From the NCBI GenBank assembly GCA_021817565.1, contig JAKAUP010000003.1, positions 62,001 to 126,000 on the forward strand: 64,000 nucleotides of DNA, given 5' to 3'. Every line of letters begins with the position of its first letter. Within the stretch, counting starts at the first letter, position 1. The stretch is from Microcaldota archaeon (GTDB taxonomy: Archaea > Micrarchaeota > Micrarchaeia > Micrarchaeales > Micrarchaeaceae). A program made the position numbers and the translations under genes. Below the pieces are notes generated by a model. That model searched no databases. It had not been told where the DNA came from and saw nothing but the letters and a program-made list of their open reading frames with translations. Below are positions 1 through 64,000 of the stretch, piece after piece.

Positions 1-1047
1 ATGCTCAATACGAAATTGCTGCTCATATTGCTCCTATTTGTCCTTCTTGCTTCTACCGAGGTAATGTATGTGGCGTACGAGATACCTAATTCCAGCTTCG
101 GCGCAAGCAAGAGCTCACCGGTAAATGTTGAACAGAGTTGCGGCACCGGATACACCGTCGCAGATGGTAAATTCTCGGTGCAGTACTTCAGGGCGAACAT
201 CTGCGCAAATATCGTATTCTGGTTCAACGCGCTAAAAAGCGATCAGCTGGTGCAGCCTGCGATCTTTACCATAATAGGGATACTCGGGCTTCTTATTATG
301 TGCGTAAGAAAGAATACAAGAAGAATCGCTCTCTTCCTGGGTCTCTGGTTCCTTTCCTTCTTTTTAATATACACCTCATTTTATGCGGGAGGGGTTGACT
401 ATGGGGTTGACTGGAGGTTCATGCTTAGCGTCATTCCGCCGGTAGCAATATTCGGCGGCTACTTCCTGGCTACTCTTACCGGCTTTGTCGAGCATTTAGG
501 AAAGCACATGGAATCCTTCAGGGCAAAAATCAGGTCGATGGGACATAGCTCAAAGAAGCGTAGGAAAAGAACCGCGAAGGCCGCCAGGACTGGAAAAGCG
601 CATAATGATAAGGTGATGTTCTTGCTCGGCGTTTTTATTTCAGTACTTCTCCTAGCTTATCCCGCTTACCAGAGCTTTCCGATAATAGGCGTACCTCCTT
701 CAGAGATACAGCAAGCTGGAGGTGCACGCTTCTATGAGAACTTTGTTTACAATTACAGCAGCTCCATACCGAGAGGCTGCATCGTGCTGAGCTTTGATCC
801 GGAGTACTTTAACCTGCAAGGGCTAAACGGCTCGCAAATGTCTTATTACTCAAACGGTACGGTAAACGGAAGGACATACAAATGCGTAGTCATAGATTAT
901 GGATACTGGTGCTACGCTGGTTATTCGAGCACATGCAGCGGCTTGCTCAACAGCTCAAACACCCAGGTGCTCGCCAGCTCCACATACACCAACGGTCCAG
1001 AAGTAGCAAAATTCGCGTTTTATAGGATAATAAGCCAGAAAGACTGA
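1..1047 (+). CDS. Polytopic membrane protein, probable C-terminal part of a GT39-like glycosyltransferase
   Basis: At least 348 residues are present; the frame is open to the window edge, so the true start may lie upstream. Hydrophobic segments occur near residues 4-22, 86-103, 108-127, 140-160 and 207-225, with a very basic cytoplasmic loop (about residues 178-200, rich in Lys/Arg). A DWRF motif precedes the fourth segment, which recalls the membrane part of dolichyl-phosphate mannosyltransferase-like proteins, and the last 120 residues form a Cys-containing, sequon-bearing extracellular domain. No catalytic motif is visible. It converges on the prefoldin gene, whose stop directly follows. 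The family call is tentative; the membrane topology is clear. Confidence 0.5.
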   Translation: MLNTKLLLILLLFVLLASTEVMYVAYEIPNSSFGASKSSPVNVEQSCGTGYTVADGKFSVQYFRANICANIVFWFNALKSDQLVQPAIFTIIGILGLLIMCVRKNTRRIALFLGLWFLSFFLIYTSFYAGGVDYGVDWRFMLSVIPPVAIFGGYFLATLTGFVEHLGKHMESFRAKIRSMGHSSKKRRKRTAKAARTGKAHNDKVMFLLGVFISVLLLAYPAYQSFPIIGVPPSEIQQAGGARFYENFVYNYSSSIPRGCIVLSFDPEYFNLQGLNGSQMSYYSNGTVNGRTYKCVVIDYGYWCYAGYSSTCSGLLNSSNTQVLASSTYTNGPEVAKFAFYRIISQKD

Positions 1048-1455
1048 TTAAAGGTTATCGAGCTTCGCCGCGGTATCTATTATTGCGCGCTTTACCCTCT
1101 CTATCCCTTCAGAGAGCTTTTTTATAAGATTCTCCTGAGATGCGATTGACTTTGATATGTAGAGCTTCGCTTCCTCTATGTCTTTCTCTATATAGAAACC
1201 CCCGCCTACTTCGGTCATTATCGAATCGGTTTCTCCTGTGTTCGTTTTTACAAGCATGCCTGCGCCTATGCTCGAGAGCATCTCCTTTCCGCTTATCATT
1301 TGCGCGTTGTTTATCGCTTCTAGGGTTTCACGCATCTCTGATAGCGCATGTGATGCATTCTCCATGCTTTGTTGAAGAACCATGTACTGGTTCTGATAGT
1401 AGTCCTGCATGTACTGCAGCGTGCGTTCCTCCTGCCCAATACCCTCTTCGCTCAT
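1048..1455 (-). CDS. pfdA: Prefoldin subunit alpha
   Basis: This 135-residue protein has the prefoldin-alpha plan: an N-terminal coiled coil (about residues 8-50), a central beta-hairpin segment (GAGMLVKTN and GGGFYIEKD, residues 63-90) and a C-terminal coiled coil to residue 133. Prefoldin alpha2beta4 is a jellyfish-shaped co-chaperone that passes unfolded proteins to the thermosome. It is the last gene of the rps19e operon, 15 bases after rpl18a, which is its usual archaeal position. The usual next gene, ftsY, is absent, and a convergent membrane gene ends instead at the next base. Confidence 0.9.
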   Translation of the reverse strand: MSEEGIGQEERTLQYMQDYYQNQYMVLQQSMENASHALSEMRETLEAINNAQMISGKEMLSSIGAGMLVKTNTGETDSIMTEVGGGFYIEKDIEEAKLYISKSIASQENLIKKLSEGIERVKRAIIDTAAKLDNL

Positions 1456-1470
1456 TTTTCCCCTCTTCTT

Positions 1471-1668
1471 TTACTCTTCTTTTCCCTCCTCCACTGATAT
1501 TATGTTTATCTTGTTGTTCTTTATGTGCTGGTTCGCGCCTATCTTTGATTGTGCGATAGCCCTTGCGTGGCTCTTGCTTTTTGCAGAAACAGATAGCTCA
1601 AAGTCGGTGTTCCCCAGACTGTTCTTTGCTTTTATTTTTCCTTTTACGACATATTTTTTGTATTCCAT
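1471..1668 (-). CDS. rpl18a: Ribosomal protein L18a/LX (eL20)
   Basis: A 65-residue basic protein that matches the short archaeal LX proteins, which hold one repeat of eukaryotic L18a (eL20). It begins with a Y-x-V-x-G-K strand and has an Ala/Arg-rich central helix (KSHARAIAQSK). The start is fixed by a GGTGGT hexamer three bases before ATG. The gene lies 12 bases after aif6 and before pfdA, the conserved archaeal order. Confidence 0.9.
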   Translation of the reverse strand: MEYKKYVVKGKIKAKNSLGNTDFELSVSAKSKSHARAIAQSKIGANQHIKNNKINIISVEEGKEE

Positions 1669-1680
1669 TATACCACCTTT

Positions 1681-2352
1681 TCATTCGAGCGTTTGGATTA
1701 GGCGGGCCAGCTCAAAGCCCGTTGTCGAGTTCCCAGTCATTATCCCGTTGGAGTTTGCGACAGCAGCAATGCCTATGTTAAGCGATCCGGTGTTTGCCGT
1801 AGTCCTAGTAGTTTTTATCCCCAACATTTCCTCTATCCTCTCCTTCTGTTCGTCGCTTACAGTATTGTTCAATGCCATGCCCCTGTTTGTGAGTATGTTT
1901 GACGATCCGAGTGTTTTGAAGTAACCGATTTTCATTGGAAAAACCTCAACGCCCAGCACATCGCTTACCTCCTTTGCGGCCTTTGGTGAATACTCAGGAT
2001 TTATGAATGCGACTTTATCATTCGTTATTATATTGTTTCCAACCGCATTTAAATCGCTTTCTATCACTCCGATGTTTATGCTTTTTGACCTTTTTAGCTC
2101 CGTTATTTCAGCTTCGTATGTAGTATTGGACAAGACAAGCCCGTTAGAATTTGCCCTTCCGAATATGCCGAGCAGGTCTGAGTTTGAAAGTTTTCCTGTA
2201 AACACTTCTGTACCAAATGTTTCCTCTACTATATGCTTCAGGCTGTTTCCTACCATCTCAGGTATTATGGTGTATGCGTCCGTGCATATACAAAAAGCCC
2301 CCACATAATCGCTACCGAGTATGTTGTGCTTGGTAGCTTTCATACCAACCAT
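1681..2352 (-). CDS. eif6: Translation initiation factor aIF6
   Basis: aIF6 binds L23/L24e on the large ribosomal subunit and blocks premature joining to 30S. The 223-residue product has the family's pseudo-fivefold repeat, with recurring blocks such as SNSNGL-like ANSNGLVLS, the N-N-I-I-T-N-D segment and ANSNGIMTG. ATG at 2352 lies 4 bases after the rpl31e stop and gives a normal family length; a second ATG three codons later is equally possible. A much longer reading to 2451 would overlap rpl31e and is disfavoured. The gene sits between rpl31e and rpl18a, the standard order. Confidence 0.93.
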   Translation of the reverse strand: MVGMKATKHNILGSDYVGAFCICTDAYTIIPEMVGNSLKHIVEETFGTEVFTGKLSNSDLLGIFGRANSNGLVLSNTTYEAEITELKRSKSINIGVIESDLNAVGNNIITNDKVAFINPEYSPKAAKEVSDVLGVEVFPMKIGYFKTLGSSNILTNRGMALNNTVSDEQKERIEEMLGIKTTRTTANTGSLNIGIAAVANSNGIMTGNSTTGFELARLIQTLE

Positions 2353-2356
2353 CAAT

Positions 2357-2830
2357 TCAGCCTTTTGGTTCCTGCTTGGTTGTGTTTGCGGCTTCCGCCC
2401 TATTTCTCTCTGAAGGATTCTTTGCGCCATGCTCCTTCCTCCTTTCTTCAACCTTCTGCTTTTGCTGCTTCGGTTCGGCGTTTGTCTCCTTCTTTCCCTC
2501 TTTCTTCTCTTCTTTCTTTCCCTCTTTCTTCACGTCCTTGCTCTTTGCCTCTTTTGAATCCGCCGGCTTTGTGGGCTGGGTTCCATATCTCGAGACGTTT
2601 GCTATCCCTTTGTCTATGCTTACGTTTGCCTTTATCGGGGTCATTCTCCTTGAGTAGTGCTTTATTATCATTGCGTTGAGCCCCGTGTCTATCTTTACGT
2701 TGTCCGGCTCCGTCTTTGTGTAATGTGCTATCCTCTCCCTGAAGTATCTTACCGCTTTCCTTGAGCGCTTTGAACGCGGCTGCCTTACCAGGTATTTCCT
2801 TATGTTTATCGTTATTACCCTGCTCTGCAT
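2357..2830 (-). CDS. rpl31e: Ribosomal protein L31e with long charged C-terminal tail
   Basis: The first 85 residues match archaeal L31e (R-V-I-T-I-N-I start, K-R-S-R-K-A helix, D-x-x-I-K-H region), a protein near the polypeptide exit tunnel. Archaeal L31e is normally about 80-95 residues; this one is 157, because about 70 residues of Lys/Glu/Gln-rich low-complexity sequence are appended. A CGTGAT hexamer three bases upstream supports ATG at 2830. It follows rpl39e by 9 bases and precedes aif6 by 4. Confidence 0.9.
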   Translation of the reverse strand: MQSRVITINIRKYLVRQPRSKRSRKAVRYFRERIAHYTKTEPDNVKIDTGLNAMIIKHYSRRMTPIKANVSIDKGIANVSRYGTQPTKPADSKEAKSKDVKKEGKKEEKKEGKKETNAEPKQQKQKVEERRKEHGAKNPSERNRAEAANTTKQEPKG

Positions 2831-2839
2831 ATGATCACG

Positions 2840-3004
2840 CTATTTCTTCGTCTTAAGTTTTAGCTTCTGGGATCTCCAGTTCCTCTGGAACTTGTTTGAC
2901 TGCAGTTTCCTGTGCGTCCTGAGCGATGCAAGAAGCGGTATGCGCTTCGCCCTCTTTAGCCTCTTACCCAGCATTTTTTTCTTGCTCTCCGTCTTCTTTG
3001 ACAT
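2840..3004 (-). CDS. rpl39e: Ribosomal protein L39e
   Basis: A 54-residue, highly basic protein with the L39e core: KRLKRAKRIPLL, then RTHRKLQ and a final RNWRSQKLK block that corresponds to the conserved R-x-W-R-x-x-K-L-K ending. L39e lines the exit tunnel of the large subunit. It has a slightly longer N-terminus (MSKKTESKKK) than the 50-51-residue family norm. GTTGGT precedes the ATG by three bases. It lies between pdcd5 and rpl31e, as in other archaea. Confidence 0.88.
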   Translation of the reverse strand: MSKKTESKKKMLGKRLKRAKRIPLLASLRTHRKLQSNKFQRNWRSQKLKLKTKK

Positions 3005-3012
3005 GATACCAA

Positions 3013-3318
3013 CTATTTTCGTTTGAACTCTATTTTTGAGTCGCTTTTCGGTGAAACCTTTCCTATCAGCTCCATGAGCTGCTTCTCCGTTATCTTTCCT
3101 CCGAGCCTGTTTGACTGTACTATGTTTATAAGCAACTGCGCAAGTTGCATGTATAGCTCTCTGTTAGATACCTTAATGTTCATAAGCCTTTCGTACGCCT
3201 TCCCATCAAGTATCCTCTGCATGTATAACTTTATCTGCTGCTCCTGTTGCGCTTGCTTGTACCTTTTCAGCATCTCCCTTTTCATGCCCTGCTGTTCATC
3301 ATTCTCACTCTCTTCCAT
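3013..3318 (-). CDS. PDCD5-family DNA-binding protein
   Basis: The 101-residue product is almost all helical: a flexible acidic N-terminus, a long Gln/Lys helix (KRYKQAQQEQQIK) and the family block L-x-x-I-L-D-x-x-A-Y-E-R-L, followed by a three-helix bundle and a basic tail. PDCD5 (TFAR19) relatives bind DNA and are always near rps19e in archaea. ATG at 3318 lies just past the rps19e stop; a TTG at 3327 overlapping that stop is the alternative. Confidence 0.85.
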   Translation of the reverse strand: MEESENDEQQGMKREMLKRYKQAQQEQQIKLYMQRILDGKAYERLMNIKVSNRELYMQLAQLLINIVQSNRLGGKITEKQLMELIGKVSPKSDSKIEFKRK

Positions 3319-3323
3319 CCTAC

Positions 3324-3743
3324 TCAACCTTTGGGGCTGTTTGAGATTGTGTTGCTCACCTTATCGACAACCGACCTCCCCTCTGGAGTTATTACCCTGC
3401 CTGCTGACGTATTCTTTACATACCCTGCCTTTTCTAGCGCCTGCAGCGCCTTCCTTATTGCGTTTCCGGCGGCCTTCTTGCTGTGCTTCCTGCTGCGCTT
3501 GTGCGATGACCTGTTACCGTACTTCGTCCTTAGTCTTGAGGTACCGACCGGTCCGTTGATGTATACCTGGCGAAGTATGGATGCGCTCCTTATGTACCAG
3601 AAATCTTCCTGGGATGGCGGGCGCTCTTTTCCTGGTCCTGACTTCACAAAGTTTATGAAATCTGGCTTCGCTATCTTGTCTTTAAGGGCTTCGGCAAGCC
3701 TCTTATTGAGTTCTGAAGGTCTTACATCATAGGCGTTTGACAT
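3324..3743 (-). CDS. rps19e: Ribosomal protein S19e
   Basis: The 139-residue product has S19e signatures: Y-D-V-R-P-x-x-L near the start, the W-Y-I-R-x-A-S-I-L-R-x-V-Y motif, a basic KRSRKHSKKA loop, and L-Q-x-L-E-K-A-G-Y-V followed by G-R-V-I-T-P-E-G. ATG at 3743 is preferred over an upstream TTG at 3755. It is the first gene of the seven-gene run down to pfdA and has a TATA-like box about 46 bases upstream. Confidence 0.93.
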   Translation of the reverse strand: MSNAYDVRPSELNKRLAEALKDKIAKPDFINFVKSGPGKERPPSQEDFWYIRSASILRQVYINGPVGTSRLRTKYGNRSSHKRSRKHSKKAAGNAIRKALQALEKAGYVKNTSAGRVITPEGRSVVDKVSNTISNSPKG

Positions 3744-3788
3744 ACTAACTACCAAAAATCGCTATTATATCAGTATTAGCAATAAGGG

Positions 3789-3796
3789 TTAAAAGC
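3789..3796 (-). promoter_or_regulatory. TATA-like box of the rps19e operon
   Basis: Read on the minus strand the sequence is CTTTTAAC, in an AT-rich island about 46 bases ahead of the rps19e ATG. An archaeal TATA box usually sits 25-30 bases before the transcription start, which would leave a short leader here. It is assigned by position and composition only. Confidence 0.4.
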
Positions 3797-3850
3797 TTTC
3801 TGCAATTTCTTTAGGATTGACTTGTGGGCGGAGAAGTCCGGAATTATGTC

Positions 3851-5194
3851 TTATCTGCGTTTTGCGCTTTCGACATTTGCCTTCGATATCGCCCTCTCCA
3901 ATATATCAAGCCCTTTAGTTAATGAATGATCCGGAATTGTGAGCGGAGGTATTATCCTGATTGTTGATTCGCCTGCTGGAAGCATGAGCAGCCCGTTTGC
4001 GAAGCTCTCCATGAGTATCTTCTCCCGTATGTCCGGCGCAGGCTGTTTTGTCCCCTTGTCGCGCACAATTTCTATTGCGAGCATAAGTCCGATGCCTCTG
4101 GCGTCGCCCACAATTTCGTACTGCTCTTGCATCTCTTCCAGACGCTTCTTCGCCAGTTTCCCCTTCTTCGCTACCTCCTCCGATATCTTTTTCTTATTCC
4201 TTGATATGTGGTCAAGCTGAGCCTGGGCCCCTGCTATCACAGCCAGGTTTCCGCCGAATGTGTTTGCGTGCGACCCTTCAGGTATGTTGCCTAGGCGCTT
4301 GTCTGTTATGGTCACTCCGAGAGGCAATCCGGCACCTACCGACTTTGCCATTGTGTAAATGTCAGCCTTCACCCCAAAATTGTCCATCGCAAGGAATTTC
4401 CCGGTGCGCATATATCCTGCCTGCACCTCATCGGATATGAGAAGTATGTCGTGCTCATCCAGTACTTTTTTCAGCTCCTTGAAATAATCCTTTGGTGGAA
4501 CTATGTATCCCCCTTCGCCTTGTATCGGCTCTGAAATGAGCGCTGCAACCTCCTTTGGATCAACCTCCTTCGAAAGCGGATACTTCTTGATGTAATCTAT
4601 GCAGGCAAAACCGCAGTCTGGGTATGTCTGCTTTAGCGGGCACCTGTAGCAGTACGGGAACGGAACGTGGATCACATCCGGGAATGGTCCGTTGTACGCC
4701 CTTTGCACGCTCTTTGAGGCGGTAAGCGCCAACGACCCCTTTGTCCTCCCATGAAAACCGCCGTAGAACGCTATGGTGTAATTCCTCTTTGTAAAAATGC
4801 GCGAGAACTTGATGGCAGCCTCGTTTGCCTCTGTTCCGGAGTTTGAGAAAAAGACGCGCCCAAATCCTTTCGGCATGAAGCTTATCAGCGATTCTGCGAA
4901 CTTTACGGGCGGTTCTGCATAATAGTCGGTAAATGCGGAATGCATCAGCTTTGAACTCTGTTCAGCAATTGCTTTGCGCACCGCGTCTGATGAGTTTACC
5001 CCGAAGTTATACACTGATATAAAGCTGCTGAAATCTATGAACATGTTCCCATCAATGTCATAAACGAACTCCTCTGATCCGTGATCTGCGACAAAGTTGT
5101 ACGGCTCGCGCGTAGTCTTTATCATTACGGCATTGTCCCTTGCTATTATGCCTGGTGCCTTTCCCTTATTTCCCTTTTTTGATTCCTTTCCCAT
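3851..5194 (-). CDS. Class III pyridoxal-phosphate aminotransferase (4-aminobutyrate/ornithine type)
   Basis: The 447-residue protein has the class III fold: SNSGTEANEAA near residue 120, the FHGRT aromatic/phosphate region, LLISDEVQAGYMRTG with the cofactor Asp, and the PLP lysine in MAKSVGAGLPLG. A Cys-rich insert (C-Y-R-C-P near residue 186) resembles GABA aminotransferases that bind an iron-sulphur cluster. It would transfer an omega-amino group to 2-oxoglutarate. ATG at 5194 is chosen over GTG at 5203; it overlaps acdA by 29 bases, so it is translationally coupled to the acetyl-CoA synthetase genes. Exact substrate is not decidable. Confidence 0.88.
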   Translation of the reverse strand: MGKESKKGNKGKAPGIIARDNAVMIKTTREPYNFVADHGSEEFVYDIDGNMFIDFSSFISVYNFGVNSSDAVRKAIAEQSSKLMHSAFTDYYAEPPVKFAESLISFMPKGFGRVFFSNSGTEANEAAIKFSRIFTKRNYTIAFYGGFHGRTKGSLALTASKSVQRAYNGPFPDVIHVPFPYCYRCPLKQTYPDCGFACIDYIKKYPLSKEVDPKEVAALISEPIQGEGGYIVPPKDYFKELKKVLDEHDILLISDEVQAGYMRTGKFLAMDNFGVKADIYTMAKSVGAGLPLGVTITDKRLGNIPEGSHANTFGGNLAVIAGAQAQLDHISRNKKKISEEVAKKGKLAKKRLEEMQEQYEIVGDARGIGLMLAIEIVRDKGTKQPAPDIREKILMESFANGLLMLPAGESTIRIIPPLTIPDHSLTKGLDILERAISKANVESAKRR

Positions 5195-6581
5195 ATATAT
5201 CACGCGTGTTCCTTATATATTCAGAATAATCGAAGAGCGCCTTCAGAGCTCTTGCGGCTGAACTGGGCGACTCGTAAACAGGCAGGCCAGAACCCTCCAT
5301 CATCTGGTTATGCACCTGCGCGTAATTACCTCCAGGGCTTACAACAACTATCGGTTTTGGGGAATTGCTCTTGTAATGAATAAGCGTTGCGGCGACTCTG
5401 GAATCTGCACCTGGCGTCTGAAACAAGGCAATTACCATTACCATATCGACGTTCTTGTCGTTTGTTACAACATCCATGGCTGCGGCAAACCGTTTGTCGT
5501 CAGCGTCTCCGGCCATGTCCAGAGGCATACGCACATTCACTATCTTCGGCATTACCTTTTCGAGCTTCGCCTTTGAATCGCTGCTCATTTCGGCAAGCTC
5601 CAACCCGTTCAAGTACAGCGCGTCGGTAGCCAATACGCCCGTCCCCCCGCCGTTCGTTATTATTGCGACACGCTTCCCGTTTGCAACTCCTTCAGTATCA
5701 AATATCTTCCCGTATGAGAGCAGATCGTCTATGTCATTCACGTGTATAAGCCCGAACTGCCTGAATACTGCCTCGTATGCGGTTGCACTTCCGGCAAGTG
5801 AGGCGGTATGGGAATGCGCCGCCTTTGAACCATCAGGGGTAGTTCCGCCCTTTGCTATTATTATCGGCTTTATCTGCGTGAACCTCTTTACCGTATCGAT
5901 GAATTCCCTGCCTCTCTTTACCCCCTCCATATAGAACAGAACCACCTTTGTATTATCATCATGCATCAGATACTCAAGAATGTCTACCTCGTCTATCACT
6001 GCAGCATTCCCGTATGATATGAACTTTGCAAGGCCGAAGCCCTCGTGCGATATCATGTCAAGGACTGTGCTCCCAACAGCGCCGCTTTGCGATACAAATG
6101 TCACGCCGCCTATCTTGGGCTTGTCTAGCTTAAACGTTGGCAGGAACATCGTGTCTACTCTTGAACGCATGTCCATAACGCCGAGGCAGTTCGGTCCCAG
6201 CACCGGCATTGAGTACTTATTTGATATCCTGGTCAGCTCATCCTGCAGGTCGTCCCTGCCCACTTCAGAAAAGCCGCTTGTGACTACAATCGCGCACCTC
6301 ACGCCAGAACTTCCGCACTCATCAAGCGCCCGACTTACCCCCTCAACCGGGATTGCGATAACTGCCAGGTCTACCTTCGACCTAACATCCTTTATGTTCT
6401 TGTAAGCCTTCCTCCCCAATACGGTTTTTGCGTTCTTATTTATCGGGTATATCATGCCGGAAAATCCTACGTCTATGTAATTCTGCATTATGACGTGGCC
6501 GACCTTATCTGGATTCTCCGATGCGCCTATAATAGCTACGCTGCCTGGGTTGAAGAACAGATCTAGTTTCTTTTTATCCAT
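5166..6581 (-). CDS. acdA: ADP-forming acetyl-CoA synthetase, alpha subunit
   Basis: The enzyme makes ATP from acyl-CoA, ADP and phosphate, the usual last step of archaeal fermentation. The 471 residues hold an N-terminal CoA-binding Rossmann domain (NPGSVAIIGAS, residues 11-21) and two flavodoxin-like domains; G-P-N-C-L-G lies at 129-134, and the phosphohistidine is probably His258 in the SHTASLAGS motif. The ATG has GGTGCT three bases ahead. The partner beta subunit lies 28 bases upstream as a separate gene, and the aminotransferase overlaps downstream, suggesting amino-acid or amine catabolism feeding acyl-CoA to this enzyme. Confidence 0.93.
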   Translation of the reverse strand: MDKKKLDLFFNPGSVAIIGASENPDKVGHVIMQNYIDVGFSGMIYPINKNAKTVLGRKAYKNIKDVRSKVDLAVIAIPVEGVSRALDECGSSGVRCAIVVTSGFSEVGRDDLQDELTRISNKYSMPVLGPNCLGVMDMRSRVDTMFLPTFKLDKPKIGGVTFVSQSGAVGSTVLDMISHEGFGLAKFISYGNAAVIDEVDILEYLMHDDNTKVVLFYMEGVKRGREFIDTVKRFTQIKPIIIAKGGTTPDGSKAAHSHTASLAGSATAYEAVFRQFGLIHVNDIDDLLSYGKIFDTEGVANGKRVAIITNGGGTGVLATDALYLNGLELAEMSSDSKAKLEKVMPKIVNVRMPLDMAGDADDKRFAAAMDVVTNDKNVDMVMVIALFQTPGADSRVAATLIHYKSNSPKPIVVVSPGGNYAQVHNQMMEGSGLPVYESPSSAARALKALFDYSEYIRNTRDIYGKGIKKGK

Positions 6582-6609
6582 GCAAGCACCTTTGAAATAT
6601 GAACAACAC

Positions 6610-7266
6610 TCATAACATTATTCTTATGTCTACCGCAGAGTACCCTTCCTTGTTTATTATCACAGGATTCAGGTCCAACTCTTTTATCCATTCGTTTGAT
6701 GCGACCATCTTCGATACGCGCATAAGCAATGATACCAGCATGCGCTCCGTCCTCTGTTCAGGAGCTATTATGCGGTAGGCCCTGAGCTCCCTAAGCATGG
6801 AAGTTGCATCGTATTCGTTTATCGGACATGTGCGCACCGAGACGTCCTTGAATGTCTCAACATACACGCCGCCCAGACCTATGAGTATCAGCTTTCCGAA
6901 TTGCTCGTCTGTGTTTGCTCCGATTATTATTTCTGTCCCTGGCTCCGACATTCTCTGCGCGAGTATCTTAAATGGAGAAAGATTGTTGCGCTTCGCCTTT
7001 GAATATAGCGCGGTATAGCTTTTCCCTGCAGATGTTGCATCAAGGTTTATTGCTATAACTCCGCTCTTCGACTTGTGAAGCGCTTTTTCAGAGATTACTT
7101 TTAGGGCGATCTTCCCTTTCTGGGCAAATGCGGTTGCCTCCTCCTTGCTATAAACGTATGCTGCCTCTGGTTTCTGGATCCCATACTTGTTTATAATGGA
7201 TTCCGCCTTATCGTACTCCAGAAGCTTTAGCTGGTCCGGCCTGTTTTTACTGGTTGCAGCGTTCAT
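6610..7266 (-). CDS. acdB: ADP-forming acetyl-CoA synthetase, beta subunit (ATP-grasp)
   Basis: The 218-residue ATP-grasp protein provides the nucleotide site for acdA. It shows the early ALKVISEKALHKS strand-loop, D-x-x-F-G-K-L-I-L-I-G-L-G-G-V-Y-V-E core, the R-x-C-P-I motif and the terminal ELDLNPVI segment that binds magnesium. Size and motifs match the separate beta subunits of other archaea. A TATATAAG-like element lies about 32-42 bases upstream, so transcription of the beta-alpha-aminotransferase unit probably starts here. Confidence 0.92.
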   Translation of the reverse strand: MNAATSKNRPDQLKLLEYDKAESIINKYGIQKPEAAYVYSKEEATAFAQKGKIALKVISEKALHKSKSGVIAINLDATSAGKSYTALYSKAKRNNLSPFKILAQRMSEPGTEIIIGANTDEQFGKLILIGLGGVYVETFKDVSVRTCPINEYDATSMLRELRAYRIIAPEQRTERMLVSLLMRVSKMVASNEWIKELDLNPVIINKEGYSAVDIRIML

Positions 7267-7297
7267 TTTTTTGCCCCGTATTGAATGTGCATGACTC

Positions 7298-7954
7298 TTA
7301 TATAATACCCCTGTAAGCCAGGAATATCAATATCAGCAGTATAATAACCACCACCACAATGATGTAAGGACCATTGCTTCCCTTCGCTTTTGGAGGAGGC
7401 GTCTTTGAGAGGTCTTCCGGCAGAGAGCCCTGTTGCTGGTTCTGGCCTGTTGGCTGCGGTTGTATACCGGATGGCTGTGCTGCAGTCTGGGACTGCATAT
7501 TGGGACTTCTCGACTGCATGAAGCCCTTTTCCGTAAGCACAATCTCAAGGCTTCCGTTCCTGAAGTCAGATTTTATGAACTGTTGCTCCTCGAGCTTATA
7601 AAGCCTGAGGGATAGGTCTTTTGCGCGCAGATTGAGCGCTGCAATCAGTTCCTTGAGCGATTTTTTGCCAGATGCCAGCTGTAACAGTATCGAATTGTCA
7701 AGGTTGTCTATAGGTTCCATCGCCCTTGATGACGCCTCGTCCATCACCTTCTTCCCCTCATCTGTTATGGTTATCGTATTCTGGCCGCCTATCGAGCTTG
7801 TGAAATCTACCAGACCCTTTATCTTCAATGTCCCTAACACGTTAGAAGCATCAAAAAACGATGAATTTATAGAGCTGCCGAACTTTTCCACAACCGTATC
7901 TGGTTGTATTTTCTTTAATGCTGTCAAATCTACAAAGTCTACATCTTCTCCCAT
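7298..7954 (-). CDS. Tail-anchored winged-helix protein
   Basis: The 218-residue product has two winged-helix-like segments (about residues 15-80 and 85-145), a Gln/Pro-rich linker (150-190) and one transmembrane helix at 194-213 with only a few residues after it. It thus looks cytosolic with a C-terminal membrane anchor. ATG at 7954 has the strongest Shine-Dalgarno in the window (AAAGGAGGT six bases upstream), so the longer open frame upstream is not used. I do not recognise the family. It could be a membrane-held transcription regulator or a membrane recruitment factor. Confidence 0.65.
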   Translation of the reverse strand: MGEDVDFVDLTALKKIQPDTVVEKFGSSINSSFFDASNVLGTLKIKGLVDFTSSIGGQNTITITDEGKKVMDEASSRAMEPIDNLDNSILLQLASGKKSLKELIAALNLRAKDLSLRLYKLEEQQFIKSDFRNGSLEIVLTEKGFMQSRSPNMQSQTAAQPSGIQPQPTGQNQQQGSLPEDLSKTPPPKAKGSNGPYIIVVVVIILLILIFLAYRGII

Positions 7955-8025
7955 TGTATAACCTCCTTTGAATATTATCCAACAACAGTTTAATAGTATT
8001 TCGCCTGCACATAATAATCGAGTCG

Positions 8026-9276
8026 ATGAAGCTACGCTTTTTTGGCGGCGCGCAGGAGATTGGACGCTCCGCAATAATGCTTGAAGGAAGCACCAGAATA
8101 ATGATGGATTACGGGATTGGAATTAATAAGAAGATAGAATATCCTGTGTCAATGCCTGATATTGACGCGGTGATACTGAGCCATGCGCACCTTGACCATT
8201 CTGGAGCTGTTCCGCTCCTATTCAACGAGATGAGCGTACCGGTATTTGGCACACTGCCCACAGTGTCCATATCTGAGATTCTGATTAAGGATTCAATCAA
8301 GATAGCGGCAAGAAAGGGATGGGCTGAACGCATACACAATAGGGAGCTGAACAGCTTCCTGAGGCATTTTGTCGGCTGTACATACCTGGAAAAGAGAAGG
8401 GTTGGCGATTATGATCTAACAATGTATGATGCGGGGCATATATGCGGCAGCGCTATCTCGATGATTGAATGTCTAGATAAAGGATCAAAGAAAAGAGTCG
8501 TTTACACAGGAGACATGAAGCTTTTGCCCCAGGAACTGCATAATGGGGCCGAAGTTGTAGATGGGGATGTGTTGATAATAGAGTCAACGTATGCAGACAG
8601 GACGCATCCCGACAGGGAAACCGTAAAGAAGGATTTTATAACAAAAATAAGGGAAGTCATAGAAAATGGCGGGACCGCACTGGTACCGAGCTTCGCTGTT
8701 GGAAGGGCGCAGGAAATAATGGCCATGCTTGAGCGGAATGGACTATCTGATATTACATGGCTTGACGGGATGGCAAAGGAGATTACAAAGATAATGCTTG
8801 ACAGCTACGGATTTGTGGATAATATCGAAGTGCTTAGAAAGGCGTCTGAAAGCGTATCCTGGATAAGTAACAAGACAGACAGGGAAGTGGCATTGCGTAA
8901 ACCTTCGATAATAGTAACAACCGCGGGCATGCTGAACGGCGGGCCTGTATTGTATTACATTGAAAGGCTGCGAAAGAACTCGCACCTCTTTCTTACTGGG
9001 TACCAAGTGGAAGGCACGAACGGAAGGGCGCTTATGGGGGAGGATAGGATTACCATAAATGGACGCCCGAGGGATTTGAAAACACAGTTCAGCTATTATG
9101 ATTTTTCGGCGCATGCTGGAGCAGATGAGCTACATGATTATATAAGAAGGTCTGGTGCCCACACTGTGGTATGCGTGCATGGAAGCAAGGAAAACGCCCG
9201 GCACTTGGCCGAGTATGCAACTGCGCAAGGCTGTAGAGCCTTCGCACCTGGCGTCGGGGAAAGCATAGATGTATAA
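8026..9276 (+). CDS. beta-CASP metallo-beta-lactamase ribonuclease (aCPSF2-like)
   Basis: The 416 residues start straight with the metallo-beta-lactamase fold (FFGGAQEIGRSA), followed by the zinc motif SHAHLDHSG, the YTGDMK Asp motif, the beta-CASP PSFAVGRAQE segment, FLTGYQVEGT, FSAHAG and the final VHGSKENA motif. Such enzymes are RNA endo/5'-3' exonucleases. No KH domains precede it, so it is of the aCPSF2/short type, not the aCPSF1 termination factor. A TATA-like TTTAAT about 30 bases upstream and no ribosome-binding site suggest a leaderless mRNA. Confidence 0.9.
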   Translation: MKLRFFGGAQEIGRSAIMLEGSTRIMMDYGIGINKKIEYPVSMPDIDAVILSHAHLDHSGAVPLLFNEMSVPVFGTLPTVSISEILIKDSIKIAARKGWAERIHNRELNSFLRHFVGCTYLEKRRVGDYDLTMYDAGHICGSAISMIECLDKGSKKRVVYTGDMKLLPQELHNGAEVVDGDVLIIESTYADRTHPDRETVKKDFITKIREVIENGGTALVPSFAVGRAQEIMAMLERNGLSDITWLDGMAKEITKIMLDSYGFVDNIEVLRKASESVSWISNKTDREVALRKPSIIVTTAGMLNGGPVLYYIERLRKNSHLFLTGYQVEGTNGRALMGEDRITINGRPRDLKTQFSYYDFSAHAGADELHDYIRRSGAHTVVCVHGSKENARHLAEYATAQGCRAFAPGVGESIDV

Positions 9277-9282
9277 AAGTGT

Positions 9283-10254
9283 TCAGAATATTCCGGAGGC
9301 TGCGAACATTATCGGGAGTATTATTGTTGCATCGCCGTCTATCGTGACGTACTTTGCGTCTTCCCTTATCTTGCCCCATGATACGGCCTCGGTGAGGCGC
9401 GCACCTGACAGACTCCCGTCGTATTGGGTTGCCGTAGTTATGTAGACCGCGTAATCAAGCCCGCCCTTGAACTGGTTCCACCATATCACATGGTGTTTGC
9501 TTATCCCTCCCCCGATCATAAGCGCGCCGGTGCGCTTGTTATCGAACGCGATATTGCTGAGTTCTATCTCGTCCTTCAGCAGATTGAGCTTGAAGTTGTG
9601 ATCCTGTGCAAAAAGGGTTAGCTGCGTTCCGAATGCACCATCAACTATACCAGGTATAAAGAGCTTCACTTTGTTCAGATAGGCCTGGTGTAGTATTGAG
9701 CTCTTGTCCTTCATCCTCTTCCCGAATTCGTAAGCTATCTCGCTGGGGCTATATTCCACTTTGTAGTCCTTCGATGAGTATATGTCCATCATTATTTCCC
9801 TGAAGGTTTCCTCCACAGTCACGCCGTAGTCCTTATCTTCCATGAACACATTGCCTAACCTGTATATGTGCTTTTTGTGCAGTTCCACATCGTCCGCGTC
9901 GAATGTGCCGAGAACGTATTTTCCGCCTGCATACCTCGCAATGTCGTGGTCAAGCGTGCCGCATGTTGTTATTATCGCATCGAAGTGCTTTACCGAATCT
10001 GCAAGTATCCCTCTTATACCTGTCGAAACTATGCATGCGGGAAATGAAAGGAAGTTGAACGAACCCTTGTCCTCCTTCATCTTTTTCAGTATCTTTATCC
10101 CATCCACCATGTGCTGGGCCGAGAATCCGCCTACCTTGTCCATCCTTTCCATAAGTTCTGAAACTGTAATCCCTCTTTTTAGTTTTACGTCTTTTACAGG
10201 CACGGATAGCGTACCGTGCTTGGTTGCTTTTTGTTTTGATTTTTTATTCGCCAT
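9283..10254 (-). CDS. dys: Deoxyhypusine synthase
   Basis: This enzyme moves the butylamine of spermidine to one lysine of eIF5A (encoded at 38349-38753). The 323 residues carry the family NAD-binding segments (T-C-G-T-L-D-H-D, I-P-G-I-V-D-G-A-F-G) and the region D-G-S-L-S-G-A-R-L-T-E-A-V-S-W-G-K, where Lys295 is the expected enzyme-intermediate lysine. It converges on the beta-CASP nuclease gene with a 6-base gap. Presence of both the enzyme and its target argues that hypusination occurs in this organism. Confidence 0.94.
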   Translation of the reverse strand: MANKKSKQKATKHGTLSVPVKDVKLKRGITVSELMERMDKVGGFSAQHMVDGIKILKKMKEDKGSFNFLSFPACIVSTGIRGILADSVKHFDAIITTCGTLDHDIARYAGGKYVLGTFDADDVELHKKHIYRLGNVFMEDKDYGVTVEETFREIMMDIYSSKDYKVEYSPSEIAYEFGKRMKDKSSILHQAYLNKVKLFIPGIVDGAFGTQLTLFAQDHNFKLNLLKDEIELSNIAFDNKRTGALMIGGGISKHHVIWWNQFKGGLDYAVYITTATQYDGSLSGARLTEAVSWGKIREDAKYVTIDGDATIILPIMFAASGIF

Positions 10255-10291
10255 AAAAACACACTGATTTTGCCACTAATGCTTAAAGCGT

Positions 10292-11239
10292 TTATGGAAT
10301 CTGATATCCGTTGTACCAGCTGCTCCCGAACACCACATTGTTTGTTAAACCGTTTAGCTTGTCTCCGCTGTAATCGTTGGGGTTGCCGTTAAGCGGGTAC
10401 CATGCAACGAGGTTGTGGAGGTAGATTGGCGGAGAGCCAAGCCCTTTCTCATACATTGCGCTTATGTAAGAAGGAGGAAGAGACGCGTTGTATACCTGTA
10501 CATTGGATATACTGCCGTTAAACCACTCCGCTTCCCCGTATCCGGGAGAAGGAGATCCCTTTGATATTGCGCCGATAGTAAAGTTGGTGTTGTTGTAGGT
10601 CATCTCGCCAACAACGTTTCCTTCCCTCAAGAGTTGGCCATTGCCGTACCAGTATTTTATGCTGTTGCCGGTAGTGGCGTTATACCTTATGCTTACCGCT
10701 ATGAACATCCATTTGCCGAAGGTGGTGTTAGGTATGCCGGCGCCTGGACCCGTCCAGTTTCCGTTTGAGTCCCATTCCAGACAGAATCCTTGAAAGCCGC
10801 TGGGCGTACAAGGGTGGGGCCCATTATTGTAGTCAAGCTTCATCCCATATTGACCTTCTTTGTCAACCACGTCATGATAAGGCGATCCTATTGGTTCAAC
10901 CCATGCAGTTATTGTTAAATTTCCGACTATGTTTAACGGGCTTGACGCAAGCTCTGAACCTGGTACGTATATGTAATCCCCTACGCCCTTTGATCTGAAT
11001 ATATATTCTGGAAGCGTATCCGTGCATGGGCCTACCGGATTTATATCATAGGAGCTTGATGTGCCGTTTGGTCTGTATATGGTGCAGCTGTTGGGCTGAG
11101 CCCTTGGGACAAAGACAGATGAATTGAAAATTCCAAGCGCATACATTGCAGCCAGTATTACTGCGATTATTATTATTGCCCAGCCGTACGTGCCAAGGTA
11201 CTCCAAAGATGACTGTGCGCGTTTTCTTGTAAGCAACAA
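10292..11239 (-). CDS. Type IV pilin-like secreted protein with LamG/concanavalin-like domain
   Basis: The N-terminus is a class III (prepilin) signal: a basic TRKRA followed by QSSLEYL and one hydrophobic helix to about residue 35, so cleavage between Ala8 and Gln9 by a PibD/FlaK-type peptidase is expected. The rest (about residues 85-300) is an all-beta LamG-like jelly roll, with W-F-N-G-S-I-S-N-V-Q-V-Y and the frequent DPANN ending LVAWYPLNGNPNDYSG. Several sequons and Cys residues fit an extracellular pilus-borne lectin or adhesin. Start is TTG at 11239, three bases after AGTGGT. Confidence 0.75.
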   Translation of the reverse strand: MLLTRKRAQSSLEYLGTYGWAIIIIAVILAAMYALGIFNSSVFVPRAQPNSCTIYRPNGTSSSYDINPVGPCTDTLPEYIFRSKGVGDYIYVPGSELASSPLNIVGNLTITAWVEPIGSPYHDVVDKEGQYGMKLDYNNGPHPCTPSGFQGFCLEWDSNGNWTGPGAGIPNTTFGKWMFIAVSIRYNATTGNSIKYWYGNGQLLREGNVVGEMTYNNTNFTIGAISKGSPSPGYGEAEWFNGSISNVQVYNASLPPSYISAMYEKGLGSPPIYLHNLVAWYPLNGNPNDYSGDKLNGLTNNVVFGSSWYNGYQIP

Positions 11240-11296
11240 ACCACTCTATGGTGTTATGGTATCGCATCTTTTTATTCATATCGTAGAGTCATTAGG

Positions 11297-11303
11297 TTTA
11301 TAT
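11297..11303 (+). promoter_or_regulatory. TATA box of ftsZ
   Basis: TTTATAT lies 39 bases before the ftsZ ATG at 11342. This spacing predicts a leader of about ten to fifteen bases that contains the GTGAT ribosome-binding site. The same AT-rich tract separates ftsZ from the divergent pilin gene. Confidence 0.45.
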
Positions 11304-11341
11304 CTTTTTGTGGTCAAATATTTTTGACCAGCCGTGATTTT

Positions 11342-12409
11342 ATGGATGAGATTCTTAGCCAAGACGATGAGGAGATTTTGCGTTTTATAGAAAGTTCCAG
11401 ACCGAAGATTTATGTTGTTGGTACTGGGGGGAGCGGAAGTAATACAGTTGGAAGGCTGTTCAGCGTTGGCGGAATAAAGGGAGCTTCGCTTATAAGCATG
11501 AATACCGATGCGGCGCATCTTGTAAAGACAAAGGCTGAAAGAAAGTTGTTATTAGGCAAAAAGGCGACGAGAGGATTGGGCGCGGGGAGTGACATAAAGC
11601 TCGGGGAGGAAGCTGCGGTAGAGAGCAAGGAGGAGATACGGCATCTCCTAAATGGCGCAAGCATGGTTTTTGTTACGTGCGGATTAGGTGGCGGAACGGG
11701 AACTGGATCAGTATCCACCATAGCCCATGAGGCAAGAGAGATGGGGGCGATAACTGTTGCTATAGTGACCCTGCCTTTCAGCAGCGAAGGGAAGACAAGA
11801 ATGAGAAATGCCCTTGAAGGCCTAAACAAGATTAAAAAGGAGGCAGATACCGTAATTATTATACATAATGATAAGTTGCTTTCTGTAGCTGCAGATCTCC
11901 CGATAAACATGGCATTTAGGGTTTCTGATGAGGTGCTTGCCGCTGCGACAAAAGGCATAGTGGAGATGGTAACCGTGCCTGGAATGATAAACATAGATTT
12001 TGCGGACCTGAAGTCTGTGCTCAAGGATTCGGGATATGCGGTCATAGGTAGCGGAGAAGGCATCAACATGTCAAACTCTGACAAGAGCAGGGGGATGATT
12101 GCGCTTAAGAACGCAATAGACAGCCCTATGTTGGATGTAGATCTTGGAAACGCGAAAAAGGCTTTGGTAAACATAGTTGGCGGCGAGAGCCTGACGCTGC
12201 GCGAAGCTGAGTCTATCTTCCAGGAAGTAGCCTCCCGCATAAACAAGGACGCGATGGTGAAGTGGGGAGCCAGAATAGACAAGGACATGCAGAAAGACTC
12301 AGTGAAGGTGTTGCTGGTTATAAGCGGGGTGGATTTCCCGGAATATGAGCAGCGAAGCATTAACCAGATTATTGATGAGACGGAAGATTTGGACATAGGG
12401 AGGGTTTAG
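11342..12409 (+). CDS. ftsZ: Cell division GTPase FtsZ
   Basis: The 355-residue tubulin-family protein has the N-terminal IYVVGTGGSGSNTV nucleotide loop, the tubulin signature GLGGGTGTGS near residue 120, and the T7 synergy region (N-x-D-F-A-D-L-K near residue 220). Polymers of FtsZ form the division ring. ATG at 11342 is fixed by GTGAT three bases upstream, rejecting a TTG at 11324. A SepF membrane anchor is encoded at 40723-41088, so FtsZ-SepF division is likely. The C-terminus (E-T-E-D-L-D-I-G-R-V) is short. Confidence 0.95.
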   Translation: MDEILSQDDEEILRFIESSRPKIYVVGTGGSGSNTVGRLFSVGGIKGASLISMNTDAAHLVKTKAERKLLLGKKATRGLGAGSDIKLGEEAAVESKEEIRHLLNGASMVFVTCGLGGGTGTGSVSTIAHEAREMGAITVAIVTLPFSSEGKTRMRNALEGLNKIKKEADTVIIIHNDKLLSVAADLPINMAFRVSDEVLAAATKGIVEMVTVPGMINIDFADLKSVLKDSGYAVIGSGEGINMSNSDKSRGMIALKNAIDSPMLDVDLGNAKKALVNIVGGESLTLREAESIFQEVASRINKDAMVKWGARIDKDMQKDSVKVLLVISGVDFPEYEQRSINQIIDETEDLDIGRV

Positions 12410-12448
12410 CGTCTGTAGCTGTTCTTATCGCTCCGCCTTCAGAAAAGG

Positions 12449-12455
12449 TTAAATA
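12449..12455 (+). promoter_or_regulatory. TATA-like box of the rpl7ae operon
   Basis: TTAAATA sits in the gap after ftsZ, about 64 bases before the preferred rpl7ae start. It would place transcription start near 12480 and give a leader of roughly 40 bases with the AAGGTG ribosome-binding site. Confidence 0.4.
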
Positions 12456-12518
12456 CCTTTATTCGCCTTATGGTAGTGCTCATTTTAGCCGATGAGGTTT
12501 GATACCAAGGTGTTGCGT

Positions 12519-12926
12519 ATGGCAGATTCATATATAAAATTCAAAGTGTCAGGGGAAGTTGTCTCAAAGACGTATGAGGCATTGCAGATGGCAAAGCAGG
12601 GAGGAAGAGTAAAGAAAGGAATAAACGAGGTAACAAAAAGCGCCGAGCGCGGAATCGCTACCTTCATTGTGATAGCTGAAGACATAACCCCGGAAGAGGT
12701 TGTGATGCACCTTCCGAAGCTTTGCGAACAGAAGAACATACCATATTCATATGTGCCAAGCAAACTGGAACTGGGAAAGGCGATAGGCATGAGCGTACCT
12801 TGCGCTGCAGTTGCGGTTGAAAATCAGGGCGGAGCAAAGGATGCGTTTAGCGATATAATCTCAAAAGTGACCGGAAAGTCGCACAAGGAAGGCAGCAAGG
12901 GCAAGGAGGAAAAAGCAAAAGAGTAG
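12519..12926 (+). CDS. rpl7ae: Ribosomal protein L7Ae
   Basis: L7Ae binds kink-turns in 23S rRNA and in archaeal box C/D, H/ACA and RNase P RNAs. The 135-residue product has the core G-x-N-E-V-T-K-x-x-E-R-G (RNA-binding loop) and V-I-A-E-D-I-x-P-x-E and the S-K-x-E-L-G-K-A-I-G motif. ATG at 12519 gives the family start (MADSYIKFKV) and has AAGGTGTT four bases ahead; ATG at 12492 is the alternative. The C-terminal 25 residues are Lys/Glu-rich. Confidence 0.94.
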   Translation: MADSYIKFKVSGEVVSKTYEALQMAKQGGRVKKGINEVTKSAERGIATFIVIAEDITPEEVVMHLPKLCEQKNIPYSYVPSKLELGKAIGMSVPCAAVAVENQGGAKDAFSDIISKVTGKSHKEGSKGKEEKAKE

Positions 12927-12945
12927 ATTTTGAAGATGTGGTTTA

Positions 12946-13200
12946 ATGGCTGAAACTAGTCCGAATCCAAATAATGCCCCTGAATCAGAATTCAGAGGAT
13001 ACCTCGCAGAGATAATAGAGTTAGACATGAAGAAGAAGACAGGGATGTATGGAGAGGTCTATGTTGTGTCATGCAGGATACTTGAAGGCAAAGACAAGGA
13101 TAGGATAATAAGGAGGACAATGGTTGGACCAGCCAGACCTGGAGATATTATAAGGTTGCCGGACACAAGCAGGGAAGCCAAGGAGATAAGGGTAAGGTAG
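12946..13200 (+). CDS. rps28e: Ribosomal protein S28e
   Basis: An 84-residue small-subunit protein. It has the S28e OB-type core, ending in the diagnostic R-R-T-M-V-G-P-x-R-x-G-D-I-I-x-L-x-x-T-x-R-E-A-x-x-I-R. About 12 residues precede the usual family start. It lies between rpl7ae and rpl24e, the standard archaeal order. Confidence 0.94.
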   Translation: MAETSPNPNNAPESEFRGYLAEIIELDMKKKTGMYGEVYVVSCRILEGKDKDRIIRRTMVGPARPGDIIRLPDTSREAKEIRVR

Positions 13201-13210
13201 AGGTAAGGTT

Positions 13211-13384
13211 ATGGATTGCAGTTTTTGCGGGAATGCTATCCCAAAAGGGAAAGGGACGGCATTCGTATACACAAAAGGAAAGATAAGCTATTTCTGCTCC
13301 AGCAGGTGCTACAAAAACGAAGTGATGCTGCACAGGAAATTCAACAAAAAGGAGAAAAGGGCAACGGTAGCGAAAAAGGTCTGA
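13211..13384 (+). CDS. rpl24e: Ribosomal protein L24e
   Basis: A 57-residue zinc-ribbon protein: Cys3 and Cys6 (C-S-F-C-G), then G-K-G-T-A-F-V-Y, and the second pair at Cys29 and Cys33 (FCSSRCYKN), followed by a basic tail. L24e lies on the subunit interface of 50S and contacts aIF6. It starts 10 bases after rps28e with GGTAAG/GGTT just ahead of the ATG, completing the rpl7ae-rps28e-rpl24e operon. Confidence 0.92.
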   Translation: MDCSFCGNAIPKGKGTAFVYTKGKISYFCSSRCYKNEVMLHRKFNKKEKRATVAKKV

Positions 13385-13391
13385 TTGGTAG

Positions 13392-13508
13392 TCATAGGCC
13401 TCCGTCTTCACAGTCTATCTCGTATCCGCAGTTCCTGCATTTAAGCCTGCAACTGCGCAGGTTTACCATAATATGCCCGCAGATAGGGCAGCTCTGTGAG
13501 TAATCCAA
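13392..13508 (-). CDS. Tiny zinc-ribbon protein
   Basis: A 38-residue frame on the minus strand, TTG start to TGA, with six cysteines: C-P-I-C-G-H (7,10), C20, C24-R-N-C27-G-Y and C33. The pattern C-x2-C-G-x9-C-x3-C-x2-C-G-x5-C matches the small zinc ribbon found at the end of B12-dependent ribonucleotide reductases and in free-standing mini-proteins. It ends D-C-E-D-G-G-L. It lies between convergent rpl24e and a divergent membrane gene. No ribosome-binding site is seen, but an AT-rich promoter-like tract (13530-13556) lies upstream. Confidence 0.5.
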   Translation of the reverse strand: MDYSQSCPICGHIMVNLRSCRLKCRNCGYEIDCEDGGL

Positions 13509-13567
13509 CCAGAAACCCTTTTTATTGAATAAGTTATCAATAAATATTTTAACACAAGAGTATTATT

Positions 13568-14050
13568 ATGCTTTCAAAAATGAGGGGGATAAAAACCAGG
13601 CATATACTGCTCTTTGCTGTATCCTCCCTTGCATATTACCTGCTCATCATGTACCTTATTGCGTACCAATCCGAAGGACTGGTGCTTATAACAGTGCCCA
13701 GGTATATTATTTACGCAGCGGCACTTTCTGGCGGATTCCTTTTCTCAGTCTCGTTTCTCCATATATTAAAGCGCAGACGAAGTTACGGCGCGGGCGTGCC
13801 AATAAGCACAGCCGGCACGTGTTTGACAGGGGTTATTGTCGGATGCGGATGTTCCGCCCCGATCATGTTTGGATTAGTAGGGGGTATCCTTGGAGGTAGC
13901 ACAGCAGTATATGCGATAGATTTCGTATCCGCATACTCCACATATATTATATTAATCGTGGTTGCCGCCGAAATGTTGATTGGCTTGTATTATGTTTATC
14001 TGCTCGAGTCTAATTCGGTTTGTACGCCGAAGAGAGAAAAAAGCGGTTGA
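13568..14050 (+). CDS. Four-helix membrane protein with GCGCS motif
   Basis: The 160-residue protein has transmembrane helices near residues 12-32, 40-65, 84-105 and 115-142. The third carries a striking TCLTGVIVGCGCSAP stretch with three cysteines within the bilayer, the kind of place where a metal, a cofactor or a thiol reaction could sit. I do not recognise the family. It is followed within 5 bases by msrB and msrA, so it may supply reducing power or quinone/thiol contact for methionine-sulphoxide repair, but that is inference. The AT-rich upstream tract and lack of a ribosome-binding site suggest a leaderless start. Confidence 0.65.
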   Translation: MLSKMRGIKTRHILLFAVSSLAYYLLIMYLIAYQSEGLVLITVPRYIIYAAALSGGFLFSVSFLHILKRRRSYGAGVPISTAGTCLTGVIVGCGCSAPIMFGLVGGILGGSTAVYAIDFVSAYSTYIILIVVAAEMLIGLYYVYLLESNSVCTPKREKSG

Positions 14051-14054
14051 TCTG

Positions 14055-14423
14055 ATGAAGTATAGAAAACTAAGCAAGGAGGAAGAAAGAGTTATCGTGC
14101 ATAAAGGCACCGAGATGCCTTTTACCGGAGAGTATGAAAAAAACACCAGAGATGGGATATATGTCTGCAAAAGATGCGGCGCGGAGCTTTACCGGTCCGA
14201 GGACAAGTTTGACGCACACTGCGGATGGCCGAGTTTTGACGATGAGATAGACCACTCCGTAAAGAAACTGCTTGATCCTGATGGCGTAAGAACCGAGATA
14301 GAGTGTGCGAAATGCGGGGCGCACCTTGGGCACCTGTTCGAAGGCGAACATTTTACCAAAAAGAACAAAAGGTACTGCGTTAACTCGATATCGATGGTGT
14401 TTGTTCCAAAAGAGAGGGAATGA
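14055..14423 (+). CDS. msrB: Peptide methionine-R-sulfoxide reductase MsrB
   Basis: MsrB reduces the R isomer of methionine sulphoxide. The 122 residues include two zinc pairs (C-K-R-C-G and C-A-K-C-G), the H-C-G-W-P-S-F motif, H-L-G-H-L-F and the catalytic Cys in R-Y-C-V-N-S. ATG at 14055 follows GGTTGAT with a three-base spacer. It lies 4 bases after the membrane gene and overlaps msrA by ATGA. Confidence 0.94.
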   Translation: MKYRKLSKEEERVIVHKGTEMPFTGEYEKNTRDGIYVCKRCGAELYRSEDKFDAHCGWPSFDDEIDHSVKKLLDPDGVRTEIECAKCGAHLGHLFEGEHFTKKNKRYCVNSISMVFVPKERE

Positions 14424-14953
14424 ATATGCGCATTAAAAAAATTGTTCTGGGGGGAGGATGCTTCTGGTGCACTGAAGCGGTATTCAAGATGTTCGATTGG
14501 ACAGTTTCGATAACGCCTGGATACGCCGGAGGTACGACAAAGAACCCCACTTATGGGGAGGTGTGCAGTGGGAAAACAGGACATGCCGAAGTTGCAATGC
14601 TTGAGTACGATTCTGAAAAGGCAGGGCTTGATGCAGTGCTTGAAGTTTTTTTCGCTATGCACGACCCCACATCCATAGACAAGCAGGGCAACGACACAGG
14701 CTCCCAGTACAGGTCGGTAATCTTATACCTTGATGAGGAAGACCGAAAGATTGTAGAAGAGCATATAGATAGGCTGCAGAAAGAAACGCCAAAAAAGATT
14801 GCGACGCAGGTAAGGAAGCTAGACGTGTTTTATCCGGCAGAGGATTACCACAAGGACTACTACCAGAACAATAAGATTAATCCATACTGCGTCTTTGTAA
14901 TCAGGCCCAAGCTAAAGAAGATAATGAAAGAATTTGGCATCAAGGATAATTAA
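14420..14953 (+). CDS. msrA: Peptide methionine-S-sulfoxide reductase MsrA
   Basis: A 177-residue MsrA. The catalytic Cys14 lies in GGCFWC, followed by PGYAGG, the H-A-E-V motif, F-F-x-x-H-D-P-T and the late A-E-D-Y-H-K-D-Y region. It repairs the S isomer, complementary to the upstream msrB. The 4-base overlap ATGA implies coupled translation; a second in-frame ATG two codons later could be used instead. Confidence 0.94.
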   Translation: MNMRIKKIVLGGGCFWCTEAVFKMFDWTVSITPGYAGGTTKNPTYGEVCSGKTGHAEVAMLEYDSEKAGLDAVLEVFFAMHDPTSIDKQGNDTGSQYRSVILYLDEEDRKIVEEHIDRLQKETPKKIATQVRKLDVFYPAEDYHKDYYQNNKINPYCVFVIRPKLKKIMKEFGIKDN

Positions 14954-15045
14954 GGGGACATACGAATCTTTTTATATCTTTTTTATTCATACTATCTTGC
15001 TATTTAAATCAACAATGACTTTTTATAGTATTTACTGGTGTTAGA

Positions 15046-15564
15046 ATGGCTAGGATAAGACCCGCGCGCGCATATAGGGATCAGAAACAGCAAGCATGGA
15101 GCAGGTTCTCGAAGAGCAAACCGAGAAAGAGCTATGTAAGGGCTAAACCTTATACCAAACTGCTTGTATTCGATATGGGCAAGGATAACGGTTCCTACGA
15201 TTTAGTTGTAACGTTGAACTCGGCCAAGTATGTGCAACTGAGATCCAATGCGATAGAATCGGCAAGACTTGAGGCGAATAGGTACCTTGCAAACAAGATA
15301 CCGGAAAACTTTTACCTTAAAGTGCTCGCATACCCACACAATGTGCTCAGGGAGCATAAGATGGGAACGACTGCAGGAGCAGATCGTCTATCGAGAGGTA
15401 TGGTACATGCTTATGGTAAGGCAGTAAGCGTAGCTGCAAGATTAAATGAGGGACAGGCGCTCTTCATGGTAAAAACAAAAAGGGGAAATGAGAAGATCGT
15501 AAAGGACGCCTTCGATAGGGCAGCAAAAAAACTGTCTGGTTCGTATAAGGTAAGATTTAACTGA
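15046..15564 (+). CDS. rpl10e: Ribosomal protein L10e (uL16)
   Basis: The 172-residue product matches archaeal L10e/uL16: an N-terminal M-A-x-x-R-P-A-R-x-Y-R, then K-P-Y-T, the I-E-S-A-R-L-E-A-N-R-Y-L helix, and P-H-N-V-L-R-E-H-K with the basic tip loop near the peptidyl-transferase centre. GGTGTT lies three bases before the ATG. It is followed 6 bases later by dph2. Confidence 0.94.
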   Translation: MARIRPARAYRDQKQQAWSRFSKSKPRKSYVRAKPYTKLLVFDMGKDNGSYDLVVTLNSAKYVQLRSNAIESARLEANRYLANKIPENFYLKVLAYPHNVLREHKMGTTAGADRLSRGMVHAYGKAVSVAARLNEGQALFMVKTKRGNEKIVKDAFDRAAKKLSGSYKVRFN

Positions 15565-15570
15565 GATGAA

Positions 15571-16479
15571 ATGCGCATATTACTACAGTTTCCAGAAGGG
15601 CTAAAACAGTATGCCTTAGAGCATGCGAAAAGGCTTGAAAAGGATGGTGATGAGGTTTTTATATCTGCATCCCCGACGTTTGGCGCATGCGATCTAGCTA
15701 TAGACGAGGCCAAGTCTATAGGCGCCGATAAGATAGTCCATTTCGGCCACAACATGTTCAACAAAGTCGACTTCAATGTGGAGTTTGTCCCATTCGAAGT
15801 CGATGCGCCTATTCAGATACTCGAGAGGTCTTTAGATAAGCTCGCAAGTTTCAAAAGAATAGGGATTGTCACGACTGTGCAACACCTGCACCAGCTTCAA
15901 AAGATCAGGGAGTTCTACGAAAGGAATGGTTTCGTTGTGGTAATAGGCAAACCTTTCGGTTTTGCGAAGGCCGATGGCCAGATACTTGGATGCGACGTCG
16001 GGAGCGCCGCGAGGATAGACAGGGATGTTGATGCCCATGTATATTTTGGAGGGGGGAGATTCCACCCGATGGGCGCCGTAATCAATACAACAAAGCCGTT
16101 CCTGATGGTTGAACCTTTTGAGGGCGTAGTTGAGTTCATAGACCACTACCGCGAGATGTACAGGAAAAGAAGTAAGGGCAAGGTGCTAGCTGCTTTAAAC
16201 TCCAAAAACATAGGCATAATGGTAAGCACAAAAAACGGACAGTCGAATATCGCCTTGGGTCGCTTGCTTAAGAAGAGGATAGAGGAACACGGAATGCAAG
16301 CTCAGCTCTTGGTCTCGAACACGTTCGACTTTGAAAGCATGAACAATATGATGGAATTCGATGCTTTTGTGAACACCGCTTGCCCTAGGATTGCGATGGA
16401 CGATACGACGCGCACCATAAAGCCGATACTCAGTCCGAATGAGCTCTCAGAGCTTATAAGGATAAGGGAAGCGCTCTAG
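15571..16479 (+). CDS. dph2: Diphthamide synthase Dph2
   Basis: Dph2 makes the first step of diphthamide on EF-2, moving the 3-amino-3-carboxypropyl group of SAM to a histidine with a non-classical radical at a 4Fe-4S cluster. The 302 residues contain three widely spaced cysteines expected to hold the cluster, in F-G-A-C-D, I-L-G-C-D and N-T-A-C-P-R. A G-G-G-R-F-H-P motif is also present. The length is slightly below the 330-340 of many archaeal homologues. It pairs with rpl10e as a translation operon. Confidence 0.92.
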   Translation: MRILLQFPEGLKQYALEHAKRLEKDGDEVFISASPTFGACDLAIDEAKSIGADKIVHFGHNMFNKVDFNVEFVPFEVDAPIQILERSLDKLASFKRIGIVTTVQHLHQLQKIREFYERNGFVVVIGKPFGFAKADGQILGCDVGSAARIDRDVDAHVYFGGGRFHPMGAVINTTKPFLMVEPFEGVVEFIDHYREMYRKRSKGKVLAALNSKNIGIMVSTKNGQSNIALGRLLKKRIEEHGMQAQLLVSNTFDFESMNNMMEFDAFVNTACPRIAMDDTTRTIKPILSPNELSELIRIREAL

Positions 16480-16499
16480 CTTTTTATTGGCGTAAAGGC

Positions 16500-16509
16500 T
16501 TTTTTTTCT
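16500..16509 (+). terminator. Oligo-T terminator after dph2
   Basis: A run of eight or more thymines lies about 20 bases after the dph2 stop and before the glutamate dehydrogenase promoter region. Archaeal RNA polymerase and aCPSF1 terminate at U-tracts of this kind. No stem-loop is needed or obvious. Confidence 0.4.
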
Positions 16510-16566
16510 AGCATATTTATTCTTATTCTACACATCCTCAGATGTATATCTATTTTAGGTCATACC

Positions 16567-17835
16567 ATGGCAGAGAATCTAAACCCGTTTGCTATCGCGC
16601 AGCAGCAGCTTGACGAAGCTGCAGAGATAATGGAACTTGACAAGACCGCACATGCAATCCTTAGGGAACCGATGCGCAGCCTTACCATAAACATACCTGT
16701 AAGGATGGACGATGGAAGCGTAAAGGTGTTCAGGGGATTCAGGGTGCAGTATAACACAGCAAGAGGTCCCGCAAAGGGAGGGATAAGATTTCATCCGGAA
16801 GAGACAATAGACACAGTAAAGGCTCTTGCAGCATGGATGACATGGAAGACATCGTTGGCCGACATACCTTTCGGCGGAGGAAAGGGAGGTGTCATATGCA
16901 ACACCAAGGAGATGAGCGAGCGCGAACTTGAAGCCCTATCAAGGGGGTACATAAGGGCATTGGGAAGGTATATAGGCCCTGATATAGACGTGCCGGCACC
17001 CGACGTTTATACAACGCCGCAGATCATGAGTTGGATGATGGACGAATACGCGGCAACAAACCACACCAATGACCCGTTCAGCGTGATAACAGGAAAGCCT
17101 GTTGAGGTATGGGGAAGCGAAGGCAGAAAAGATTCGACAGCCATGGGGGGGATGTATGTGCTCAGGGAAGCCGCAAGAAGCAAGGGCATAGACCTAAAAA
17201 GTGCGAGAATAGCGGTTCAAGGGGCAGGGAATGCTGGCATGTATGCCTATCTGCTCTCGAAGAAACTGTTCGGATCGAAAGTTATTGCGATAAGCGATTC
17301 GAAGGGCGGGATTGTGGATGAGGATGGGATAGACGAGTCAAAATTGCTCAAGGCGAAGGAGGAGACTGGCAGCGTGACAGGCTATGAGGGGGGCACGAAA
17401 GTCTCTAACGAACAACTGCTGGAGTGGGATGTGGATGTGCTTATACCTTCCGCAATAGAGAATCAGATAACTGGCGATAATGCCGATAAGATAAATGCGA
17501 AAATAGTCTTGGAGTTGGCGAACGGACCTGTTACGCCTGATGCGGATAAGATACTCCACGAGAACAAGATATATGATGTGCCAGACTTCTTGGTCAACAG
17601 TGGAGGAGTGATAGGCTCGTATTTCGAATGGGTCCAGAACAAGGAAGGATATTACTGGACAGAAAGCGAGGTATACGCGAAGCTGGACAGCATCATAACC
17701 AGATCATATAACCAGATGGAGGCAACAAGAAACAAGCTGAAATCACAGGGAAAGAGCGTATCTCCCAGGGCTGCGGCATATGTTATAGCTCTGGAAAGGG
17801 TTGCAACAGCCATGAAGCTAAGGGGATGGTATTGA
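16567..17835 (+). CDS. gdhA: Glutamate dehydrogenase
   Basis: The 422-residue hexameric-type enzyme interconverts glutamate and 2-oxoglutarate plus ammonia. It shows G-P-A-K-G-G-I-R-F-H, the catalytic lysine region P-F-G-G-G-K-G-G-V, P-A-P-D-V-Y-T, and the dinucleotide loop Q-G-A-G-N-A-G. The late segment D-F-L-V-N-S-G-G-V and W-V-Q-N are standard. GGTCAT lies three bases before the ATG. Together with the aminotransferase at 3851 it can recycle 2-oxoglutarate in amino-acid breakdown. Confidence 0.95.
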   Translation: MAENLNPFAIAQQQLDEAAEIMELDKTAHAILREPMRSLTINIPVRMDDGSVKVFRGFRVQYNTARGPAKGGIRFHPEETIDTVKALAAWMTWKTSLADIPFGGGKGGVICNTKEMSERELEALSRGYIRALGRYIGPDIDVPAPDVYTTPQIMSWMMDEYAATNHTNDPFSVITGKPVEVWGSEGRKDSTAMGGMYVLREAARSKGIDLKSARIAVQGAGNAGMYAYLLSKKLFGSKVIAISDSKGGIVDEDGIDESKLLKAKEETGSVTGYEGGTKVSNEQLLEWDVDVLIPSAIENQITGDNADKINAKIVLELANGPVTPDADKILHENKIYDVPDFLVNSGGVIGSYFEWVQNKEGYYWTESEVYAKLDSIITRSYNQMEATRNKLKSQGKSVSPRAAAYVIALERVATAMKLRGWY

Positions 17836-18615
17836 ATGCCAGCTAGAAGGAGTGCGGAAAAACCGTACATAGGAATTATTGGGGGCACTGGGATGTACCG
17901 CATTGATGATGGGGAGAGCGAGAGGGGAATGCAGATTGGAAAGTTTGGCGGAAAGCGTGTTGCATTCTTGCCAAGGCACGGGGTTGGGCACTCCATTCCA
18001 CCGCATATGATAGGATATAAGGAAAACATCCAGAAGCTGGACGATGCGGGGGTAAGCAGATTAATATCAACCACTGCGGTAGGTTCTCTAAGGGAGGATT
18101 ACAGACCAGGAGACCTGGTAATAACAGATCAGTTCATAAACATGACGCATGGAAGAGATGATACCTTCTTCCATGACAAGGTGGTGCACGTAAGCACCGC
18201 GTACCCGTATTGCAGCGAACTGAGAGAAGTAGCTGCTGATTCGGCAAAGGCGTTGGGATACCGATTCCATGAGAGTGGGACTGTAGTTGTAGTGAATGGC
18301 CCAAGGTTTTCAACACGCGCAGAGTCAAAATTCTTCGGAAGCATGGGCGCGGATATAATAAACATGACCCAATACCCGGAAGTTGCACTTGCAAGGGAGA
18401 AGGGAATGTGCTATCTCAACATATCGGTAATAACAGACTACGATTCCGGGATAGATGGAAAGGAAATCGATCAGGTCTCGTACGAGGAGGTAAATAGGGT
18501 TTTTGAAGCCAATATGGAGAAAGTAAGAACACTTTTGTCAGATATAGTATCTAAGATAGGAAATGAGAGGAAGTGCGACTGCGGCAGCTCTTTGGATATG
18601 GCAGTTAAGGGCTAG
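17836..18615 (+). CDS. mtnP: 5'-methylthioadenosine phosphorylase
   Basis: This purine-nucleoside-phosphorylase-family enzyme splits methylthioadenosine (a by-product of polyamine/diphthamide chemistry) to adenine and methylthioribose-1-phosphate. The 259 residues include I-G-I-I-G-G-T-G-M-Y, P-R-H-G-V-G-H-S-I-P-P-H, V-V-N-G-P-R-F-S-T-R-A-E and N-M-T-Q-Y-P-E. The late C-D-C pair recalls the CXC disulphide of thermophilic archaeal MTAP. ATG directly follows the gdhA stop; the 3' end overlaps the convergent presenilin gene by 4 bases. Confidence 0.93.
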   Translation: MPARRSAEKPYIGIIGGTGMYRIDDGESERGMQIGKFGGKRVAFLPRHGVGHSIPPHMIGYKENIQKLDDAGVSRLISTTAVGSLREDYRPGDLVITDQFINMTHGRDDTFFHDKVVHVSTAYPYCSELREVAADSAKALGYRFHESGTVVVVNGPRFSTRAESKFFGSMGADIINMTQYPEVALAREKGMCYLNISVITDYDSGIDGKEIDQVSYEEVNRVFEANMEKVRTLLSDIVSKIGNERKCDCGSSLDMAVKG

Positions 18616-19601
18616 AACGGGATAAGGCCGAACAGTAGATAGTATGCAAGAAGAGAGCACAGTATGCCGAAAAACAGAGGAGGTATCGCAGGAAGCGCGC
18701 GCCTATATCTCCTCAGGACAAACATAGTTAGTATAAGGCCAAGCACTCCGCCAAGAGCAACGAAGATGCTTAATGTGAAGTTGAGGTAGAGCTTGTAAGA
18801 AGCGATTGCAACCATAAGGGGCACTGCAAGATCGCCGGTTCCAAGCCCCACGCTGGCAGGTATGGCAACGCTCCCTTTTGTGAGTTTGTTCATTTCCTTA
18901 GGTATCTTTATCTTCTCTTCATGCACAGCTTTATTATACGCGGAAAGCTGTTCCCTACTCATGCTGCTCTTCGGGACGGTTGCAAACTCATTGACATCAA
19001 CCATCAATGCGAGGTTGTTCTGCATTGCCACGTTTGCGAGGGTAAGCATGTGCTTTGTTATGAAGACCGCAATGAAGTCGTAGATTGCAAGTATACCCAT
19101 CAGGAACAGGGCTGCAATAGGACCAAATCCGAGCCCGAGGATAACCCCAACGCCTATGCTCGATATTATCGCTGCTGTGTTCTTGAGGCTAGGGTTCTTT
19201 ACCTTCTTGTATACAAGCGCTATGGCCAGTATGGCGGCTATTGCGTAGTAAATGTACTGGAGAGCGTTGGATGCGTAGCCGAAAATGTTGGATATCGATG
19301 ATATCACGACATAAAATACAAAAAAGCTAGTTATGAGTATTATCACCCTTTCCCATATGATTATAATCTTCTCGGCCTTGAAGTACCGGAATATGAAGAG
19401 TATTATGGCAGTCAGCACCACTATGTACAGCACAAAGAACAGTCCGGATATAGGAGTGTTGGATATCTGGTTTGAGACTGCCGAAGCGTATGTTTGGTTG
19501 TTGAATATCTGCGTGGCGAGAAGTATGCCGGCAAACTGCACCAGCATGAAAATCACTAGTATTTGCACCATCTGTCTGTATTCTATCAGTTTAAGAGCCA
19601 A
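18612..19601 (-). CDS. Presenilin-family (A22) intramembrane aspartyl protease
   Basis: The 329-residue polytopic protein has about nine hydrophobic segments. The two catalytic aspartates are visible in I-Y-D-F-I-A-V-F and G-L-G-T-G-D-L-A-V-P-L, separated by a hydrophilic loop, and the C-terminal A-L-P-A-I-P-P-L-F-F-G replaces the classical PAL with PAI. Such proteases cut transmembrane helices, including signal-peptide remnants. TTG at 19601 follows AGTGAT with a three-base spacer. It begins 7 bases after the MCM stop, so the two are probably cotranscribed. Confidence 0.88.
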   Translation of the reverse strand: MALKLIEYRQMVQILVIFMLVQFAGILLATQIFNNQTYASAVSNQISNTPISGLFFVLYIVVLTAIILFIFRYFKAEKIIIIWERVIILITSFFVFYVVISSISNIFGYASNALQYIYYAIAAILAIALVYKKVKNPSLKNTAAIISSIGVGVILGLGFGPIAALFLMGILAIYDFIAVFITKHMLTLANVAMQNNLALMVDVNEFATVPKSSMSREQLSAYNKAVHEEKIKIPKEMNKLTKGSVAIPASVGLGTGDLAVPLMVAIASYKLYLNFTLSIFVALGGVLGLILTMFVLRRYRRALPAIPPLFFGILCSLLAYYLLFGLIPF

Positions 19602-19608
19602 CGTATCA

Positions 19609-21663
19609 CTACTCCATATCGTGCTTCACTATCCTGAGCTCTCCTTGCTTTGGCATGAAGATATCTCCGGACTTTTCGAGCTCCTCTATGAGACGCATAG
19701 CAGACTGCGCGTCTATGCCCTCCTTCTCTGATTCCTCAAGCACGCGCTTCAACCTTGCCGTCTTCTCCTCCTTCTCAAGAGACTTTATTATGTTTATCAC
19801 TATGTTTATCCTATTTATCTTCTCCCTAGGCGTCCCGGTAAGTATAGTATCTATGTCACGGTGCCCCTCTCTGTCCGTTGCAACGGTCTTGAGCATGTAT
19901 TCATTAAGTGATATTGCAAGTTCTGCATCTTTTTTTTGCACCACTGCGCTGAAGCGGGTCTTTGCGCTTGCTTCAGACATCCTTATTATGCCTTCGATCT
20001 GCCTGGGCGTTATCGGTATGGAGCCGAGAGCAGCCGCATCCTTCCTCAGGTTAACGTAGTAGTCCATTACCATGTTTGATGCCTCCTCTGTAAGGCGTGG
20101 ATGCACGTTCTTGCGCGCATATGCTATGTACTTCCTTAGAATAGAGCCGTTAAGCGGAGGCTGTTCCACCTGCGCCACCTCTCCTTTTACTTGCGCTATC
20201 ATTGCCCCGGCAGCCTCATGCTGTATCAGTATGTGCTTCGCTATGCTCTTGTCCTGCTCTGAGTCCATCACGTCTATTATTGGGAAGATGAGATCGAACC
20301 TGGATAGGAGCGTTGGAGGTATATCAAACTGCTCTGATGGATATGAACTTCGGTCGAACCTGCCGTATTTTGGGTTTGCTGCTGCTATCACTGCAGCCTT
20401 GGCGTTAAATGACGCGACAATTCCTGCCTTCGCAACGCTTATCGTCTGGGATTCAAGCGCTTCGTGGAGCGAGGCTCTGTCCTCGTCCCCTATCTTGTCG
20501 AATTCGTCTATAGCCACAATGCCCCCGCTCCCAAGCACCATCGCACCCGCCTTGAGCGTCCAGCCACCTTCAGAGAATTCGTCGCGCTCTGCGACCGCGG
20601 TTAATCCGCCCCCTGTGACTGATTTTCCGCTCACATATATGCCCTTTGGCACGAGCTTCGAGACGGACTGGAGTATACGCGTCTTTGCGCTTCCAGGATC
20701 TCCAATCAGAAGGATGTGCATGTCGCTTCTTATTAGGCCCCCGTCAACAAGTAACTTTCCTGGAGTGCCGCCAAAAAGCTGGAGCGCAACGGCCTGCTTA
20801 ATTTCGCTGTAGCCGTATACAGACGGGGCTATTGACTTGCTTATCTTTTCGAATATGTTTGGGTCTTTTGAGAGTTCTATTATGCTTCTCTCTTCCTCTT
20901 CGGATATGTCTATCTCAGTAAACTCCCTCTGGTTCTGGACTGTGCCCACTGTGTCAAGAAACATGGCATATAGCGTCTCGTCTTTTGATTTTCTGTTCTG
21001 CTTTGGCCTGATGCGAAGTATGCCGGTTATCTCAACTCTGTCGCCAGGCGTTATCGTGTTCACCAGGTCGTCGTGCAGCCAAACCTCAAGCTGCCAAGTT
21101 GGCGTGCTCCCGTGAAGTTTTTCTAGGGGATCCTGTATTGCGACCTTCTGCAGATTGGTAAATTTTGAGCCCTCCTCAAGCATCCTCATCGGCCTGCGTT
21201 TGCACTGCGGGCAGATTTCCGGAACCTGGTCGCGGTCTATTCTTATTATAACGCGCTCGTTGCAGTGGGTGCACTCATAAACTCCTATTCTTATCCGTGG
21301 TATTATCTCGGTACGCTTTACTATCAGGCTGTCCAGCGTAATCAGCTTGCCGATATATTCTGAACCGACATCCTGTACAAGCGGAAAGTTGACCCTCTGA
21401 TTTATGATTCTCACGTGAGGTTCGTGTATATCCATCATTACTCCTTCCATCTTTGACTTCAGTGCGTCATTGGCCGCTTGCAGCACCATGTCGGGCCGCT
21501 CTATCAGCTCGACCGCTATCTCTGGATCAAATTCCTCTATATGAAGCATCTCCACATTGAGCGAGCGGGATTCAGGGAAAGAGATTATCATGTCTTCTAT
21601 CTGCTTCTTATAGTACTGGTCGAAGAACTCGTTAAACCTTTCTTTCAAAGAAGTCTCAGACAT
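19609..21663 (-). CDS. mcm: Replicative DNA helicase MCM
   Basis: The 684-residue MCM unwinds DNA at forks. In order it has the N-terminal OB/zinc domain with C-T-H-C and C-P-Q-C pairs, the Walker A G-D-P-G-S-A-K-T, Walker B A-I-D-E-F-D-K, sensor A-A-A-N-P-K-Y-G-R-F and the arginine finger L-L-S-R-F-D. A C-terminal winged-helix segment closes it. ATG at 21663 is chosen because GATGAG lies three bases before and the family N-terminus starts there; an upstream 20-codon extension is not used. Confidence 0.95.
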   Translation of the reverse strand: MSETSLKERFNEFFDQYYKKQIEDMIISFPESRSLNVEMLHIEEFDPEIAVELIERPDMVLQAANDALKSKMEGVMMDIHEPHVRIINQRVNFPLVQDVGSEYIGKLITLDSLIVKRTEIIPRIRIGVYECTHCNERVIIRIDRDQVPEICPQCKRRPMRMLEEGSKFTNLQKVAIQDPLEKLHGSTPTWQLEVWLHDDLVNTITPGDRVEITGILRIRPKQNRKSKDETLYAMFLDTVGTVQNQREFTEIDISEEEERSIIELSKDPNIFEKISKSIAPSVYGYSEIKQAVALQLFGGTPGKLLVDGGLIRSDMHILLIGDPGSAKTRILQSVSKLVPKGIYVSGKSVTGGGLTAVAERDEFSEGGWTLKAGAMVLGSGGIVAIDEFDKIGDEDRASLHEALESQTISVAKAGIVASFNAKAAVIAAANPKYGRFDRSSYPSEQFDIPPTLLSRFDLIFPIIDVMDSEQDKSIAKHILIQHEAAGAMIAQVKGEVAQVEQPPLNGSILRKYIAYARKNVHPRLTEEASNMVMDYYVNLRKDAAALGSIPITPRQIEGIIRMSEASAKTRFSAVVQKKDAELAISLNEYMLKTVATDREGHRDIDTILTGTPREKINRINIVINIIKSLEKEEKTARLKRVLEESEKEGIDAQSAMRLIEELEKSGDIFMPKQGELRIVKHDME

Positions 21664-21788
21664 GATCTCATCTCTCCAATCTTTTTTATTATATATCAGA
21701 AATATTAAATGGAGGCTGGTCAATACTTTACATCAAGTTATTTAAAAGGTTGAGCTTATCCAGAAATAGAGGAACACTGGGTGATAGG

Positions 21789-23423
21789 ATAAAACGGAGA
21801 GTGATAGTTACTTCGGCGCTGCCGTATATAAATGGGATGCCGCACTTGGGCAATCTCGTAGGCTCGATGCTGCCTGCTGATATTTACAGCAGGTATCTCC
21901 AGATGGCTGGAGTGGAACATATATTTATATGCGGCTCTGACCAGCATGGCACTCCGATAGAGCTAAGCGCGATAAGAAATGGGATAGACACGGAAAAGTT
22001 TGCTGACAGCATGCATGAGCGCACAAAAAATGCGCTGCTTAATATGGAATGCGATTTCACTTATTACGGAAAGACGCATACAGAACAGAATAAACGTGTC
22101 GTATACAGGATTTTTGAGGCGTTAGACAGGAATGGGTATATCTCAGAGGAGGAAGTAATGCAGGCGTATTGCCTTCTGGACATGAGATTCATACCGGATA
22201 GGATGATTGAGGGCATATGTCCGTACTGCGGAAGCGCACATGCAAGAGGCGATCAATGCGATGATTGCGGAAGATTGCTTGACCCTCAGGAGATAGTAGG
22301 ACCAAAGTGCAGCATATGCGGAAAGAGCGAGATAGAGTTCAGAAAAACAAAAAACCTTGCGATAGAGCTGCCTATGCTGTCGGAAAACATAAAGGACTTC
22401 ATAAGAAGCATAGAACAGAATGTGAGCAAGAATGCGTTAAATAAGACGACAAGCTACGTGGATGCAGGGCTGAAGAGCAGGCAGATAACAAGAGACCTTA
22501 AATGGGGATTCAAGGTACCGAAGAAGGGTTTTGAAGATAAGGTATTCTATGTCTGGTTTGACGCGGTAATCGGTTATATAGGCATAACGATGGAGTGGAA
22601 CGAGGCTCTTGGAGAGGAGTACTGGACTGACACCAATACAGAACTGGTGCAGTTTATGGGCAAGGACAACATTGAGTTCCATACGGTAATATGGCCTGCG
22701 ATACTGGAAGGCTCGTCGATTGGTTACATTAAACCCACAAGGATTATGGTTTACGAGTACCTTATATCCGGGAAGATAAAATTCTCAAAGAGTAGAGGGG
22801 TTGGGCTGAACATAGAGAACGCACTGGATGTGATGGGGGCTGAATATTGGAGGTTTGTGCTCTCTTATCTGCTTCCCGAAACATCAGACATGGACTTCTC
22901 TGTTGAACTCATATTCGAGGTAGTAAACAAGATAATGAATGACAAGATAGGCAATCTGGTAAATAGGGCCTTTACCATATCTTCAAAGAACAGGGCATTG
23001 CTCTCAGGAAATTCGTTGAGAGAGATTACCGGCAGGAAGATAAGGGAAAAGCTTGGGATATACAGGAATGATTTTGAAAATGTTAGGATGAGGGAGGCGC
23101 TCAAACAGATTGTTGAGCTTGCAGATCTGGGCAATGAGATAATGAGCGTGGAGAAGCCGTGGGAGCTCGCAAAGGCGGAGGACGCAGAAGGCTTCTCAAA
23201 AGTGATGAATGACGTATTGCATATATGCAGATGCATCGGGATAATGCTGTGGCCGTACACGCCGAACGCAAGCACTTATATCCTTAGACACTTTGGAATA
23301 GATGGCAAGCCACAGATTGATGAACTTCAGAAGAGCATGGAGTTCTTGCCGGATGATGACATAAAACCGATATTCTCAAAGATAGGGGAAAGAGAAAAGA
23401 ATATGCTTTCAGGCTTTGGCTAG
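21789..23423 (+). CDS. metG: Methionyl-tRNA synthetase, with apparent ATA start
   Basis: The class I enzyme has the V-T-S-A-L-P-Y-I-N-G start, the H-L-G-N version of HIGH, zinc pairs C-P-Y-C/C-D-D-C plus C-S-I-C, and K-F-S-K-S as KMSKS. About 544 residues end after the anticodon domain; there is no C-terminal EMAP/dimerisation domain. No ATG lies near the start. ATA at 21789 is three bases after GGTGAT and gives MKRRVIVTSALPY, a normal MetRS N-terminus. TTG at 21750 lies in the TATA region, and GTG at 21801 is badly spaced. Confidence 0.92.
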   Translation: MKRRVIVTSALPYINGMPHLGNLVGSMLPADIYSRYLQMAGVEHIFICGSDQHGTPIELSAIRNGIDTEKFADSMHERTKNALLNMECDFTYYGKTHTEQNKRVVYRIFEALDRNGYISEEEVMQAYCLLDMRFIPDRMIEGICPYCGSAHARGDQCDDCGRLLDPQEIVGPKCSICGKSEIEFRKTKNLAIELPMLSENIKDFIRSIEQNVSKNALNKTTSYVDAGLKSRQITRDLKWGFKVPKKGFEDKVFYVWFDAVIGYIGITMEWNEALGEEYWTDTNTELVQFMGKDNIEFHTVIWPAILEGSSIGYIKPTRIMVYEYLISGKIKFSKSRGVGLNIENALDVMGAEYWRFVLSYLLPETSDMDFSVELIFEVVNKIMNDKIGNLVNRAFTISSKNRALLSGNSLREITGRKIREKLGIYRNDFENVRMREALKQIVELADLGNEIMSVEKPWELAKAEDAEGFSKVMNDVLHICRCIGIMLWPYTPNASTYILRHFGIDGKPQIDELQKSMEFLPDDDIKPIFSKIGEREKNMLSGFG

Positions 23424-23474
23424 CCCTTTAAGAAGGATTATAGATTTTTCTAATACTTTATTATCAGAATAAGG

Positions 23475-24047
23475 ATGGATAGTATTAGAGATACGGATTT
23501 TAAGGAAAGGCTTAACCAGCTGTATCTTGCAGTTATATTTAGGTATAGGTATTACATAGAGGAAAAGGAGAACCTCTCTGTAGCTGAGCTGCCTAAGCTA
23601 GTAACGCCGAACAGCCCGATGGTCTCCAAGCTTGCTGAGGAGATAAAGGGGGAGGAATATCTGTACGAAGCGAATTTCTACGATGCAAGCATAAAAGCCA
23701 GGGATTTTGTAAGGGAGAATGTTGAGGATGTTCTCCTCCCAGTACAGTTCTGGATACTGCCTGATGAAACCATAAGGTTCGGACTGGGAGACAACATAGA
23801 CAAGAATATACTATTGTGTAGCCTTCTCATAAGACTGGGCAACCCCTCTGCGAAGGTGCTGATAAACATAAGGGAGGATACTAGGAATGCCTATGTCTAC
23901 TACGAATTCAACAGCAACATTTACCTGTTGGAGATGGAGGGGGAGGTGGTTGCTATGCAGACAAAGGAGGAGATGATAAGGCGCTTGGGAGTGAACGATG
24001 AATCTACGGCGTATGAGTTCAATGACAAAATGTTCCTGGATCTGTAA
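23475..24047 (+). CDS. Unknown protein with degenerate transglutaminase-like region
   Basis: The 190-residue soluble protein starts with a helical region and then has a block (about residues 97-155) of the type D-E-T-I-R-F-G-x-G-D-N-x-D, L-L-C-S-L-L-I-R-L-G, V-L-I-N and Y-V-Y-Y-E-F. This layout resembles transglutaminase-like domains, where G-D-C-D, L-L-x-S-L-L-R-A-L-G and H-x-W-x-E occur, but the catalytic Cys and His positions are not conserved. It would thus be an inactive relative. Call is low confidence; it follows MetRS after 51 bases. Confidence 0.5.
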   Translation: MDSIRDTDFKERLNQLYLAVIFRYRYYIEEKENLSVAELPKLVTPNSPMVSKLAEEIKGEEYLYEANFYDASIKARDFVRENVEDVLLPVQFWILPDETIRFGLGDNIDKNILLCSLLIRLGNPSAKVLINIREDTRNAYVYYEFNSNIYLLEMEGEVVAMQTKEEMIRRLGVNDESTAYEFNDKMFLDL

Positions 24048-24131
24048 GTTGTTGGGATAAACATGTATAAGAAAATAAACGAAGTATGTAGTAAGGATTA
24101 AATATTAAAAAATATGATTGTAGGTGGTATC

Positions 24132-24470
24132 ATGAGCAGATCTGGTCTGTCAAAAAAACCTGCTTATAGCGTAACGGAAGAGCTGAGGCTTGCCGGGGCA
24201 AATAGTGGCGTAAAGAAATCGCTCGGGGGTCAAGTATTGTACAAGGTATCAAAGATTGAAGTATCGCCAGGCATAAAGAAAAACGGGAATGAAAACCTGA
24301 CTACTGAAAAGGTGGATGTATTAGGAATTCTTAGATTCGATAATGGCTTTCCAGACATCGTTCCCATAAAAGATGTCAAGTTAGGTAGTGAGGAAATCAA
24401 AAAACTGAAAGAAATGCTAAGAGGCGAACCAGGAATTCATCCAGATACTCCAATAAATTTAATTTACTGA
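24132..24470 (+). CDS. Small basic protein of unknown function
   Basis: A 112-residue product that I do not recognise. ATG at 24132 is three bases after GGTGGT and is preferred over ATG at 24114. It has a Ser/Lys-rich N-terminus, a middle beta-rich segment and a C-terminus ending K-L-K-E-M-L-R-G-E-P-G-I-H-P. That end resembles the end of the 39-residue product at 24688, so the two may be paralogous. No membrane segment. Confidence 0.6.
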   Translation: MSRSGLSKKPAYSVTEELRLAGANSGVKKSLGGQVLYKVSKIEVSPGIKKNGNENLTTEKVDVLGILRFDNGFPDIVPIKDVKLGSEEIKKLKEMLRGEPGIHPDTPINLIY

Positions 24471-24509
24471 GCAATGAATTATGTACTCAGCAATTTGATT
24501 AGAATAAAA

Positions 24510-24644
24510 TTACGAAGCGAGAGCAGTTTTGAGCTTCTTGAACCTTGCCTTTGATTTGAGGTATATATTCATTATCGTAGCGAATGCCGCGTGTTCCAGC
24601 ACATTGTTTTTTACCCTGAATGAGGTAAGCCCTAGCATCCCCAT
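24510..24644 (-). pseudogene. Possible transposase C-terminal fragment
   Basis: A 44-codon frame (ATG at 24644) without a ribosome-binding site. The product has a motif L-T-S-F-R-V-K-N-N-V-L-E-H-A-A-F-A-T-I followed by a basic tail, a composition reminiscent of the last helix of DDE transposases in which a short R-V-x-N-x-V-x-E-H precedes a hydrophobic stretch. The frame stays open, without a start, into the next small gene. No terminal repeats were found. It is a weak call. Confidence 0.25.
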
Positions 24645-24687
24645 GTCAAAAATATTCACGCCGGAAACTTGTTTATGTGGTGTACGT

Positions 24688-24807
24688 ATGGTTGGGGTGA
24701 TGGTTGGTACTGATGAGTACGGTTACCCGGTACTTGTCATGGCACCAGAAGGCAGGAAGAAGAGCATAGATATGTTGATAAAGGAGCCAGGAGTTAATCC
24801 TGGGTAA
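24688..24807 (+). CDS. 39-residue protein related to the 24132 product
   Basis: A very short frame, but its ATG has a perfect GGTGTA three bases upstream, the rule followed by real genes here. The product, MVGVMVGTDEYGYP at the start and D-M-L-I-K-E-P-G-V-N-P-G at the end, matches the tail of the 112-residue neighbour (x-M-L-x-x-E-P-G-[IV]-[HN]-P). It may be a real mini-protein or the surviving end of a decayed duplicate. Function unknown. Confidence 0.45.
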   Translation: MVGVMVGTDEYGYPVLVMAPEGRKKSIDMLIKEPGVNPG

Positions 24808-24825
24808 AGATTCTTTTTCTGTAAT

Positions 24826-25899
24826 TTATTTCCTGCGCTTTGTAAATAGGCTCAGAAATGAGTCTGTTTCATCAACCTTACTAAAACCTGTCGCTTTATT
24901 TATCCTGTTCATTACTGCGGCCCCGACACCATTTTCTTCAAACGACTGTATGAGCCCGACTTCTGCATCTGAGATGTCGAGCTTCCTAAAAGAATCAAAA
25001 AGGTTTCTTGCAATCTGGTACATGTCAGATTCGCTTCCTAAGATTATTGCGTTCTTGTAATTTATTTCCATGCTTGTCTCTTTGCTGCATATCGCTACAA
25101 CGCCTATCTTTTCCTTAACGCAGAAGTCGATTATCTTTTTCATTGAGCTTTTCTCAACGAGAAAAAGCGGTTTTGAAGGCGAATAATGCTTGTACTTCAT
25201 ACCCGGAGCAGTTGGTTTGCCGGTTGACCTGTTTTGTTTCTGGTAATGCACATTCCCTAAAATCTTCCTCAGTTCATCGATAGTAAAAGGCCCGGGGCGA
25301 AGGACCGTCGGAACCTTGCTCGTGATGTCTACAATCGTGGACTCTATGCCGTATGCGCTTTGCCCGCCATCGAGTATCATATCCACTTTACCTTTCATCT
25401 CTTCCATTATATGTTGTGCCTTTGTTGGGCTTGGTCGCGTCGCCATGTTTGCGCTTGGTGCAGCTATGGGCACGCCACTTGCCTTTATTAAAGAAAGAGC
25501 AATACGGTTCGATGGTATCCTCACGGAAACTTTGTTTAGACCGGCAGTAACGCAGTCCGGTATTGACTTGCTCTTCCTCATGACAAATGTTATTGGTCCC
25601 GGCCATACGCTTTCGAAAATTGGCTCAAACCTTTCAGGTATTTCTTCAACAACACGGCTGAGCCAGCCAACATCTGCAATATGCACGATAAGCGGGTTAT
25701 CCTTAGGCCTGCTCTTCGCCTTGAATATCTTTAGTACTGCACTTTCATCAAATGCATTCGCCCCGAGTCCGTAAACAGTTTCAGTAGGGAATATCACAGT
25801 ACCCCCATAGCGTATGATATGTGCGGCTTTGGATATTATACGCTTGTTTGGCCGTGCTTCTGATATTTTTAGCATCCTTGTAGTTACCATATACGCCAT
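24826..25899 (-). CDS. sua5: Threonylcarbamoyl-AMP synthase, Sua5 type
   Basis: Sua5 makes threonylcarbamoyl-AMP from threonine, bicarbonate and ATP for t6A37 of tRNA. The 357 residues hold the YrdC domain (G-G-T-V-I-F-P-T-E-T-V-Y-G-L-G, K-x-R-P-x-x-N-P-L, P-S-A-N) and a C-terminal Sua5 domain joined by a linker with A-P-G-M-K-Y-K-H-Y-S-P. ATG at 25899 has no ribosome-binding site but lies about 25 bases after a TATA-like AGCTTTAAC, which suggests a leaderless mRNA. Confidence 0.92.
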   Translation of the reverse strand: MAYMVTTRMLKISEARPNKRIISKAAHIIRYGGTVIFPTETVYGLGANAFDESAVLKIFKAKSRPKDNPLIVHIADVGWLSRVVEEIPERFEPIFESVWPGPITFVMRKSKSIPDCVTAGLNKVSVRIPSNRIALSLIKASGVPIAAPSANMATRPSPTKAQHIMEEMKGKVDMILDGGQSAYGIESTIVDITSKVPTVLRPGPFTIDELRKILGNVHYQKQNRSTGKPTAPGMKYKHYSPSKPLFLVEKSSMKKIIDFCVKEKIGVVAICSKETSMEINYKNAIILGSESDMYQIARNLFDSFRKLDISDAEVGLIQSFEENGVGAAVMNRINKATGFSKVDETDSFLSLFTKRRK

Positions 25900-25921
25900 C
25901 AAGAGATTAGTTACTCAAAAG

Positions 25922-25932
25922 AAGTTAAAGCT
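25922..25932 (-). promoter_or_regulatory. TATA-like box of sua5
   Basis: Minus-strand AGCTTTAACTT ends about 23 bases before the sua5 ATG. That spacing makes the transcription start coincide with the initiation codon, consistent with the absence of a ribosome-binding site. Confidence 0.4.
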
Positions 25933-25984
25933 ACCTACTTTTATGGAGCGTTTTCCGTCCCAGACTGCCCTCTAAGCAGGTATA

Positions 25985-26058
25985 CGCCCTTGCCGGGATT
26001 TGAACCCGGGTCTCAGGCTCCGCAAGCCCACATTCTATCCAAGCTATACTACAAGGGC
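25985..26058 (-). tRNA. tRNA-Arg(GCG)
   Basis: On the minus strand the acceptor GCCCTTG pairs with CAAGGGC. The T-arm is CCGGG-TTCAAAT-CCCGG. The anticodon loop TTGCGGA reads GCG at positions 34-36, decoding CGC/CGU, closed by a stem with two G-U pairs. Discriminator is G; CCA is not encoded. There is no intron. A TATA-like TTAAATATTAAAAAG lies just upstream on the same strand. Confidence 0.93.
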
Positions 26059-26061
26059 ACC

Positions 26062-26080
26062 TTTTTAATATTTAAGCGCA
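26062..26080 (-). promoter_or_regulatory. TATA-like element of tRNA-Arg(GCG)
   Basis: A very AT-rich stretch, TTAAATATTAAAAAG on the minus strand, directly precedes the tRNA 5' end and could also influence the divergent GlcNAc-1-P transferase gene. Confidence 0.35.
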
Positions 26081-26120
26081 AGTAATTAAACGTTCTGCGT
26101 TACAAATTTAATGTGCTTGG

Positions 26121-27176
26121 ATGTATCACACGTATCTTACGATATTCGTTCCTGCATTGATTGCTCTGATAGTATCGCTTATTGGCACACGCTTTTTTGT
26201 ATTTTACATGAAGGACGCCGGTATTGTGGGTATTGACAGAAACAAGAAAGGGTTGCCTGTTGTTGCTAGCAGTGGAGGCGTTGCAGTAGCTATAGGGTTT
26301 GCTGTTGGGGTACTTGCCTACTCATTTGGAGGATCTTTCCCTAACCCGCAAACCCCTATATATGCCCCAATAGCTTCCCTCCCGCTCCTCTTTGCAAGCG
26401 TTATAGCAGTACTTATGATATCGTTTGTCGGCTTCTTGGATGACATAAACGTCAAACGCTCACCGGTACAGTCAACAGACATGAAAGACATAAGGAAGGG
26501 GTTGAGGCAGTGGCAGAAGCCGCTTCTTAGCCTTATGGGGGCAATACCGCTCATGGCGGTGAATGCCGGAGTATCTTTTATACACCTCCCATTTGTGGGG
26601 ACTGTTAATTTTGGGATATTCTACCCACTTGTGATAATACCTCTTGCAGTAATATTCGCATCCAACGCCTTTAACCTTGTAGAGAGTGGGAATGGGATGG
26701 CAGCTGGTGGGGGGCTCATTACAAGCCTTGCCATGTTCATATACAGCGTTTACTTCGGAACTTATATAGGTGCGCTGCTATCTATTGTGCTTTTTGCTTC
26801 CATACTTGGGTTCTTTGTATACAACAAGTATCCTGCGCGTATACTTAGCGGCGACAGCTTTACATATGCGGTAGGTACTGGTCTTGTGAGCGCAATGATA
26901 CTCGGGAACATGGAATCCTTCGGGATAATAATATTCCTTCCTTGGATAATAGAGTTCTTGCTACATGCAAGAAGGAAGTTCAAGGTGACAACACTCGGAA
27001 AAAGGAGATCTGATGGGAGTTTTGCTGCTCCTTACGGGAGAAAGATATATAGTTGGACACACGTCATAATGAATTTGGGAAGGTTTAACGAATGGCAGAT
27101 ATCTGCGCTCATGTGGACCATGGAGTTCGGGTTTGTGCTGCTTGCATTTGGCCTAAAGGCCCTCAATCTTCTCTGA
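26121..27176 (+). CDS. Polyprenyl-phosphate GlcNAc-1-phosphate transferase (GT4 family, AglH/Alg7-like)
   Basis: A 351-residue membrane enzyme with about ten hydrophobic segments. It keeps the family markers: F-L-D-D (catalytic Asp pair) after helix 3, N-A-F-N-L-V-E-S-G-N-G, and the late cytoplasmic R-R-K basic loop. It would start N-glycan assembly by transferring sugar-1-phosphate to dolichyl phosphate. The carrier would be made by the UppS and lipid-kinase genes nearby, and many secreted proteins here are rich in N-glycosylation sites. Start appears leaderless. The 3' end overlaps the convergent histone gene by 14 bases. Confidence 0.88.
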   Translation: MYHTYLTIFVPALIALIVSLIGTRFFVFYMKDAGIVGIDRNKKGLPVVASSGGVAVAIGFAVGVLAYSFGGSFPNPQTPIYAPIASLPLLFASVIAVLMISFVGFLDDINVKRSPVQSTDMKDIRKGLRQWQKPLLSLMGAIPLMAVNAGVSFIHLPFVGTVNFGIFYPLVIIPLAVIFASNAFNLVESGNGMAAGGGLITSLAMFIYSVYFGTYIGALLSIVLFASILGFFVYNKYPARILSGDSFTYAVGTGLVSAMILGNMESFGIIIFLPWIIEFLLHARRKFKVTTLGKRRSDGSFAAPYGRKIYSWTHVIMNLGRFNEWQISALMWTMEFGFVLLAFGLKALNLL

Positions 27177-27459
27177 TTTTTTGGCCATGCTGATGAGACG
27201 CGTGTATCCTGTGCCTTCTGCTCGGCTTCACCATTATTGCCGGGACTCCGTTATCCAATACCATCCTTACATCTGAGCTCTTTATCGTATTTTTTCTCCC
27301 TGCATAATTTGCGTACGCTTGGGCAGAACAGACCAGCTCCTTTGTGAGTTCCTCCAACTCCTTCTTTAAGGAGAACACCGTTTTCTCATTAAACGACTCG
27401 GCCCCTGCCTCCTTTAAGAATTCTTCTATATCATAGAGGCTGAAGCATTTCTTAACCAT
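27163..27459 (-). CDS. Histone-fold protein with C-terminal tail
   Basis: Residues 6-72 form a histone fold: helix 1 Y-D-I-E-E-F-L-K-E-A-G, the long helix with L-K-K-E-L-E-E-L-T-K-E-L, and A-G-R-K-N-T-I-K-S-S-D-V-R-M-V, the usual loop-2/helix-3 signature. Archaeal histones are about 66-70 residues; here about 27 extra residues follow, basic and His-rich (P-S-R-R-H-R-I-H-A-S-H-Q-H). GATGGT three bases ahead fixes ATG at 27459. Confidence 0.8.
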   Translation of the reverse strand: MVKKCFSLYDIEEFLKEAGAESFNEKTVFSLKKELEELTKELVCSAQAYANYAGRKNTIKSSDVRMVLDNGVPAIMVKPSRRHRIHASHQHGQKIRED

Positions 27460-27562
27460 AATACCATCCAACAAAGAAGTATATAGTGTTAATAAGCAAG
27501 GTTTTTAAATAGGGTTAGATATCTCTGATTAGCGGTATTCATTCCGCATAAATTGGTCTTAT

Positions 27563-28417
27563 ATGATAAGATATGGCTTCCATATGTCTATATCTGGCGG
27601 CATAGCCAACGCTGCACTGGATGCAGGAAAGAGCGGTTTCGGGGCATTCCAACTTTTCACTTCCAGCAGCAGGAGCTGGAAGCAGAACGTTCCTAAGAAG
27701 GACGACGCGGCTCTCTTTGCAGATTATGCAAAAAAATATGATACGATACCGTTTGCGCACATACCTTACCTGTGCAATCTTGCCTCCCCAAACACAGATG
27801 TTCTTCGGAAAAGCGTGCTTATGCTAAAAGATAACATAAACAACTGCAATGAACTCGGCGTAAGGTATCTAGTATTGCACCTTGGATCCCACCTTGGAAA
27901 AGGCTTTAGAACTGGTTCGGAAAACATAATAAAATCAATAACATCTGTTGAATCTGAGCTTGACGGAGTGACATTGCTCTTTGAAAACACTTCCGGGTAT
28001 ACCAACAATGTGGGAGCCAAATTCTCTGAGATTGGAACCGTAGTAAATGGAATTGGAATAAAAAATATCGGGATCTGTCTTGATACATGCCACGCGTTTG
28101 CAGCTGGTTATGATATAAGGGATAGGACCTCTTTAAGAAAGATGGTAAATGAGATAGAGGATAACATAGGGATGGAACGCCTAAAACTTGTGCACCTTAA
28201 CGACTCGAAATTTGAACTTGGAAGCACAAAGGACAGGCACTGGCATATAGGCAAGGGCTTCATAGGGGATAAGGGCTTTGAAAACTTCTTCTCCGAGAAG
28301 AGATTCAGAGAGGGATGCTTCGTTATGGAAACACCTGTTAATGAGGAAGGAGATGATACTTCAAACATGAAGGCTTTGCTTGGGATAATGAAAAGATGCG
28401 GCATACAGGCTTTATAA
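27563..28417 (+). CDS. nfo: Endonuclease IV (AP endonuclease)
   Basis: A 284-residue TIM-barrel zinc enzyme that cuts DNA 5' of abasic sites in base-excision repair. Visible metal/active motifs are G-F-H-M-S at the start, F-A-H-I-P-Y-L-C-N-L-A, L-H-L-G-S-H, F-E-N-T-S-G, C-L-D-T-C-H-A-F-A-A-G-Y-D and H-L-N-D-S-K, then D-R-H-W-H-I-G-K-G. It lies divergent from the histone gene and overlaps the convergent lipid-kinase gene by 6 bases. Confidence 0.95.
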   Translation: MIRYGFHMSISGGIANAALDAGKSGFGAFQLFTSSSRSWKQNVPKKDDAALFADYAKKYDTIPFAHIPYLCNLASPNTDVLRKSVLMLKDNINNCNELGVRYLVLHLGSHLGKGFRTGSENIIKSITSVESELDGVTLLFENTSGYTNNVGAKFSEIGTVVNGIGIKNIGICLDTCHAFAAGYDIRDRTSLRKMVNEIEDNIGMERLKLVHLNDSKFELGSTKDRHWHIGKGFIGDKGFENFFSEKRFREGCFVMETPVNEEGDDTSNMKALLGIMKRCGIQAL

Positions 28418-29413
28418 AGAGGTAATCAGATAGTAAAGAGCCATGGAAAGAACCGATATTAGCACGTTGTCGTCCAGTACGCCCGATGAACTCTCTGCTA
28501 TCCCGATTATCAGCGATAATGGTATTGCGTATAACCCTACCAGAAAATACCCGATAATACAGCCAAAGAGAAAGAAGGCAATGGTGCCTGACACGCTCTT
28601 CTTCTTTTGGTATGGGAGTTTAGGTCCTCCGATATTTATCCCCACAATGGTTGCTATCGGATCTGCCAGGAGTATGAGTGAGAGAAAGAAGAGGAGATAA
28701 GATGGCTGCCGCACAAACCCGGCAATAAGCAAACTGCCTGAGATCAGCAGCAACCCTCCATTCCCATACCTTGCATATGGTTTCTCTATACTCATAAATG
28801 CCTTGCTAATCCCGTTAGATGGGTATCTGGCTGTTGATATTATGCCCAAGAATATGAGCATCGATATCCAAAATAGGTATTGCACATACGCACCGATATA
28901 AGCCACAATAGCTATGGTTACGAGGCCCATAGCTATCTGTATTATGTCTCGCCGTACTTCTACCTGCTTCGCGTCCCTCTTTGTTTCGTTTTCCAGATTG
29001 CCGGATTTGCCAAAATATACGAGCGCAGGCATAATGCCTATCCCAAGTGCGACCAGAAGGTGCGCGGGCATTCCGCTGACGGTTAGCAGAAACAGCATTA
29101 TTGCAGAAAGAAAAAAGATTGACGCGTATGTATGGTATTCCCTAAATGAATAAGAACCGAGAAAGCCCCCGAACATTGATCCGAATCCAAGAATGATTGC
29201 GTATGCCGGGTTTAGACCGGATACCAAAAAATAAGCGGTTGAAACAAGGAATGAGAGCGCTGGCAGCCAAATCCATATTCGCTGCTTTTTCTGCTTGCCC
29301 TTTAACCTGGAACTGATTCCTGAAAGGTAAAACCAGTAAGTTATTCCGCCGAGGATGAACAGTACAAAAGCAAATATCGATGCACTCAATTCGCTTGTTC
29401 CGATACCGGTTAT
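28412..29413 (-). CDS. CTP-dependent lipid (dolichol/phytol/diacylglycerol-type) kinase, with apparent ATA start
   Basis: About 333 residues with about ten hydrophobic segments. The C-terminal half has the SEC59/DGK1/VTE5 family motif A-D-P-I-A-T-I-V-G then K-K-K-S-V-S-G-T-I-A-F-F and later V-L-D-D-N. These enzymes phosphorylate polyprenols or related lipids with CTP. No ATG lies near the start; ATA at 29413 lies three bases after GGTGTT, in frame with an uncharged N-terminal segment. TTG at 29389 is the alternative. It follows the DUF2070 gene by 18 bases. Confidence 0.75.
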   Translation of the reverse strand: MTGIGTSELSASIFAFVLFILGGITYWFYLSGISSRLKGKQKKQRIWIWLPALSFLVSTAYFLVSGLNPAYAIILGFGSMFGGFLGSYSFREYHTYASIFFLSAIMLFLLTVSGMPAHLLVALGIGIMPALVYFGKSGNLENETKRDAKQVEVRRDIIQIAMGLVTIAIVAYIGAYVQYLFWISMLIFLGIISTARYPSNGISKAFMSIEKPYARYGNGGLLLISGSLLIAGFVRQPSYLLFFLSLILLADPIATIVGINIGGPKLPYQKKKSVSGTIAFFLFGCIIGYFLVGLYAIPLSLIIGIAESSSGVLDDNVLISVLSMALYYLITSL

Positions 29414-29431
29414 TCAAACACCTATTATACT

Positions 29432-31255
29432 TTATATCAGGGCCACGACAAGCGCGGCGGCAAAGAATCCCAAAGTTATTGTTAGAGGCACTAGCACCCT
29501 AGTTATGGCAAGCATAGACTTCATAACGTTTACAAGCGATTCCCTGTCAAGTCCCCATATCATGAATTTCTCTATGGTGTGCTCTCCGTAATACGGAGTA
29601 ACTTCTTCCATATTCTCAAGCGCTTTCCTTACCTCGACAGTTATTATCGGCTTGAGCTTTTTGTATTCGGTATTGCTGCCGATGACGCTCTCTGACATAT
29701 TCTGAAGCGAATTGACCGCGTGCGTATCGGTTGTATACACTTCTGCGCTTAACCCGTATTCTTCGTAGATTAACCTTCTTATCGATTCCCTTAGCTTTGG
29801 AAGCATATTGTTTCCGTTGAACTGGATAATGCATTGTCTTGACTTTCCGACATCCAGCACCATAGTGTTAAGCATCCCCTGAGCTATGTCCTTTGGGGCA
29901 TTAAGTTCTCTGTACAGGTCGATGCTGGATGTACCTATCCTTACTTTAGATGAATGCGCTTTCTCTTTCCTTAACCCCTTTATTGCCTCTATGTAATATT
30001 TTAGCTCCTTGGATTTTGTATTGATGCCGGCAAGCTCTCTATTGTTCGCCGACTCGTCCCTTGAATTATGCGCATCGACAACTATTGGATTTGGTACAAT
30101 CTTCTCCAACTCCTTGCGAATTATAAACCCGGCATCGTACGTTATGTCCTCCGTCACTTTTGGCGCTCTTGTCAGTGTTACAAGCGCGACTTCGCCGAAT
30201 CTAAACATCTTAACGCTGCAACCTTTGTACACATTCTCATATACGCTTACCCCTCCAGTGAGCCTGTTTGATTTCGATATGCATGTATCCATAGCGTTCT
30301 TTACCTGCACAAATTGATCGCTTGAAAAGGCGTTGCGTTCTTCAGTAACAGTGGAATGCATTATGAAGGCCTGGGATTTGTACTTAGATAATGCAACGCG
30401 CTCAAGCGTGTGCGGAAAATCGCTGCTTCCAATTGTGCCCAAAAGACCGTAGTGTATTTTGGGCACAAAGAGTATGGATTTTATGGTGCCATTCCTCCTT
30501 TTGAAGATGAGTGCCTGATTTTCCATTTCCACATAGGTCTTTTTAGAACTAGAAAGCTTTACGTTTGCCTCAAATACCCAGTTTTGGATCACCTGCGAGA
30601 AAACGTCGATTCCGCTTATCCCAAGCCCTCTTTTTATCGGTGAATCTATAAGATAGGTAACAATGTATCCAACAGCAACAAATATCAATATCCCCGCATA
30701 CAGTTTTACCAATATAGTGCTTATCGGGATTGAGACCTGTACCAGTATCCTTGATGCCGGTATCATAAATAGCGCATTAAGCGTGGGCTGTATAACAGCA
30801 AAAGGTATTGCCTTCGCCCTTTGGTTCAGGAATATCTTGCTTGTGAAAAACCAGAGAAGGAAGATGCCGGCGTCTGATACAAGGATTATTGAGAACAGGT
30901 ATACATATGAGTTAGTTACCGCAAAGATTGATGATGCGAGTACAAAAAGCACGCCGTAGCAGAATGTGGCAAATGACGCTATGGCTATAATGTGCCTTGA
31001 AAGCACCCGCCTTACAAGCGTCTTTATCGTTATGACCGTGAGCATCGATGGTATGGTTATTCCAAGTATCCCTATCGTAGCGCCCCATATGATGTCTTTC
31101 TCTACGCCGAATGATGAATGGTAATGGATGACGGAAACCGAGACTATGCCTACAGCTACGCTCATTATAAGCAGGATTAAAGATTGTACCTTGGTGCTAG
31201 GGAGGTTTTTCCACCTTGAGAATATGTCAATATTGCTTAACGGTATGTCGGCCAT
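29432..31255 (-). CDS. DUF2070 family membrane protein
   Basis: This 607-residue protein matches the archaeal DUF2070 plan: six to seven N-terminal transmembrane helices (to about residue 210), a large soluble domain and two terminal helices. In the soluble part motifs of a nuclease- or phosphatase-like fold are visible, including V-V-D-A-H-N-S-R-D and F-N-G-N-N-M. Function is unknown. It lies between UppS and the lipid kinase, all on one strand, which suggests a role in polyprenyl-phosphate or cell-surface lipid chemistry. ATG at 31255 is chosen; TTG at 31267 is possible. Confidence 0.8.
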   Translation of the reverse strand: MADIPLSNIDIFSRWKNLPSTKVQSLILLIMSVAVGIVSVSVIHYHSSFGVEKDIIWGATIGILGITIPSMLTVITIKTLVRRVLSRHIIAIASFATFCYGVLFVLASSIFAVTNSYVYLFSIILVSDAGIFLLWFFTSKIFLNQRAKAIPFAVIQPTLNALFMIPASRILVQVSIPISTILVKLYAGILIFVAVGYIVTYLIDSPIKRGLGISGIDVFSQVIQNWVFEANVKLSSSKKTYVEMENQALIFKRRNGTIKSILFVPKIHYGLLGTIGSSDFPHTLERVALSKYKSQAFIMHSTVTEERNAFSSDQFVQVKNAMDTCISKSNRLTGGVSVYENVYKGCSVKMFRFGEVALVTLTRAPKVTEDITYDAGFIIRKELEKIVPNPIVVDAHNSRDESANNRELAGINTKSKELKYYIEAIKGLRKEKAHSSKVRIGTSSIDLYRELNAPKDIAQGMLNTMVLDVGKSRQCIIQFNGNNMLPKLRESIRRLIYEEYGLSAEVYTTDTHAVNSLQNMSESVIGSNTEYKKLKPIITVEVRKALENMEEVTPYYGEHTIEKFMIWGLDRESLVNVMKSMLAITRVLVPLTITLGFFAAALVVALI

Positions 31256-31267
31256 TCTGATTCCCAA

Positions 31268-31987
31268 CTACTTCCCATACCTGCGCTGCCTGCTCGAGTA
31301 TTCCCTTATTGCAGCCTTGAGGTCGCTTATGCCAAAATCTGGCCAGTATTTTTTGCTGAAGTAGAGTTCAGAGTATGAGGATTGCCATGGAAGGAAACCG
31401 GAGGTCCTCTGCTCACCGGACGTCCTTATTATCATGTCCGGATTTGGGACTGATGCTGTCAGCATCATGCTTGTCAATATCTTTTCGTTTATCTCTTTTA
31501 TTTTCGACTGCGCCTTTGCCTTTATTGCACGCTTCACTGCGGTTAGTATGTCTGCTTTGCCCCCATATGCTATAAGGAGGGTTATTGTAAAGGAGTTGTT
31601 CCTGCTTGTCTCCTTTTCTATGTGCTTAAGCGCCTTCCTTACATTTTGTGGTACCATTCCGAGTTCCCCTACGACAACCACCTTTGCATCTTCCTTTTCA
31701 AGCATGGTGAGTATGTTAGAGTCGTATGCCGCTTTTGTGTACAGGTTATACAGTATCGCTAGTTCTCCTTTGCTCCTGTTAATTATGTTGTCGGTTGAAA
31801 GGGCCCACACAGTCACTGTTGACACCCCGAGATGCTTGAGCCATATGCTGATATCAACAAATTTTTTTATTCCGAGATTGTAACCTTTATGAAGGCTAAG
31901 CCTGTTTGATTTTGACCACCTTCTGTTGCCGTCGGGTATTATAGCAACGTTCTCAGGTATAACTGGTTTGGTTTTATTTACTGCCAT
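31268..31987 (-). CDS. uppS: cis-prenyltransferase (undecaprenyl/dolichyl diphosphate synthase type)
   Basis: The 239-residue enzyme extends isoprenyl diphosphates to long cis-polyprenols, the carrier for N-glycans. It has the start I-P-D-G-N-R-R-W, L-S-T-D-N in the flexible helix region, and the terminal I-R-T-S-G-E-Q-R-T-S-G-F-L-P-W-Q-S-S-Y block. GGTGCT lies five bases before the ATG. It is the first gene of the three-gene run to 28412. Confidence 0.93.
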   Translation of the reverse strand: MAVNKTKPVIPENVAIIPDGNRRWSKSNRLSLHKGYNLGIKKFVDISIWLKHLGVSTVTVWALSTDNIINRSKGELAILYNLYTKAAYDSNILTMLEKEDAKVVVVGELGMVPQNVRKALKHIEKETSRNNSFTITLLIAYGGKADILTAVKRAIKAKAQSKIKEINEKILTSMMLTASVPNPDMIIRTSGEQRTSGFLPWQSSYSELYFSKKYWPDFGISDLKAAIREYSSRQRRYGK

Positions 31988-32020
31988 ATCTTAGCACCGC
32001 CATAAAATCTTTAACGCAAT

Positions 32021-32032
32021 GGTTTAAATTCC
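32021..32032. promoter_or_regulatory. Palindromic TATA box between uppS and rfcL
   Basis: GGTTTAAATTCC is nearly palindromic and lies 34-45 bases from the uppS ATG on one side and about 50 bases from the preferred rfcL ATG on the other. It can serve transcription in both directions. Confidence 0.4.
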
Positions 32033-32080
32033 TATATGTGGTATTCGGATAGCTTTAAAACGATTAGATATAAACATAGT

Positions 32081-33316
32081 ATGGGCGCTTTTTTGCAAAT
32101 AGGGGATATATATAGATTAAGCTCTTCAGCCGATATCCTGGGCAATGCGGATTCTGTATCAACCATAAGAAACTATCTCAGGAATTTTTGGAATGGAGGG
32201 AGCAGGAAACCGCTAATCGTATATGGTCCGACTGGGACTGGGAAGAGCACTTCAGTGCGCCTTGTGGCTAATGAGGAACACCTTAATTTGGTGGAACTGA
32301 ATGCGAGTGATTATAGAGATAGTAAGAGCATAGGGGCGAGGGCCCTGCCTGCGTTACAAACCAGGTCGTTGTTCGGTATAGGCAATGTTATCTTATTTGA
32401 TGAGATAGATGAGCTGAGTGTAAGGCACGATAGAGGTGCATCCGCCATAATACTCTCAATTATAAAGGAGCCGCGTTCTCCGATTATCTTTATAGCGACG
32501 GACATGTGGGATCAGAGGATAACGTTTTTGAGAAACAGGACTGCCCCAGTAGGCTTCAAAAAGCCTTCACAGGCAGAAATATCCGGTATGTTACGTAAGA
32601 TATCAAAGGATATGGGTATGGAAATCTCTGAAAGAACGATTGTCTGGATCGCCAAGATGTGCAATGGGGACGTTAGAAGCGCGATAAACGATCTTTATGT
32701 GATGGAGGGCGCATCGGACGATGACGTTGACATTATAGGCGTGCGGGACAAAAAGAGCGACGTATTTACCACTCTTGACAGGGTTTTCCTATCGCACACT
32801 ATAGCGGCGCCTATGCGAGCAGTCATGAATTCCGATGTAGACAAGGACATGCTCACAAGCTGGATAGACGAGAACATACCAAACAGGTATTATGATACTG
32901 TATCGATTCATAAGGCATATGATATGCTTGCGTTATCCACATCTTATTCTTCAAGAGCAACCAGGTCCGGATATTATACATTCTGGAGGTATATGAGTAC
33001 GGCCATGTCGGCGGGGGTTTCGATGGCAAAGGAGAGAGGTTGCATCACCACAAAAAGATACGCTTTCCCAAGTGTTATCAAGGCTTTGAGCGCAAGCAAA
33101 ACGGACAGGTCGTCCATGTATACAATAGCGCAGAAATTGAAGCATAGGCTGCACGCCAATACCAGAAACATATTAAGCGATTACCTACCTCTGCTGTCTA
33201 AAATAATAAATAGGGCGGATAAGGACGGGTGTAACAAAGATGAGGTTTACCTGTTCTTTGAGAGTGTTTTTGATATCTCTGAAAAAGAGATAGATTTCAT
33301 AAAAGCGCTGCGCTAG
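32081..33316 (+). CDS. rfcL: Replication factor C large subunit
   Basis: RFC loads the sliding clamp PCNA. The 411-residue AAA+ protein has Walker A G-P-T-G-T-G-K-S-T, D-E-I-D-E in Walker B, the L-N-A-S-D-Y-R-D motif typical of RFC-L, and the sensor-2 N-G-D-V-R-S-A-I-N-D-L. It is shorter than the 470-500 residue norm and lacks a clear PIP-box at the end. ATG at 32081 is preferred because the TATA box predicts transcription starting after the other candidate at 32036. Confidence 0.9.
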   Translation: MGAFLQIGDIYRLSSSADILGNADSVSTIRNYLRNFWNGGSRKPLIVYGPTGTGKSTSVRLVANEEHLNLVELNASDYRDSKSIGARALPALQTRSLFGIGNVILFDEIDELSVRHDRGASAIILSIIKEPRSPIIFIATDMWDQRITFLRNRTAPVGFKKPSQAEISGMLRKISKDMGMEISERTIVWIAKMCNGDVRSAINDLYVMEGASDDDVDIIGVRDKKSDVFTTLDRVFLSHTIAAPMRAVMNSDVDKDMLTSWIDENIPNRYYDTVSIHKAYDMLALSTSYSSRATRSGYYTFWRYMSTAMSAGVSMAKERGCITTKRYAFPSVIKALSASKTDRSSMYTIAQKLKHRLHANTRNILSDYLPLLSKIINRADKDGCNKDEVYLFFESVFDISEKEIDFIKALR

Positions 33317-34712
33317 GCTGCGCCCCCAGATATGAAGCAAACTTCTTTGATATCTCGGCGGCGTTATTGTCTGCAAGGCGCATACTCACTGCTTCCATGT
33401 GCCCTCCAGCGTTTTCAACCTCTTCTTTATCCTCAGACATCTTACGTACTGTTTCAATCAGTATTGAAGTTGATGCGATACGCTTGCTCGCCCTGGCAGA
33501 GATGTATCTATTGTGGTACACGATAGTGACCAGCTGGGTTCCGTCCTTCTCTAGAACGGAATGAAGCGTTGATGTGTATTTTCCCATCTTTATGTAGCTG
33601 AACTTCATCTTCGCCACTTTTTCAAAATTAAGGATGAATATAGGGAATCCCATCTTGCTCATTACCCTTTTTCCGCACCTCAAGCCGATTGATGTGGCTT
33701 CGTCCATCTGGGCTGTGCTCTCTGAAAGTATATGGGAAAATTTCGCCGCGTCGGACAAGACCGCTTCCATATACTGCGGAGTGTTTGGAACCCCGTCCGG
33801 GTTGTGTATGTTTATGGCATCCAGCACCGCAGCTTTCTCTTCGTTGGTCTTGTCAGGCTTTGCCAGGCTTGTGTGGTCGCTTATAAGAGAAACCAACATC
33901 ATATCTTCAACATTGTCTGCGCCCATCGCACTCCCCAACATACAGGTTATAAAACCGGCAGAGAGGCTTGAGTCACCGCCGTGATTCCAGGGGTTTATGT
34001 AAAGCGACTCTGGTTGCACAAAACCCTTGTCTGGAGGGTGGTGATCTATCCAGATTATGTCAGATATTTCGGCCAGGTGCTTTATCGACCTATTGCTTTC
34101 CGGACTGCTTCCGAAGTCGGTTATCAGCGTTATAGGGCGTTCTGCAGAGGAGAAACTTTTGAAAAAAAGCTCATCGGCGTATAGGCTATCTTCCGCATAT
34201 GCGATTCCGCGCACCGCTTCCCACTTGATAGCTTTGTAGTCGGCTTGCATTGCAGATGAGGCTGCGCGTATGCCGCGATACAGCCCTATGGCACCAGTAG
34301 AACCGTCTCCATCAGAATGGAAGTGCACCGATATCGGTGCGCCAGAGGCAATGTTACGTATAATCCTAGACGCTGCTGCGATTATCTGTGCATTGAGGGC
34401 AAGGGACATGTCAACGCCATGTTTACCTATGTCTGGAAGCGAAGGTTCTTGTATCCTAAGACGCAGACATACCTCTTGAAGAGCTGTCTGATATTCCGAA
34501 TAATGCTTATCGGTTGGCTCTGCTTCATAAAGGCCATTTTTATCATGCGTGCTTAATTGTACCGGTTCAAGCAATTCCAGCATTGTCCCGCTTTTTGCCC
34601 TTACTGAGATTCCCTTTTCTGGAATTATTACCGTATAAATTCGGTTTGAGCTGCTTATATCCCTGATTGTGGTTACTATACCGTGAAAAAGTTGCATATT
34701 TGTCTGACTCAT
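33297..34712 (-). CDS. DHH-family single-strand exonuclease (RecJ/GAN-like)
   Basis: The 471 residues comprise an N-terminal OB-like strand region, a helical segment, a DHH domain and a DHHA1 domain. Metal motifs are H-S-D-G-D-G-S-T-G-A (motif I), I-T-D-F-G-S (motif II), I-D-H-H-P-P (motif III) and the late G-G-H. Archaeal relatives include GAN, which joins the CMG helicase, and RecJ-like repair nucleases. It converges on rfcL with a 20-base overlap, and its start overlaps the stop of the Cys-rich gene by ATGA. Confidence 0.85.
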   Translation of the reverse strand: MSQTNMQLFHGIVTTIRDISSSNRIYTVIIPEKGISVRAKSGTMLELLEPVQLSTHDKNGLYEAEPTDKHYSEYQTALQEVCLRLRIQEPSLPDIGKHGVDMSLALNAQIIAAASRIIRNIASGAPISVHFHSDGDGSTGAIGLYRGIRAASSAMQADYKAIKWEAVRGIAYAEDSLYADELFFKSFSSAERPITLITDFGSSPESNRSIKHLAEISDIIWIDHHPPDKGFVQPESLYINPWNHGGDSSLSAGFITCMLGSAMGADNVEDMMLVSLISDHTSLAKPDKTNEEKAAVLDAINIHNPDGVPNTPQYMEAVLSDAAKFSHILSESTAQMDEATSIGLRCGKRVMSKMGFPIFILNFEKVAKMKFSYIKMGKYTSTLHSVLEKDGTQLVTIVYHNRYISARASKRIASTSILIETVRKMSEDKEEVENAGGHMEAVSMRLADNNAAEISKKFASYLGAQPSAALL

Positions 34713-35797
34713 GTTGTGTTTATGATATTTGTGGCATTATTTATACATATGCTCTTTATCGCGTTATCAGTAGCGTAGTTGCAGTCGCTGACATTCTTGT
34801 ATTTGTATGCGACAGAAAGTACGCATATATTTGCATAATTTGTGTTGTTTGCGCTAAGACAGTATTTAGGATTGTTTGTTATTGAGGCATTGCGTATAAG
34901 TGATGAGAAATAGCATGCCGCAGAGTCGTTGTTTGCAAAATTAGCTTTATCACAGATAGAGGTGAGGTTTACGTTGTATGAGTTGCCGGCGTAGTTGGGA
35001 TAATTCACATTTTGAAATAGATTCTTTCCGGATGCATAGTATATGCTTGAGTAACATAGTTCGCGGTATGTGAGGTTGTATATACCGGCCTCTAGCAGGA
35101 ATGTATAATTAGAAGTAGAAGGCGTTTGATAGCTATCGATTAAAGTATACCACGGCAAACCTGGATATGTGGTGTTTGGTATTGAACCGCAATATGAAGT
35201 ATCATTATACTTAAGCGCACTATCGTAATTATATATTATAGTACAGTAACCGTTTTCGCTTGAATTTGATATTTCATTGCAGTATGACTCACTGCTAAGG
35301 TGCCCGGATTGTGCTGCGTAATATATGCATTCAGATTTTAAGGTGCTATTTGACAACTGGGAGCAGTACGATACGTCGTTGCTGGACTCGCTGAAGTTGT
35401 ATATGCATTGATCCGATATTGAGTGGTTGGATTGTTCTGTACAGACGCTTATGTTTGAACTTTTTAAGGCGACGCTATCTATGCAGTTTTGAGTATACGG
35501 TGATGGAAGGTACGAGCAGATGCTTGCGTTTACTTTTGATACTGCCAAATTTTGAATGCAGTTGTATTTTTGTGCAGTGTACAATATAGAATCGCATCTT
35601 CCCATCCCCTGTGAAGGCGTGATTGTCTGTATTATTACTGAAACAGCTGCAAGCAGAACCAATGCGGCGAATATCCATAGCGTGAGCTTCCTTCTCTGTT
35701 TTTTGTCGGTGCTATCAACTATCCTCTTTACCCATGTTTCGTGCTTTGATTGATTATCCTTATCTGTATTCAATTTACTCGGGTTGTTTCCGAACAA
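34709..35797 (-). CDS. Membrane-anchored ectodomain of alternating cysteine repeats
   Basis: The 362-residue product has a charged cytosolic tail, one transmembrane helix at about residues 41-60 and a long extracellular region. Cysteines there alternate at spacings of about 13 and 11 (C-x13-C-x10-11-C), repeated at least four times and again near the C-terminus, with Ile or Tyr after the first Cys. N-x-S/T sites are dense. It looks like a disulphide-stapled helical repeat array. TTG at 35797 is three bases after GGTGTA. It is translationally coupled to the DHH nuclease; that link is puzzling. Confidence 0.7.
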   Translation of the reverse strand: MFGNNPSKLNTDKDNQSKHETWVKRIVDSTDKKQRRKLTLWIFAALVLLAAVSVIIQTITPSQGMGRCDSILYTAQKYNCIQNLAVSKVNASICSYLPSPYTQNCIDSVALKSSNISVCTEQSNHSISDQCIYNFSESSNDVSYCSQLSNSTLKSECIYYAAQSGHLSSESYCNEISNSSENGYCTIIYNYDSALKYNDTSYCGSIPNTTYPGLPWYTLIDSYQTPSTSNYTFLLEAGIYNLTYRELCYSSIYYASGKNLFQNVNYPNYAGNSYNVNLTSICDKANFANNDSAACYFSSLIRNASITNNPKYCLSANNTNYANICVLSVAYKYKNVSDCNYATDNAIKSICINNATNIINTT

Positions 35798-35861
35798 TAC
35801 TACACCTTATTTAATTCTCACGTTATAGTTTATATTTGTTTTTGATAATTATACTGGTAGG

Positions 35862-36680
35862 ATGCGTAAAATCATGCTTTTAGGGGTATTGCTAATATTG
35901 ATAGCCGTAGCTGTGATAGCTTACGAGCTTTTTTATGGCTCTACAAACTTGTACCCGTATGAGATGAACCTTACAAGAGATATCAATACTACGTTAGCGC
36001 CCAACAGTACCCGTAGCATGCAGTTCAATTATACAAATGGCACAGTTCTCGTCTTCCTTGCGCACACAAATAGAAGCATCAACTTTTACCTTATGAATAG
36101 AAGTGGGTACGCACTATTCGAAAGCTCGAATGCGCCAAAATATGAGGAAGCGGTTAGTCTGGAAGGAAAGGGCACCGTGTTGGTATACAATAATGCGACA
36201 AATGCATCTTTTCCTGTTTACTATGATTCAAACTTGATATATCAGTATCCGAACAGTTCAAACCAGATCGCCACAGGCACATATTATTTTATAGCAGACA
36301 ACACAAAAGGAAGCCGATCCTCGTCCAACGATGTTTCGCTGAATATAGCTTATGTCCCTAATTTCTATCATAACGAAACGACAGCGACTGATTACCAAAA
36401 TTTCGTGAATTCCTTCAACTCTGAAAAGACAGATGGTGAGATAGGCGGCTTTTTGTTTATAATCGGGATTGTGGTAATTCTTTATGGATTTATAAGCAAG
36501 AGAAGATGGTTTAAAGATAGGCCAACACCACAAAAAGAACCGGTTTCTGATGAAGAAATAGATAGGATGTACCGGTCTGTCAGTAGAAAGGATAAAAATA
36601 ACAAAGCCGGGACAAAGAAGCATACGGTTAAAAACAGTGGCAGAACAAAAGATAGGAAGAGGATAAATTCAGAGAGATAA
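35862..36680 (+). CDS. Two-helix membrane protein with N-glycosylated ectodomain
   Basis: The 272-residue protein has transmembrane helices near residues 5-25 and 195-212, an extracellular beta-rich domain between them with about ten N-x-S/T sequons, and a basic cytosolic tail (K-x-K-K-H-T, R-T-K-D-R-K-R). The fold is not recognised. ACTGGT is three bases upstream of the ATG. It lies divergent from the Cys-repeat gene and just ahead of a regulator gene. Confidence 0.6.
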   Translation: MRKIMLLGVLLILIAVAVIAYELFYGSTNLYPYEMNLTRDINTTLAPNSTRSMQFNYTNGTVLVFLAHTNRSINFYLMNRSGYALFESSNAPKYEEAVSLEGKGTVLVYNNATNASFPVYYDSNLIYQYPNSSNQIATGTYYFIADNTKGSRSSSNDVSLNIAYVPNFYHNETTATDYQNFVNSFNSEKTDGEIGGFLFIIGIVVILYGFISKRRWFKDRPTPQKEPVSDEEIDRMYRSVSRKDKNNKAGTKKHTVKNSGRTKDRKRINSER

Positions 36681-36692
36681 GTGGAGTTTGCT

Positions 36693-37391
36693 ATGCCGAA
36701 TAGTGAGATAGCGGAGAGGATTGCTGGAGAGATTGCGATATCGGATAATCCTGGCAGCGTGATGAAAAAGTGGAGGGAACTTTTTGGGGTCTCGCAGGTT
36801 GAACTCTCTAAGGTAATCAGAATATCCACATCGACAATAAGCGATTATGAGAGCAGTAGAAGATTGAGCCCTGGCGTAGGTGTAATAAAAAGATTTGTAA
36901 ATGCACTCATAAGCATAGATGAGGAAAGGGGCGGAACGGTCATACAGAATCTCTCTAGGTTCTCTACGGAGCAGAAGAGCGACAAGCCGATATACGTGGT
37001 TCACGATTTTGTTGCACCGCTCTCTGGCGTTGACCTGCTCAGGATAGTGGAGGGGAAGGCTGTTGCAGGCCACACTTACTTGGACAACATTAAGGTTTTT
37101 GGGTATACAAAAGTGGACAGCCTTAGGGTTATACTGGATATGATGCCATCCGAATACCCAAAACTGTTCGGCTCAACAACAGAGCGCGTCTTCATATTCG
37201 AGAACGTTTCAACAGGAAGGTCGCCAATGATAGTTATAAGGGTGGCTCCGATAAAGCCGAAGCTGGTGCTCATACAGGGAATAGTAAATGTTGACAAGCT
37301 CGCAATAAAGATAGCCCAGATAGAGAAGATACCGTTGCTTACCACGAAACTCAGCATAGAAGAATTGGAGGCAAGGCTCGGGAAGATATGA
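36693..37391 (+). CDS. XRE-type helix-turn-helix regulator (COG1709-like)
   Basis: Residues 20-80 form an HTH_3 domain (W-R-E-L-F-G-V-S-Q-V-E-L-S-K, then S-T-I-S-D-Y-E-S-S-R-R). The rest is a conserved archaeal C-terminal domain with F-G-Y-T-K-V-D-S and V-F-I-F-E-N-V-S-T-G-R-S-P-M-I-V-I-R, probably a sensor. ATG at 36693 has GTGGAG ahead; GTG at 36681 is possible. It overlaps nothing and lies 12 bases after the membrane gene. Target genes are unknown. Confidence 0.8.
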   Translation: MPNSEIAERIAGEIAISDNPGSVMKKWRELFGVSQVELSKVIRISTSTISDYESSRRLSPGVGVIKRFVNALISIDEERGGTVIQNLSRFSTEQKSDKPIYVVHDFVAPLSGVDLLRIVEGKAVAGHTYLDNIKVFGYTKVDSLRVILDMMPSEYPKLFGSTTERVFIFENVSTGRSPMIVIRVAPIKPKLVLIQGIVNVDKLAIKIAQIEKIPLLTTKLSIEELEARLGKI

Positions 37392-37394
37392 GGC

Positions 37395-38120
37395 TCATCC
37401 CCATACGTCCGCCTTTACCTTGATAGAATTTATATTCAATTCGCTTGTTGCGGTGCGCATAGCCTTTACGAATTCCAGCGGCCCGCATACGAACACCGTC
37501 CTTTCCGCATAATCCGGTACATGCCTGCTTATCATTTGGCTGTTTATGTGGCCGCGCTCCCCGTCCCAATGCTGCTCGCTTTCCCTAGTCACGGTTATTG
37601 TTGTATTCAGCCCTATCTCTGATTCCAGCGATTTGAGTTCCTCCTTCCGTATTATCTCGTTGGGGTACCTAACGCTGTACAGTAATGCGACATCTGTTCC
37701 GGTTGATTGGTCTTTTATCTGCTTCAGCATGGACATCATAGGTGCGAGACCTGTCCCGCCAGCTATAAAAAGCACCTTTTTCTCTTCCGAAGGGACAAAT
37801 CTGAATTGGCCGTAGGGACCGGTAACTAGCAGTTTATCCCCAAGTTTTGAGTTCTCAAGCTTTGAGGTAAGCTGGCCATGTATCATGTGTATGTAAAAGT
37901 CCAACACGCATGTCGTTGGCGAAGATGCTATAGAGAAAGCACGTGTCACCTCCTTAGAATCCGCTGACACGTGGGTCAACATTACAAACATGCCTGGGTC
38001 AAATTCCATTATCTCATTGTCTGGCGGAGTTATGCTGAATATATCTACATCTGGGGTTTCATGTATTATCTCTGTTATCAGGTACTCTTTCCTTTTTATC
38101 AAGGGTTTGGATACTGCCAT
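37395..38120 (-). CDS. FNR-family FAD/NAD(P)H oxidoreductase
   Basis: The 241-residue flavoprotein has an FAD-binding barrel with R-A-F-S-I-A-S-S (FAD loop), the G-P-Y-G-Q-F segment and the NAD(P) domain G-G-T-G-L-A-P, ending with F-V-C-G-P. It should pass electrons between NAD(P)H and a ferredoxin or similar partner; there is no iron-sulphur domain of its own. GTGAGA lies three bases before ATG at 38120. It converges on the regulator gene by a 3-base gap. Confidence 0.85.
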   Translation of the reverse strand: MAVSKPLIKRKEYLITEIIHETPDVDIFSITPPDNEIMEFDPGMFVMLTHVSADSKEVTRAFSIASSPTTCVLDFYIHMIHGQLTSKLENSKLGDKLLVTGPYGQFRFVPSEEKKVLFIAGGTGLAPMMSMLKQIKDQSTGTDVALLYSVRYPNEIIRKEELKSLESEIGLNTTITVTRESEQHWDGERGHINSQMISRHVPDYAERTVFVCGPLEFVKAMRTATSELNINSIKVKADVWG

Positions 38121-38348
38121 TAATCTCACTTCATGTATCAAAAGTAATTTGTGTTGGTACCAAGACCAAAAACTAATAACTTAATTTCGTATAAATTTAT
38201 ATTGTTTGGCTTTTCAATCCCGTTATTGGATATCAATCGTTCGTATAGTCGCTTTAGCATATGCAGTATCTATTGTAAACCGGGTTCAGCGATACAGATA
38301 TATACCTTGTCGTATCAATCAATTTGTCTAATTAAAGGTCAGTTTTAC
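38121..38348. promoter_or_regulatory. Divergent promoter region between FNR and eIF5A genes
   Basis: A 228-base gap with no gene. A TATA-like AATTTATACG (minus strand, about 38192-38201) fits the FNR gene, and GATATATACC near 38307-38316 fits eIF5A. I see no hairpin, repeat or conserved RNA motif in the rest. Confidence 0.4.
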
Positions 38349-38753
38349 ATGGATGACATTGAGATCTTAAAGGAGTCAGTAAAGAAATTAAAGCCCGGCA
38401 GGTACATTGTGATAGACAATATACCGTGCAGGATAGTCGATATGGAAACAAGCACTCCGGGAAAGCATGGCGCCGCTAAGGTAAGAATAACTGCGATAGG
38501 CATTTTTGATGGACAGAAGAAGACACTGCTAAAGACAAGCGCAGATGATGCGGATGTGCCGATACTTAAAAAGAGGAAGGCGCAGGTTGTGTCCATAACA
38601 AATAATAGTGCCCAATTGATGGACTCCGAAACCTTTGAGATTTATGAACTGCCTATACCGGATGAGCTGGCTGGCAAGATTTCTGCTGGTATAGAACTAG
38701 AAATTATGGAGGTAATGGGACAGAAACAGATATCCAGAGTTGCAACAGGGTAA
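38349..38753 (+). CDS. eif5a: Translation factor aIF5A (hypusine-containing)
   Basis: aIF5A helps ribosomes through difficult peptide bonds and termination. The 134-residue product has an N-terminal SH3-like and C-terminal OB domain; the modified residue is Lys39 in S-T-P-G-K-H-G-A-A-K, the target of deoxyhypusine synthase at 9283-10254. ATG at 38349 matches the family start; the open frame upstream is fortuitous. It is followed by rps24e, spaced 4 bases. Confidence 0.94.
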   Translation: MDDIEILKESVKKLKPGRYIVIDNIPCRIVDMETSTPGKHGAAKVRITAIGIFDGQKKTLLKTSADDADVPILKKRKAQVVSITNNSAQLMDSETFEIYELPIPDELAGKISAGIELEIMEVMGQKQISRVATG

Positions 38754-38757
38754 TAAG

Positions 38758-39069
38758 ATGGAAATAAAAATAAAAAAAGAGTTTGACAATGTGCCGCTAT
38801 CGAGAAAGGAGATTGAGTGTTATATAACTAGCACGGAGGGCACGCCTTCGGTGAAGGAAGTTACTACAGAGGTTTCTAAAAGCATGAATCTAAATCCAGA
38901 GCGCGTTGTTGTGGTAAAATTAGAACAGCTTTTTGGGACTAGGGGTCAGATCGCCCATATACATTACTATACCGATGAAGAAAAAATGAGGAGGTATGAA
39001 CCAAAGCACCTTTTGGAGAGAAAGGTAAAACACGCTTCTGAGAAACAGGAAGAGGGCGCTTCACAATAA
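38758..39069 (+). CDS. rps24e: Ribosomal protein S24e
   Basis: A 103-residue small-subunit protein: it begins M-E-I-K-I-x-K-E-F-D-N-x-x-L-x-R-K-E, has a V-V-V-V-K-L-E-Q-L-F-G core with the T-R-G motif, and ends in a basic helix. GGTAAT lies three bases before ATG. It is followed by rps27ae after 10 bases. Confidence 0.93.
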   Translation: MEIKIKKEFDNVPLSRKEIECYITSTEGTPSVKEVTTEVSKSMNLNPERVVVVKLEQLFGTRGQIAHIHYYTDEEKMRRYEPKHLLERKVKHASEKQEEGASQ

Positions 39070-39079
39070 AGGTGTATAA

Positions 39080-39241
39080 TTGGCAGAACAGAAAAAAGAT
39101 AAGGGGAAACCGAAGAAGATTGAGTATAAGCAGGGGAAGATGTGCCCGAAATGCAACTGCAAGATGGGGGAGCATTCGGATAGGTTGACGTGCGGGAAGT
39201 GCAGGTACACGGAATTCAAGAAGCATGAACCGCAGAAATAG
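39080..39241 (+). CDS. rps27ae: Ribosomal protein S27ae
   Basis: A 53-residue zinc-ribbon protein. The four-Cys core is C-P-K-C-N ... [11 protein letters not shown], preceded by a basic arm. The start is TTG, supported by GGTGTA three bases upstream; there is no ATG. In archaea this protein follows S24e, as here. A slightly odd third Cys (C-N-C) occurs in the first knuckle. Confidence 0.92.
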
Positions 39242-39246
39242 GAGGT

Positions 39247-39960
39247 ATGTTGGCGAAAAACCCCAGATCTGGGAAAGTTGGAAGAAAAGGGAAGAGAAAC
39301 AGTAGAGCCGGCTTCTGGAACGTAGATAATCAGTTCGTAATCCTGCTGTCTTTGCTTGTGCTTGCAGTTTTTGTGGTGTTGTTTTCCGGTTACCTCTATG
39401 CTGAAAACCTGATAACCACCATACAGTATGAGACATATGCGTCTGCTTCCTTGTCATTTGGCTTTCCGTTACTTGTTTTCACATATCTGGTAAGAAGGAA
39501 GGGTGGGATACGCAACGTAATACGATCATTGGGCCTGGGGCGCGATAAGCTTAGTCCGAGAAGTTTATATCTGGGGATATTGCTCTTTGTGGCAATATTG
39601 GCATTGGAGATAGGAATGGGGGTATTCCAACAGGTAACTAACATATCCCTGCCAACAAACGTGGCAGCCATATATGCCGGATTTCCAATCTGGTTCTTCG
39701 TCTTTACCTTTACCATAGCCCCGTTCAATGAGGAGGTACTATTTAGGGGATTTCTAGTGCCTAGGATAGGGATAATATTCAGCGCCCTTATTTTTGCCTT
39801 ATTCCATCTTTCTTACCTTTCCATAGCCGAGCTTATAGGAGCCTTCGCATACGGACTCCTTGCAGGTTATGTATTCAAGAAAAACAACTCGCTGTATTCC
39901 ACGATACTTGCGCACGCGTTAATAAACCTGCTCGCGGTGGTTTCCCTGTTTCTTCTGTGA
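39247..39960 (+). CDS. CPBP (CAAX-type) intramembrane metalloprotease
   Basis: The 237-residue protein has a basic N-terminus and about seven hydrophobic segments. Active motifs are F-N-E-E-V-L-F-R-G (EExxxR), F-x-x-F-H-L-S and the late I-L-A-H-A-L-I-N. Family members cut prenylated or membrane peptides. GGAGGT abuts ATG at 39247, so TTG at 39250 could be the true start. It joins the rps27ae gene and the methyltransferase gene in one tight run. Confidence 0.85.
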   Translation: MLAKNPRSGKVGRKGKRNSRAGFWNVDNQFVILLSLLVLAVFVVLFSGYLYAENLITTIQYETYASASLSFGFPLLVFTYLVRRKGGIRNVIRSLGLGRDKLSPRSLYLGILLFVAILALEIGMGVFQQVTNISLPTNVAAIYAGFPIWFFVFTFTIAPFNEEVLFRGFLVPRIGIIFSALIFALFHLSYLSIAELIGAFAYGLLAGYVFKKNNSLYSTILAHALINLLAVVSLFLL

Positions 39961-39969
39961 GGTATATTG

Positions 39970-40707
39970 ATGGTCTCGGAAAAGAGAAACGCACAAATAA
40001 GAGTTGTGGCTGTTGAACCTTTGTGGGAATCGAATCTTGGGTATATAGCCAGGATAATGAAGAATTTTGGGGTTACAGATCTAGCTGTCGTACGTCCAAG
40101 GTGCAATCCGATGGGCCCAGATGCAATAAAATTCTCAAAGCACGCTTCGGATGTAATAAAAAGCCTGAGGAAGTTTGGCTCAATTGAAGCTGCGACAAAA
40201 GGCTATTTTGCGGTAGGCACAACAGCCATATGGCATAAGACCGAGCATGCCCGGTACAATGTATACTCTCCCGAGACAGCCGCAAAGATATCCAGTAAGA
40301 ATGGCCACATAAAGATAGCAATAGTGCTTGGGAGAGACGATACCGGTTTGGACAAGGAGGAACTTTCCCTCTTTCCTATGAGCGTATTCATAGAATCAAA
40401 CCCGGATTACCCTACCTTAAACATATCACATGCGCTTGCTATCATACTTTATGAATTTACAAAGGGGAAGGCAGGAAAGATCAGCGAATCGGTAAGAGGG
40501 GATGGAAAGGAGCTTTCAAAACAGGTAAGCATCTTTATAGACGCGCAGAAACACGTGAGAGAAAAGAGAGCAGTTGAGGAAACAGTTATGCGCGTCCTTG
40601 CGAGGGCAAGTCTGAGCAGGAGCGAGACTAAGACATTGGCTGCTTTGTTTTCGATAAAGAAGAACAGTTTGAAAACTGTGAAGCATAAAAAGGATGAGAA
40701 AAGTTAG
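39970..40707 (+). CDS. SPOUT-class RNA 2'-O-methyltransferase (TrmJ-like)
   Basis: The 246 residues show the trefoil-knot SPOUT motifs: N-L-G-Y-I-A-R-I-M-K-N-F-G, V-L-G-R-D-D-T-G-L and P-T-L-N-I-S-H-A-L-A. A basic C-terminal helical tail follows. TrmJ-like enzymes methylate the ribose of residue 32 in tRNA, which is plausible here. GGTATA lies three bases before ATG at 39970. Gap of 9 bases after the CPBP gene. Confidence 0.87.
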   Translation: MVSEKRNAQIRVVAVEPLWESNLGYIARIMKNFGVTDLAVVRPRCNPMGPDAIKFSKHASDVIKSLRKFGSIEAATKGYFAVGTTAIWHKTEHARYNVYSPETAAKISSKNGHIKIAIVLGRDDTGLDKEELSLFPMSVFIESNPDYPTLNISHALAIILYEFTKGKAGKISESVRGDGKELSKQVSIFIDAQKHVREKRAVEETVMRVLARASLSRSETKTLAALFSIKKNSLKTVKHKKDEKS

Positions 40708-40722
40708 TGATTTGAAGAAGGG

Positions 40723-41088
40723 TTATCCCTTCTTGTTTTTCACTATCTTTACCTTTGTCGGAGTTAGGAGCATGCGATCCTGGCTTATCATTGCGATGTC
40801 TCCGCCTGTCTTGTCGACAAATTCCTTTAATGACTCTACTATCTTCTTGAGCGTGTTCGGCCTCTTGCTTAGTTCCGCAACATTCAATAGCACGATGTTT
40901 CTCTTGTTGAGTTCGCCCTCAATCACGTTCACATCGTTCTCGTCCTTTAGAAGCACCGGTTTGACATAAAAATCGGCCGGTTCGTTCATTAGATCCACGT
41001 CCTTCATTTCAGCAGAGTTCATGTATTCTTCTACATTTATCCCGTTGTAGTTCCCTAGTCCTTTCCCAAGCTTGTCGAAGAGTCCCAT
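40723..41088 (-). CDS. sepF: Cell division protein SepF
   Basis: SepF anchors FtsZ to the membrane in archaea. The 121-residue product begins with an amphipathic M-G-L-F-D-K-L-G-K-G-L, typical membrane-binding helix, then a linker with an acidic Y-M-x-x-x-E and the globular DUF552 fold (V-K-P-V, I-E-G-E-L-N-K-R-N-I-V-L-L-N). GGTGAA lies three bases before the ATG. It converges on the methyltransferase gene. Confidence 0.92.
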   Translation of the reverse strand: MGLFDKLGKGLGNYNGINVEEYMNSAEMKDVDLMNEPADFYVKPVLLKDENDVNVIEGELNKRNIVLLNVAELSKRPNTLKKIVESLKEFVDKTGGDIAMISQDRMLLTPTKVKIVKNKKG

Positions 41089-41246
41089 TATTTCACCTAT
41101 TGGTCGCCTTGTTTGATAAATCTTATCAGATAGTGCTTAAAAATCTTATGGTATAGAGGGCACATAATTGTATAAGCGGAAGTGAGAGATTTCTTGCACA
41201 CAACCCAACAAAAATGTTTAAAGCGTTTTGTTAAGAAAGGTTAGCT

Positions 41247-41615
41247 ATGATAAAGATAAAGGGCATATACGAAAAACCCGATATTCACGACGGTGTTCGT
41301 ATACTTATCGAAAGGCGATGGCCCAGGGGGATGAGAAGGAGTTCACAGCACGTCGATATCTGGCTAAAGAAGATTGGCCCATCAGATGATTTGCACAGAT
41401 GGCACATACATAACCCAGGAAAATGGGTGGAGTACGAGAAAAAGTACATCGAGGAGATGAAGGATTCTACGCCTTTCAGGAAACTCGTAGAGATTGCAAT
41501 GCACACAGACACGTTGACGCTTATGTTCAATGGAGAAAATCCTGAAAAGAACGATGCAGTGATTGTGTTTAACCTTTTGAAGAAAAGATTGATAGAGAAG
41601 CTCAAGAGCGAGTAG
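41247..41615 (+). CDS. DUF488 family protein
   Basis: A 122-residue protein with the DUF488 signatures I-L-I-E-R-R-W-P-R-G, W-L-K-K-I-x-P-S-D-D-L-H-R-W and W-V-E-Y-E-K-K-Y. Function of the family is unknown. The promoter has TTTAAAG about 27 bases upstream. The 3' end overlaps the convergent CoA-binding gene by 14 bases. Confidence 0.85.
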   Translation: MIKIKGIYEKPDIHDGVRILIERRWPRGMRRSSQHVDIWLKKIGPSDDLHRWHIHNPGKWVEYEKKYIEEMKDSTPFRKLVEIAMHTDTLTLMFNGENPEKNDAVIVFNLLKKRLIEKLKSE

Positions 41616-42027
41616 ATATATCGTCTTTTATCTTGTTGTATTCAACCATGATGCATCTGTTCATTACGATTTCCATGCTTTTCGAGGCCGCGTATGCTGC
41701 CGCCTCCTCGCTGTATATTCCAAGCTGGAGCCAGACCTTCATTACCCCGGCCTCGAAAGCTTCTTTTGTTATGGCAAGCGCCTCTGATGAGGGTCTGAAC
41801 ACGTCTACAATGTCAACTTTGAATGGTATATCACTTAGGCGCTTGTAGCACTTCTCTCCGAGTATGCTTTCCGCATTGGGATTAACTGGTATTATCCTAA
41901 ACCCTTCCCTCTGCATGTATGCGGGAATATCATAGCTTGGCTTGCCCTCATTCCTGGAACAGCCGACAACTGCTATGACTCTGACAGTTGACAGTATCTT
42001 GGCCTCATGCCTCAACTCCGCATCCAT
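41602..42027 (-). CDS. CoA-binding domain protein (YccU-like)
   Basis: The 141-residue single-domain protein has a Rossmann CoA-binding fold (I-A-V-V-G-C-S-R-N-E-G-K-P, V-N-P-N-A, V-D-I-V-D-V-F-R-P and W-L-Q-L-G). It resembles YccU-type proteins whose ligand is often CoA, function unknown. ATG at 42027 fits a leaderless transcript from a TATA element at 42048-42056; ATG at 42048 is the alternative. It shares a short divergent promoter with the PIN gene. Confidence 0.82.
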   Translation of the reverse strand: MDAELRHEAKILSTVRVIAVVGCSRNEGKPSYDIPAYMQREGFRIIPVNPNAESILGEKCYKRLSDIPFKVDIVDVFRPSSEALAITKEAFEAGVMKVWLQLGIYSEEAAAYAASKSMEIVMNRCIMVEYNKIKDDISTRS

Positions 42028-42056
42028 AAATCTATAAATCCGAGACATTTATTATA
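42026..42056. promoter_or_regulatory. Overlapping divergent promoters of the CoA-binding and PIN genes
   Basis: ATCTATAAATCC at about 42028-42039 points toward the PIN gene, and TATAATAA (minus strand, 42049-42056) points toward the CoA-binding gene. Each lies about 25 bases before its ATG, so both mRNAs should be leaderless. Confidence 0.4.
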
Positions 42057-42060
42057 GATT

Positions 42061-42432
42061 ATGGCAATAAGCGAGGTAGTAGTGGATACAAGTTCTATAA
42101 TATTTGGTATGCAGAACAGGAAGAATATTTTTGGCATACTGGAAAGCGAGTTATCCGGCTCTCGGATATATATATCTAAAGGAGTAGTGAAGGAACTGAA
42201 GGAAATCTCAGCGGAACACACAAAGAGGGGCAGAGCTGCGCTTGCTTCCTTAGCTGTACTGAGAGAGGGCAGAGTTGGAATAAAAGGGGATACGAAAATG
42301 CCCGACGAATGGATGCATTCCCTTCCCGTGGAGAACATAACGTTCGTGACAAACGATACGGATCTATGGCGCAGGCTTAAACGCCAGGGCAAGAGAGTGC
42401 TAAAACTTAGCATATCCGGAAAGCTATTGTGA
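42061..42432 (+). CDS. PIN-domain nuclease
   Basis: The 123-residue protein has the PIN fold: an Asp in V-V-V-D-T-S-S-I-I-F, a conserved Glu in V-V-K-E-L, and T-N-D-T-D-L near residue 100. Such domains are metal-dependent RNases; a solitary one without an antitoxin neighbour suggests an RNA-processing enzyme instead of a VapC toxin. Leaderless promoter as noted. The 3' end is 2 bases from the NFACT-R stop. Confidence 0.85.
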   Translation: MAISEVVVDTSSIIFGMQNRKNIFGILESELSGSRIYISKGVVKELKEISAEHTKRGRAALASLAVLREGRVGIKGDTKMPDEWMHSLPVENITFVTNDTDLWRRLKRQGKRVLKLSISGKLL

Positions 42433-42434
42433 TA

Positions 42435-43208
42435 TTATGGTATGCTAATTGAGAATGTTCCAGTGGGCAGCATCCTCATTATAAGATCAATATCTTCGAA
42501 TCCGAGCATCTTTGCCAGCGCCTTGGCTGCGTCGGATTTCTTTGTCTCTCCCTGCTTTATCAAGGCGCTGCGGTTTGCATTTTTAGTTCTATAGAAGGTC
42601 TGTGTTGGCATTATATTCAGCGCACCGTCCTCTACCAGCATTACCAGTTCGAGCTTTGAAGACATGTACCACTCGCGCTCTCCTTTCATTAGGAAACTTC
42701 CGGTCCCGAGCGAACCTTTTTCCGTGGATTTGCTTATCTGGCTTCTCTTTAGCGCATAAACGTTTACAGAATTAAGCATTGTCTCCCATGCCTTGGAGTA
42801 GCATGCGGCGAACTGTGCGGCCTCCTCCCTGCTTTGCTTAGAAGCACGCTCTCCTTCGATCAATATTGTCACTGACCCGCCGTGTATGTCCGCATGGAGG
42901 AATAGGTCGCCTTGATTAAAATATTTTGAATTGATAAGCTCGTTTTGATGCGCATCCCTTCCGCCTATGACAAGAAATTTCTCGCTCGTGTAGAACCAGT
43001 GGAACTTCTCGTGCCATTTTTGTTCTCTCTTTATTATAAGCTTCTGGGTTTTTGTAGGCAGGCTTTTCTGGACTCCGTTATATCTCTTTTCTAGATCGGT
43101 TATTGCCTTTTCCAATCCGGCCTTTTTCTTCTCCAAGCGCTGCGCCTCATTGTAATACTTGCCGCCGTTCTTCTGCGCATTCTGCTCGAAGTCTATCTCC
43201 AATTCCAC
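42435..43208 (-). CDS. Free-standing RqcH/NEMF C-terminal half (coiled coil plus NFACT-R)
   Basis: Archaeal RqcH is about 650 residues; this 257-residue product matches only its last part. It opens with the block N-A-x-K-N-x-G-K-Y-Y, continues through a coiled coil, and then W-H-E-K-F-H-W-F, G-G-R-D-A-H-Q-N-E and L-H-A-D-I-H-G, the NFACT-R core. The N-terminal NFACT-N (Asp-Arg motif) and HhH domains are missing. GTG at 43208 follows GGAT by three bases and lies 10 bases past the secE stop. It may act with a separate NFACT-N protein, or alone on RNA. Confidence 0.8.
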   Translation of the reverse strand: MELEIDFEQNAQKNGGKYYNEAQRLEKKKAGLEKAITDLEKRYNGVQKSLPTKTQKLIIKREQKWHEKFHWFYTSEKFLVIGGRDAHQNELINSKYFNQGDLFLHADIHGGSVTILIEGERASKQSREEAAQFAACYSKAWETMLNSVNVYALKRSQISKSTEKGSLGTGSFLMKGEREWYMSSKLELVMLVEDGALNIMPTQTFYRTKNANRSALIKQGETKKSDAAKALAKMLGFEDIDLIMRMLPTGTFSISIP

Positions 43209-43218
43209 GTAATCCTTC

Positions 43219-43416
43219 TCATATGAGCTTGAGGCTGCCAGTAACAAGCAATGAGATTACCAGTGCGATAATAAAACCAAGCGCACCCATCAGGACTATC
43301 CCAAGTATTATTATTTTAGCGCTCTTGTTAAACTCCACCCTGTTGGGCTTGTAGCTTATGCTGAGTATATGCCTGGAGTTATGCACGAAGCTTTTTAGTC
43401 TTGATGAGATGTTCAA
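43219..43416 (-). CDS. secE: Preprotein translocase subunit SecE/Sec61-gamma
   Basis: A 65-residue one-helix protein: an amphipathic N-terminal helix (L-K-S-F-V-H-N-S-R-H-I-L), K-P-N-R-x-E-F, and one long hydrophobic segment from about residue 34 to 60. It is the clamp subunit of the SecYE channel. TTG at 43416 is three bases after GGTGAA. In Euryarchaeota secE normally precedes spt5 and ribosomal genes; here NFACT-R follows. Confidence 0.85.
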   Translation of the reverse strand: MNISSRLKSFVHNSRHILSISYKPNRVEFNKSAKIIILGIVLMGALGFIIALVISLLVTGSLKLI

Positions 43417-43496
43417 ACTTTCACCAGATATGATTTAAAGGAAAGCAATAAAAATAAATCTATGGGTTGCCTCAACCCCATTGCGTGGTAATGCTT

Positions 43497-44669
43497 ATGG
43501 AAAAAGTGATAGTGGTAAGGTTTGGAGAACTTTGGCTGAAAGGAAAGAACAGGGATGTCTTCGTTCAAATGTTAAGGGAATCGATAGAAAGTAGGATAAG
43601 CGGCATCAGGAATGTGAGAATCGTGCAGAAGAGGGATCGCTTCGTAATATACGCCCCTAAGCGCGCGATAAATAGGATAAAGGCGGTGTTGGGCTACACC
43701 TTCGGGATATCTTGGTATGGGGAAGCTTACCTAGTGAAGAACAGGATAAAGGAGATAATAGATGGGGTCTCGGAAGCCTCAAAATTGGATGGATTTGTTG
43801 GTAAGAGCGTAAGAATAGATGTGCATCGCTCGTTCAAGCAGTTGAATTTTACTTCTAAGGAGGTTATAAGCGCGATGCTTAGCAAGAAAGCGTCTCTCCC
43901 GTTTACAATGGACAGGAACTCCGATATCTCAGTCTTCGTTAACCCTGATGCGGATTACACGTATATACACGCAGAGAAGATAGTTGGACTTGGGGGAATG
44001 CCGTACGGCTCCTCTGGAAAGGCGGTAGCGCTCGTTTCCGGAGGGATTGATTCGCCTGTAGCGGCCTTCTATGCAATGAAAAGGGGTTTGGAGCTGATTT
44101 ATCTGCACATACACCCATATAAGGACTCGAAGACCGCCCTAGACAATAAGATGGATGCTTTGCTATCGGAGTTGTCAAAGTATTCCGGAAAGAGCAGGGT
44201 TTATCTAGCGCCGGCGTATCTCTTCGAGGCTGGCATAATCGGGACAGACCCAAAAATAGGAGTGGTGCTGTTCAAGTGCTTTATGATGAGGCTTGCAGAG
44301 ATCTTATGTGAGAGGGAGAAGTGCGATGCAATAGTGACTGGAGAAAGCCTTGCGCAGGTCTCTTCCCAAACAATCAGGAACCTCTATATATCCTCAAGAA
44401 TGACAGACAGGTTCGTATTCAGACCGCTTATCGGTTTTGACAAGGGGGAGATAGTTGTAGTAGCCAAAAAGATAAAGATTTACGAAGTTTCGATACTAAA
44501 ATACAGGGATGTGTGCGCATTCAATTCGAAAAGCCCGACCACGTCGGCCAGCCCTTACAGGATAAAAAAAGTATATTCGGAGAGGAAGATGGATGAGATC
44601 GCCCATGAGACCTTGAGTAAAGCTGATTGCCTGGACTTTGAGAATGGAGCGCCTTTAGAGACTCTTTAA
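43497..44669 (+). CDS. thiI: tRNA 4-thiouridine synthase ThiI
   Basis: The 390-residue protein has a ferredoxin-like domain and THUMP domain (to about residue 170), then the PP-loop V-S-G-G-I-D-S-P-V. It activates uridine 8 of tRNA with ATP for sulphur transfer. There is no rhodanese domain. Cysteines at C-D-A-I-V-T-G-E and D-V-C-A-F may matter for thiotransfer. ATG at 43497 lies four bases after GGTAAT. Confidence 0.92.
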   Translation: MEKVIVVRFGELWLKGKNRDVFVQMLRESIESRISGIRNVRIVQKRDRFVIYAPKRAINRIKAVLGYTFGISWYGEAYLVKNRIKEIIDGVSEASKLDGFVGKSVRIDVHRSFKQLNFTSKEVISAMLSKKASLPFTMDRNSDISVFVNPDADYTYIHAEKIVGLGGMPYGSSGKAVALVSGGIDSPVAAFYAMKRGLELIYLHIHPYKDSKTALDNKMDALLSELSKYSGKSRVYLAPAYLFEAGIIGTDPKIGVVLFKCFMMRLAEILCEREKCDAIVTGESLAQVSSQTIRNLYISSRMTDRFVFRPLIGFDKGEIVVVAKKIKIYEVSILKYRDVCAFNSKSPTTSASPYRIKKVYSERKMDEIAHETLSKADCLDFENGAPLETL

Positions 44670-44705
44670 AAGCTTTTCCGCTTTAAGATATCTGAAAGTG
44701 ATAAA

Positions 44706-45005
44706 ATGCAAAGCAGAAATGAAAGGGCATCGTCCTCAAGAAGGGAGGTAATATCTATAGATCCGGAAATGTGGTTTGAAAGGAAACTGCACTATGACGA
44801 AAAACACTCTGTGTGGCACATATTCAAATCTGTTTTCTGGGCGATATTTATCTTCATTACAGGAGCGATGCTGTACGATTCTGCACCCACTGCACAAGGC
44901 ATAGTGCAGTTCTTCGGCTCTGCTGTGATAGTTTTGTCTATATTCATAATACTTTATGGATTTAGCAAATCTCTTCACCTAAAGCTGATGAAGAAGTACG
45001 CATGA
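44706..45005 (+). CDS. Small two-helix membrane protein
   Basis: A 99-residue protein with two hydrophobic segments (about residues 40-58 and 65-85), a basic N-terminus and W-H-I-F motif before the first helix. It is not recognised. GTGAT is three bases before ATG. It lies between thiI and secF with a T-rich stretch before secF, so membership of the export operon is uncertain. Confidence 0.55.
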   Translation: MQSRNERASSSRREVISIDPEMWFERKLHYDEKHSVWHIFKSVFWAIFIFITGAMLYDSAPTAQGIVQFFGSAVIVLSIFIILYGFSKSLHLKLMKKYA

Positions 45006-45016
45006 TTTTGCTAAGG

Positions 45017-45035
45017 CCTTTTTCTTTTTTTAGGC
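45017..45035 (+). terminator. Possible T-rich terminator before secF
   Basis: AGGCCTTTTTCTTTTTTTAGGCC has two thymine runs framed by GGCC/GGCC, giving both a U-tract and a short stem. It sits between the small membrane protein and secF and may end the thiI transcript. Confidence 0.35.
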
Positions 45036-45056
45036 CGAAAACTAAGGAAGATTTAG

Positions 45057-46202
45057 ATGCTTAATATCTACGAAACAAAAAATCACAAGTTATTCCCTAT
45101 AATACCCATAGCGCTCCTACTGATAAGCCTGCTCTTCATACCGCGCATACATCTAGATTCCACGCTTACGGGAGGGACAAACATACAGGTAAGCACAAAT
45201 TCATCGGTAAGCGTTGATGCACTTACAAGAAGCATCGATAGCGTGATACCCGGATCGTCAGTGCAGAAGTTCGGAGGATCTTTGTCTATAACGATTCCGC
45301 CGAACCAGAGCACAACCAGCGCGCTTGCCTACGAACAGGAAGTCAGTGCCAACTATGCAAACTATTCTTCGGCGGCGCTTGCGGCAGCAAGATATTCGAC
45401 CGCGCTATCAAACTTAATCAATTCGAACAACCAGACAGACATTGCCGGATTGAGCTCCGCAAAAGCAAATGAGACAAGATACCTTGCGCTGATGGTCTCA
45501 TCGCTCAATAATGAAGAGGGCACACTGCTCCCGATTGTGGGGAGCCGCGCAGCTTACAATTCCAGCTCTGCAGTGCAGATGGAAGATACGGCCGCCTCAA
45601 TCTACGGTAATGCGACCTCCATATACAAGAACCAGATTATAACAAAACTCAGAAGCGTTGTACCTTTTACCACGTACTCATACAATGAGGAAGCAGCACA
45701 AGTAGGAAAGTTCTTCTTGGGACAGCTGCGCAACATAATAATAATCGCGTTCATACTCGTAGGGTTTGCGGTTTTTGCGATATTTAGAAGTCCGATACCA
45801 TCGATAGCAGTCATATTCGGGGCTGCAAACGACATAATAATAGCGCTAGGAGCGATGGGTGCCTTTGGGATACCTTTGGGGGTCGCTTCGATCGGAGGGT
45901 TGCTGATGTTACTCGGTTATTCCATAGACACGGATGTGCTTTCAGCCGTAAGGATACTGAAAAGGACGGATGATACACCTTCAATCAGGGCAATGTCGAC
46001 TTTCAAGACAGGGGCGACAATGACAACAGCTGCCGTAATATCATTCCTGACGCTGTTCATTGTGGCTTACATCGTATTCATACCTACTTACATTGAGATA
46101 GCAGGGGTAGCACTATTTGGACTTATAGCAGACATCGCAACCACATGGCTCGGAAATACGGTCTTCATACTCTGGTACAAGGAAAGAAAGGATAGGCGAT
46201 AG
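45057..46202 (+). CDS. secF: Preprotein translocase subunit SecF
   Basis: SecF forms with SecD the proton-driven accessory of protein export. The 381 residues begin with one helix, then D-S-T-L-T-G-G-T (RND signature), a periplasm-side domain enlarged by an Ala/Ser-rich helical insert (residues 95-190), and five helices with F-G-A-A-N-D-I-I-I-A-L and the G-Y-S-I-D-T-D motif. It lies immediately ahead of secD, the common archaeal order. Confidence 0.92.
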   Translation: MLNIYETKNHKLFPIIPIALLLISLLFIPRIHLDSTLTGGTNIQVSTNSSVSVDALTRSIDSVIPGSSVQKFGGSLSITIPPNQSTTSALAYEQEVSANYANYSSAALAAARYSTALSNLINSNNQTDIAGLSSAKANETRYLALMVSSLNNEEGTLLPIVGSRAAYNSSSAVQMEDTAASIYGNATSIYKNQIITKLRSVVPFTTYSYNEEAAQVGKFFLGQLRNIIIIAFILVGFAVFAIFRSPIPSIAVIFGAANDIIIALGAMGAFGIPLGVASIGGLLMLLGYSIDTDVLSAVRILKRTDDTPSIRAMSTFKTGATMTTAAVISFLTLFIVAYIVFIPTYIEIAGVALFGLIADIATTWLGNTVFILWYKERKDRR

Positions 46203-46203
46203 A

Positions 46204-47784
46204 TTGAGCAATATTAAATCTTACCTGAAGGATAGAAGGATACTGCTGCTCATAGTGGTTGCTTTATTCTTTTTGGCAATGGATTTGCACTTCGGGCTGC
46301 ACTTAGGCATAGAATTCGTCGGAGGCACCGAGATACCGCTCACATTGCAGCACAGCGTTAATGCGACCACAATGTCCACGATACAATCAGTCATAGAACA
46401 GCGGGCATCCAAATTCGGCCTTAAGGAGATAGTTGTCGAGCCGATAGGAAACTCGCAGATAGATGTATTGTTGCCTTCCACAACTCCGGCGCAGATAAAC
46501 TCGACCATCTCTGTTATAGAGAGCCAGGGAAGATTTGATGGTGTAGTGAATGGGAAGGAGGCGATAAACGGACAGGATATACTTAATGGAAGCATAGGCA
46601 TAATACCTGCAACTGCGGCAAATGGAACGGATGAGTGGGCCGTAACCTTTTACATAACACAGCAAGCCGCAACATCTTTTGCAAAGATAGTCTATGGGCA
46701 GGCGAACAAGCCGCTGTACATGTTCCTTGACCGGCCGCAGAACTCAATTGTGTTGATCAATCAATCTACCCTTGGGAATGTAAGCGCAGGCATAAGCCCT
46801 TCTGTTGCGCTTGGCGCAATGCGGACAGCGCTCGCATTGTCTAATCAGACCATACCGCTTGTTGTAGCAGGAAATTCGATAAACTCGACATTGTTGAGCC
46901 TCTCGAACTATGTAAATACTGGAATGTATGACAAAATCATAACCGACATACCTGAGAGCTCACAGATATTTACAAACGTGCTAAAGGAGAATGTGACGAT
47001 AGATGAGGTAAGCAGAGCTAATATGACACCGCAGTACCTCCAGATATCGGCCAACCAGACGGTATTGGAGTCGTGGCCCGCAGTCGGACTGCTCTCATCG
47101 CCGCTGCTCAACCCCGGGATAACAAACGGAACCATAAGCGAAAGCTATGAGATATCCGGAGTGGCTCCGAGCGCGCTTTCTCAGACAGCAAAGCTAGATT
47201 ATGCAAACAATGAATCCAAGACGATTGCAAGCATACTGAGTGGAGGCGCACTGCCAGTAGGCATCGTGGTAAATACGCCGACTACCCTTTCCTCAACGCT
47301 GGGCAAATCCGCCTTTGAGGTAAGCATACTTGCGCTTATACTTGCCATGATATTTGTTTCGGTCATGATAGTTATTAGGTACAGGAGGATATTCCTTATA
47401 GGGCCGATACTGCTTACGACGCTCATGGAACTTTTCATAATTGTTTCGATAATAGGCTTGGTGGGGACGATAGATCTTGCGGCGCTTGCCGGTATGATCG
47501 CGGTCGTCGGTACGGGAATAGACGCGCAGATAATAATTACTGACGAGATAATATCCAAGGAGCATGGATCAAGCTCGGCGAGAGTGGTGCTGGGTCATGC
47601 GTTCTACATTGTATGGATGGATGCGATACTGATAGTTGTGGCTATGCTTCCGCTCTTCTTCTCGACATCCTTAACACAGGTGGTCGGCTTCTCCGAATCC
47701 ACAATCATAGGGGCACTGATGGGCGTACTGATAACAAGACCAGCTTACGGTGCGATAGTGAGCAGACATTTTGGCGAGGAGTAG
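46204..47784 (+). CDS. secD: Preprotein translocase subunit SecD
   Basis: The 526-residue partner of SecF. After one helix comes G-I-E-F-V-G-G-T-E (RND loop), a long ectodomain with sequons, and five transmembrane helices including M-I-A-V-V-G-T-G-I-D-A-Q-I-I-I-T-D-E. The start is TTG at 46204, which follows GGCGAT by three bases (the hexamer is the end of secF). No ATG is near. Confidence 0.93.
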   Translation: MSNIKSYLKDRRILLLIVVALFFLAMDLHFGLHLGIEFVGGTEIPLTLQHSVNATTMSTIQSVIEQRASKFGLKEIVVEPIGNSQIDVLLPSTTPAQINSTISVIESQGRFDGVVNGKEAINGQDILNGSIGIIPATAANGTDEWAVTFYITQQAATSFAKIVYGQANKPLYMFLDRPQNSIVLINQSTLGNVSAGISPSVALGAMRTALALSNQTIPLVVAGNSINSTLLSLSNYVNTGMYDKIITDIPESSQIFTNVLKENVTIDEVSRANMTPQYLQISANQTVLESWPAVGLLSSPLLNPGITNGTISESYEISGVAPSALSQTAKLDYANNESKTIASILSGGALPVGIVVNTPTTLSSTLGKSAFEVSILALILAMIFVSVMIVIRYRRIFLIGPILLTTLMELFIIVSIIGLVGTIDLAALAGMIAVVGTGIDAQIIITDEIISKEHGSSSARVVLGHAFYIVWMDAILIVVAMLPLFFSTSLTQVVGFSESTIIGALMGVLITRPAYGAIVSRHFGEE

Positions 47785-47808
47785 GTATCACAGCATTACG
47801 GTATTAGA

Positions 47809-48468
47809 ATGATAAGATATTGCCCAACATGCGAAAGGTCAACGCTTGATGCAAGGTTTATTGGAGAGTTTTGCGAATTCTGCACTATAAAAAGGCTCTC
47901 AAAAGATGTGCCAGACACGATAGATGTAGATCAGTGCAAGGTATGCAACAGGGAGAAGGGCGTTACGGAGTTCATGGATTCGAGCCAGAAGGCGGTTTCG
48001 GAAGTGGTGCAGAGAGAAATAAGGAATAAGGATATACATGTAAGTTCGGTGAAGGCGATGGATAAGGGCGTGTTGGTGCGCCTTAACTTCATGGTCGGAA
48101 AAGACGAGCTTGTCTTCGAGAAACTTGTTGGGATAAGGAGGCATAGGCTCACTTGTCCTAAATGCGTGAGGATGAAGTCGGGATACTATCAGGCGATAGT
48201 GCAGCTGCGCGGGAATGAGGATAAAGTCAACAGACTATCAGGCAGGATAATCAGATTCGTCGAAAGAAGAGAAAGTTTTGTTGCCAGGATGGCAAAGGTC
48301 AGGGGAGGGATGGACCTTTACATAGAGGACAAGGCAAAGGTGGGCGCATTCTTTGACATATATAAGGAGTTCAAGCCCAAAAAGTCTTATACGCTTGCGG
48401 GAATGAAGAACGGGAAAAAGTTGTATAGAGTCACTTTCAGTGTAGACCTAAAAGATAAGGAAGGATGA
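47809..48468 (+). CDS. nmd3: NMD3-like ribosome biogenesis/60S-subunit factor
   Basis: NMD3 acts in maturation of the large ribosomal subunit. The 219 residues show the zinc-ribbon N-terminus (C-P-T-C-E, C-E-F-C), a second pair (C-K-V-C) and C-P-K-C-V, then beta domains resembling eL22/OB parts. It has the archaeal, shorter form without the eukaryotic export signal. GGTATT is three bases ahead of ATG. It is convergent with thrS, with a 2-base gap. Confidence 0.88.
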   Translation: MIRYCPTCERSTLDARFIGEFCEFCTIKRLSKDVPDTIDVDQCKVCNREKGVTEFMDSSQKAVSEVVQREIRNKDIHVSSVKAMDKGVLVRLNFMVGKDELVFEKLVGIRRHRLTCPKCVRMKSGYYQAIVQLRGNEDKVNRLSGRIIRFVERRESFVARMAKVRGGMDLYIEDKAKVGAFFDIYKEFKPKKSYTLAGMKNGKKLYRVTFSVDLKDKEG

Positions 48469-48470
48469 TA

Positions 48471-50156
48471 TTATCGCGCGTCCAGCGATCTTGTGCTTAT
48501 CTCTTCTTTAACCCTTCTCACAAACTCCTCGATGCTCGCTTTGTCCTGCTTTCCGTTCCTGTACCTGAGCGATATCGATTTTTCTTCAGCTTCCCTTTTG
48601 CCGATTACGATGATGTACGGCACCTTCTCATACTGCGCCTCGCGTATCTTATAGTCAAGTGTGCGGTCCGAGACGTCTAAGAAGGCGCGGATTCCATTCT
48701 CCTTGAGGATCTTGTATACCTCCTTCGCGTAATCAGCCTGGTGCTCTGATATGGATATGACCCTTGCCTGTTCCGGAGAGAGCCAGACAGGAAAGCGCCC
48801 CTGTGTCATCTCCACATATACACCTATGAATCTCTCCAAGCTCCCGAGAACAGCTCTGTGTATCATGATGGGGCTGTGTTCCTTTCCGTCTTCGCCAGTA
48901 TACGTTATTCCAAACTGTATGGGCAGTTGGTAGTCAAGCTGTATGGTTGCGCACTGCCATTCGCGACCGGCAGCGTCTATCACATGGAAATCGATCTTTG
49001 GTCCATAGAAACTGGCATCCCCCTCCTTGATCTCGTACTCCATTCTGTTCTCTTCCAGCAGCCTTTTTAGGTTCTGGGTTGCCCTATCCCAAAGAGCGTC
49101 GTCGCCCATATAGTTATTCGGATCTTTCGTGGAGAGCTTGGGCACGTATTTAAGCCCGAGCACGGAATAGACCTCCTTTATGAAGCGGATTAGGTTAGGG
49201 AGCTCGTCCTTAAGCTGCTCCTCCGCAAGGAAGATGTGCCCGTCATCCTGGCTGAATTCCTGCACTCTTGTAAGCCCGCCCAGCACGCCACTCAGTTCCT
49301 TTCGGAATAAGCGGTCAAATGTTGCAGTCCTGAACGGAAGTTCCTTATAGCTCCATTTTTTGGTTTTGTATACCATTATGGTTGATGGGCAATTCATCGG
49401 TTTTAAGCTGAGTTCGGAGTTTCCATCCTTTACTATGAACATGTTGTCTATATAGTGCTCGTAATGGCCGCTAACCTCCCATAGAGCTAGGTTTGCCATA
49501 GAAGGTGTGCTTATTTCAACATAGTTGTATTTCTCGTACTTCTCCCTGAGAAACTTCACGAGCTCCTTATATATCAGATAGCCCTTGCCGTGCCAATATA
49601 CCATCCCTGGAGATATCTCCTGCGCACTGTAAAGGTTAAGGCGCTCGCCTATGCTTCTGTGGTCCGTATCAGGCAATCCAGACCAGTCGCTCTTCCTCAC
49701 TATTGAACGATCAAGCTTATGCTTTGGTCGTTCTTGCGCAGCCTCTTTTGAGGAGGAGTAAGACTTGTATTGCTCTGCAAGAGGGTGGCCCTTTACATCT
49801 ACCTTTAGCTTCTTATTCCAACCGAATGGAGCCGAATATATCTTTATTCCGGCACTATCGCAAGTGCGCATTGATTTTATTATTCGAAGCGAAGCTTCGG
49901 GACTTTCGAGGTTTGTACCAAGATGTGCAAATGGGTATATGAGCACTCCGTCCGCCTTTTGCCGAGAAGCGAAGTTTACCGCATCACCCATCGCCTTCTT
50001 TGCAGTCTCTTCCGTATCTCCTTTTTCTACAGTTGTAAGCAGCATAATTATGTTCTCAAAACGCTCGTCTTTTTTGGGCGACTCTTCATAAACGCTGGAT
50101 TCTGGTTTTATAGAATGGTACTCGGCGTAATCCAGGTCTAGTTGTAGTATCTTCAT
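48471..50156 (-). CDS. thrS: Threonyl-tRNA synthetase (archaeal type)
   Basis: The 561-residue class II enzyme has an N-terminal archaeal editing domain (M-K-I-L-Q-L-D-L-D-Y-A-E-Y, A-H-L-G-T-N) and a catalytic domain with motif 2 T-R-V-Q-E-F-S-Q-D-D, zinc-site C-P-S in M-N-C-P-S and H-R-A-V-L-G-S-L-E-R in motif 3, then an anticodon domain. The editing domain is of the D-aminoacyl-tRNA-deacylase-like fold known from archaeal ThrRS. ATG at 50156 is 10 bases after the upstream gene. Confidence 0.94.
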   Translation of the reverse strand: MKILQLDLDYAEYHSIKPESSVYEESPKKDERFENIIMLLTTVEKGDTEETAKKAMGDAVNFASRQKADGVLIYPFAHLGTNLESPEASLRIIKSMRTCDSAGIKIYSAPFGWNKKLKVDVKGHPLAEQYKSYSSSKEAAQERPKHKLDRSIVRKSDWSGLPDTDHRSIGERLNLYSAQEISPGMVYWHGKGYLIYKELVKFLREKYEKYNYVEISTPSMANLALWEVSGHYEHYIDNMFIVKDGNSELSLKPMNCPSTIMVYKTKKWSYKELPFRTATFDRLFRKELSGVLGGLTRVQEFSQDDGHIFLAEEQLKDELPNLIRFIKEVYSVLGLKYVPKLSTKDPNNYMGDDALWDRATQNLKRLLEENRMEYEIKEGDASFYGPKIDFHVIDAAGREWQCATIQLDYQLPIQFGITYTGEDGKEHSPIMIHRAVLGSLERFIGVYVEMTQGRFPVWLSPEQARVISISEHQADYAKEVYKILKENGIRAFLDVSDRTLDYKIREAQYEKVPYIIVIGKREAEEKSISLRYRNGKQDKASIEEFVRRVKEEISTRSLDAR

Positions 50157-50166
50157 AAAAGCATCC

Positions 50167-51045
50167 TTAGTCTATTATACTGAAAAAGTCGCGTCTCTTT
50201 TCCATAACCTCGCCGCGCTCGGAAAGTATAAACATTATTGACCTTACTCCGTCCAGGTCAAGACCGGTCCTTTTCGCCAGATCTTCTGTGCTCATGTCCT
50301 TCCCGCGCAGCGCACTGATGATTTCTGGCGAGTGCTTATTCATAAACGAGCGGTATACGATATAATACTTTTTGTTGAAGGCTCTGGTGCCTATAACAAG
50401 ACCGCTCCTTATCTCGCTTTCCAGTTTTAGGGAGGCGGCTTCGGCCTCGGAAACGCCTGGTATGACAAGATATCCGTTCCTTCTCAACTCCTCGGTTATG
50501 TCCTCGTTGATATAATTTGCCGCTTTATGCTCGTCTATTATCTGTCTTTCCTCTTTTTTAGGCTCGGCTCTGGATTTTTCAGGTTTGCTCGCAGGTACCG
50601 GCGCTTTGCCCCTTGAGAACTTCTCGTACGCTTCTCTGTCCTTTATAAGGAAGCGCCTGTATATGTCATCGTTTATACTGTATATTGTCGACTCCTTGCC
50701 CTTCAGCGGCACCACATATCTTTTATTTATTAACCCGTTCAGCGTTTCCTTCTCGTTCTTGTCCAGCAGGGGCTCCACAACCTCCTTAGTCCTGTTCTTG
50801 TACCTGAGGGAGTCGAGCTTCTTCAGTACCGATAGCTCTCCATATGTGATCGACCTTGAATCCTGTTTCGGTCCTTTCTGCGGGATAATCTTCTGTAGAA
50901 GGTAATCCGGCGTGGCAAGTATATAATAATCCCCGTTCTTAAGGAAGTCTATCTGGTCGCCTTCTTTTATCTTTAGGTTGTAGATAACGTCCATTGGAAG
51001 GTAAATGAGCAATTTATCCTTGTATTTGTAGACCTTTGATGGGAT
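50167..51045 (-). CDS. AbrB-like/winged-helix protein of unknown function, with apparent ATC start
   Basis: About 292 residues. The start reads P-S-K-V-Y-K-Y-K-D-K-L-L-I-Y-L-P, with I-K-E-G-D-Q-I-D-F, like an AbrB/SpoVT swapped-hairpin. A charged linker (K-P-E-K-S-R-A-E-P-K-K-E-E) precedes a conserved beta block (N-G-Y-L-V-I-P-G-V) and the C-terminal winged helix D-L-A-K-R-T-G-L-D-L-D-G-V. No ATG lies upstream of residue 18. ATC at 51045 is three bases after GGTGAT; TTG at 51012 would cut the first strand. TATA lies about 30 bases upstream. Confidence 0.6.
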   Translation of the reverse strand: MPSKVYKYKDKLLIYLPMDVIYNLKIKEGDQIDFLKNGDYYILATPDYLLQKIIPQKGPKQDSRSITYGELSVLKKLDSLRYKNRTKEVVEPLLDKNEKETLNGLINKRYVVPLKGKESTIYSINDDIYRRFLIKDREAYEKFSRGKAPVPASKPEKSRAEPKKEERQIIDEHKAANYINEDITEELRRNGYLVIPGVSEAEAASLKLESEIRSGLVIGTRAFNKKYYIVYRSFMNKHSPEIISALRGKDMSTEDLAKRTGLDLDGVRSIMFILSERGEVMEKRRDFFSIID

Positions 51046-51136
51046 TGAATCACCAATGGTTTAATAACCAATTAATATATTATAATGTAAAGGCTAAAAG
51101 GGTTCGCGATAATTGTTTTGAAGCAATGGCATTGGC

Positions 51137-53005
51137 ATGGAAACCGCATATCATTTAATCAGAAATAAGGTCTCATCAGCGATACTTGATGCGGGAAGCG
51201 CATGCGGATATGAATTGGAACAGGAAGAGGTTTCAGCTTCAGTACTATTTTCCGATAAGTTCACAGACATCTCCTCGACAATAGCAATGAAGCTTGGAAA
51301 GAAGCTTGGAGTAGAGCCGGAAGAAGTTGCAAAGAAGATGATTGGGAGAATTTCTGTTGAGGGCATAGAAAGAGTCGCATTCGAAAACGGATTCATAAAT
51401 TTCTACATAAAAAGGGAGAATTTTTCCAGGAAGGTATTGGACGAGATGATGGGAAGTAGGTGGAAAGCTGCGCAAACTGGGAAACGAGGAAGAGTGATAG
51501 TAGAATACCCGAGCGTGAACCCTGCCCACCCCCTCCACATAGGACATGTTAGGAGCGCGCTGCTTGGGGATTCGATCTCCAACATACTTGTGTCGTGCGG
51601 ATATGAGATTGAGCGGGAGGATTACATAGATGATTTGGGGCTGCAGGCTGCTGAGGCCTTGTGGGGAGTTATGAATAGGGAGCGCATAGGCATCGCATTC
51701 AACCCTTCCAAAAAGTACGACCATATGCTTGGAGAGATATATGTTGCAGTAAACAGGAAGCTCAAGGAGGATGAATCTCTGATGGAGGAGATAAAGAGGA
51801 CTTCAGAGCTTATGGAGGAGAGCGGAACGTACGAATCGCTGCTACTACAGGACATGGTTGAAAGCTTTCTGAAGTCTGAGTACCAGACGCTTTTCAGGCT
51901 TGGTGTATTCCACGACATCATGGTGTGGGAAAGTACGATAATATATAACAAACTGCTTGAGAAGGCAATACAAAAGCTTGATTCGGAGAAGATTCTCGCG
52001 CGGCCAAAAGATGGAAAATATGGTGGATGTGTTGTCATAGATACAAAGAGATTGAAAGGTGCGCCGCAGTCGATGATGGAGGTTAAAGAAACGGAGAAGG
52101 TATTGGTAAGGAGCAATGGAGTACCTGGCTACCTCTCAAAAGACCTTGCATTCCATATGTGGAAATTCGGGATGCTTGACGTGAATGTGAGATTCAAAAA
52201 GTTTATGGAGCAGCCGAATGGGAAAACAGTATACAGCAGCTCGAAAGATGGGGAACAGATGGATTTTGGCAGAGCCGTAATGGCAGTAAACCCGATAGAT
52301 GCGCGGCAGAGCTATGAACAGGAGCTCGTTGGACTCATAATAAGGAATGCAAGCGCAGTTGAGCACAGGCTTGTGCACATGCCGTATGGGGTTGTGGAAC
52401 TTGAAAGTGGTGCGCTGTCCGGAAGGAAGGGCAGTTGGATAGGATTCACTGCGGACGATCTGATAAACGAGGCGGTAATGAAGGCTGAAACGCTCGTCTC
52501 TTCCAGGAAAGAGATAGATACAGTGGAACGCAAGAAGATAGCAGAGGCGGTCGCTATCGCGGCGATACGCTTCGAGTTTCTTAAGATATCATACGAGAAG
52601 AAGATTGTTTTCTCTTGGGAGAGGGCATTGAATTTTGAGGGAAACTCTGGCCCCTACTGCCAGTACATGTATACAAGGGCAGGTAGGATAATAAGTTCTG
52701 TACATGAAGAGCCTGAAATTTCTGAGGAATATAAGGTAAGCGATGTGGAGTTTGAACTTATAAAAAAGATGGCTGCTTATTGGGAGCAAGTTTCAAAGGC
52801 TGGCGATGAGATGAAGCCCCACATAGTTGCGGTGTACCTTAATGAACTGTGTGCGCTTTTTGGAAAGTTCTACGAGGCGAAGCAGGTTGCAAAGGCGGAT
52901 AACAAAATGGATATGAGAGCAAGGCTTGCAATAGTACGTGGGTTTTATGAGCTTGCGGGATGGCTCATGGACATACTCGGAATTAAGAGATTGGAAGCGA
53001 TGTGA
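51137..53005 (+). CDS. argS: Arginyl-tRNA synthetase
   Basis: A 622-residue class I enzyme: N-terminal additional domain, the H-I-G-H motif in H-P-L-H-I-G-H-V-R, D-Y-I-D-D-L-G, Y-L-S-K-D-L-A, and the anticodon-binding DALR domain with K-I-V-F-S-W-E-R-A-L and G-P-Y-C-Q-Y-M-Y-T-R-A. The KMSKS lysine region is S-G-R-K-G-S-W, as is usual for ArgRS that lack a strict KMSKS. tRNA-Arg(CCT) is encoded 61 bases downstream. Confidence 0.95.
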   Translation: METAYHLIRNKVSSAILDAGSACGYELEQEEVSASVLFSDKFTDISSTIAMKLGKKLGVEPEEVAKKMIGRISVEGIERVAFENGFINFYIKRENFSRKVLDEMMGSRWKAAQTGKRGRVIVEYPSVNPAHPLHIGHVRSALLGDSISNILVSCGYEIEREDYIDDLGLQAAEALWGVMNRERIGIAFNPSKKYDHMLGEIYVAVNRKLKEDESLMEEIKRTSELMEESGTYESLLLQDMVESFLKSEYQTLFRLGVFHDIMVWESTIIYNKLLEKAIQKLDSEKILARPKDGKYGGCVVIDTKRLKGAPQSMMEVKETEKVLVRSNGVPGYLSKDLAFHMWKFGMLDVNVRFKKFMEQPNGKTVYSSSKDGEQMDFGRAVMAVNPIDARQSYEQELVGLIIRNASAVEHRLVHMPYGVVELESGALSGRKGSWIGFTADDLINEAVMKAETLVSSRKEIDTVERKKIAEAVAIAAIRFEFLKISYEKKIVFSWERALNFEGNSGPYCQYMYTRAGRIISSVHEEPEISEEYKVSDVEFELIKKMAAYWEQVSKAGDEMKPHIVAVYLNELCALFGKFYEAKQVAKADNKMDMRARLAIVRGFYELAGWLMDILGIKRLEAM

Positions 53006-53066
53006 TGCTGTTTTGATTCCATGAAGAGCCAACAAGCTATTTAATGATATCAGCACAAATATACCA

Positions 53067-53159
53067 GGGCCTGTAGCTCAGCTTGGATAGAGCGATACCC
53101 TCCTAAGGTAGAGGTCGCGGGTTCAAAATAATTAAATTATGAAAATCCCGCCAGGCCCG
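53067..53159 (+). tRNA. tRNA-Arg(CCT) with an 18-base T-loop intron
   Basis: Acceptor GGGCCTG pairs with CAGGCCC, D-arm GCTC/GAGC, anticodon loop CTCCTAA (CCT at 53102-53104) and T-stem GCGGG/CCCGC. Between TTCAAA and T of the T-loop, 18 extra bases (53128-53145) occur. Their flanks form a canonical bulge-helix-bulge: helix TTCA/TGAA, bulges AAA and AAT, inner TAAT/ATTA. Cutting at the second bulge bases gives TTCAAAT, a perfect T-loop. The intron lies at position 59/60. Pair 27-43 (A-G) is mismatched. Confidence 0.88.
53128..53145 (+). other. tRNA intron (archaeal type, BHB-flanked)
   Basis: Predicted splice sites fall after 53127 and after 53145. The 18-base element begins with A, contains TAAT-TAA-ATTA as its short inner hairpin and ends in TGAAAA. 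It should be removed by the tRNA splicing endonuclease. Confidence 0.8.
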
Positions 53160-53171
53160 AACGGTGATTAT

Positions 53172-54233
53172 TTGGAAAAAAAGAAAAAAGATGGAAATGA
53201 AGGGATCAAGATTGTTGCGAAGAAGTCGGCGCCAGTTTTCATAGTAAAGCAGGCGACGAAGACAGGCGGTCTTGATTATCTGCACATAGCGCTTATACTG
53301 CTTGTGGTGATACTTGTTGGTCTTTCCCTTTCGCTCTCAAGGTTCAGCGCGATAAAAACCGTGAATTGCGAATATGGCATGGTAAATGGAACATGCACAA
53401 CTGCGCCACAGTACTTGTCCGATTCGGGCAATGCGATTATGGCTGCAAAGAGGATAATAGCAGGATACTCTGCGAGCAACACATCGTTTGCACTTCTCCC
53501 GTACTACACGATACCGAGTGAATACAATGCGACCTACATACAAAACATCGAGAAGTGGCTTGTATATACGCCTTACAATGACCCGTATACGAACCAGACG
53601 GTAAGCATGTTCCTGATACTCAACAAGAACTTTACATTAAACGAATCGCTTACCCAGACGATTCCACCTCCTTACATAACCGAGAATTACGTTGTGGCAA
53701 ACGGAACGGTAAAGATAGCTGGACACGTCTTATCTACTACTTCAAAGCCCATACCTGTAAACCTTGTGATAGATCCGTATTCAAAGGATTCGATTTCGGC
53801 GATAAAGGCAATGATAAACGCATCACAGTTGTACGGGAACAGTATAACCCCGGAATACGATTTCATATTCACAGGAGCTGCACAGAGCAAATATGCATCT
53901 TTTGGCACCGTTGAGACGCAGGCGATTGCCGCATACCTCTTCTGCGCGTCTAACCAGACGGGCTTCCCAGTCTTTGTGAACGACCTCTCTGTTGCGTTTA
54001 GTGGAAACCCAGTACAGGTATCAAGCCTCGACACAATAACAAACCAGTCAGGTATAAACTACACGTATATGAAAAATTGCGTGCTCAACTCGGCAAAGCC
54101 GCTTTATTACCAGTCGCTATTCGCGCAGTTTTACAATATAACCAGTACGCCGGAATTCATAATAAATGGGGATTACGAGACTGTGTCCACAAAACTTGAT
54201 GGTACGATAAAGTATGCGCTGTCCAGCGGGTAG
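53172..54233 (+). CDS. Membrane-anchored thioredoxin-fold (DsbA-like) protein without CXXC
   Basis: The 353-residue product has a basic Lys-rich N-terminus, one transmembrane helix (about residues 35-55) and an extracellular domain. The C-terminal half looks like a DsbA/thioredoxin fold: V-N-L-V-I-D-P-Y-S-K-D-S in place of D-P-x-C-P-x-C, the helical insert, and T-P-E-F-I-I-N-G (the cis-proline). The catalytic Cys pair is absent. TTG at 53172 follows GGTGAT by three bases and lies 13 bases past the tRNA; ATG at 53139, inside the tRNA intron, is rejected. Confidence 0.65.
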   Translation: MEKKKKDGNEGIKIVAKKSAPVFIVKQATKTGGLDYLHIALILLVVILVGLSLSLSRFSAIKTVNCEYGMVNGTCTTAPQYLSDSGNAIMAAKRIIAGYSASNTSFALLPYYTIPSEYNATYIQNIEKWLVYTPYNDPYTNQTVSMFLILNKNFTLNESLTQTIPPPYITENYVVANGTVKIAGHVLSTTSKPIPVNLVIDPYSKDSISAIKAMINASQLYGNSITPEYDFIFTGAAQSKYASFGTVETQAIAAYLFCASNQTGFPVFVNDLSVAFSGNPVQVSSLDTITNQSGINYTYMKNCVLNSAKPLYYQSLFAQFYNITSTPEFIINGDYETVSTKLDGTIKYALSSG

Positions 54234-54308
54234 ATTCTGGGAAGGGGAAGTCCTGCCTAAAGTTTAAATACCTGTCTCCCCTCTTTCTTTACTATTCAGG
54301 GGGTAATC

Positions 54309-55064
54309 TTGGACAGGCAGACTCAGAAGAGGAACTATAGGGCACATAAGGCTTCTGCAAAGGCGGAACTTACGATAAACGCAGTGAACATGCTTTCCAT
54401 AAAGCCGGTGCTCATTTTTTCGGCTTACGCCTCTAAAATGCTTGCGCCAGTTAATGAGTCCACAAAGAGGCTATCAAGAAATGTGGCGAAGCTCAAACGC
54501 CTCGCATCGCAGATGCAGTCAGGCGATTTAGAGATGTATGGACGGATAGGGAATGCGCTGAGCTCATGCGTAAAGAATTACGTGGATATGTTTTATGAGG
54601 CAGACAGGGAGGTGCTGAACAGATACATATCGGAATGCCTGGACGGATTGATTGGAAAGAACAATAACGGCATAGACAATATGCTTATCTTCCCTGCGCT
54701 TATGGCGAACATGGACAAACCCAGGGAAGAAGCATACGAGACAATAATATCTGAGATAAGAAGAAAACCGACAAGCTTCATAGCAAGATACTCAAGGAGG
54801 GCGGTAGAGATTACAAGATATATGGCTGCAAGAGGGATGGCAAACAACAAGGATGCCCAGGAACATGAGACTGTGGAGCTGATGGACAGCATCATAGACC
54901 TGCTACAGGAAACCGACATGGGAGCAGACTATTCAAGGATAGCAAATGGGAATGCGGATATAATAAGGCAGATGGAGAGGATGGATAACAAGCATATAAT
55001 AAACCTCCTACAGAGTGCATTAATGCCGATAGAAAGCAACCCCTCTAGGATAAGGAGGAAATAG
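54309..55064 (+). CDS. Helical protein of unknown function
   Basis: A 251-residue, mostly alpha-helical and basic soluble protein with no recognisable domain. It starts at TTG (54309) with GGGGTAA ahead. A moderately hydrophobic N-terminal segment (residues 28-44) is too weak for a signal peptide. It ends 16 bases before tRNA-Glu, on the same strand. Confidence 0.6.
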   Translation: MDRQTQKRNYRAHKASAKAELTINAVNMLSIKPVLIFSAYASKMLAPVNESTKRLSRNVAKLKRLASQMQSGDLEMYGRIGNALSSCVKNYVDMFYEADREVLNRYISECLDGLIGKNNNGIDNMLIFPALMANMDKPREEAYETIISEIRRKPTSFIARYSRRAVEITRYMAARGMANNKDAQEHETVELMDSIIDLLQETDMGADYSRIANGNADIIRQMERMDNKHIINLLQSALMPIESNPSRIRRK

Positions 55065-55080
55065 AGAGGAAGTGCGTGAG

Positions 55081-55155
55081 GCTCCTGTCGTCTAGCTCGG
55101 TCAAGGACGCGGCCCTCTCAAGGCCGAAACTCGGGTCCAAATCCCGACAGGAGCA
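55081..55155 (+). tRNA. tRNA-Glu(CTC)
   Basis: Acceptor GCTCCTG/CAGGAGC, D-arm GTCT/GGAC, anticodon stem CGGCC/GGCCG with loop CTCTCAA (anticodon CTC at 34-36), T-stem TCGGG/CCCGA and T-loop TCCAAAT. Discriminator A. CCA is not encoded and there is no intron. Position 55 is C instead of the usual U of TTC. A run of six T follows. Confidence 0.93.
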
Positions 55156-55156
55156 A

Positions 55157-55163
55157 GTTTTTT
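55157..55163 (+). terminator. Oligo-T terminator after tRNA-Glu
   Basis: GTTTTTTAA begins 2 bases after the tRNA discriminator and fits U-tract termination. The same AT-rich stretch may serve as the TATA box of the giant surface-protein gene. Confidence 0.45.
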
Positions 55164-55205
55164 AATTCCGGAGTACATACTTATGGGAACAATACAGGTG
55201 AGCCA

Positions 55206-58200
55206 ATACAGTTAAGCAAAGCACTTTTAATCCAGACGATTTTGTTTTTTATAGTAATAGGTTCAACTTATGCCTTGAGCACAACTAACAGTTCCGTAAG
55301 TTTAACCATAAAAGAGACAAATGGTTATCTGCTCTTCAACGGGACAAAGGCACTGAACGGAACCATCAGCGTATATCCTGGAAATTATCAGATAGAGGCT
55401 TTACCGTATAACGGATTCTTTTTTGATGGGTGGGATGTGGTGCCGAACAGCACATTCCGAGTAGAGAATCAGGAAGCGGCAAATACAATCGTTTCGGTGG
55501 CAGAAAACGGCGTAAGTGGAAACTTAACTCCTAGTTTCCAGAAATATACGGTATTCGCCCAGAATGGATTACCTTACAACTCAGTTTGGACAGTGAACAT
55601 AAATGGGGTAAAGAGTAGCGCGCAGACAAACACAAACATAACTTTTGCATTGCAGAATGGGACATACGATTTCTCAGTATCTAATACAGTATACCAAAAT
55701 GAGACTTTTGTACCGAATACCAAAAATGGAACAATAAACGCTGGAGGAAGCTTGGAAATAGCTTTTTATGAGGGGAAAACACAGGCAAATGCGACAGGAG
55801 GTGGCCAGAACATTACAACTGTTCAGACAACTCAAACCACCACTTCTACAACGAGTACGACCCAACAGACCACAATCCCTTCAAACCAGATCTTAAACAG
55901 CTCGGTATCTAATACAACAGTATCCAGTACAGTAACAAGCACGATAAATACTTCTTCTACGACTTCCTCAACCGGAACAACAAGCACAATACAATCGACC
56001 ACTACGATTTACAATAGCTCGTTGTCCGGAAACGTAAAAACAATCAATTTGAGCTCGACAAACCGCAATTCGTATATGAAGCTCTATGCAAATCAGATAA
56101 GCAAGTTGATTCAAGAGGCAAAGAATGCGGAGAATTCTGCAAAAGGAAGCGCGGCAAAAAACATCACTTTTCCGGAGTTCGTCAATACAACGACAAAAAC
56201 GATTGACAATACCACTTATCAAAAGACAGTAATCTTATATATAAACACATCAAATGGCTCGTTTACTCCAGAGTTCTTGATGTTGAATTCCAGTTATACT
56301 GCGGTTACAAACAGTTCTGCACAGAAGGTGAACATAGATTTCGGGGACATACCTGCAAATTTGAGCGTGCCGTTTTTTGCTGGTTACGCCAAAGGCCTTG
56401 TAGGGATATCCGCAACGCTCAGGAACCAATCTCCTGAATCGAATACCATTATCGTAGTAACTAACAGATATAACTTAACGACTATCCCTTCGACAAATGT
56501 ATCTTATTATTTTCTCATAAATAGCACCATAAACGATTCGAACATAAAGAGCGCAAATTACACGTTCTCTGTGAACAGGTCGTGGATAAGTTCTCAGGGA
56601 ATATCGCCAGACCAAGTCACTCTATTAAAATACAGCAATGGAGGATGGATAAGCCTTCCTACAAATGTATCGTCTGAGAACCAGACTTATTACACTTATG
56701 TCGCAAAATCTGATTCGTTCTCGCTTTATGCTGTATCTTACTCCCAGGCAGGAGGCGTATTCGGAGACGCTGCAAATGAATCGCTTTCCCTTGCCTCAAG
56801 TTATAAATTATACCTATGCAGCGCTGGTGCGAACTACACCTTTGCAACAACAGGAACGGCAGTAAACTGGACCAGCGATGAAGTATCACCACCGTTGGCA
56901 CCGATAAATGGGGGGGTGAACGCTAGCTTAGGGCACAAAACGGGAAATGTCTGTACAGCGTACGTTACCGGCGCCGCTGTGCCAGGACTTGCGCTTGCAG
57001 GCATCGGCGTAAATGCGATAAATTATGTTTTTACTGGGCAGGCTAATACATCTGCGCGCGCAAACAACCTGACCTACTCTGTTTCTACCTCGAATTCCTT
57101 TACAGTAATATTAGGTGCTTCTGGCTTTTATGGTACAAAAAGCGTGACTTTGCCTTCAGGATGTGTAATGGAAAAATGGGTAAATAATACTGATACATTT
57201 GAATCCGCTTATGTTGCATTATGCCAACAGCAGGCGGCCGGAAAGTATACGGTTGATTCTAGCCTAAGAAGACGTGGATCCAGCGTTATGGGCGCTTACG
57301 TATTCCCGCCGGAAAACGTCATATTTGATGATAACATACCTAATGGAGAGATATCGACCGCAGGACTTACGCTAAGTTCTGGATCCGAACTGCAAATACT
57401 CGGATCTAATTCAATAACTGCACTTCCGCCCCAAAATTTTGTATTCGATAACTGGCAGGTAAGCAATTCGGTCAATCTAACGCTAAGCAGTTCCACATCG
57501 AATCCTGCAACCCTTACTGTCTGGGGCGCAGGCACGGTAACAGCAGTATACAATGGGATAACCAAATTCATCGAGAGTGGTTTGCCAAGCTCAACAGAAT
57601 GGAACGTAACATACAACAGCAACACAATTGCTTCATCTACAAACACAATAACATTCTCCACATTGCCTGGCAACTATCCCTTCTCTGTTGCAAACCAAGT
57701 AGTAAATGGAATCATATACGCCCCGAACGAAAGCAGCGGATATGTAGTTGCGGGAAACAATACAAAGATATCATTCTCCGGCCTGTGCGGAGTGGGACCG
57801 GGAACAAAGGTACCGATAACCCTGTATAACAACAATAGCGCTGCAACGAGCGCGCCATTCCAGCAGATGCTATCAGTCAACAGTTTGGAATATAGCCAAT
57901 ACGAAGCAAACAATCTTGATAATATAGAATTCTTCTATTCTAATTGCACAATAGTACCGAGCTGGATGCAAGGAAGCGCAAGCAATGTTTTGCTAGACAA
58001 CCAGAACAATGCAACAAAACTTTACACTTCTACAAATACAATATATTGGCTCAACATTTCGAACGGTATAGGCGCAAATGGCGCAGTAAACCTGTATATG
58101 GGCTTTGCGCCTAAATCTGAACGCCTTATGAACAACGTAAATGTGGGTGAAGCTCCAGAGTTGAGCCCGTCATATGGCGAATATGATGACGGTTCAAAGA

Positions 58201-60641
58201 TCTTCAATTTCTACGACAATTTTGCTGGAAATGCCATATCAAGCGCATGGACAGTCCCTACGGGATCGCTTTATCAGGTAGACAACGGTTTCATAGCAGA
58301 ACCAAGTGGGGGAACAACGCTAGCAGTACATAATGCAAATGTTGAGGAAACAAACGCGATTGTAAGTGAGTGGGGAATCAACATGAGCTCTTTGATCTCT
58401 ACAGCAAATGGATATTTACAATTGAATAGATACGCATCAGGTAGCAATATGCACTTTTTGGGCACAAGCGGAAGCGATAGTTTGGCCGATAATGGGGCAG
58501 GTATTAAAACAGTTTCGATACCTGGCGTCGGTGTACAGGTATTCGGCATATGGAACGACGGCACCAAGGTTACATGGTTCTATCCTGGGGGGGAGTATAC
58601 TGACAACGCATCTGCAGTAGTTACGGATTACTTATCTCTGATATGGGCTTTTAATGGACAGTCTAACAACGCTCCGATCGTGTATTGGGTAAGAACGCGT
58701 TACTATCCACCTAACGGGGCAATGCCTTCGACGACATTCGGATCTCCGATTTTGCCTGGTGACCCTGGCCTTTCGTTCAGTTTTAACCCGACCATTTATG
58801 GAGCAAATGATCTGATAACAGGAACCGCAGCCTCAAATGGCGAAGATATAGAACTCCTTAATAACAGCAACATTATTGCAGGACCATCGCTAAACAGTGT
58901 GAGTTATGATATCTGCGGCAGCACACCGTCAATTAGCACTTGCTGGGCTGCTGGCAGTTATAATATAATTGCGCAGGATGTGGGTGGGAATTCGACAAAC
59001 GCTGTGCTTACAATAAACAAGGCTGCGCCATCTTTGAGCCTGACAAATACAAAGTTGGTTCTGCAAGGGGGAAGCGCAACCATAGATTATGGTATATCAT
59101 CCATAGGGAACCAGATTCTCGCTAACCTTACATTAAACGGTACAAGCGTATCGACGACTTACACAAGCAATGAATACACATTCACGCCAAACGTCGGACT
59201 TACGCATGTTGAGGTCAATACCTCGGGAAACAAGAATTATACTCCTTCAGATAGGATATCAGATATCTGCACTGTGCCGATACCAAGCGCGTTCCCTGCA
59301 AACATGGTATACTATGCGCCGATATGTCTGCTGAATAATCAGAGTTCTGCCACACAAACACCCTTCCAGGAAGAAGTGAACATAAGCGAGGCGAATTACT
59401 CGAATTACCTCACTTATAACGGATACACGGCAAACTTTGAGATATTTAATGCGATAGGGGATGTGCAACCTTCCTGGATCGAGAATAACCAATCAGGAAA
59501 TTTGGTTACGTGGGTAAAGATAAACAGTAAGATAAATTCAAATGCGATGAGCCAACTGTACATTGGATTCGGAAGCAACGCATTAAACACGCTTTCTAAT
59601 AACGGTGCTGCAGGAATAGGCGAAATGCCAGCCTTAACCTCAACATACGGACAGTATGATGACGGGGCGAGCGTGTTCAACAATTATTTCAACGGATTTT
59701 CTATAAATGGCTGGAATGTGGTTGGAACTGCAGGCCAGATTTCTTCTGCACCGACCGGTTCTCCATTCGGTAAAGAGGCTTTCTATGCGAACGGAATAAA
59801 TGGCGATTATCTGAACACCAGTGCATCAGGCCAATCAACAAACATGATAATAGAGTATTATACACACGAGGCGAACCTAGATGACGTATACTTCCTTGTT
59901 AATTCTTCTGGAGCAGGGCAGATGGGAAGGGTTGGGAATGGCGGAGGATGGTATGGAATAGCGCAGACAAACTCTTGGACATCATGGTTGGCCCCACCGC
60001 TCACGGGTTCGTGGTCAAATGAGTGGCTACTAGTATCTATTGTGGTGAATGAGAGCAAAGCGCGGATGTATGTATCAACCACGCCGGGTCTGTATGGCAC
60101 CGAAATGGGTCATAATCCATCAAACTTATATGATGTAACAGATAAAGGCGATTTCTTAGGGCTTGTCGGAGACGCAGCAGGAAGCGGCACGCAATACTGG
60201 AATGGAATGATAGTAAGAGCTTATCCGCCTAATGACGTTATGCCAAAAACGCTTTTTGGGGGAGTGTTGCCCATACAAAGTACATGCACCATATCGCTTA
60301 ATGTTAGTTCGATAGACTTCGGTTCGGTTGGTCCTGGCTTAAGCGTATCGACATTGCAGGGAGTAAAGGATACGAATACAGGCAACGGCAATGCCTACAT
60401 CTTCGTTTATGGCGGCAATTGGATATCGGGATTGCTGGGCTTCGGTGTAAGCAATACCTCGTGGAGCGCGAGCAGCAATACTGCATACCCTGTTGCCAAC
60501 AAACTTAGCGGCTCGCCAGTGAATACCATTTTGTCTGTGCCTGCATCGGGAAGCAATGAAATTTACTTTGGGCTCAACATACCGCCTGCGCAGCAAGCTG
60601 CAACATACAACCAGGTAATAACAGTGGAAAATAGCTGCTGA
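55206..60641 (+). CDS. Giant secreted surface protein with thermopsin-type, PGF-pre-PGF and DUF2341/LamG modules, apparent ATA start
   Basis: About 1811 residues. ATA at 55206 is three bases after GGTGAG and gives a complete signal peptide (QLSKALLIQT then hydrophobic to T-Y-A); TTG at 55242 would cut it. Modules by position: G-L-P-x-x-x-x-W repeats at about 55540-55780 and 57560-57780; a Ser/Thr-rich linker at 55800-56020; a PGF-pre-PGF-like domain at 56170-56760; DUF2341 plus jelly-roll at 57800-58770 and again at 59310-60270; an Ig-like strand module between; and a C-terminal domain bounded by C-T-I-S and a final Cys. Dense N-glycosylation sites. No membrane anchor or Cys-protease motif. 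Confidence 0.85.
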   Translation: MQLSKALLIQTILFFIVIGSTYALSTTNSSVSLTIKETNGYLLFNGTKALNGTISVYPGNYQIEALPYNGFFFDGWDVVPNSTFRVENQEAANTIVSVAENGVSGNLTPSFQKYTVFAQNGLPYNSVWTVNINGVKSSAQTNTNITFALQNGTYDFSVSNTVYQNETFVPNTKNGTINAGGSLEIAFYEGKTQANATGGGQNITTVQTTQTTTSTTSTTQQTTIPSNQILNSSVSNTTVSSTVTSTINTSSTTSSTGTTSTIQSTTTIYNSSLSGNVKTINLSSTNRNSYMKLYANQISKLIQEAKNAENSAKGSAAKNITFPEFVNTTTKTIDNTTYQKTVILYINTSNGSFTPEFLMLNSSYTAVTNSSAQKVNIDFGDIPANLSVPFFAGYAKGLVGISATLRNQSPESNTIIVVTNRYNLTTIPSTNVSYYFLINSTINDSNIKSANYTFSVNRSWISSQGISPDQVTLLKYSNGGWISLPTNVSSENQTYYTYVAKSDSFSLYAVSYSQAGGVFGDAANESLSLASSYKLYLCSAGANYTFATTGTAVNWTSDEVSPPLAPINGGVNASLGHKTGNVCTAYVTGAAVPGLALAGIGVNAINYVFTGQANTSARANNLTYSVSTSNSFTVILGASGFYGTKSVTLPSGCVMEKWVNNTDTFESAYVALCQQQAAGKYTVDSSLRRRGSSVMGAYVFPPENVIFDDNIPNGEISTAGLTLSSGSELQILGSNSITALPPQNFVFDNWQVSNSVNLTLSSSTSNPATLTVWGAGTVTAVYNGITKFIESGLPSSTEWNVTYNSNTIASSTNTITFSTLPGNYPFSVANQVVNGIIYAPNESSGYVVAGNNTKISFSGLCGVGPGTKVPITLYNNNSAATSAPFQQMLSVNSLEYSQYEANNLDNIEFFYSNCTIVPSWMQGSASNVLLDNQNNATKLYTSTNTIYWLNISNGIGANGAVNLYMGFAPKSERLMNNVNVGEAPELSPSYGEYDDGSKIFNFYDNFAGNAISSAWTVPTGSLYQVDNGFIAEPSGGTTLAVHNANVEETNAIVSEWGINMSSLISTANGYLQLNRYASGSNMHFLGTSGSDSLADNGAGIKTVSIPGVGVQVFGIWNDGTKVTWFYPGGEYTDNASAVVTDYLSLIWAFNGQSNNAPIVYWVRTRYYPPNGAMPSTTFGSPILPGDPGLSFSFNPTIYGANDLITGTAASNGEDIELLNNSNIIAGPSLNSVSYDICGSTPSISTCWAAGSYNIIAQDVGGNSTNAVLTINKAAPSLSLTNTKLVLQGGSATIDYGISSIGNQILANLTLNGTSVSTTYTSNEYTFTPNVGLTHVEVNTSGNKNYTPSDRISDICTVPIPSAFPANMVYYAPICLLNNQSSATQTPFQEEVNISEANYSNYLTYNGYTANFEIFNAIGDVQPSWIENNQSGNLVTWVKINSKINSNAMSQLYIGFGSNALNTLSNNGAAGIGEMPALTSTYGQYDDGASVFNNYFNGFSINGWNVVGTAGQISSAPTGSPFGKEAFYANGINGDYLNTSASGQSTNMIIEYYTHEANLDDVYFLVNSSGAGQMGRVGNGGGWYGIAQTNSWTSWLAPPLTGSWSNEWLLVSIVVNESKARMYVSTTPGLYGTEMGHNPSNLYDVTDKGDFLGLVGDAAGSGTQYWNGMIVRAYPPNDVMPKTLFGGVLPIQSTCTISLNVSSIDFGSVGPGLSVSTLQGVKDTNTGNGNAYIFVYGGNWISGLLGFGVSNTSWSASSNTAYPVANKLSGSPVNTILSVPASGSNEIYFGLNIPPAQQAATYNQVITVENSC

Positions 60642-60642
60642 C

Positions 60643-60981
60643 TTACCTATTATCTCCGCTGCCTTTTATCTTGTCCCTCTCGAACCTGCTCCTGAGCTTG
60701 CTTATATTCCTTGCGGCTATCTCACCAAACGGATCGTCGCTGTCTTTGCATACGAACGCGGAGAGCTCGGAAAGGTACCATAGAACGTCGCCAAGCTCTT
60801 CGGCAATAAGCTCCATGTTCGCATTCCCGTCCCCTCTTATTATCTTCTTTACCTTGTTTGCAACCTCCCCTGCCTCTCCGGCAAGCCCTAGCGCAAGGTA
60901 CTCGATTGCCTTATCTTTTGGGTATAACGCGGTTTTGTGCGCTTCCTTTGCGTATGTTTCAAACTTTTCTATTCTCTCCAT
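60643..60981 (-). CDS. MazG-family nucleotide pyrophosphohydrolase
   Basis: A 112-residue all-helical dNTP pyrophosphatase: G-L-A-G-E-A-G-E-V and E-E-L-G-D-V-L-W-Y-L carry the E-x-x-E and E-x-x-D magnesium ligands. It removes pyrophosphate from aberrant nucleotides. It converges on the surface-protein gene with a 1-base gap and follows the MFS gene by 5 bases. Confidence 0.9.
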   Translation of the reverse strand: MERIEKFETYAKEAHKTALYPKDKAIEYLALGLAGEAGEVANKVKKIIRGDGNANMELIAEELGDVLWYLSELSAFVCKDSDDPFGEIAARNISKLRSRFERDKIKGSGDNR

Positions 60982-60986
60982 CCTAT

Positions 60987-62708
60987 CTACCTTTTTGTAC
61001 CGTGTATGTATTTCGGACCTCGGAGTGCTGAGACTACCATAGCCACAAATGATATTATTGCGGCTATTATAAATACTATCCTAAGCCCATCCATGAACGG
61101 CAGCGATATGAGGTTGGGGAAGAAGCGGTTTCCGAATATTACCGCCTGGTTTGAACTGGGGATTGTTGAGAGCGCGTTTGCCGGTATTATTGTCTTGAGC
61201 GGATTATATCCAAGGAGGGCGGTGAAAAGCGCAGTGGTCGGGGGCAATGATGATATTTGTTGCGCTACGCTCTGGCTTATGTTCTCGGATACAAGACCCT
61301 TGTAAAGAGTGCCTGGCAACGAGCTGCTCATCCCCACTACGAGTATCGTGAAGAAGATGACAAGGCTGAACATGAATGATATGTTTGTAAATGTCGCCCT
61401 TACGCCAGAACCTGCGCCCCTCTGCTCTGGAGGAAGCGCGTTCATTATTGCGGCGGTGTTTGGAGCAGCGAACATTCCCTGACCTGCGCCCAAGATGAAT
61501 ATCGCAATCTCGAAAGGTATGATGCTGAAATCAGCCGGGAATAATGAGAGAGCGGCAAAGCCTATTACGTTTATCCCCATCCCTATTGTTGCCAATAACC
61601 TTGCTCCGTATTTGTCTGAAAGGTATCCAGAGGCTGGACCGAAGATTAGGAAACCTATAATGAGAGGTATCATGTATATTGCTGCCTCTAGCGGCGTATT
61701 GGAAAAACTTACTCCATGCAGCGGGAGCCAGATGCCCTGCAGCCATATGATAAGCATCAGCTGAAGTCCGCCGCGCGCTATTCCGGCAAGCAGAAGGCTG
61801 AAATTCCCTGCGGCGAACGCCCTTATCTTAAAGAGGTTTATATGGATCATCGGGTCCTTTACCTTTCCCTCAATGTAAACAAATAGACCCATAAGTATTA
61901 TCCCTAAAGCGATTGCCGATATCACAACCGGGTTGGTCCAGCCCATGCTTCTTCCGTCGTATGGTAGCAAAGTGTATGTGAGCGCAAGCAGTATGATCGT
62001 GATGGAAGCCGCAAACGTTATGTTTCCGTATACGTCTATCTTCTGTCCTTTCTTTATCGTTGCAATTTCGTGCAAAGCAAGATATGCCCATATTGTTCCT
62101 GCTATGCCGAACGGGACGCTTACAAGAAATATGAGGTGCCAGTCAACCGATGCAAGCACTCCTCCCAGCAACAGCCCTGCAAGCCCTCCCCCAACTGCCG
62201 CTATCTGATTGAAGCCCATAGCTTTCCCGCGTTCGTTTGATGGGAACGCGTCTGTGAGTATCGCTGTGCTGTTTGCTATGAGAAATGCGCCTCCAAGCCC
62301 TTGGAACAGCCTAAGTATTATTATCGAGAATACCCCAATCGTTCCTGTTAACAGATAAGAAGAGGCATATAGGAGCACGGAGAAAACTGTAAAGATAAGA
62401 AAGCCAAGATTGTAGAGCTTGACTCTTCCGAACATGTCAGAAAGCCTGCCTATGCTTACTACAGCTACAGAAGAGACGATAAGATAGCCGAGCAGTATCC
62501 ATAGAAGTACGCCTATGTTTGATGAAACAATCGGGTTTACCCCAAGCCCTCTGAAAAGAGCCGGAAGCGATATTATGAGTATTGAGGAGTTAATGGCTGC
62601 CATGAGCCCTCCGAGCGTTGTGTTTGAAAGGGCAATCCATTTGTACCGCTTGCCGTACTTTGCCTCTCTCTCCTGCTCTATTTTATCATAACCGGATAGC
62701 ATGCCCAT
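60987..62708 (-). CDS. MFS transporter, DHA2-type (14-helix drug/H+ antiporter family)
   Basis: The 573 residues show fourteen hydrophobic segments, with the family loop G-R-L-S-D-M-F-G-R between helices 2 and 3, an A-x-x-N-E-R-G-K-A-like helix-5 motif (F-P-S-N-E-R-G-K-A-M-G) and repeated S-D-K-Y-G-A-R in the second half. The EmrB/QacA type exports drugs or toxic compounds with proton influx. A large loop of about 75 residues lies near the C-terminus between the last two helices. Confidence 0.87.
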   Translation of the reverse strand: MGMLSGYDKIEQEREAKYGKRYKWIALSNTTLGGLMAAINSSILIISLPALFRGLGVNPIVSSNIGVLLWILLGYLIVSSVAVVSIGRLSDMFGRVKLYNLGFLIFTVFSVLLYASSYLLTGTIGVFSIIILRLFQGLGGAFLIANSTAILTDAFPSNERGKAMGFNQIAAVGGGLAGLLLGGVLASVDWHLIFLVSVPFGIAGTIWAYLALHEIATIKKGQKIDVYGNITFAASITIILLALTYTLLPYDGRSMGWTNPVVISAIALGIILMGLFVYIEGKVKDPMIHINLFKIRAFAAGNFSLLLAGIARGGLQLMLIIWLQGIWLPLHGVSFSNTPLEAAIYMIPLIIGFLIFGPASGYLSDKYGARLLATIGMGINVIGFAALSLFPADFSIIPFEIAIFILGAGQGMFAAPNTAAIMNALPPEQRGAGSGVRATFTNISFMFSLVIFFTILVVGMSSSLPGTLYKGLVSENISQSVAQQISSLPPTTALFTALLGYNPLKTIIPANALSTIPSSNQAVIFGNRFFPNLISLPFMDGLRIVFIIAAIISFVAMVVSALRGPKYIHGTKR

Positions 62709-62715
62709 GCCTGAA

Positions 62716-63987
62716 CTATGATCTTATCTTAAGGAGCTCGCTTTCTACTTTGATTTTCCTCAAGCTTGACTCAAACTCCTTTATGAGCGGGTCGTCGCTT
62801 ACATATCCAACCTTCTTCAGGTGAGCCATGTGTATGAATGTGTCGGTTGATGCAAGCACCTTTTTCGGATCTTCCGGATCATATATAACGGAGAACATAG
62901 AGAACCCGCGCAGCGATTCGCTTACCGGAATGCCTATTGTCTGCGCAAATCCTGAATCGCCCTGCATCTGCGCGCCTGTGAAGACAAGCTTGCCCCCCAC
63001 AATTGAGGCTTCATGTACGTGCCTGTCGCCGCCCACAGCCAAGCACCCTTCCATACCGAGACCCCCAACCACGCTCTCTGGCATCACTCTGTGCGAGAAA
63101 AGGACAGGAAGGTCTCCGACATTCACGTTACCGTGACCGTAATCCCCACCATAAACGCGCTTGACGTAACTGCGTTTCGTTTCTGGAACTGCCTGTTCTA
63201 TGTTTCCGAAGAGCATGCCCGACTCTGTTATATCCTTCCTTATATAACTCTTGTTTGGATGGTTTCCGTCAGTAACAACTACTGCTGCTGCATCCGACAG
63301 GAGCGGTTTGACAAGGCTCACGAATGCGTCCGCTTGCGCGTTCGTATTCTGCTTTGGCGTCTTGTAGTAGAGCCACGTAGTATATTTCTGGAGGGCTTCT
63401 TTATACTCCTTGCTTCCCTGAACCATGCCCTTCTGCGATATAAAGCTCTTGAACCTCTGGATGTTTGCTGGGTCGTTATCTATAAGCATCTCGTTCTTGT
63501 GATCCCTTAGGTTGCCCTCTATGTTGTCGCCCATGAGGCAGAGCACAAAGCCATCCCTTAATTTGTCCTTTATGTACGAGACTGAAGCGTCAAGAAGCAG
63601 CTCATTGGGGTACCCGATTCCAGGACTACCTACATGAACGTCAGTTATCACCACAAAGTCTCTCTTTGCGACTTCCCTCCTTGATCCTGATTGAGAGAGC
63701 TGCTCTGAGAAAAAGCCAAGCGCAGCCTGCAGACGGGTTTCTTCAGAACTGTACTCCCCTGCTCTTATTTTGGCGCCAAGCTTTCTCCTGAGGTCTGAAT
63801 TGGTTATCCCCAGTCCCTCCAGCAATGATCTTACCCGTCTCTTGTTTGTTATCTCGCTAGGAAGTTTGTTCTCGAGCTGTATCTTATCTTTTTTGTCAAG
63901 CGGTACTGATGTCTGCTCGTAAGTACCGGCACGCTCCACTATTTTAGCGAGAACTGTTGATTGATACTTCTTCTCGTTGTCTGCCAT
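62716..63987 (-). CDS. Calcineurin-like metallophosphoesterase
   Basis: The 423-residue protein has the metal motifs of the family in order: I-T-D-V-H-V-G, M-G-D-N-I-E-G-N, D-G-N-H-P-N, S-H-R-V and G-G-D-R-H-V-H. The first 100 residues are helical and carry S-D-L-R-R-K-L-G. The chemistry is probably phosphodiester hydrolysis, but the substrate is unknown and no DNA-polymerase D partner is near. ATG at 63987 lies near the window edge with a TATA-like CTTAAAAG just ahead. Confidence 0.8.
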   Translation of the reverse strand: MADNEKKYQSTVLAKIVERAGTYEQTSVPLDKKDKIQLENKLPSEITNKRRVRSLLEGLGITNSDLRRKLGAKIRAGEYSSEETRLQAALGFFSEQLSQSGSRREVAKRDFVVITDVHVGSPGIGYPNELLLDASVSYIKDKLRDGFVLCLMGDNIEGNLRDHKNEMLIDNDPANIQRFKSFISQKGMVQGSKEYKEALQKYTTWLYYKTPKQNTNAQADAFVSLVKPLLSDAAAVVVTDGNHPNKSYIRKDITESGMLFGNIEQAVPETKRSYVKRVYGGDYGHGNVNVGDLPVLFSHRVMPESVVGGLGMEGCLAVGGDRHVHEASIVGGKLVFTGAQMQGDSGFAQTIGIPVSESLRGFSMFSVIYDPEDPKKVLASTDTFIHMAHLKKVGYVSDDPLIKEFESSLRKIKVESELLKIRS

Positions 63988-64000
63988 CCTTTTAAGTATC

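Follow-up and report, generated by a model that had tools for sequence, protein, structure and literature searches.

The literature already describes T-loop sites, BHB introns that lie outside position 37/38, epsilon2 enzymes, and permuted tRNAs with a 59/60 junction (PMC6379350, PMC4033280, PMC12397907, PMC3218864). T-loop sites occur among the noncanonical BHB tRNA introns of Thermoproteales and Thaumarchaeota (PMC6379350), and ARMAN-1 and ARMAN-2 are listed with multiple-intron tRNAs (PMC4033280). In vitro, the EndA of ARMAN-2 acts on pre-tRNAs of both the BHB and the BHL type, cutting among the latter the ARMAN-2 pre-tRNA-Cys(GCA) (PMC12397907). This enzyme belongs to epsilon2, a class reported to accept relaxed motifs. 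Permuted tRNA genes of Thermofilum pendens and Cyanidioschyzon merolae provide a further parallel, with a BHB junction exactly at 59/60 (PMC3218864).

The tRNA-Arg(CCT) gene described here, from a tiny archaeon of the Micrarchaeota, is complete and spans positions 53067-53159 of the window, the 64,000-nucleotide stretch of DNA that was analyzed; all features given by window position lie on its forward strand. The T-loop is interrupted at position 59/60 by the 18-nt insert ATAATTAAATTATGAAAA (53128-53145), with T54 at 53122, A59 at 53127, and T60 at 53146. The 5′ exon (53067-53127, positions 1-59) comprises the acceptor strand GGGCCTG, the D-arm, the anticodon loop CTCCTAA, the 5′ T-stem strand GCGGG, and the T-loop bases TTCAAA, and is identical in a genome of the same genus. 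The 3′ exon (53146-53159) supplies T60, CCCGC, CAGGCCC, and G73. ARAGORN does not recognize the unspliced gene as a tRNA but reads both exons as tRNA-Arg(cct) once the 18 nt are removed, leaving a normal seven-base T-loop, TTCAAAT. The Rfam match is merely at threshold (29 bits) and covers only a truncated stretch, 53067-53125. The first-pass annotation of this DNA, made from the letters alone, described a tRNA-Arg(CCT) that becomes readable only without 53128-53145, and its coordinates proved exact. Its assignment of a BHB-type intron at 59/60 also stands. The insert is thus a BHB-type archaeal tRNA intron at a noncanonical site, a kind already known. It is not a chance insertion, given the folding of the whole gene (z = -3.0), a compensatory change in the same-genus genome, and the behavior of the motif pattern against a reversed control.

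Two other classes of interrupted gene were rejected. A group I or II self-splicing intron needs a catalytic core of hundreds of nucleotides, whereas the insert has 18 nt and no Rfam intron match. A permuted or split tRNA does not fit two exons lying in normal order within 93 nt; unlike the 59/60-permuted tRNAs, this gene has a linear intron.

The gene lies in a conserved neighborhood. Upstream is the arginyl-tRNA synthetase gene argS (51137-53005), identified by Pfam, and downstream is a conserved protein gene (53172-54233) with no Pfam match. The start codon of the latter is uncertain, its mechanical ORF start (53139) falling within the tRNA intron. A putative TATA-like element, CTATTTAATGATAT (53037-53050), about 27 nt upstream of the tRNA, is identical in the same-genus genome. 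The order argS, tRNA-Arg(CCT), downstream gene is kept in many relatives (tblastn), and the Arg-CCT genes found in this setting are therefore orthologues.

This conservation bears on whether the gene is functional. It could be a decayed pseudogene with a small insertion, AGG being read by another tRNA such as tRNA-Arg(TCT), since this isoacceptor is present and could read AGG by wobble, and ARAGORN misses the CCT gene. Against this, the congener has the same exons despite an EndA of only 74% identity, T-loop inserts recur in syntenic orthologues throughout the order, and the tRNA-Arg(TCT) gene itself has a T-loop intron. Decay is accordingly a highly improbable reading. Codon counts in four genes of the window show AGG to be used for arginine more often than any other codon (33 of 86). 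A second or intact tRNA-Arg(CCT), which the first-pass annotation had named as evidence to the contrary, was not found in the 775-kb, 97%-complete assembly.

A strict hBHBh′ motif, with two 3-nt bulges and a 4-bp helix, can be drawn exactly from the sequence as GCGGG-TTCA-[AAA]-TAAT-TAA-ATTA-TGAA-[AAT]-CCCGC. Its central helix pairs exon bases 54-57 (TTCA, 53122-53125) with the intron strand TGAA (53140-53143). In a BHB, each bulge is cut after its second base, which would place the cuts at 53127/53128 in the 5′ bulge AAA (53126-53128) and at 53145/53146 in the 3′ bulge AAT (53144-53146). The inner hairpin (h′), TAAT-TAA-ATTA, occupies 53129-53139. The first-pass annotation called this a perfect BHB, which is accurate for the drawn structure but not for the calculated minimum-energy fold: in the isolated T-arm, the strict BHB comes to -7.3 kcal/mol and the best fold to -9.3, a gap of about 2 kcal/mol. 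The best fold retains the central helix and the 3′ bulge with the inner stem shifted, and pair probabilities outside the T-stem are 0.33-0.57. In the same-genus relative, the strict BHB lies 1.8 kcal/mol above the best isolated fold, which opens the central helix. Because the strict BHB is not the minimum-energy structure in either genome, these models suggest that the form acted on by the enzyme may be a relaxed BHB or a BHL.

A candidate enzyme for such substrates is encoded in the genome. Its single EndA gene (387 aa) matches the ARMAN-2 EndA 4fz2 with 535 bits, aligned over residues 12-388 of the 388-residue query. The catalytic residues Y236, H251, and K282 and the ARMAN-specific-loop residues Y160/K161 all have identical counterparts in the alignment (numbering as in PMC12397907 and PMC6379350). 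By sequence comparison, this EndA is orthologous over its full length to the epsilon2 splicing endonuclease of ARMAN-2, predicted to be a single three-unit chain, and it thus shares its ancestry with the enzyme of the ARMAN-1/ARMAN-2 system (4fz2, 9w2k). The broad-specificity endonuclease that the first-pass annotation proposed to look for is therefore present, in the form of an epsilon2 ARMAN-type EndA. A match to it occurs in 58 of the 59 genomes of the order, and an RtcB ligase gene was found in this genome. The endA gene (L001:1204-2367) lies tail-to-tail with the intron-bearing tRNA-Lys(CTT) gene (L001:1111-1201), a few bases apart. The same tail-to-tail pair is seen in the congener (G001), and the two genes lie within a few kilobases of each other in several other genera.

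From the gene, its motif, and these two enzymes, we infer that the insert is almost certainly a BHB-type 59/60 intron that is cut by the epsilon2 EndA and joined by RtcB. In the precursor, exon bases 54-57 (TTCA, a nearly invariant part of the T-loop) would pair with TGAA near the 3′ end of the intron, forming a 4-bp central helix between the AAA and AAT bulges. The epsilon2 (ARMAN-type) EndA would then make one cut in each bulge at the positions given above, and the exons would be ligated by RtcB into a tRNA-Arg(CCT) with the seven-base loop TTCAAAT. As bases 54-57 are nearly the same in all tRNAs, almost any T-arm should accommodate an intron that ends in YGRANN and is followed by T60. Such a fit would explain why the design recurs both within this genome, where about nine tRNA genes have it, and throughout the order, where it occupies the same tRNAs.

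Among the 46 tRNA-like matches of this genome, T-loop introns are found in at least nine tRNA genes, as read by eye: Arg-CCT, Arg-TCT, Arg-TCG, Lys-CTT, Ala-GGC, Cys-GCA, His-GTG, Ser-GGA, and Leu-CAA. ARAGORN reads none of these nine genes unspliced and eight of them spliced. The ninth, Ser-GGA, stays unreadable after T-loop splicing and has a second intron in the anticodon loop. The T-loop introns are 11-28 nt long, the shortest being the relaxed form in Leu-CAA (11 nt by eye), and 18 nt is an ordinary length. Two further tRNAs, Gln(CTG) (L043) and Leu(TAA) (L045), show apparent D-arm insertions, suggesting that other noncanonical sites are also used. An apparent tRNA-Trp has an anticodon-loop intron with the box C/D-like motifs GATGATGA (L047/L219, G000:C2 about 120609-120828).

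The design extends well beyond this genome. In a set of 59 genomes, consisting of this genome and others of its order, the motif pattern matches in 49, while a reversed control pattern gives 0-2 matches per genome. Confirmed tRNA context allowed 116 T-loop introns in 47 of the 59 genomes to be typed, with serine assignments made from the anticodon-arm sequence rather than by ARAGORN: Ser-GGA (25), Ala-GGC (20), Arg-CCT (15), Arg-TCT (14), Arg-TCG (11), Cys-GCA (11), Lys-CTT (8), His-GTG (7), probable Ser-CGA (4), and Lys-TTT (1). Pattern matches with no surrounding tRNA (e.g., L051, L055, L161, L165) were left out of this census. Intron length ranges from 12 to 34 nt with a median of 18 under the length-limited pattern, and longer introns exist beyond it. 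Introns of 12-16 nt are common, so the view of the first-pass annotation that 18 nt is near the functional minimum does not hold. It also overstated the rarity of the T-loop intron, which about nine tRNAs of this genome and most relatives share.

The Arg-CCT gene is recognizable in 45 of the 59 genomes, and the search for the same intron in relatives that the annotation had suggested finds a T-loop insertion in 31 of these and an intronless gene in 14. Fifteen of the 31 inserts have the strict motif, and the other 16 lie at the same place and are mostly longer. These counts also bear on whether the mature tRNA keeps the insert and has an enlarged T-arm. The T-arm and insert do fold as one long hairpin, but removal gives a seven-base loop every time, the inserts differ greatly in length and sequence and have only the splice motif in common, and 14 relatives manage with the plain gene. 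An enlarged T-loop is moreover expected to disrupt the elbow formed by the D- and T-loops. Retention is consequently highly improbable, and splicing remains the preferred reading.

Covariation across the 116 introns is in line with the drawn structure. At base 57, the exon-intron combination is A-T in 96 cases, G-C in 19, G-T in one, and A-C in none, and at base 55 it is T-A in 95, T-G in 14, C-G in six, and C-A in one; P values for these pairs are descriptive, given the Y-G-R-A built into the search pattern and the relatedness of the sequences. Inner segments form on average 2.9 consecutive closing pairs, compared with 0.6 after shuffling. The same-genus genome, whose tRNA-Arg(CCT) has an 18-nt intron between identical exons, offers a compensatory T-A to C-G change in the inner stem, from TAAT/ATTA to TAAC/GTTA (hairpin TAAC-AAG-GTTA). 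These covariation and pairing figures describe structural selection rather than prove it, but they agree with one another.

In a phylum sample, at least one match occurs in 68 of 103 genomes of the order itself and in 27 of 93 outside it. An Arg-like pattern finds 74 loci in GTDB species genomes: 60 with Micrarchaeota-type titles, four with other titles but near-identical introns, five chance matches, and five isolated candidates from other archaea, two of which are also readable unspliced. The chance matches (L087, L099, L102, L106, L117) follow intact tRNAs and were rejected. Candidate T-loop introns in other archaea (among L081, L122, L145, and L135, including the next) concern a Heimdallarchaeota Ala, a Nanoarchaeota Ala, and a Thermoproteota Lys tRNA, and the same group of loci includes a candidate 10-nt T-loop intron in a Micrarchaeota tRNA-Phe.

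Several genomes contain near-identical introns in different tRNA genes. The Arg-CCT and Arg-TCT introns of ARM-1 are identical (13 nt), and the 13-nt introns of Cys-GCA and Ala-GGC in Micrarchaeum A_DKE differ at one position. The A_DKE Ala-GGC also has the Cys-type T-loop TTCGAA, whereas Ala in its congener has TTCAAA. The Arg-CCT insert of A_DKE measures 21 nt. Genome G013 has near-identical introns in Arg-CCT, Ala-GGC, and Arg-TCG. Within-genome similarity between isoacceptor introns exceeds that under label permutation (mean, 0 of 2000; close-pair count, P about 0.0015). Copying between tRNA genes is the simplest reading of these sequences, but really close pairs number only three. For Thermoproteales, too, introns have reportedly been copied from one tRNA gene to another (Fujishima 2010, cited in PMC3293823). 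A separate case is seen in G001:C17:10455-11380 (L167, L168), where two copies resembling tRNA-Arg(TCG) lie 0.7 kb from each other and have near-identical T-loop introns; the second, possibly a duplicate in decay, is unreadable as a tRNA.

We tentatively consider, at somewhat less than even confidence, that the T-loop introns of this order are a spreading family. Introns of the form N...YGRANN could be copied into any T-arm by short-tract recombination and still be spliced, and the broad specificity of the epsilon2 EndA would make 59/60 a near-universal landing site. A different origin, which leaves the identity of the intron untouched, is that T-loop introns entered with elements that target tRNA 3′ halves for integration, or are kept as a safeguard against them. 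Such roles have been proposed (Randau and Soll; the Caldiarchaeum case, PMC3293823), and this genome has a second copy of the 3′ part of tRNA-Ala(CGC), 3.9 kb downstream of the gene. Yet no integrase was recognized among the ORFs looked at in this putatively mobile element, and intronless Arg-CCT genes persist in 14 relatives, making this explanation unlikely. The tRNA-Ala(CGC) repeat (L218; G000:C2:130002-130073 and 133943-133995) resembles an integrated-element border and encloses an AAA_14/DUF4143 ATPase gene and other ORFs.

Compared with noncanonical BHB introns of other archaea, those of this order share a BHB-type motif, a site outside 37/38, and predicted removal by EndA. They differ in using a single site, 59/60, in a fixed isoacceptor set across a Micrarchaeota order, and in being very short, with the T-loop itself serving as one strand of the central helix. 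Cys introns of relatives, including that of Micrarchaeum A_DKE, lie at 59/60, and the intron of the ARMAN-2 Cys substrate described in PMC12397907 may therefore be the same one. The concentration on one site and one tRNA set, together with the signs of copying between genes, is new to the open-access literature searched, which is weak evidence of novelty.

The T-loop introns form an order-wide, rule-bound set tied to a structurally known broad-specificity enzyme. Because a common finder, ARAGORN, misses such genes (0 of 9 here), Micrarchaeota may seem to have incomplete tRNA sets. The contrast at one orthologous site (31 genes with an insert, 14 without), combined with near-identical introns across isoacceptors, makes gain, loss, and copying testable in the cultivated strains ARM-1 and A_DKE.
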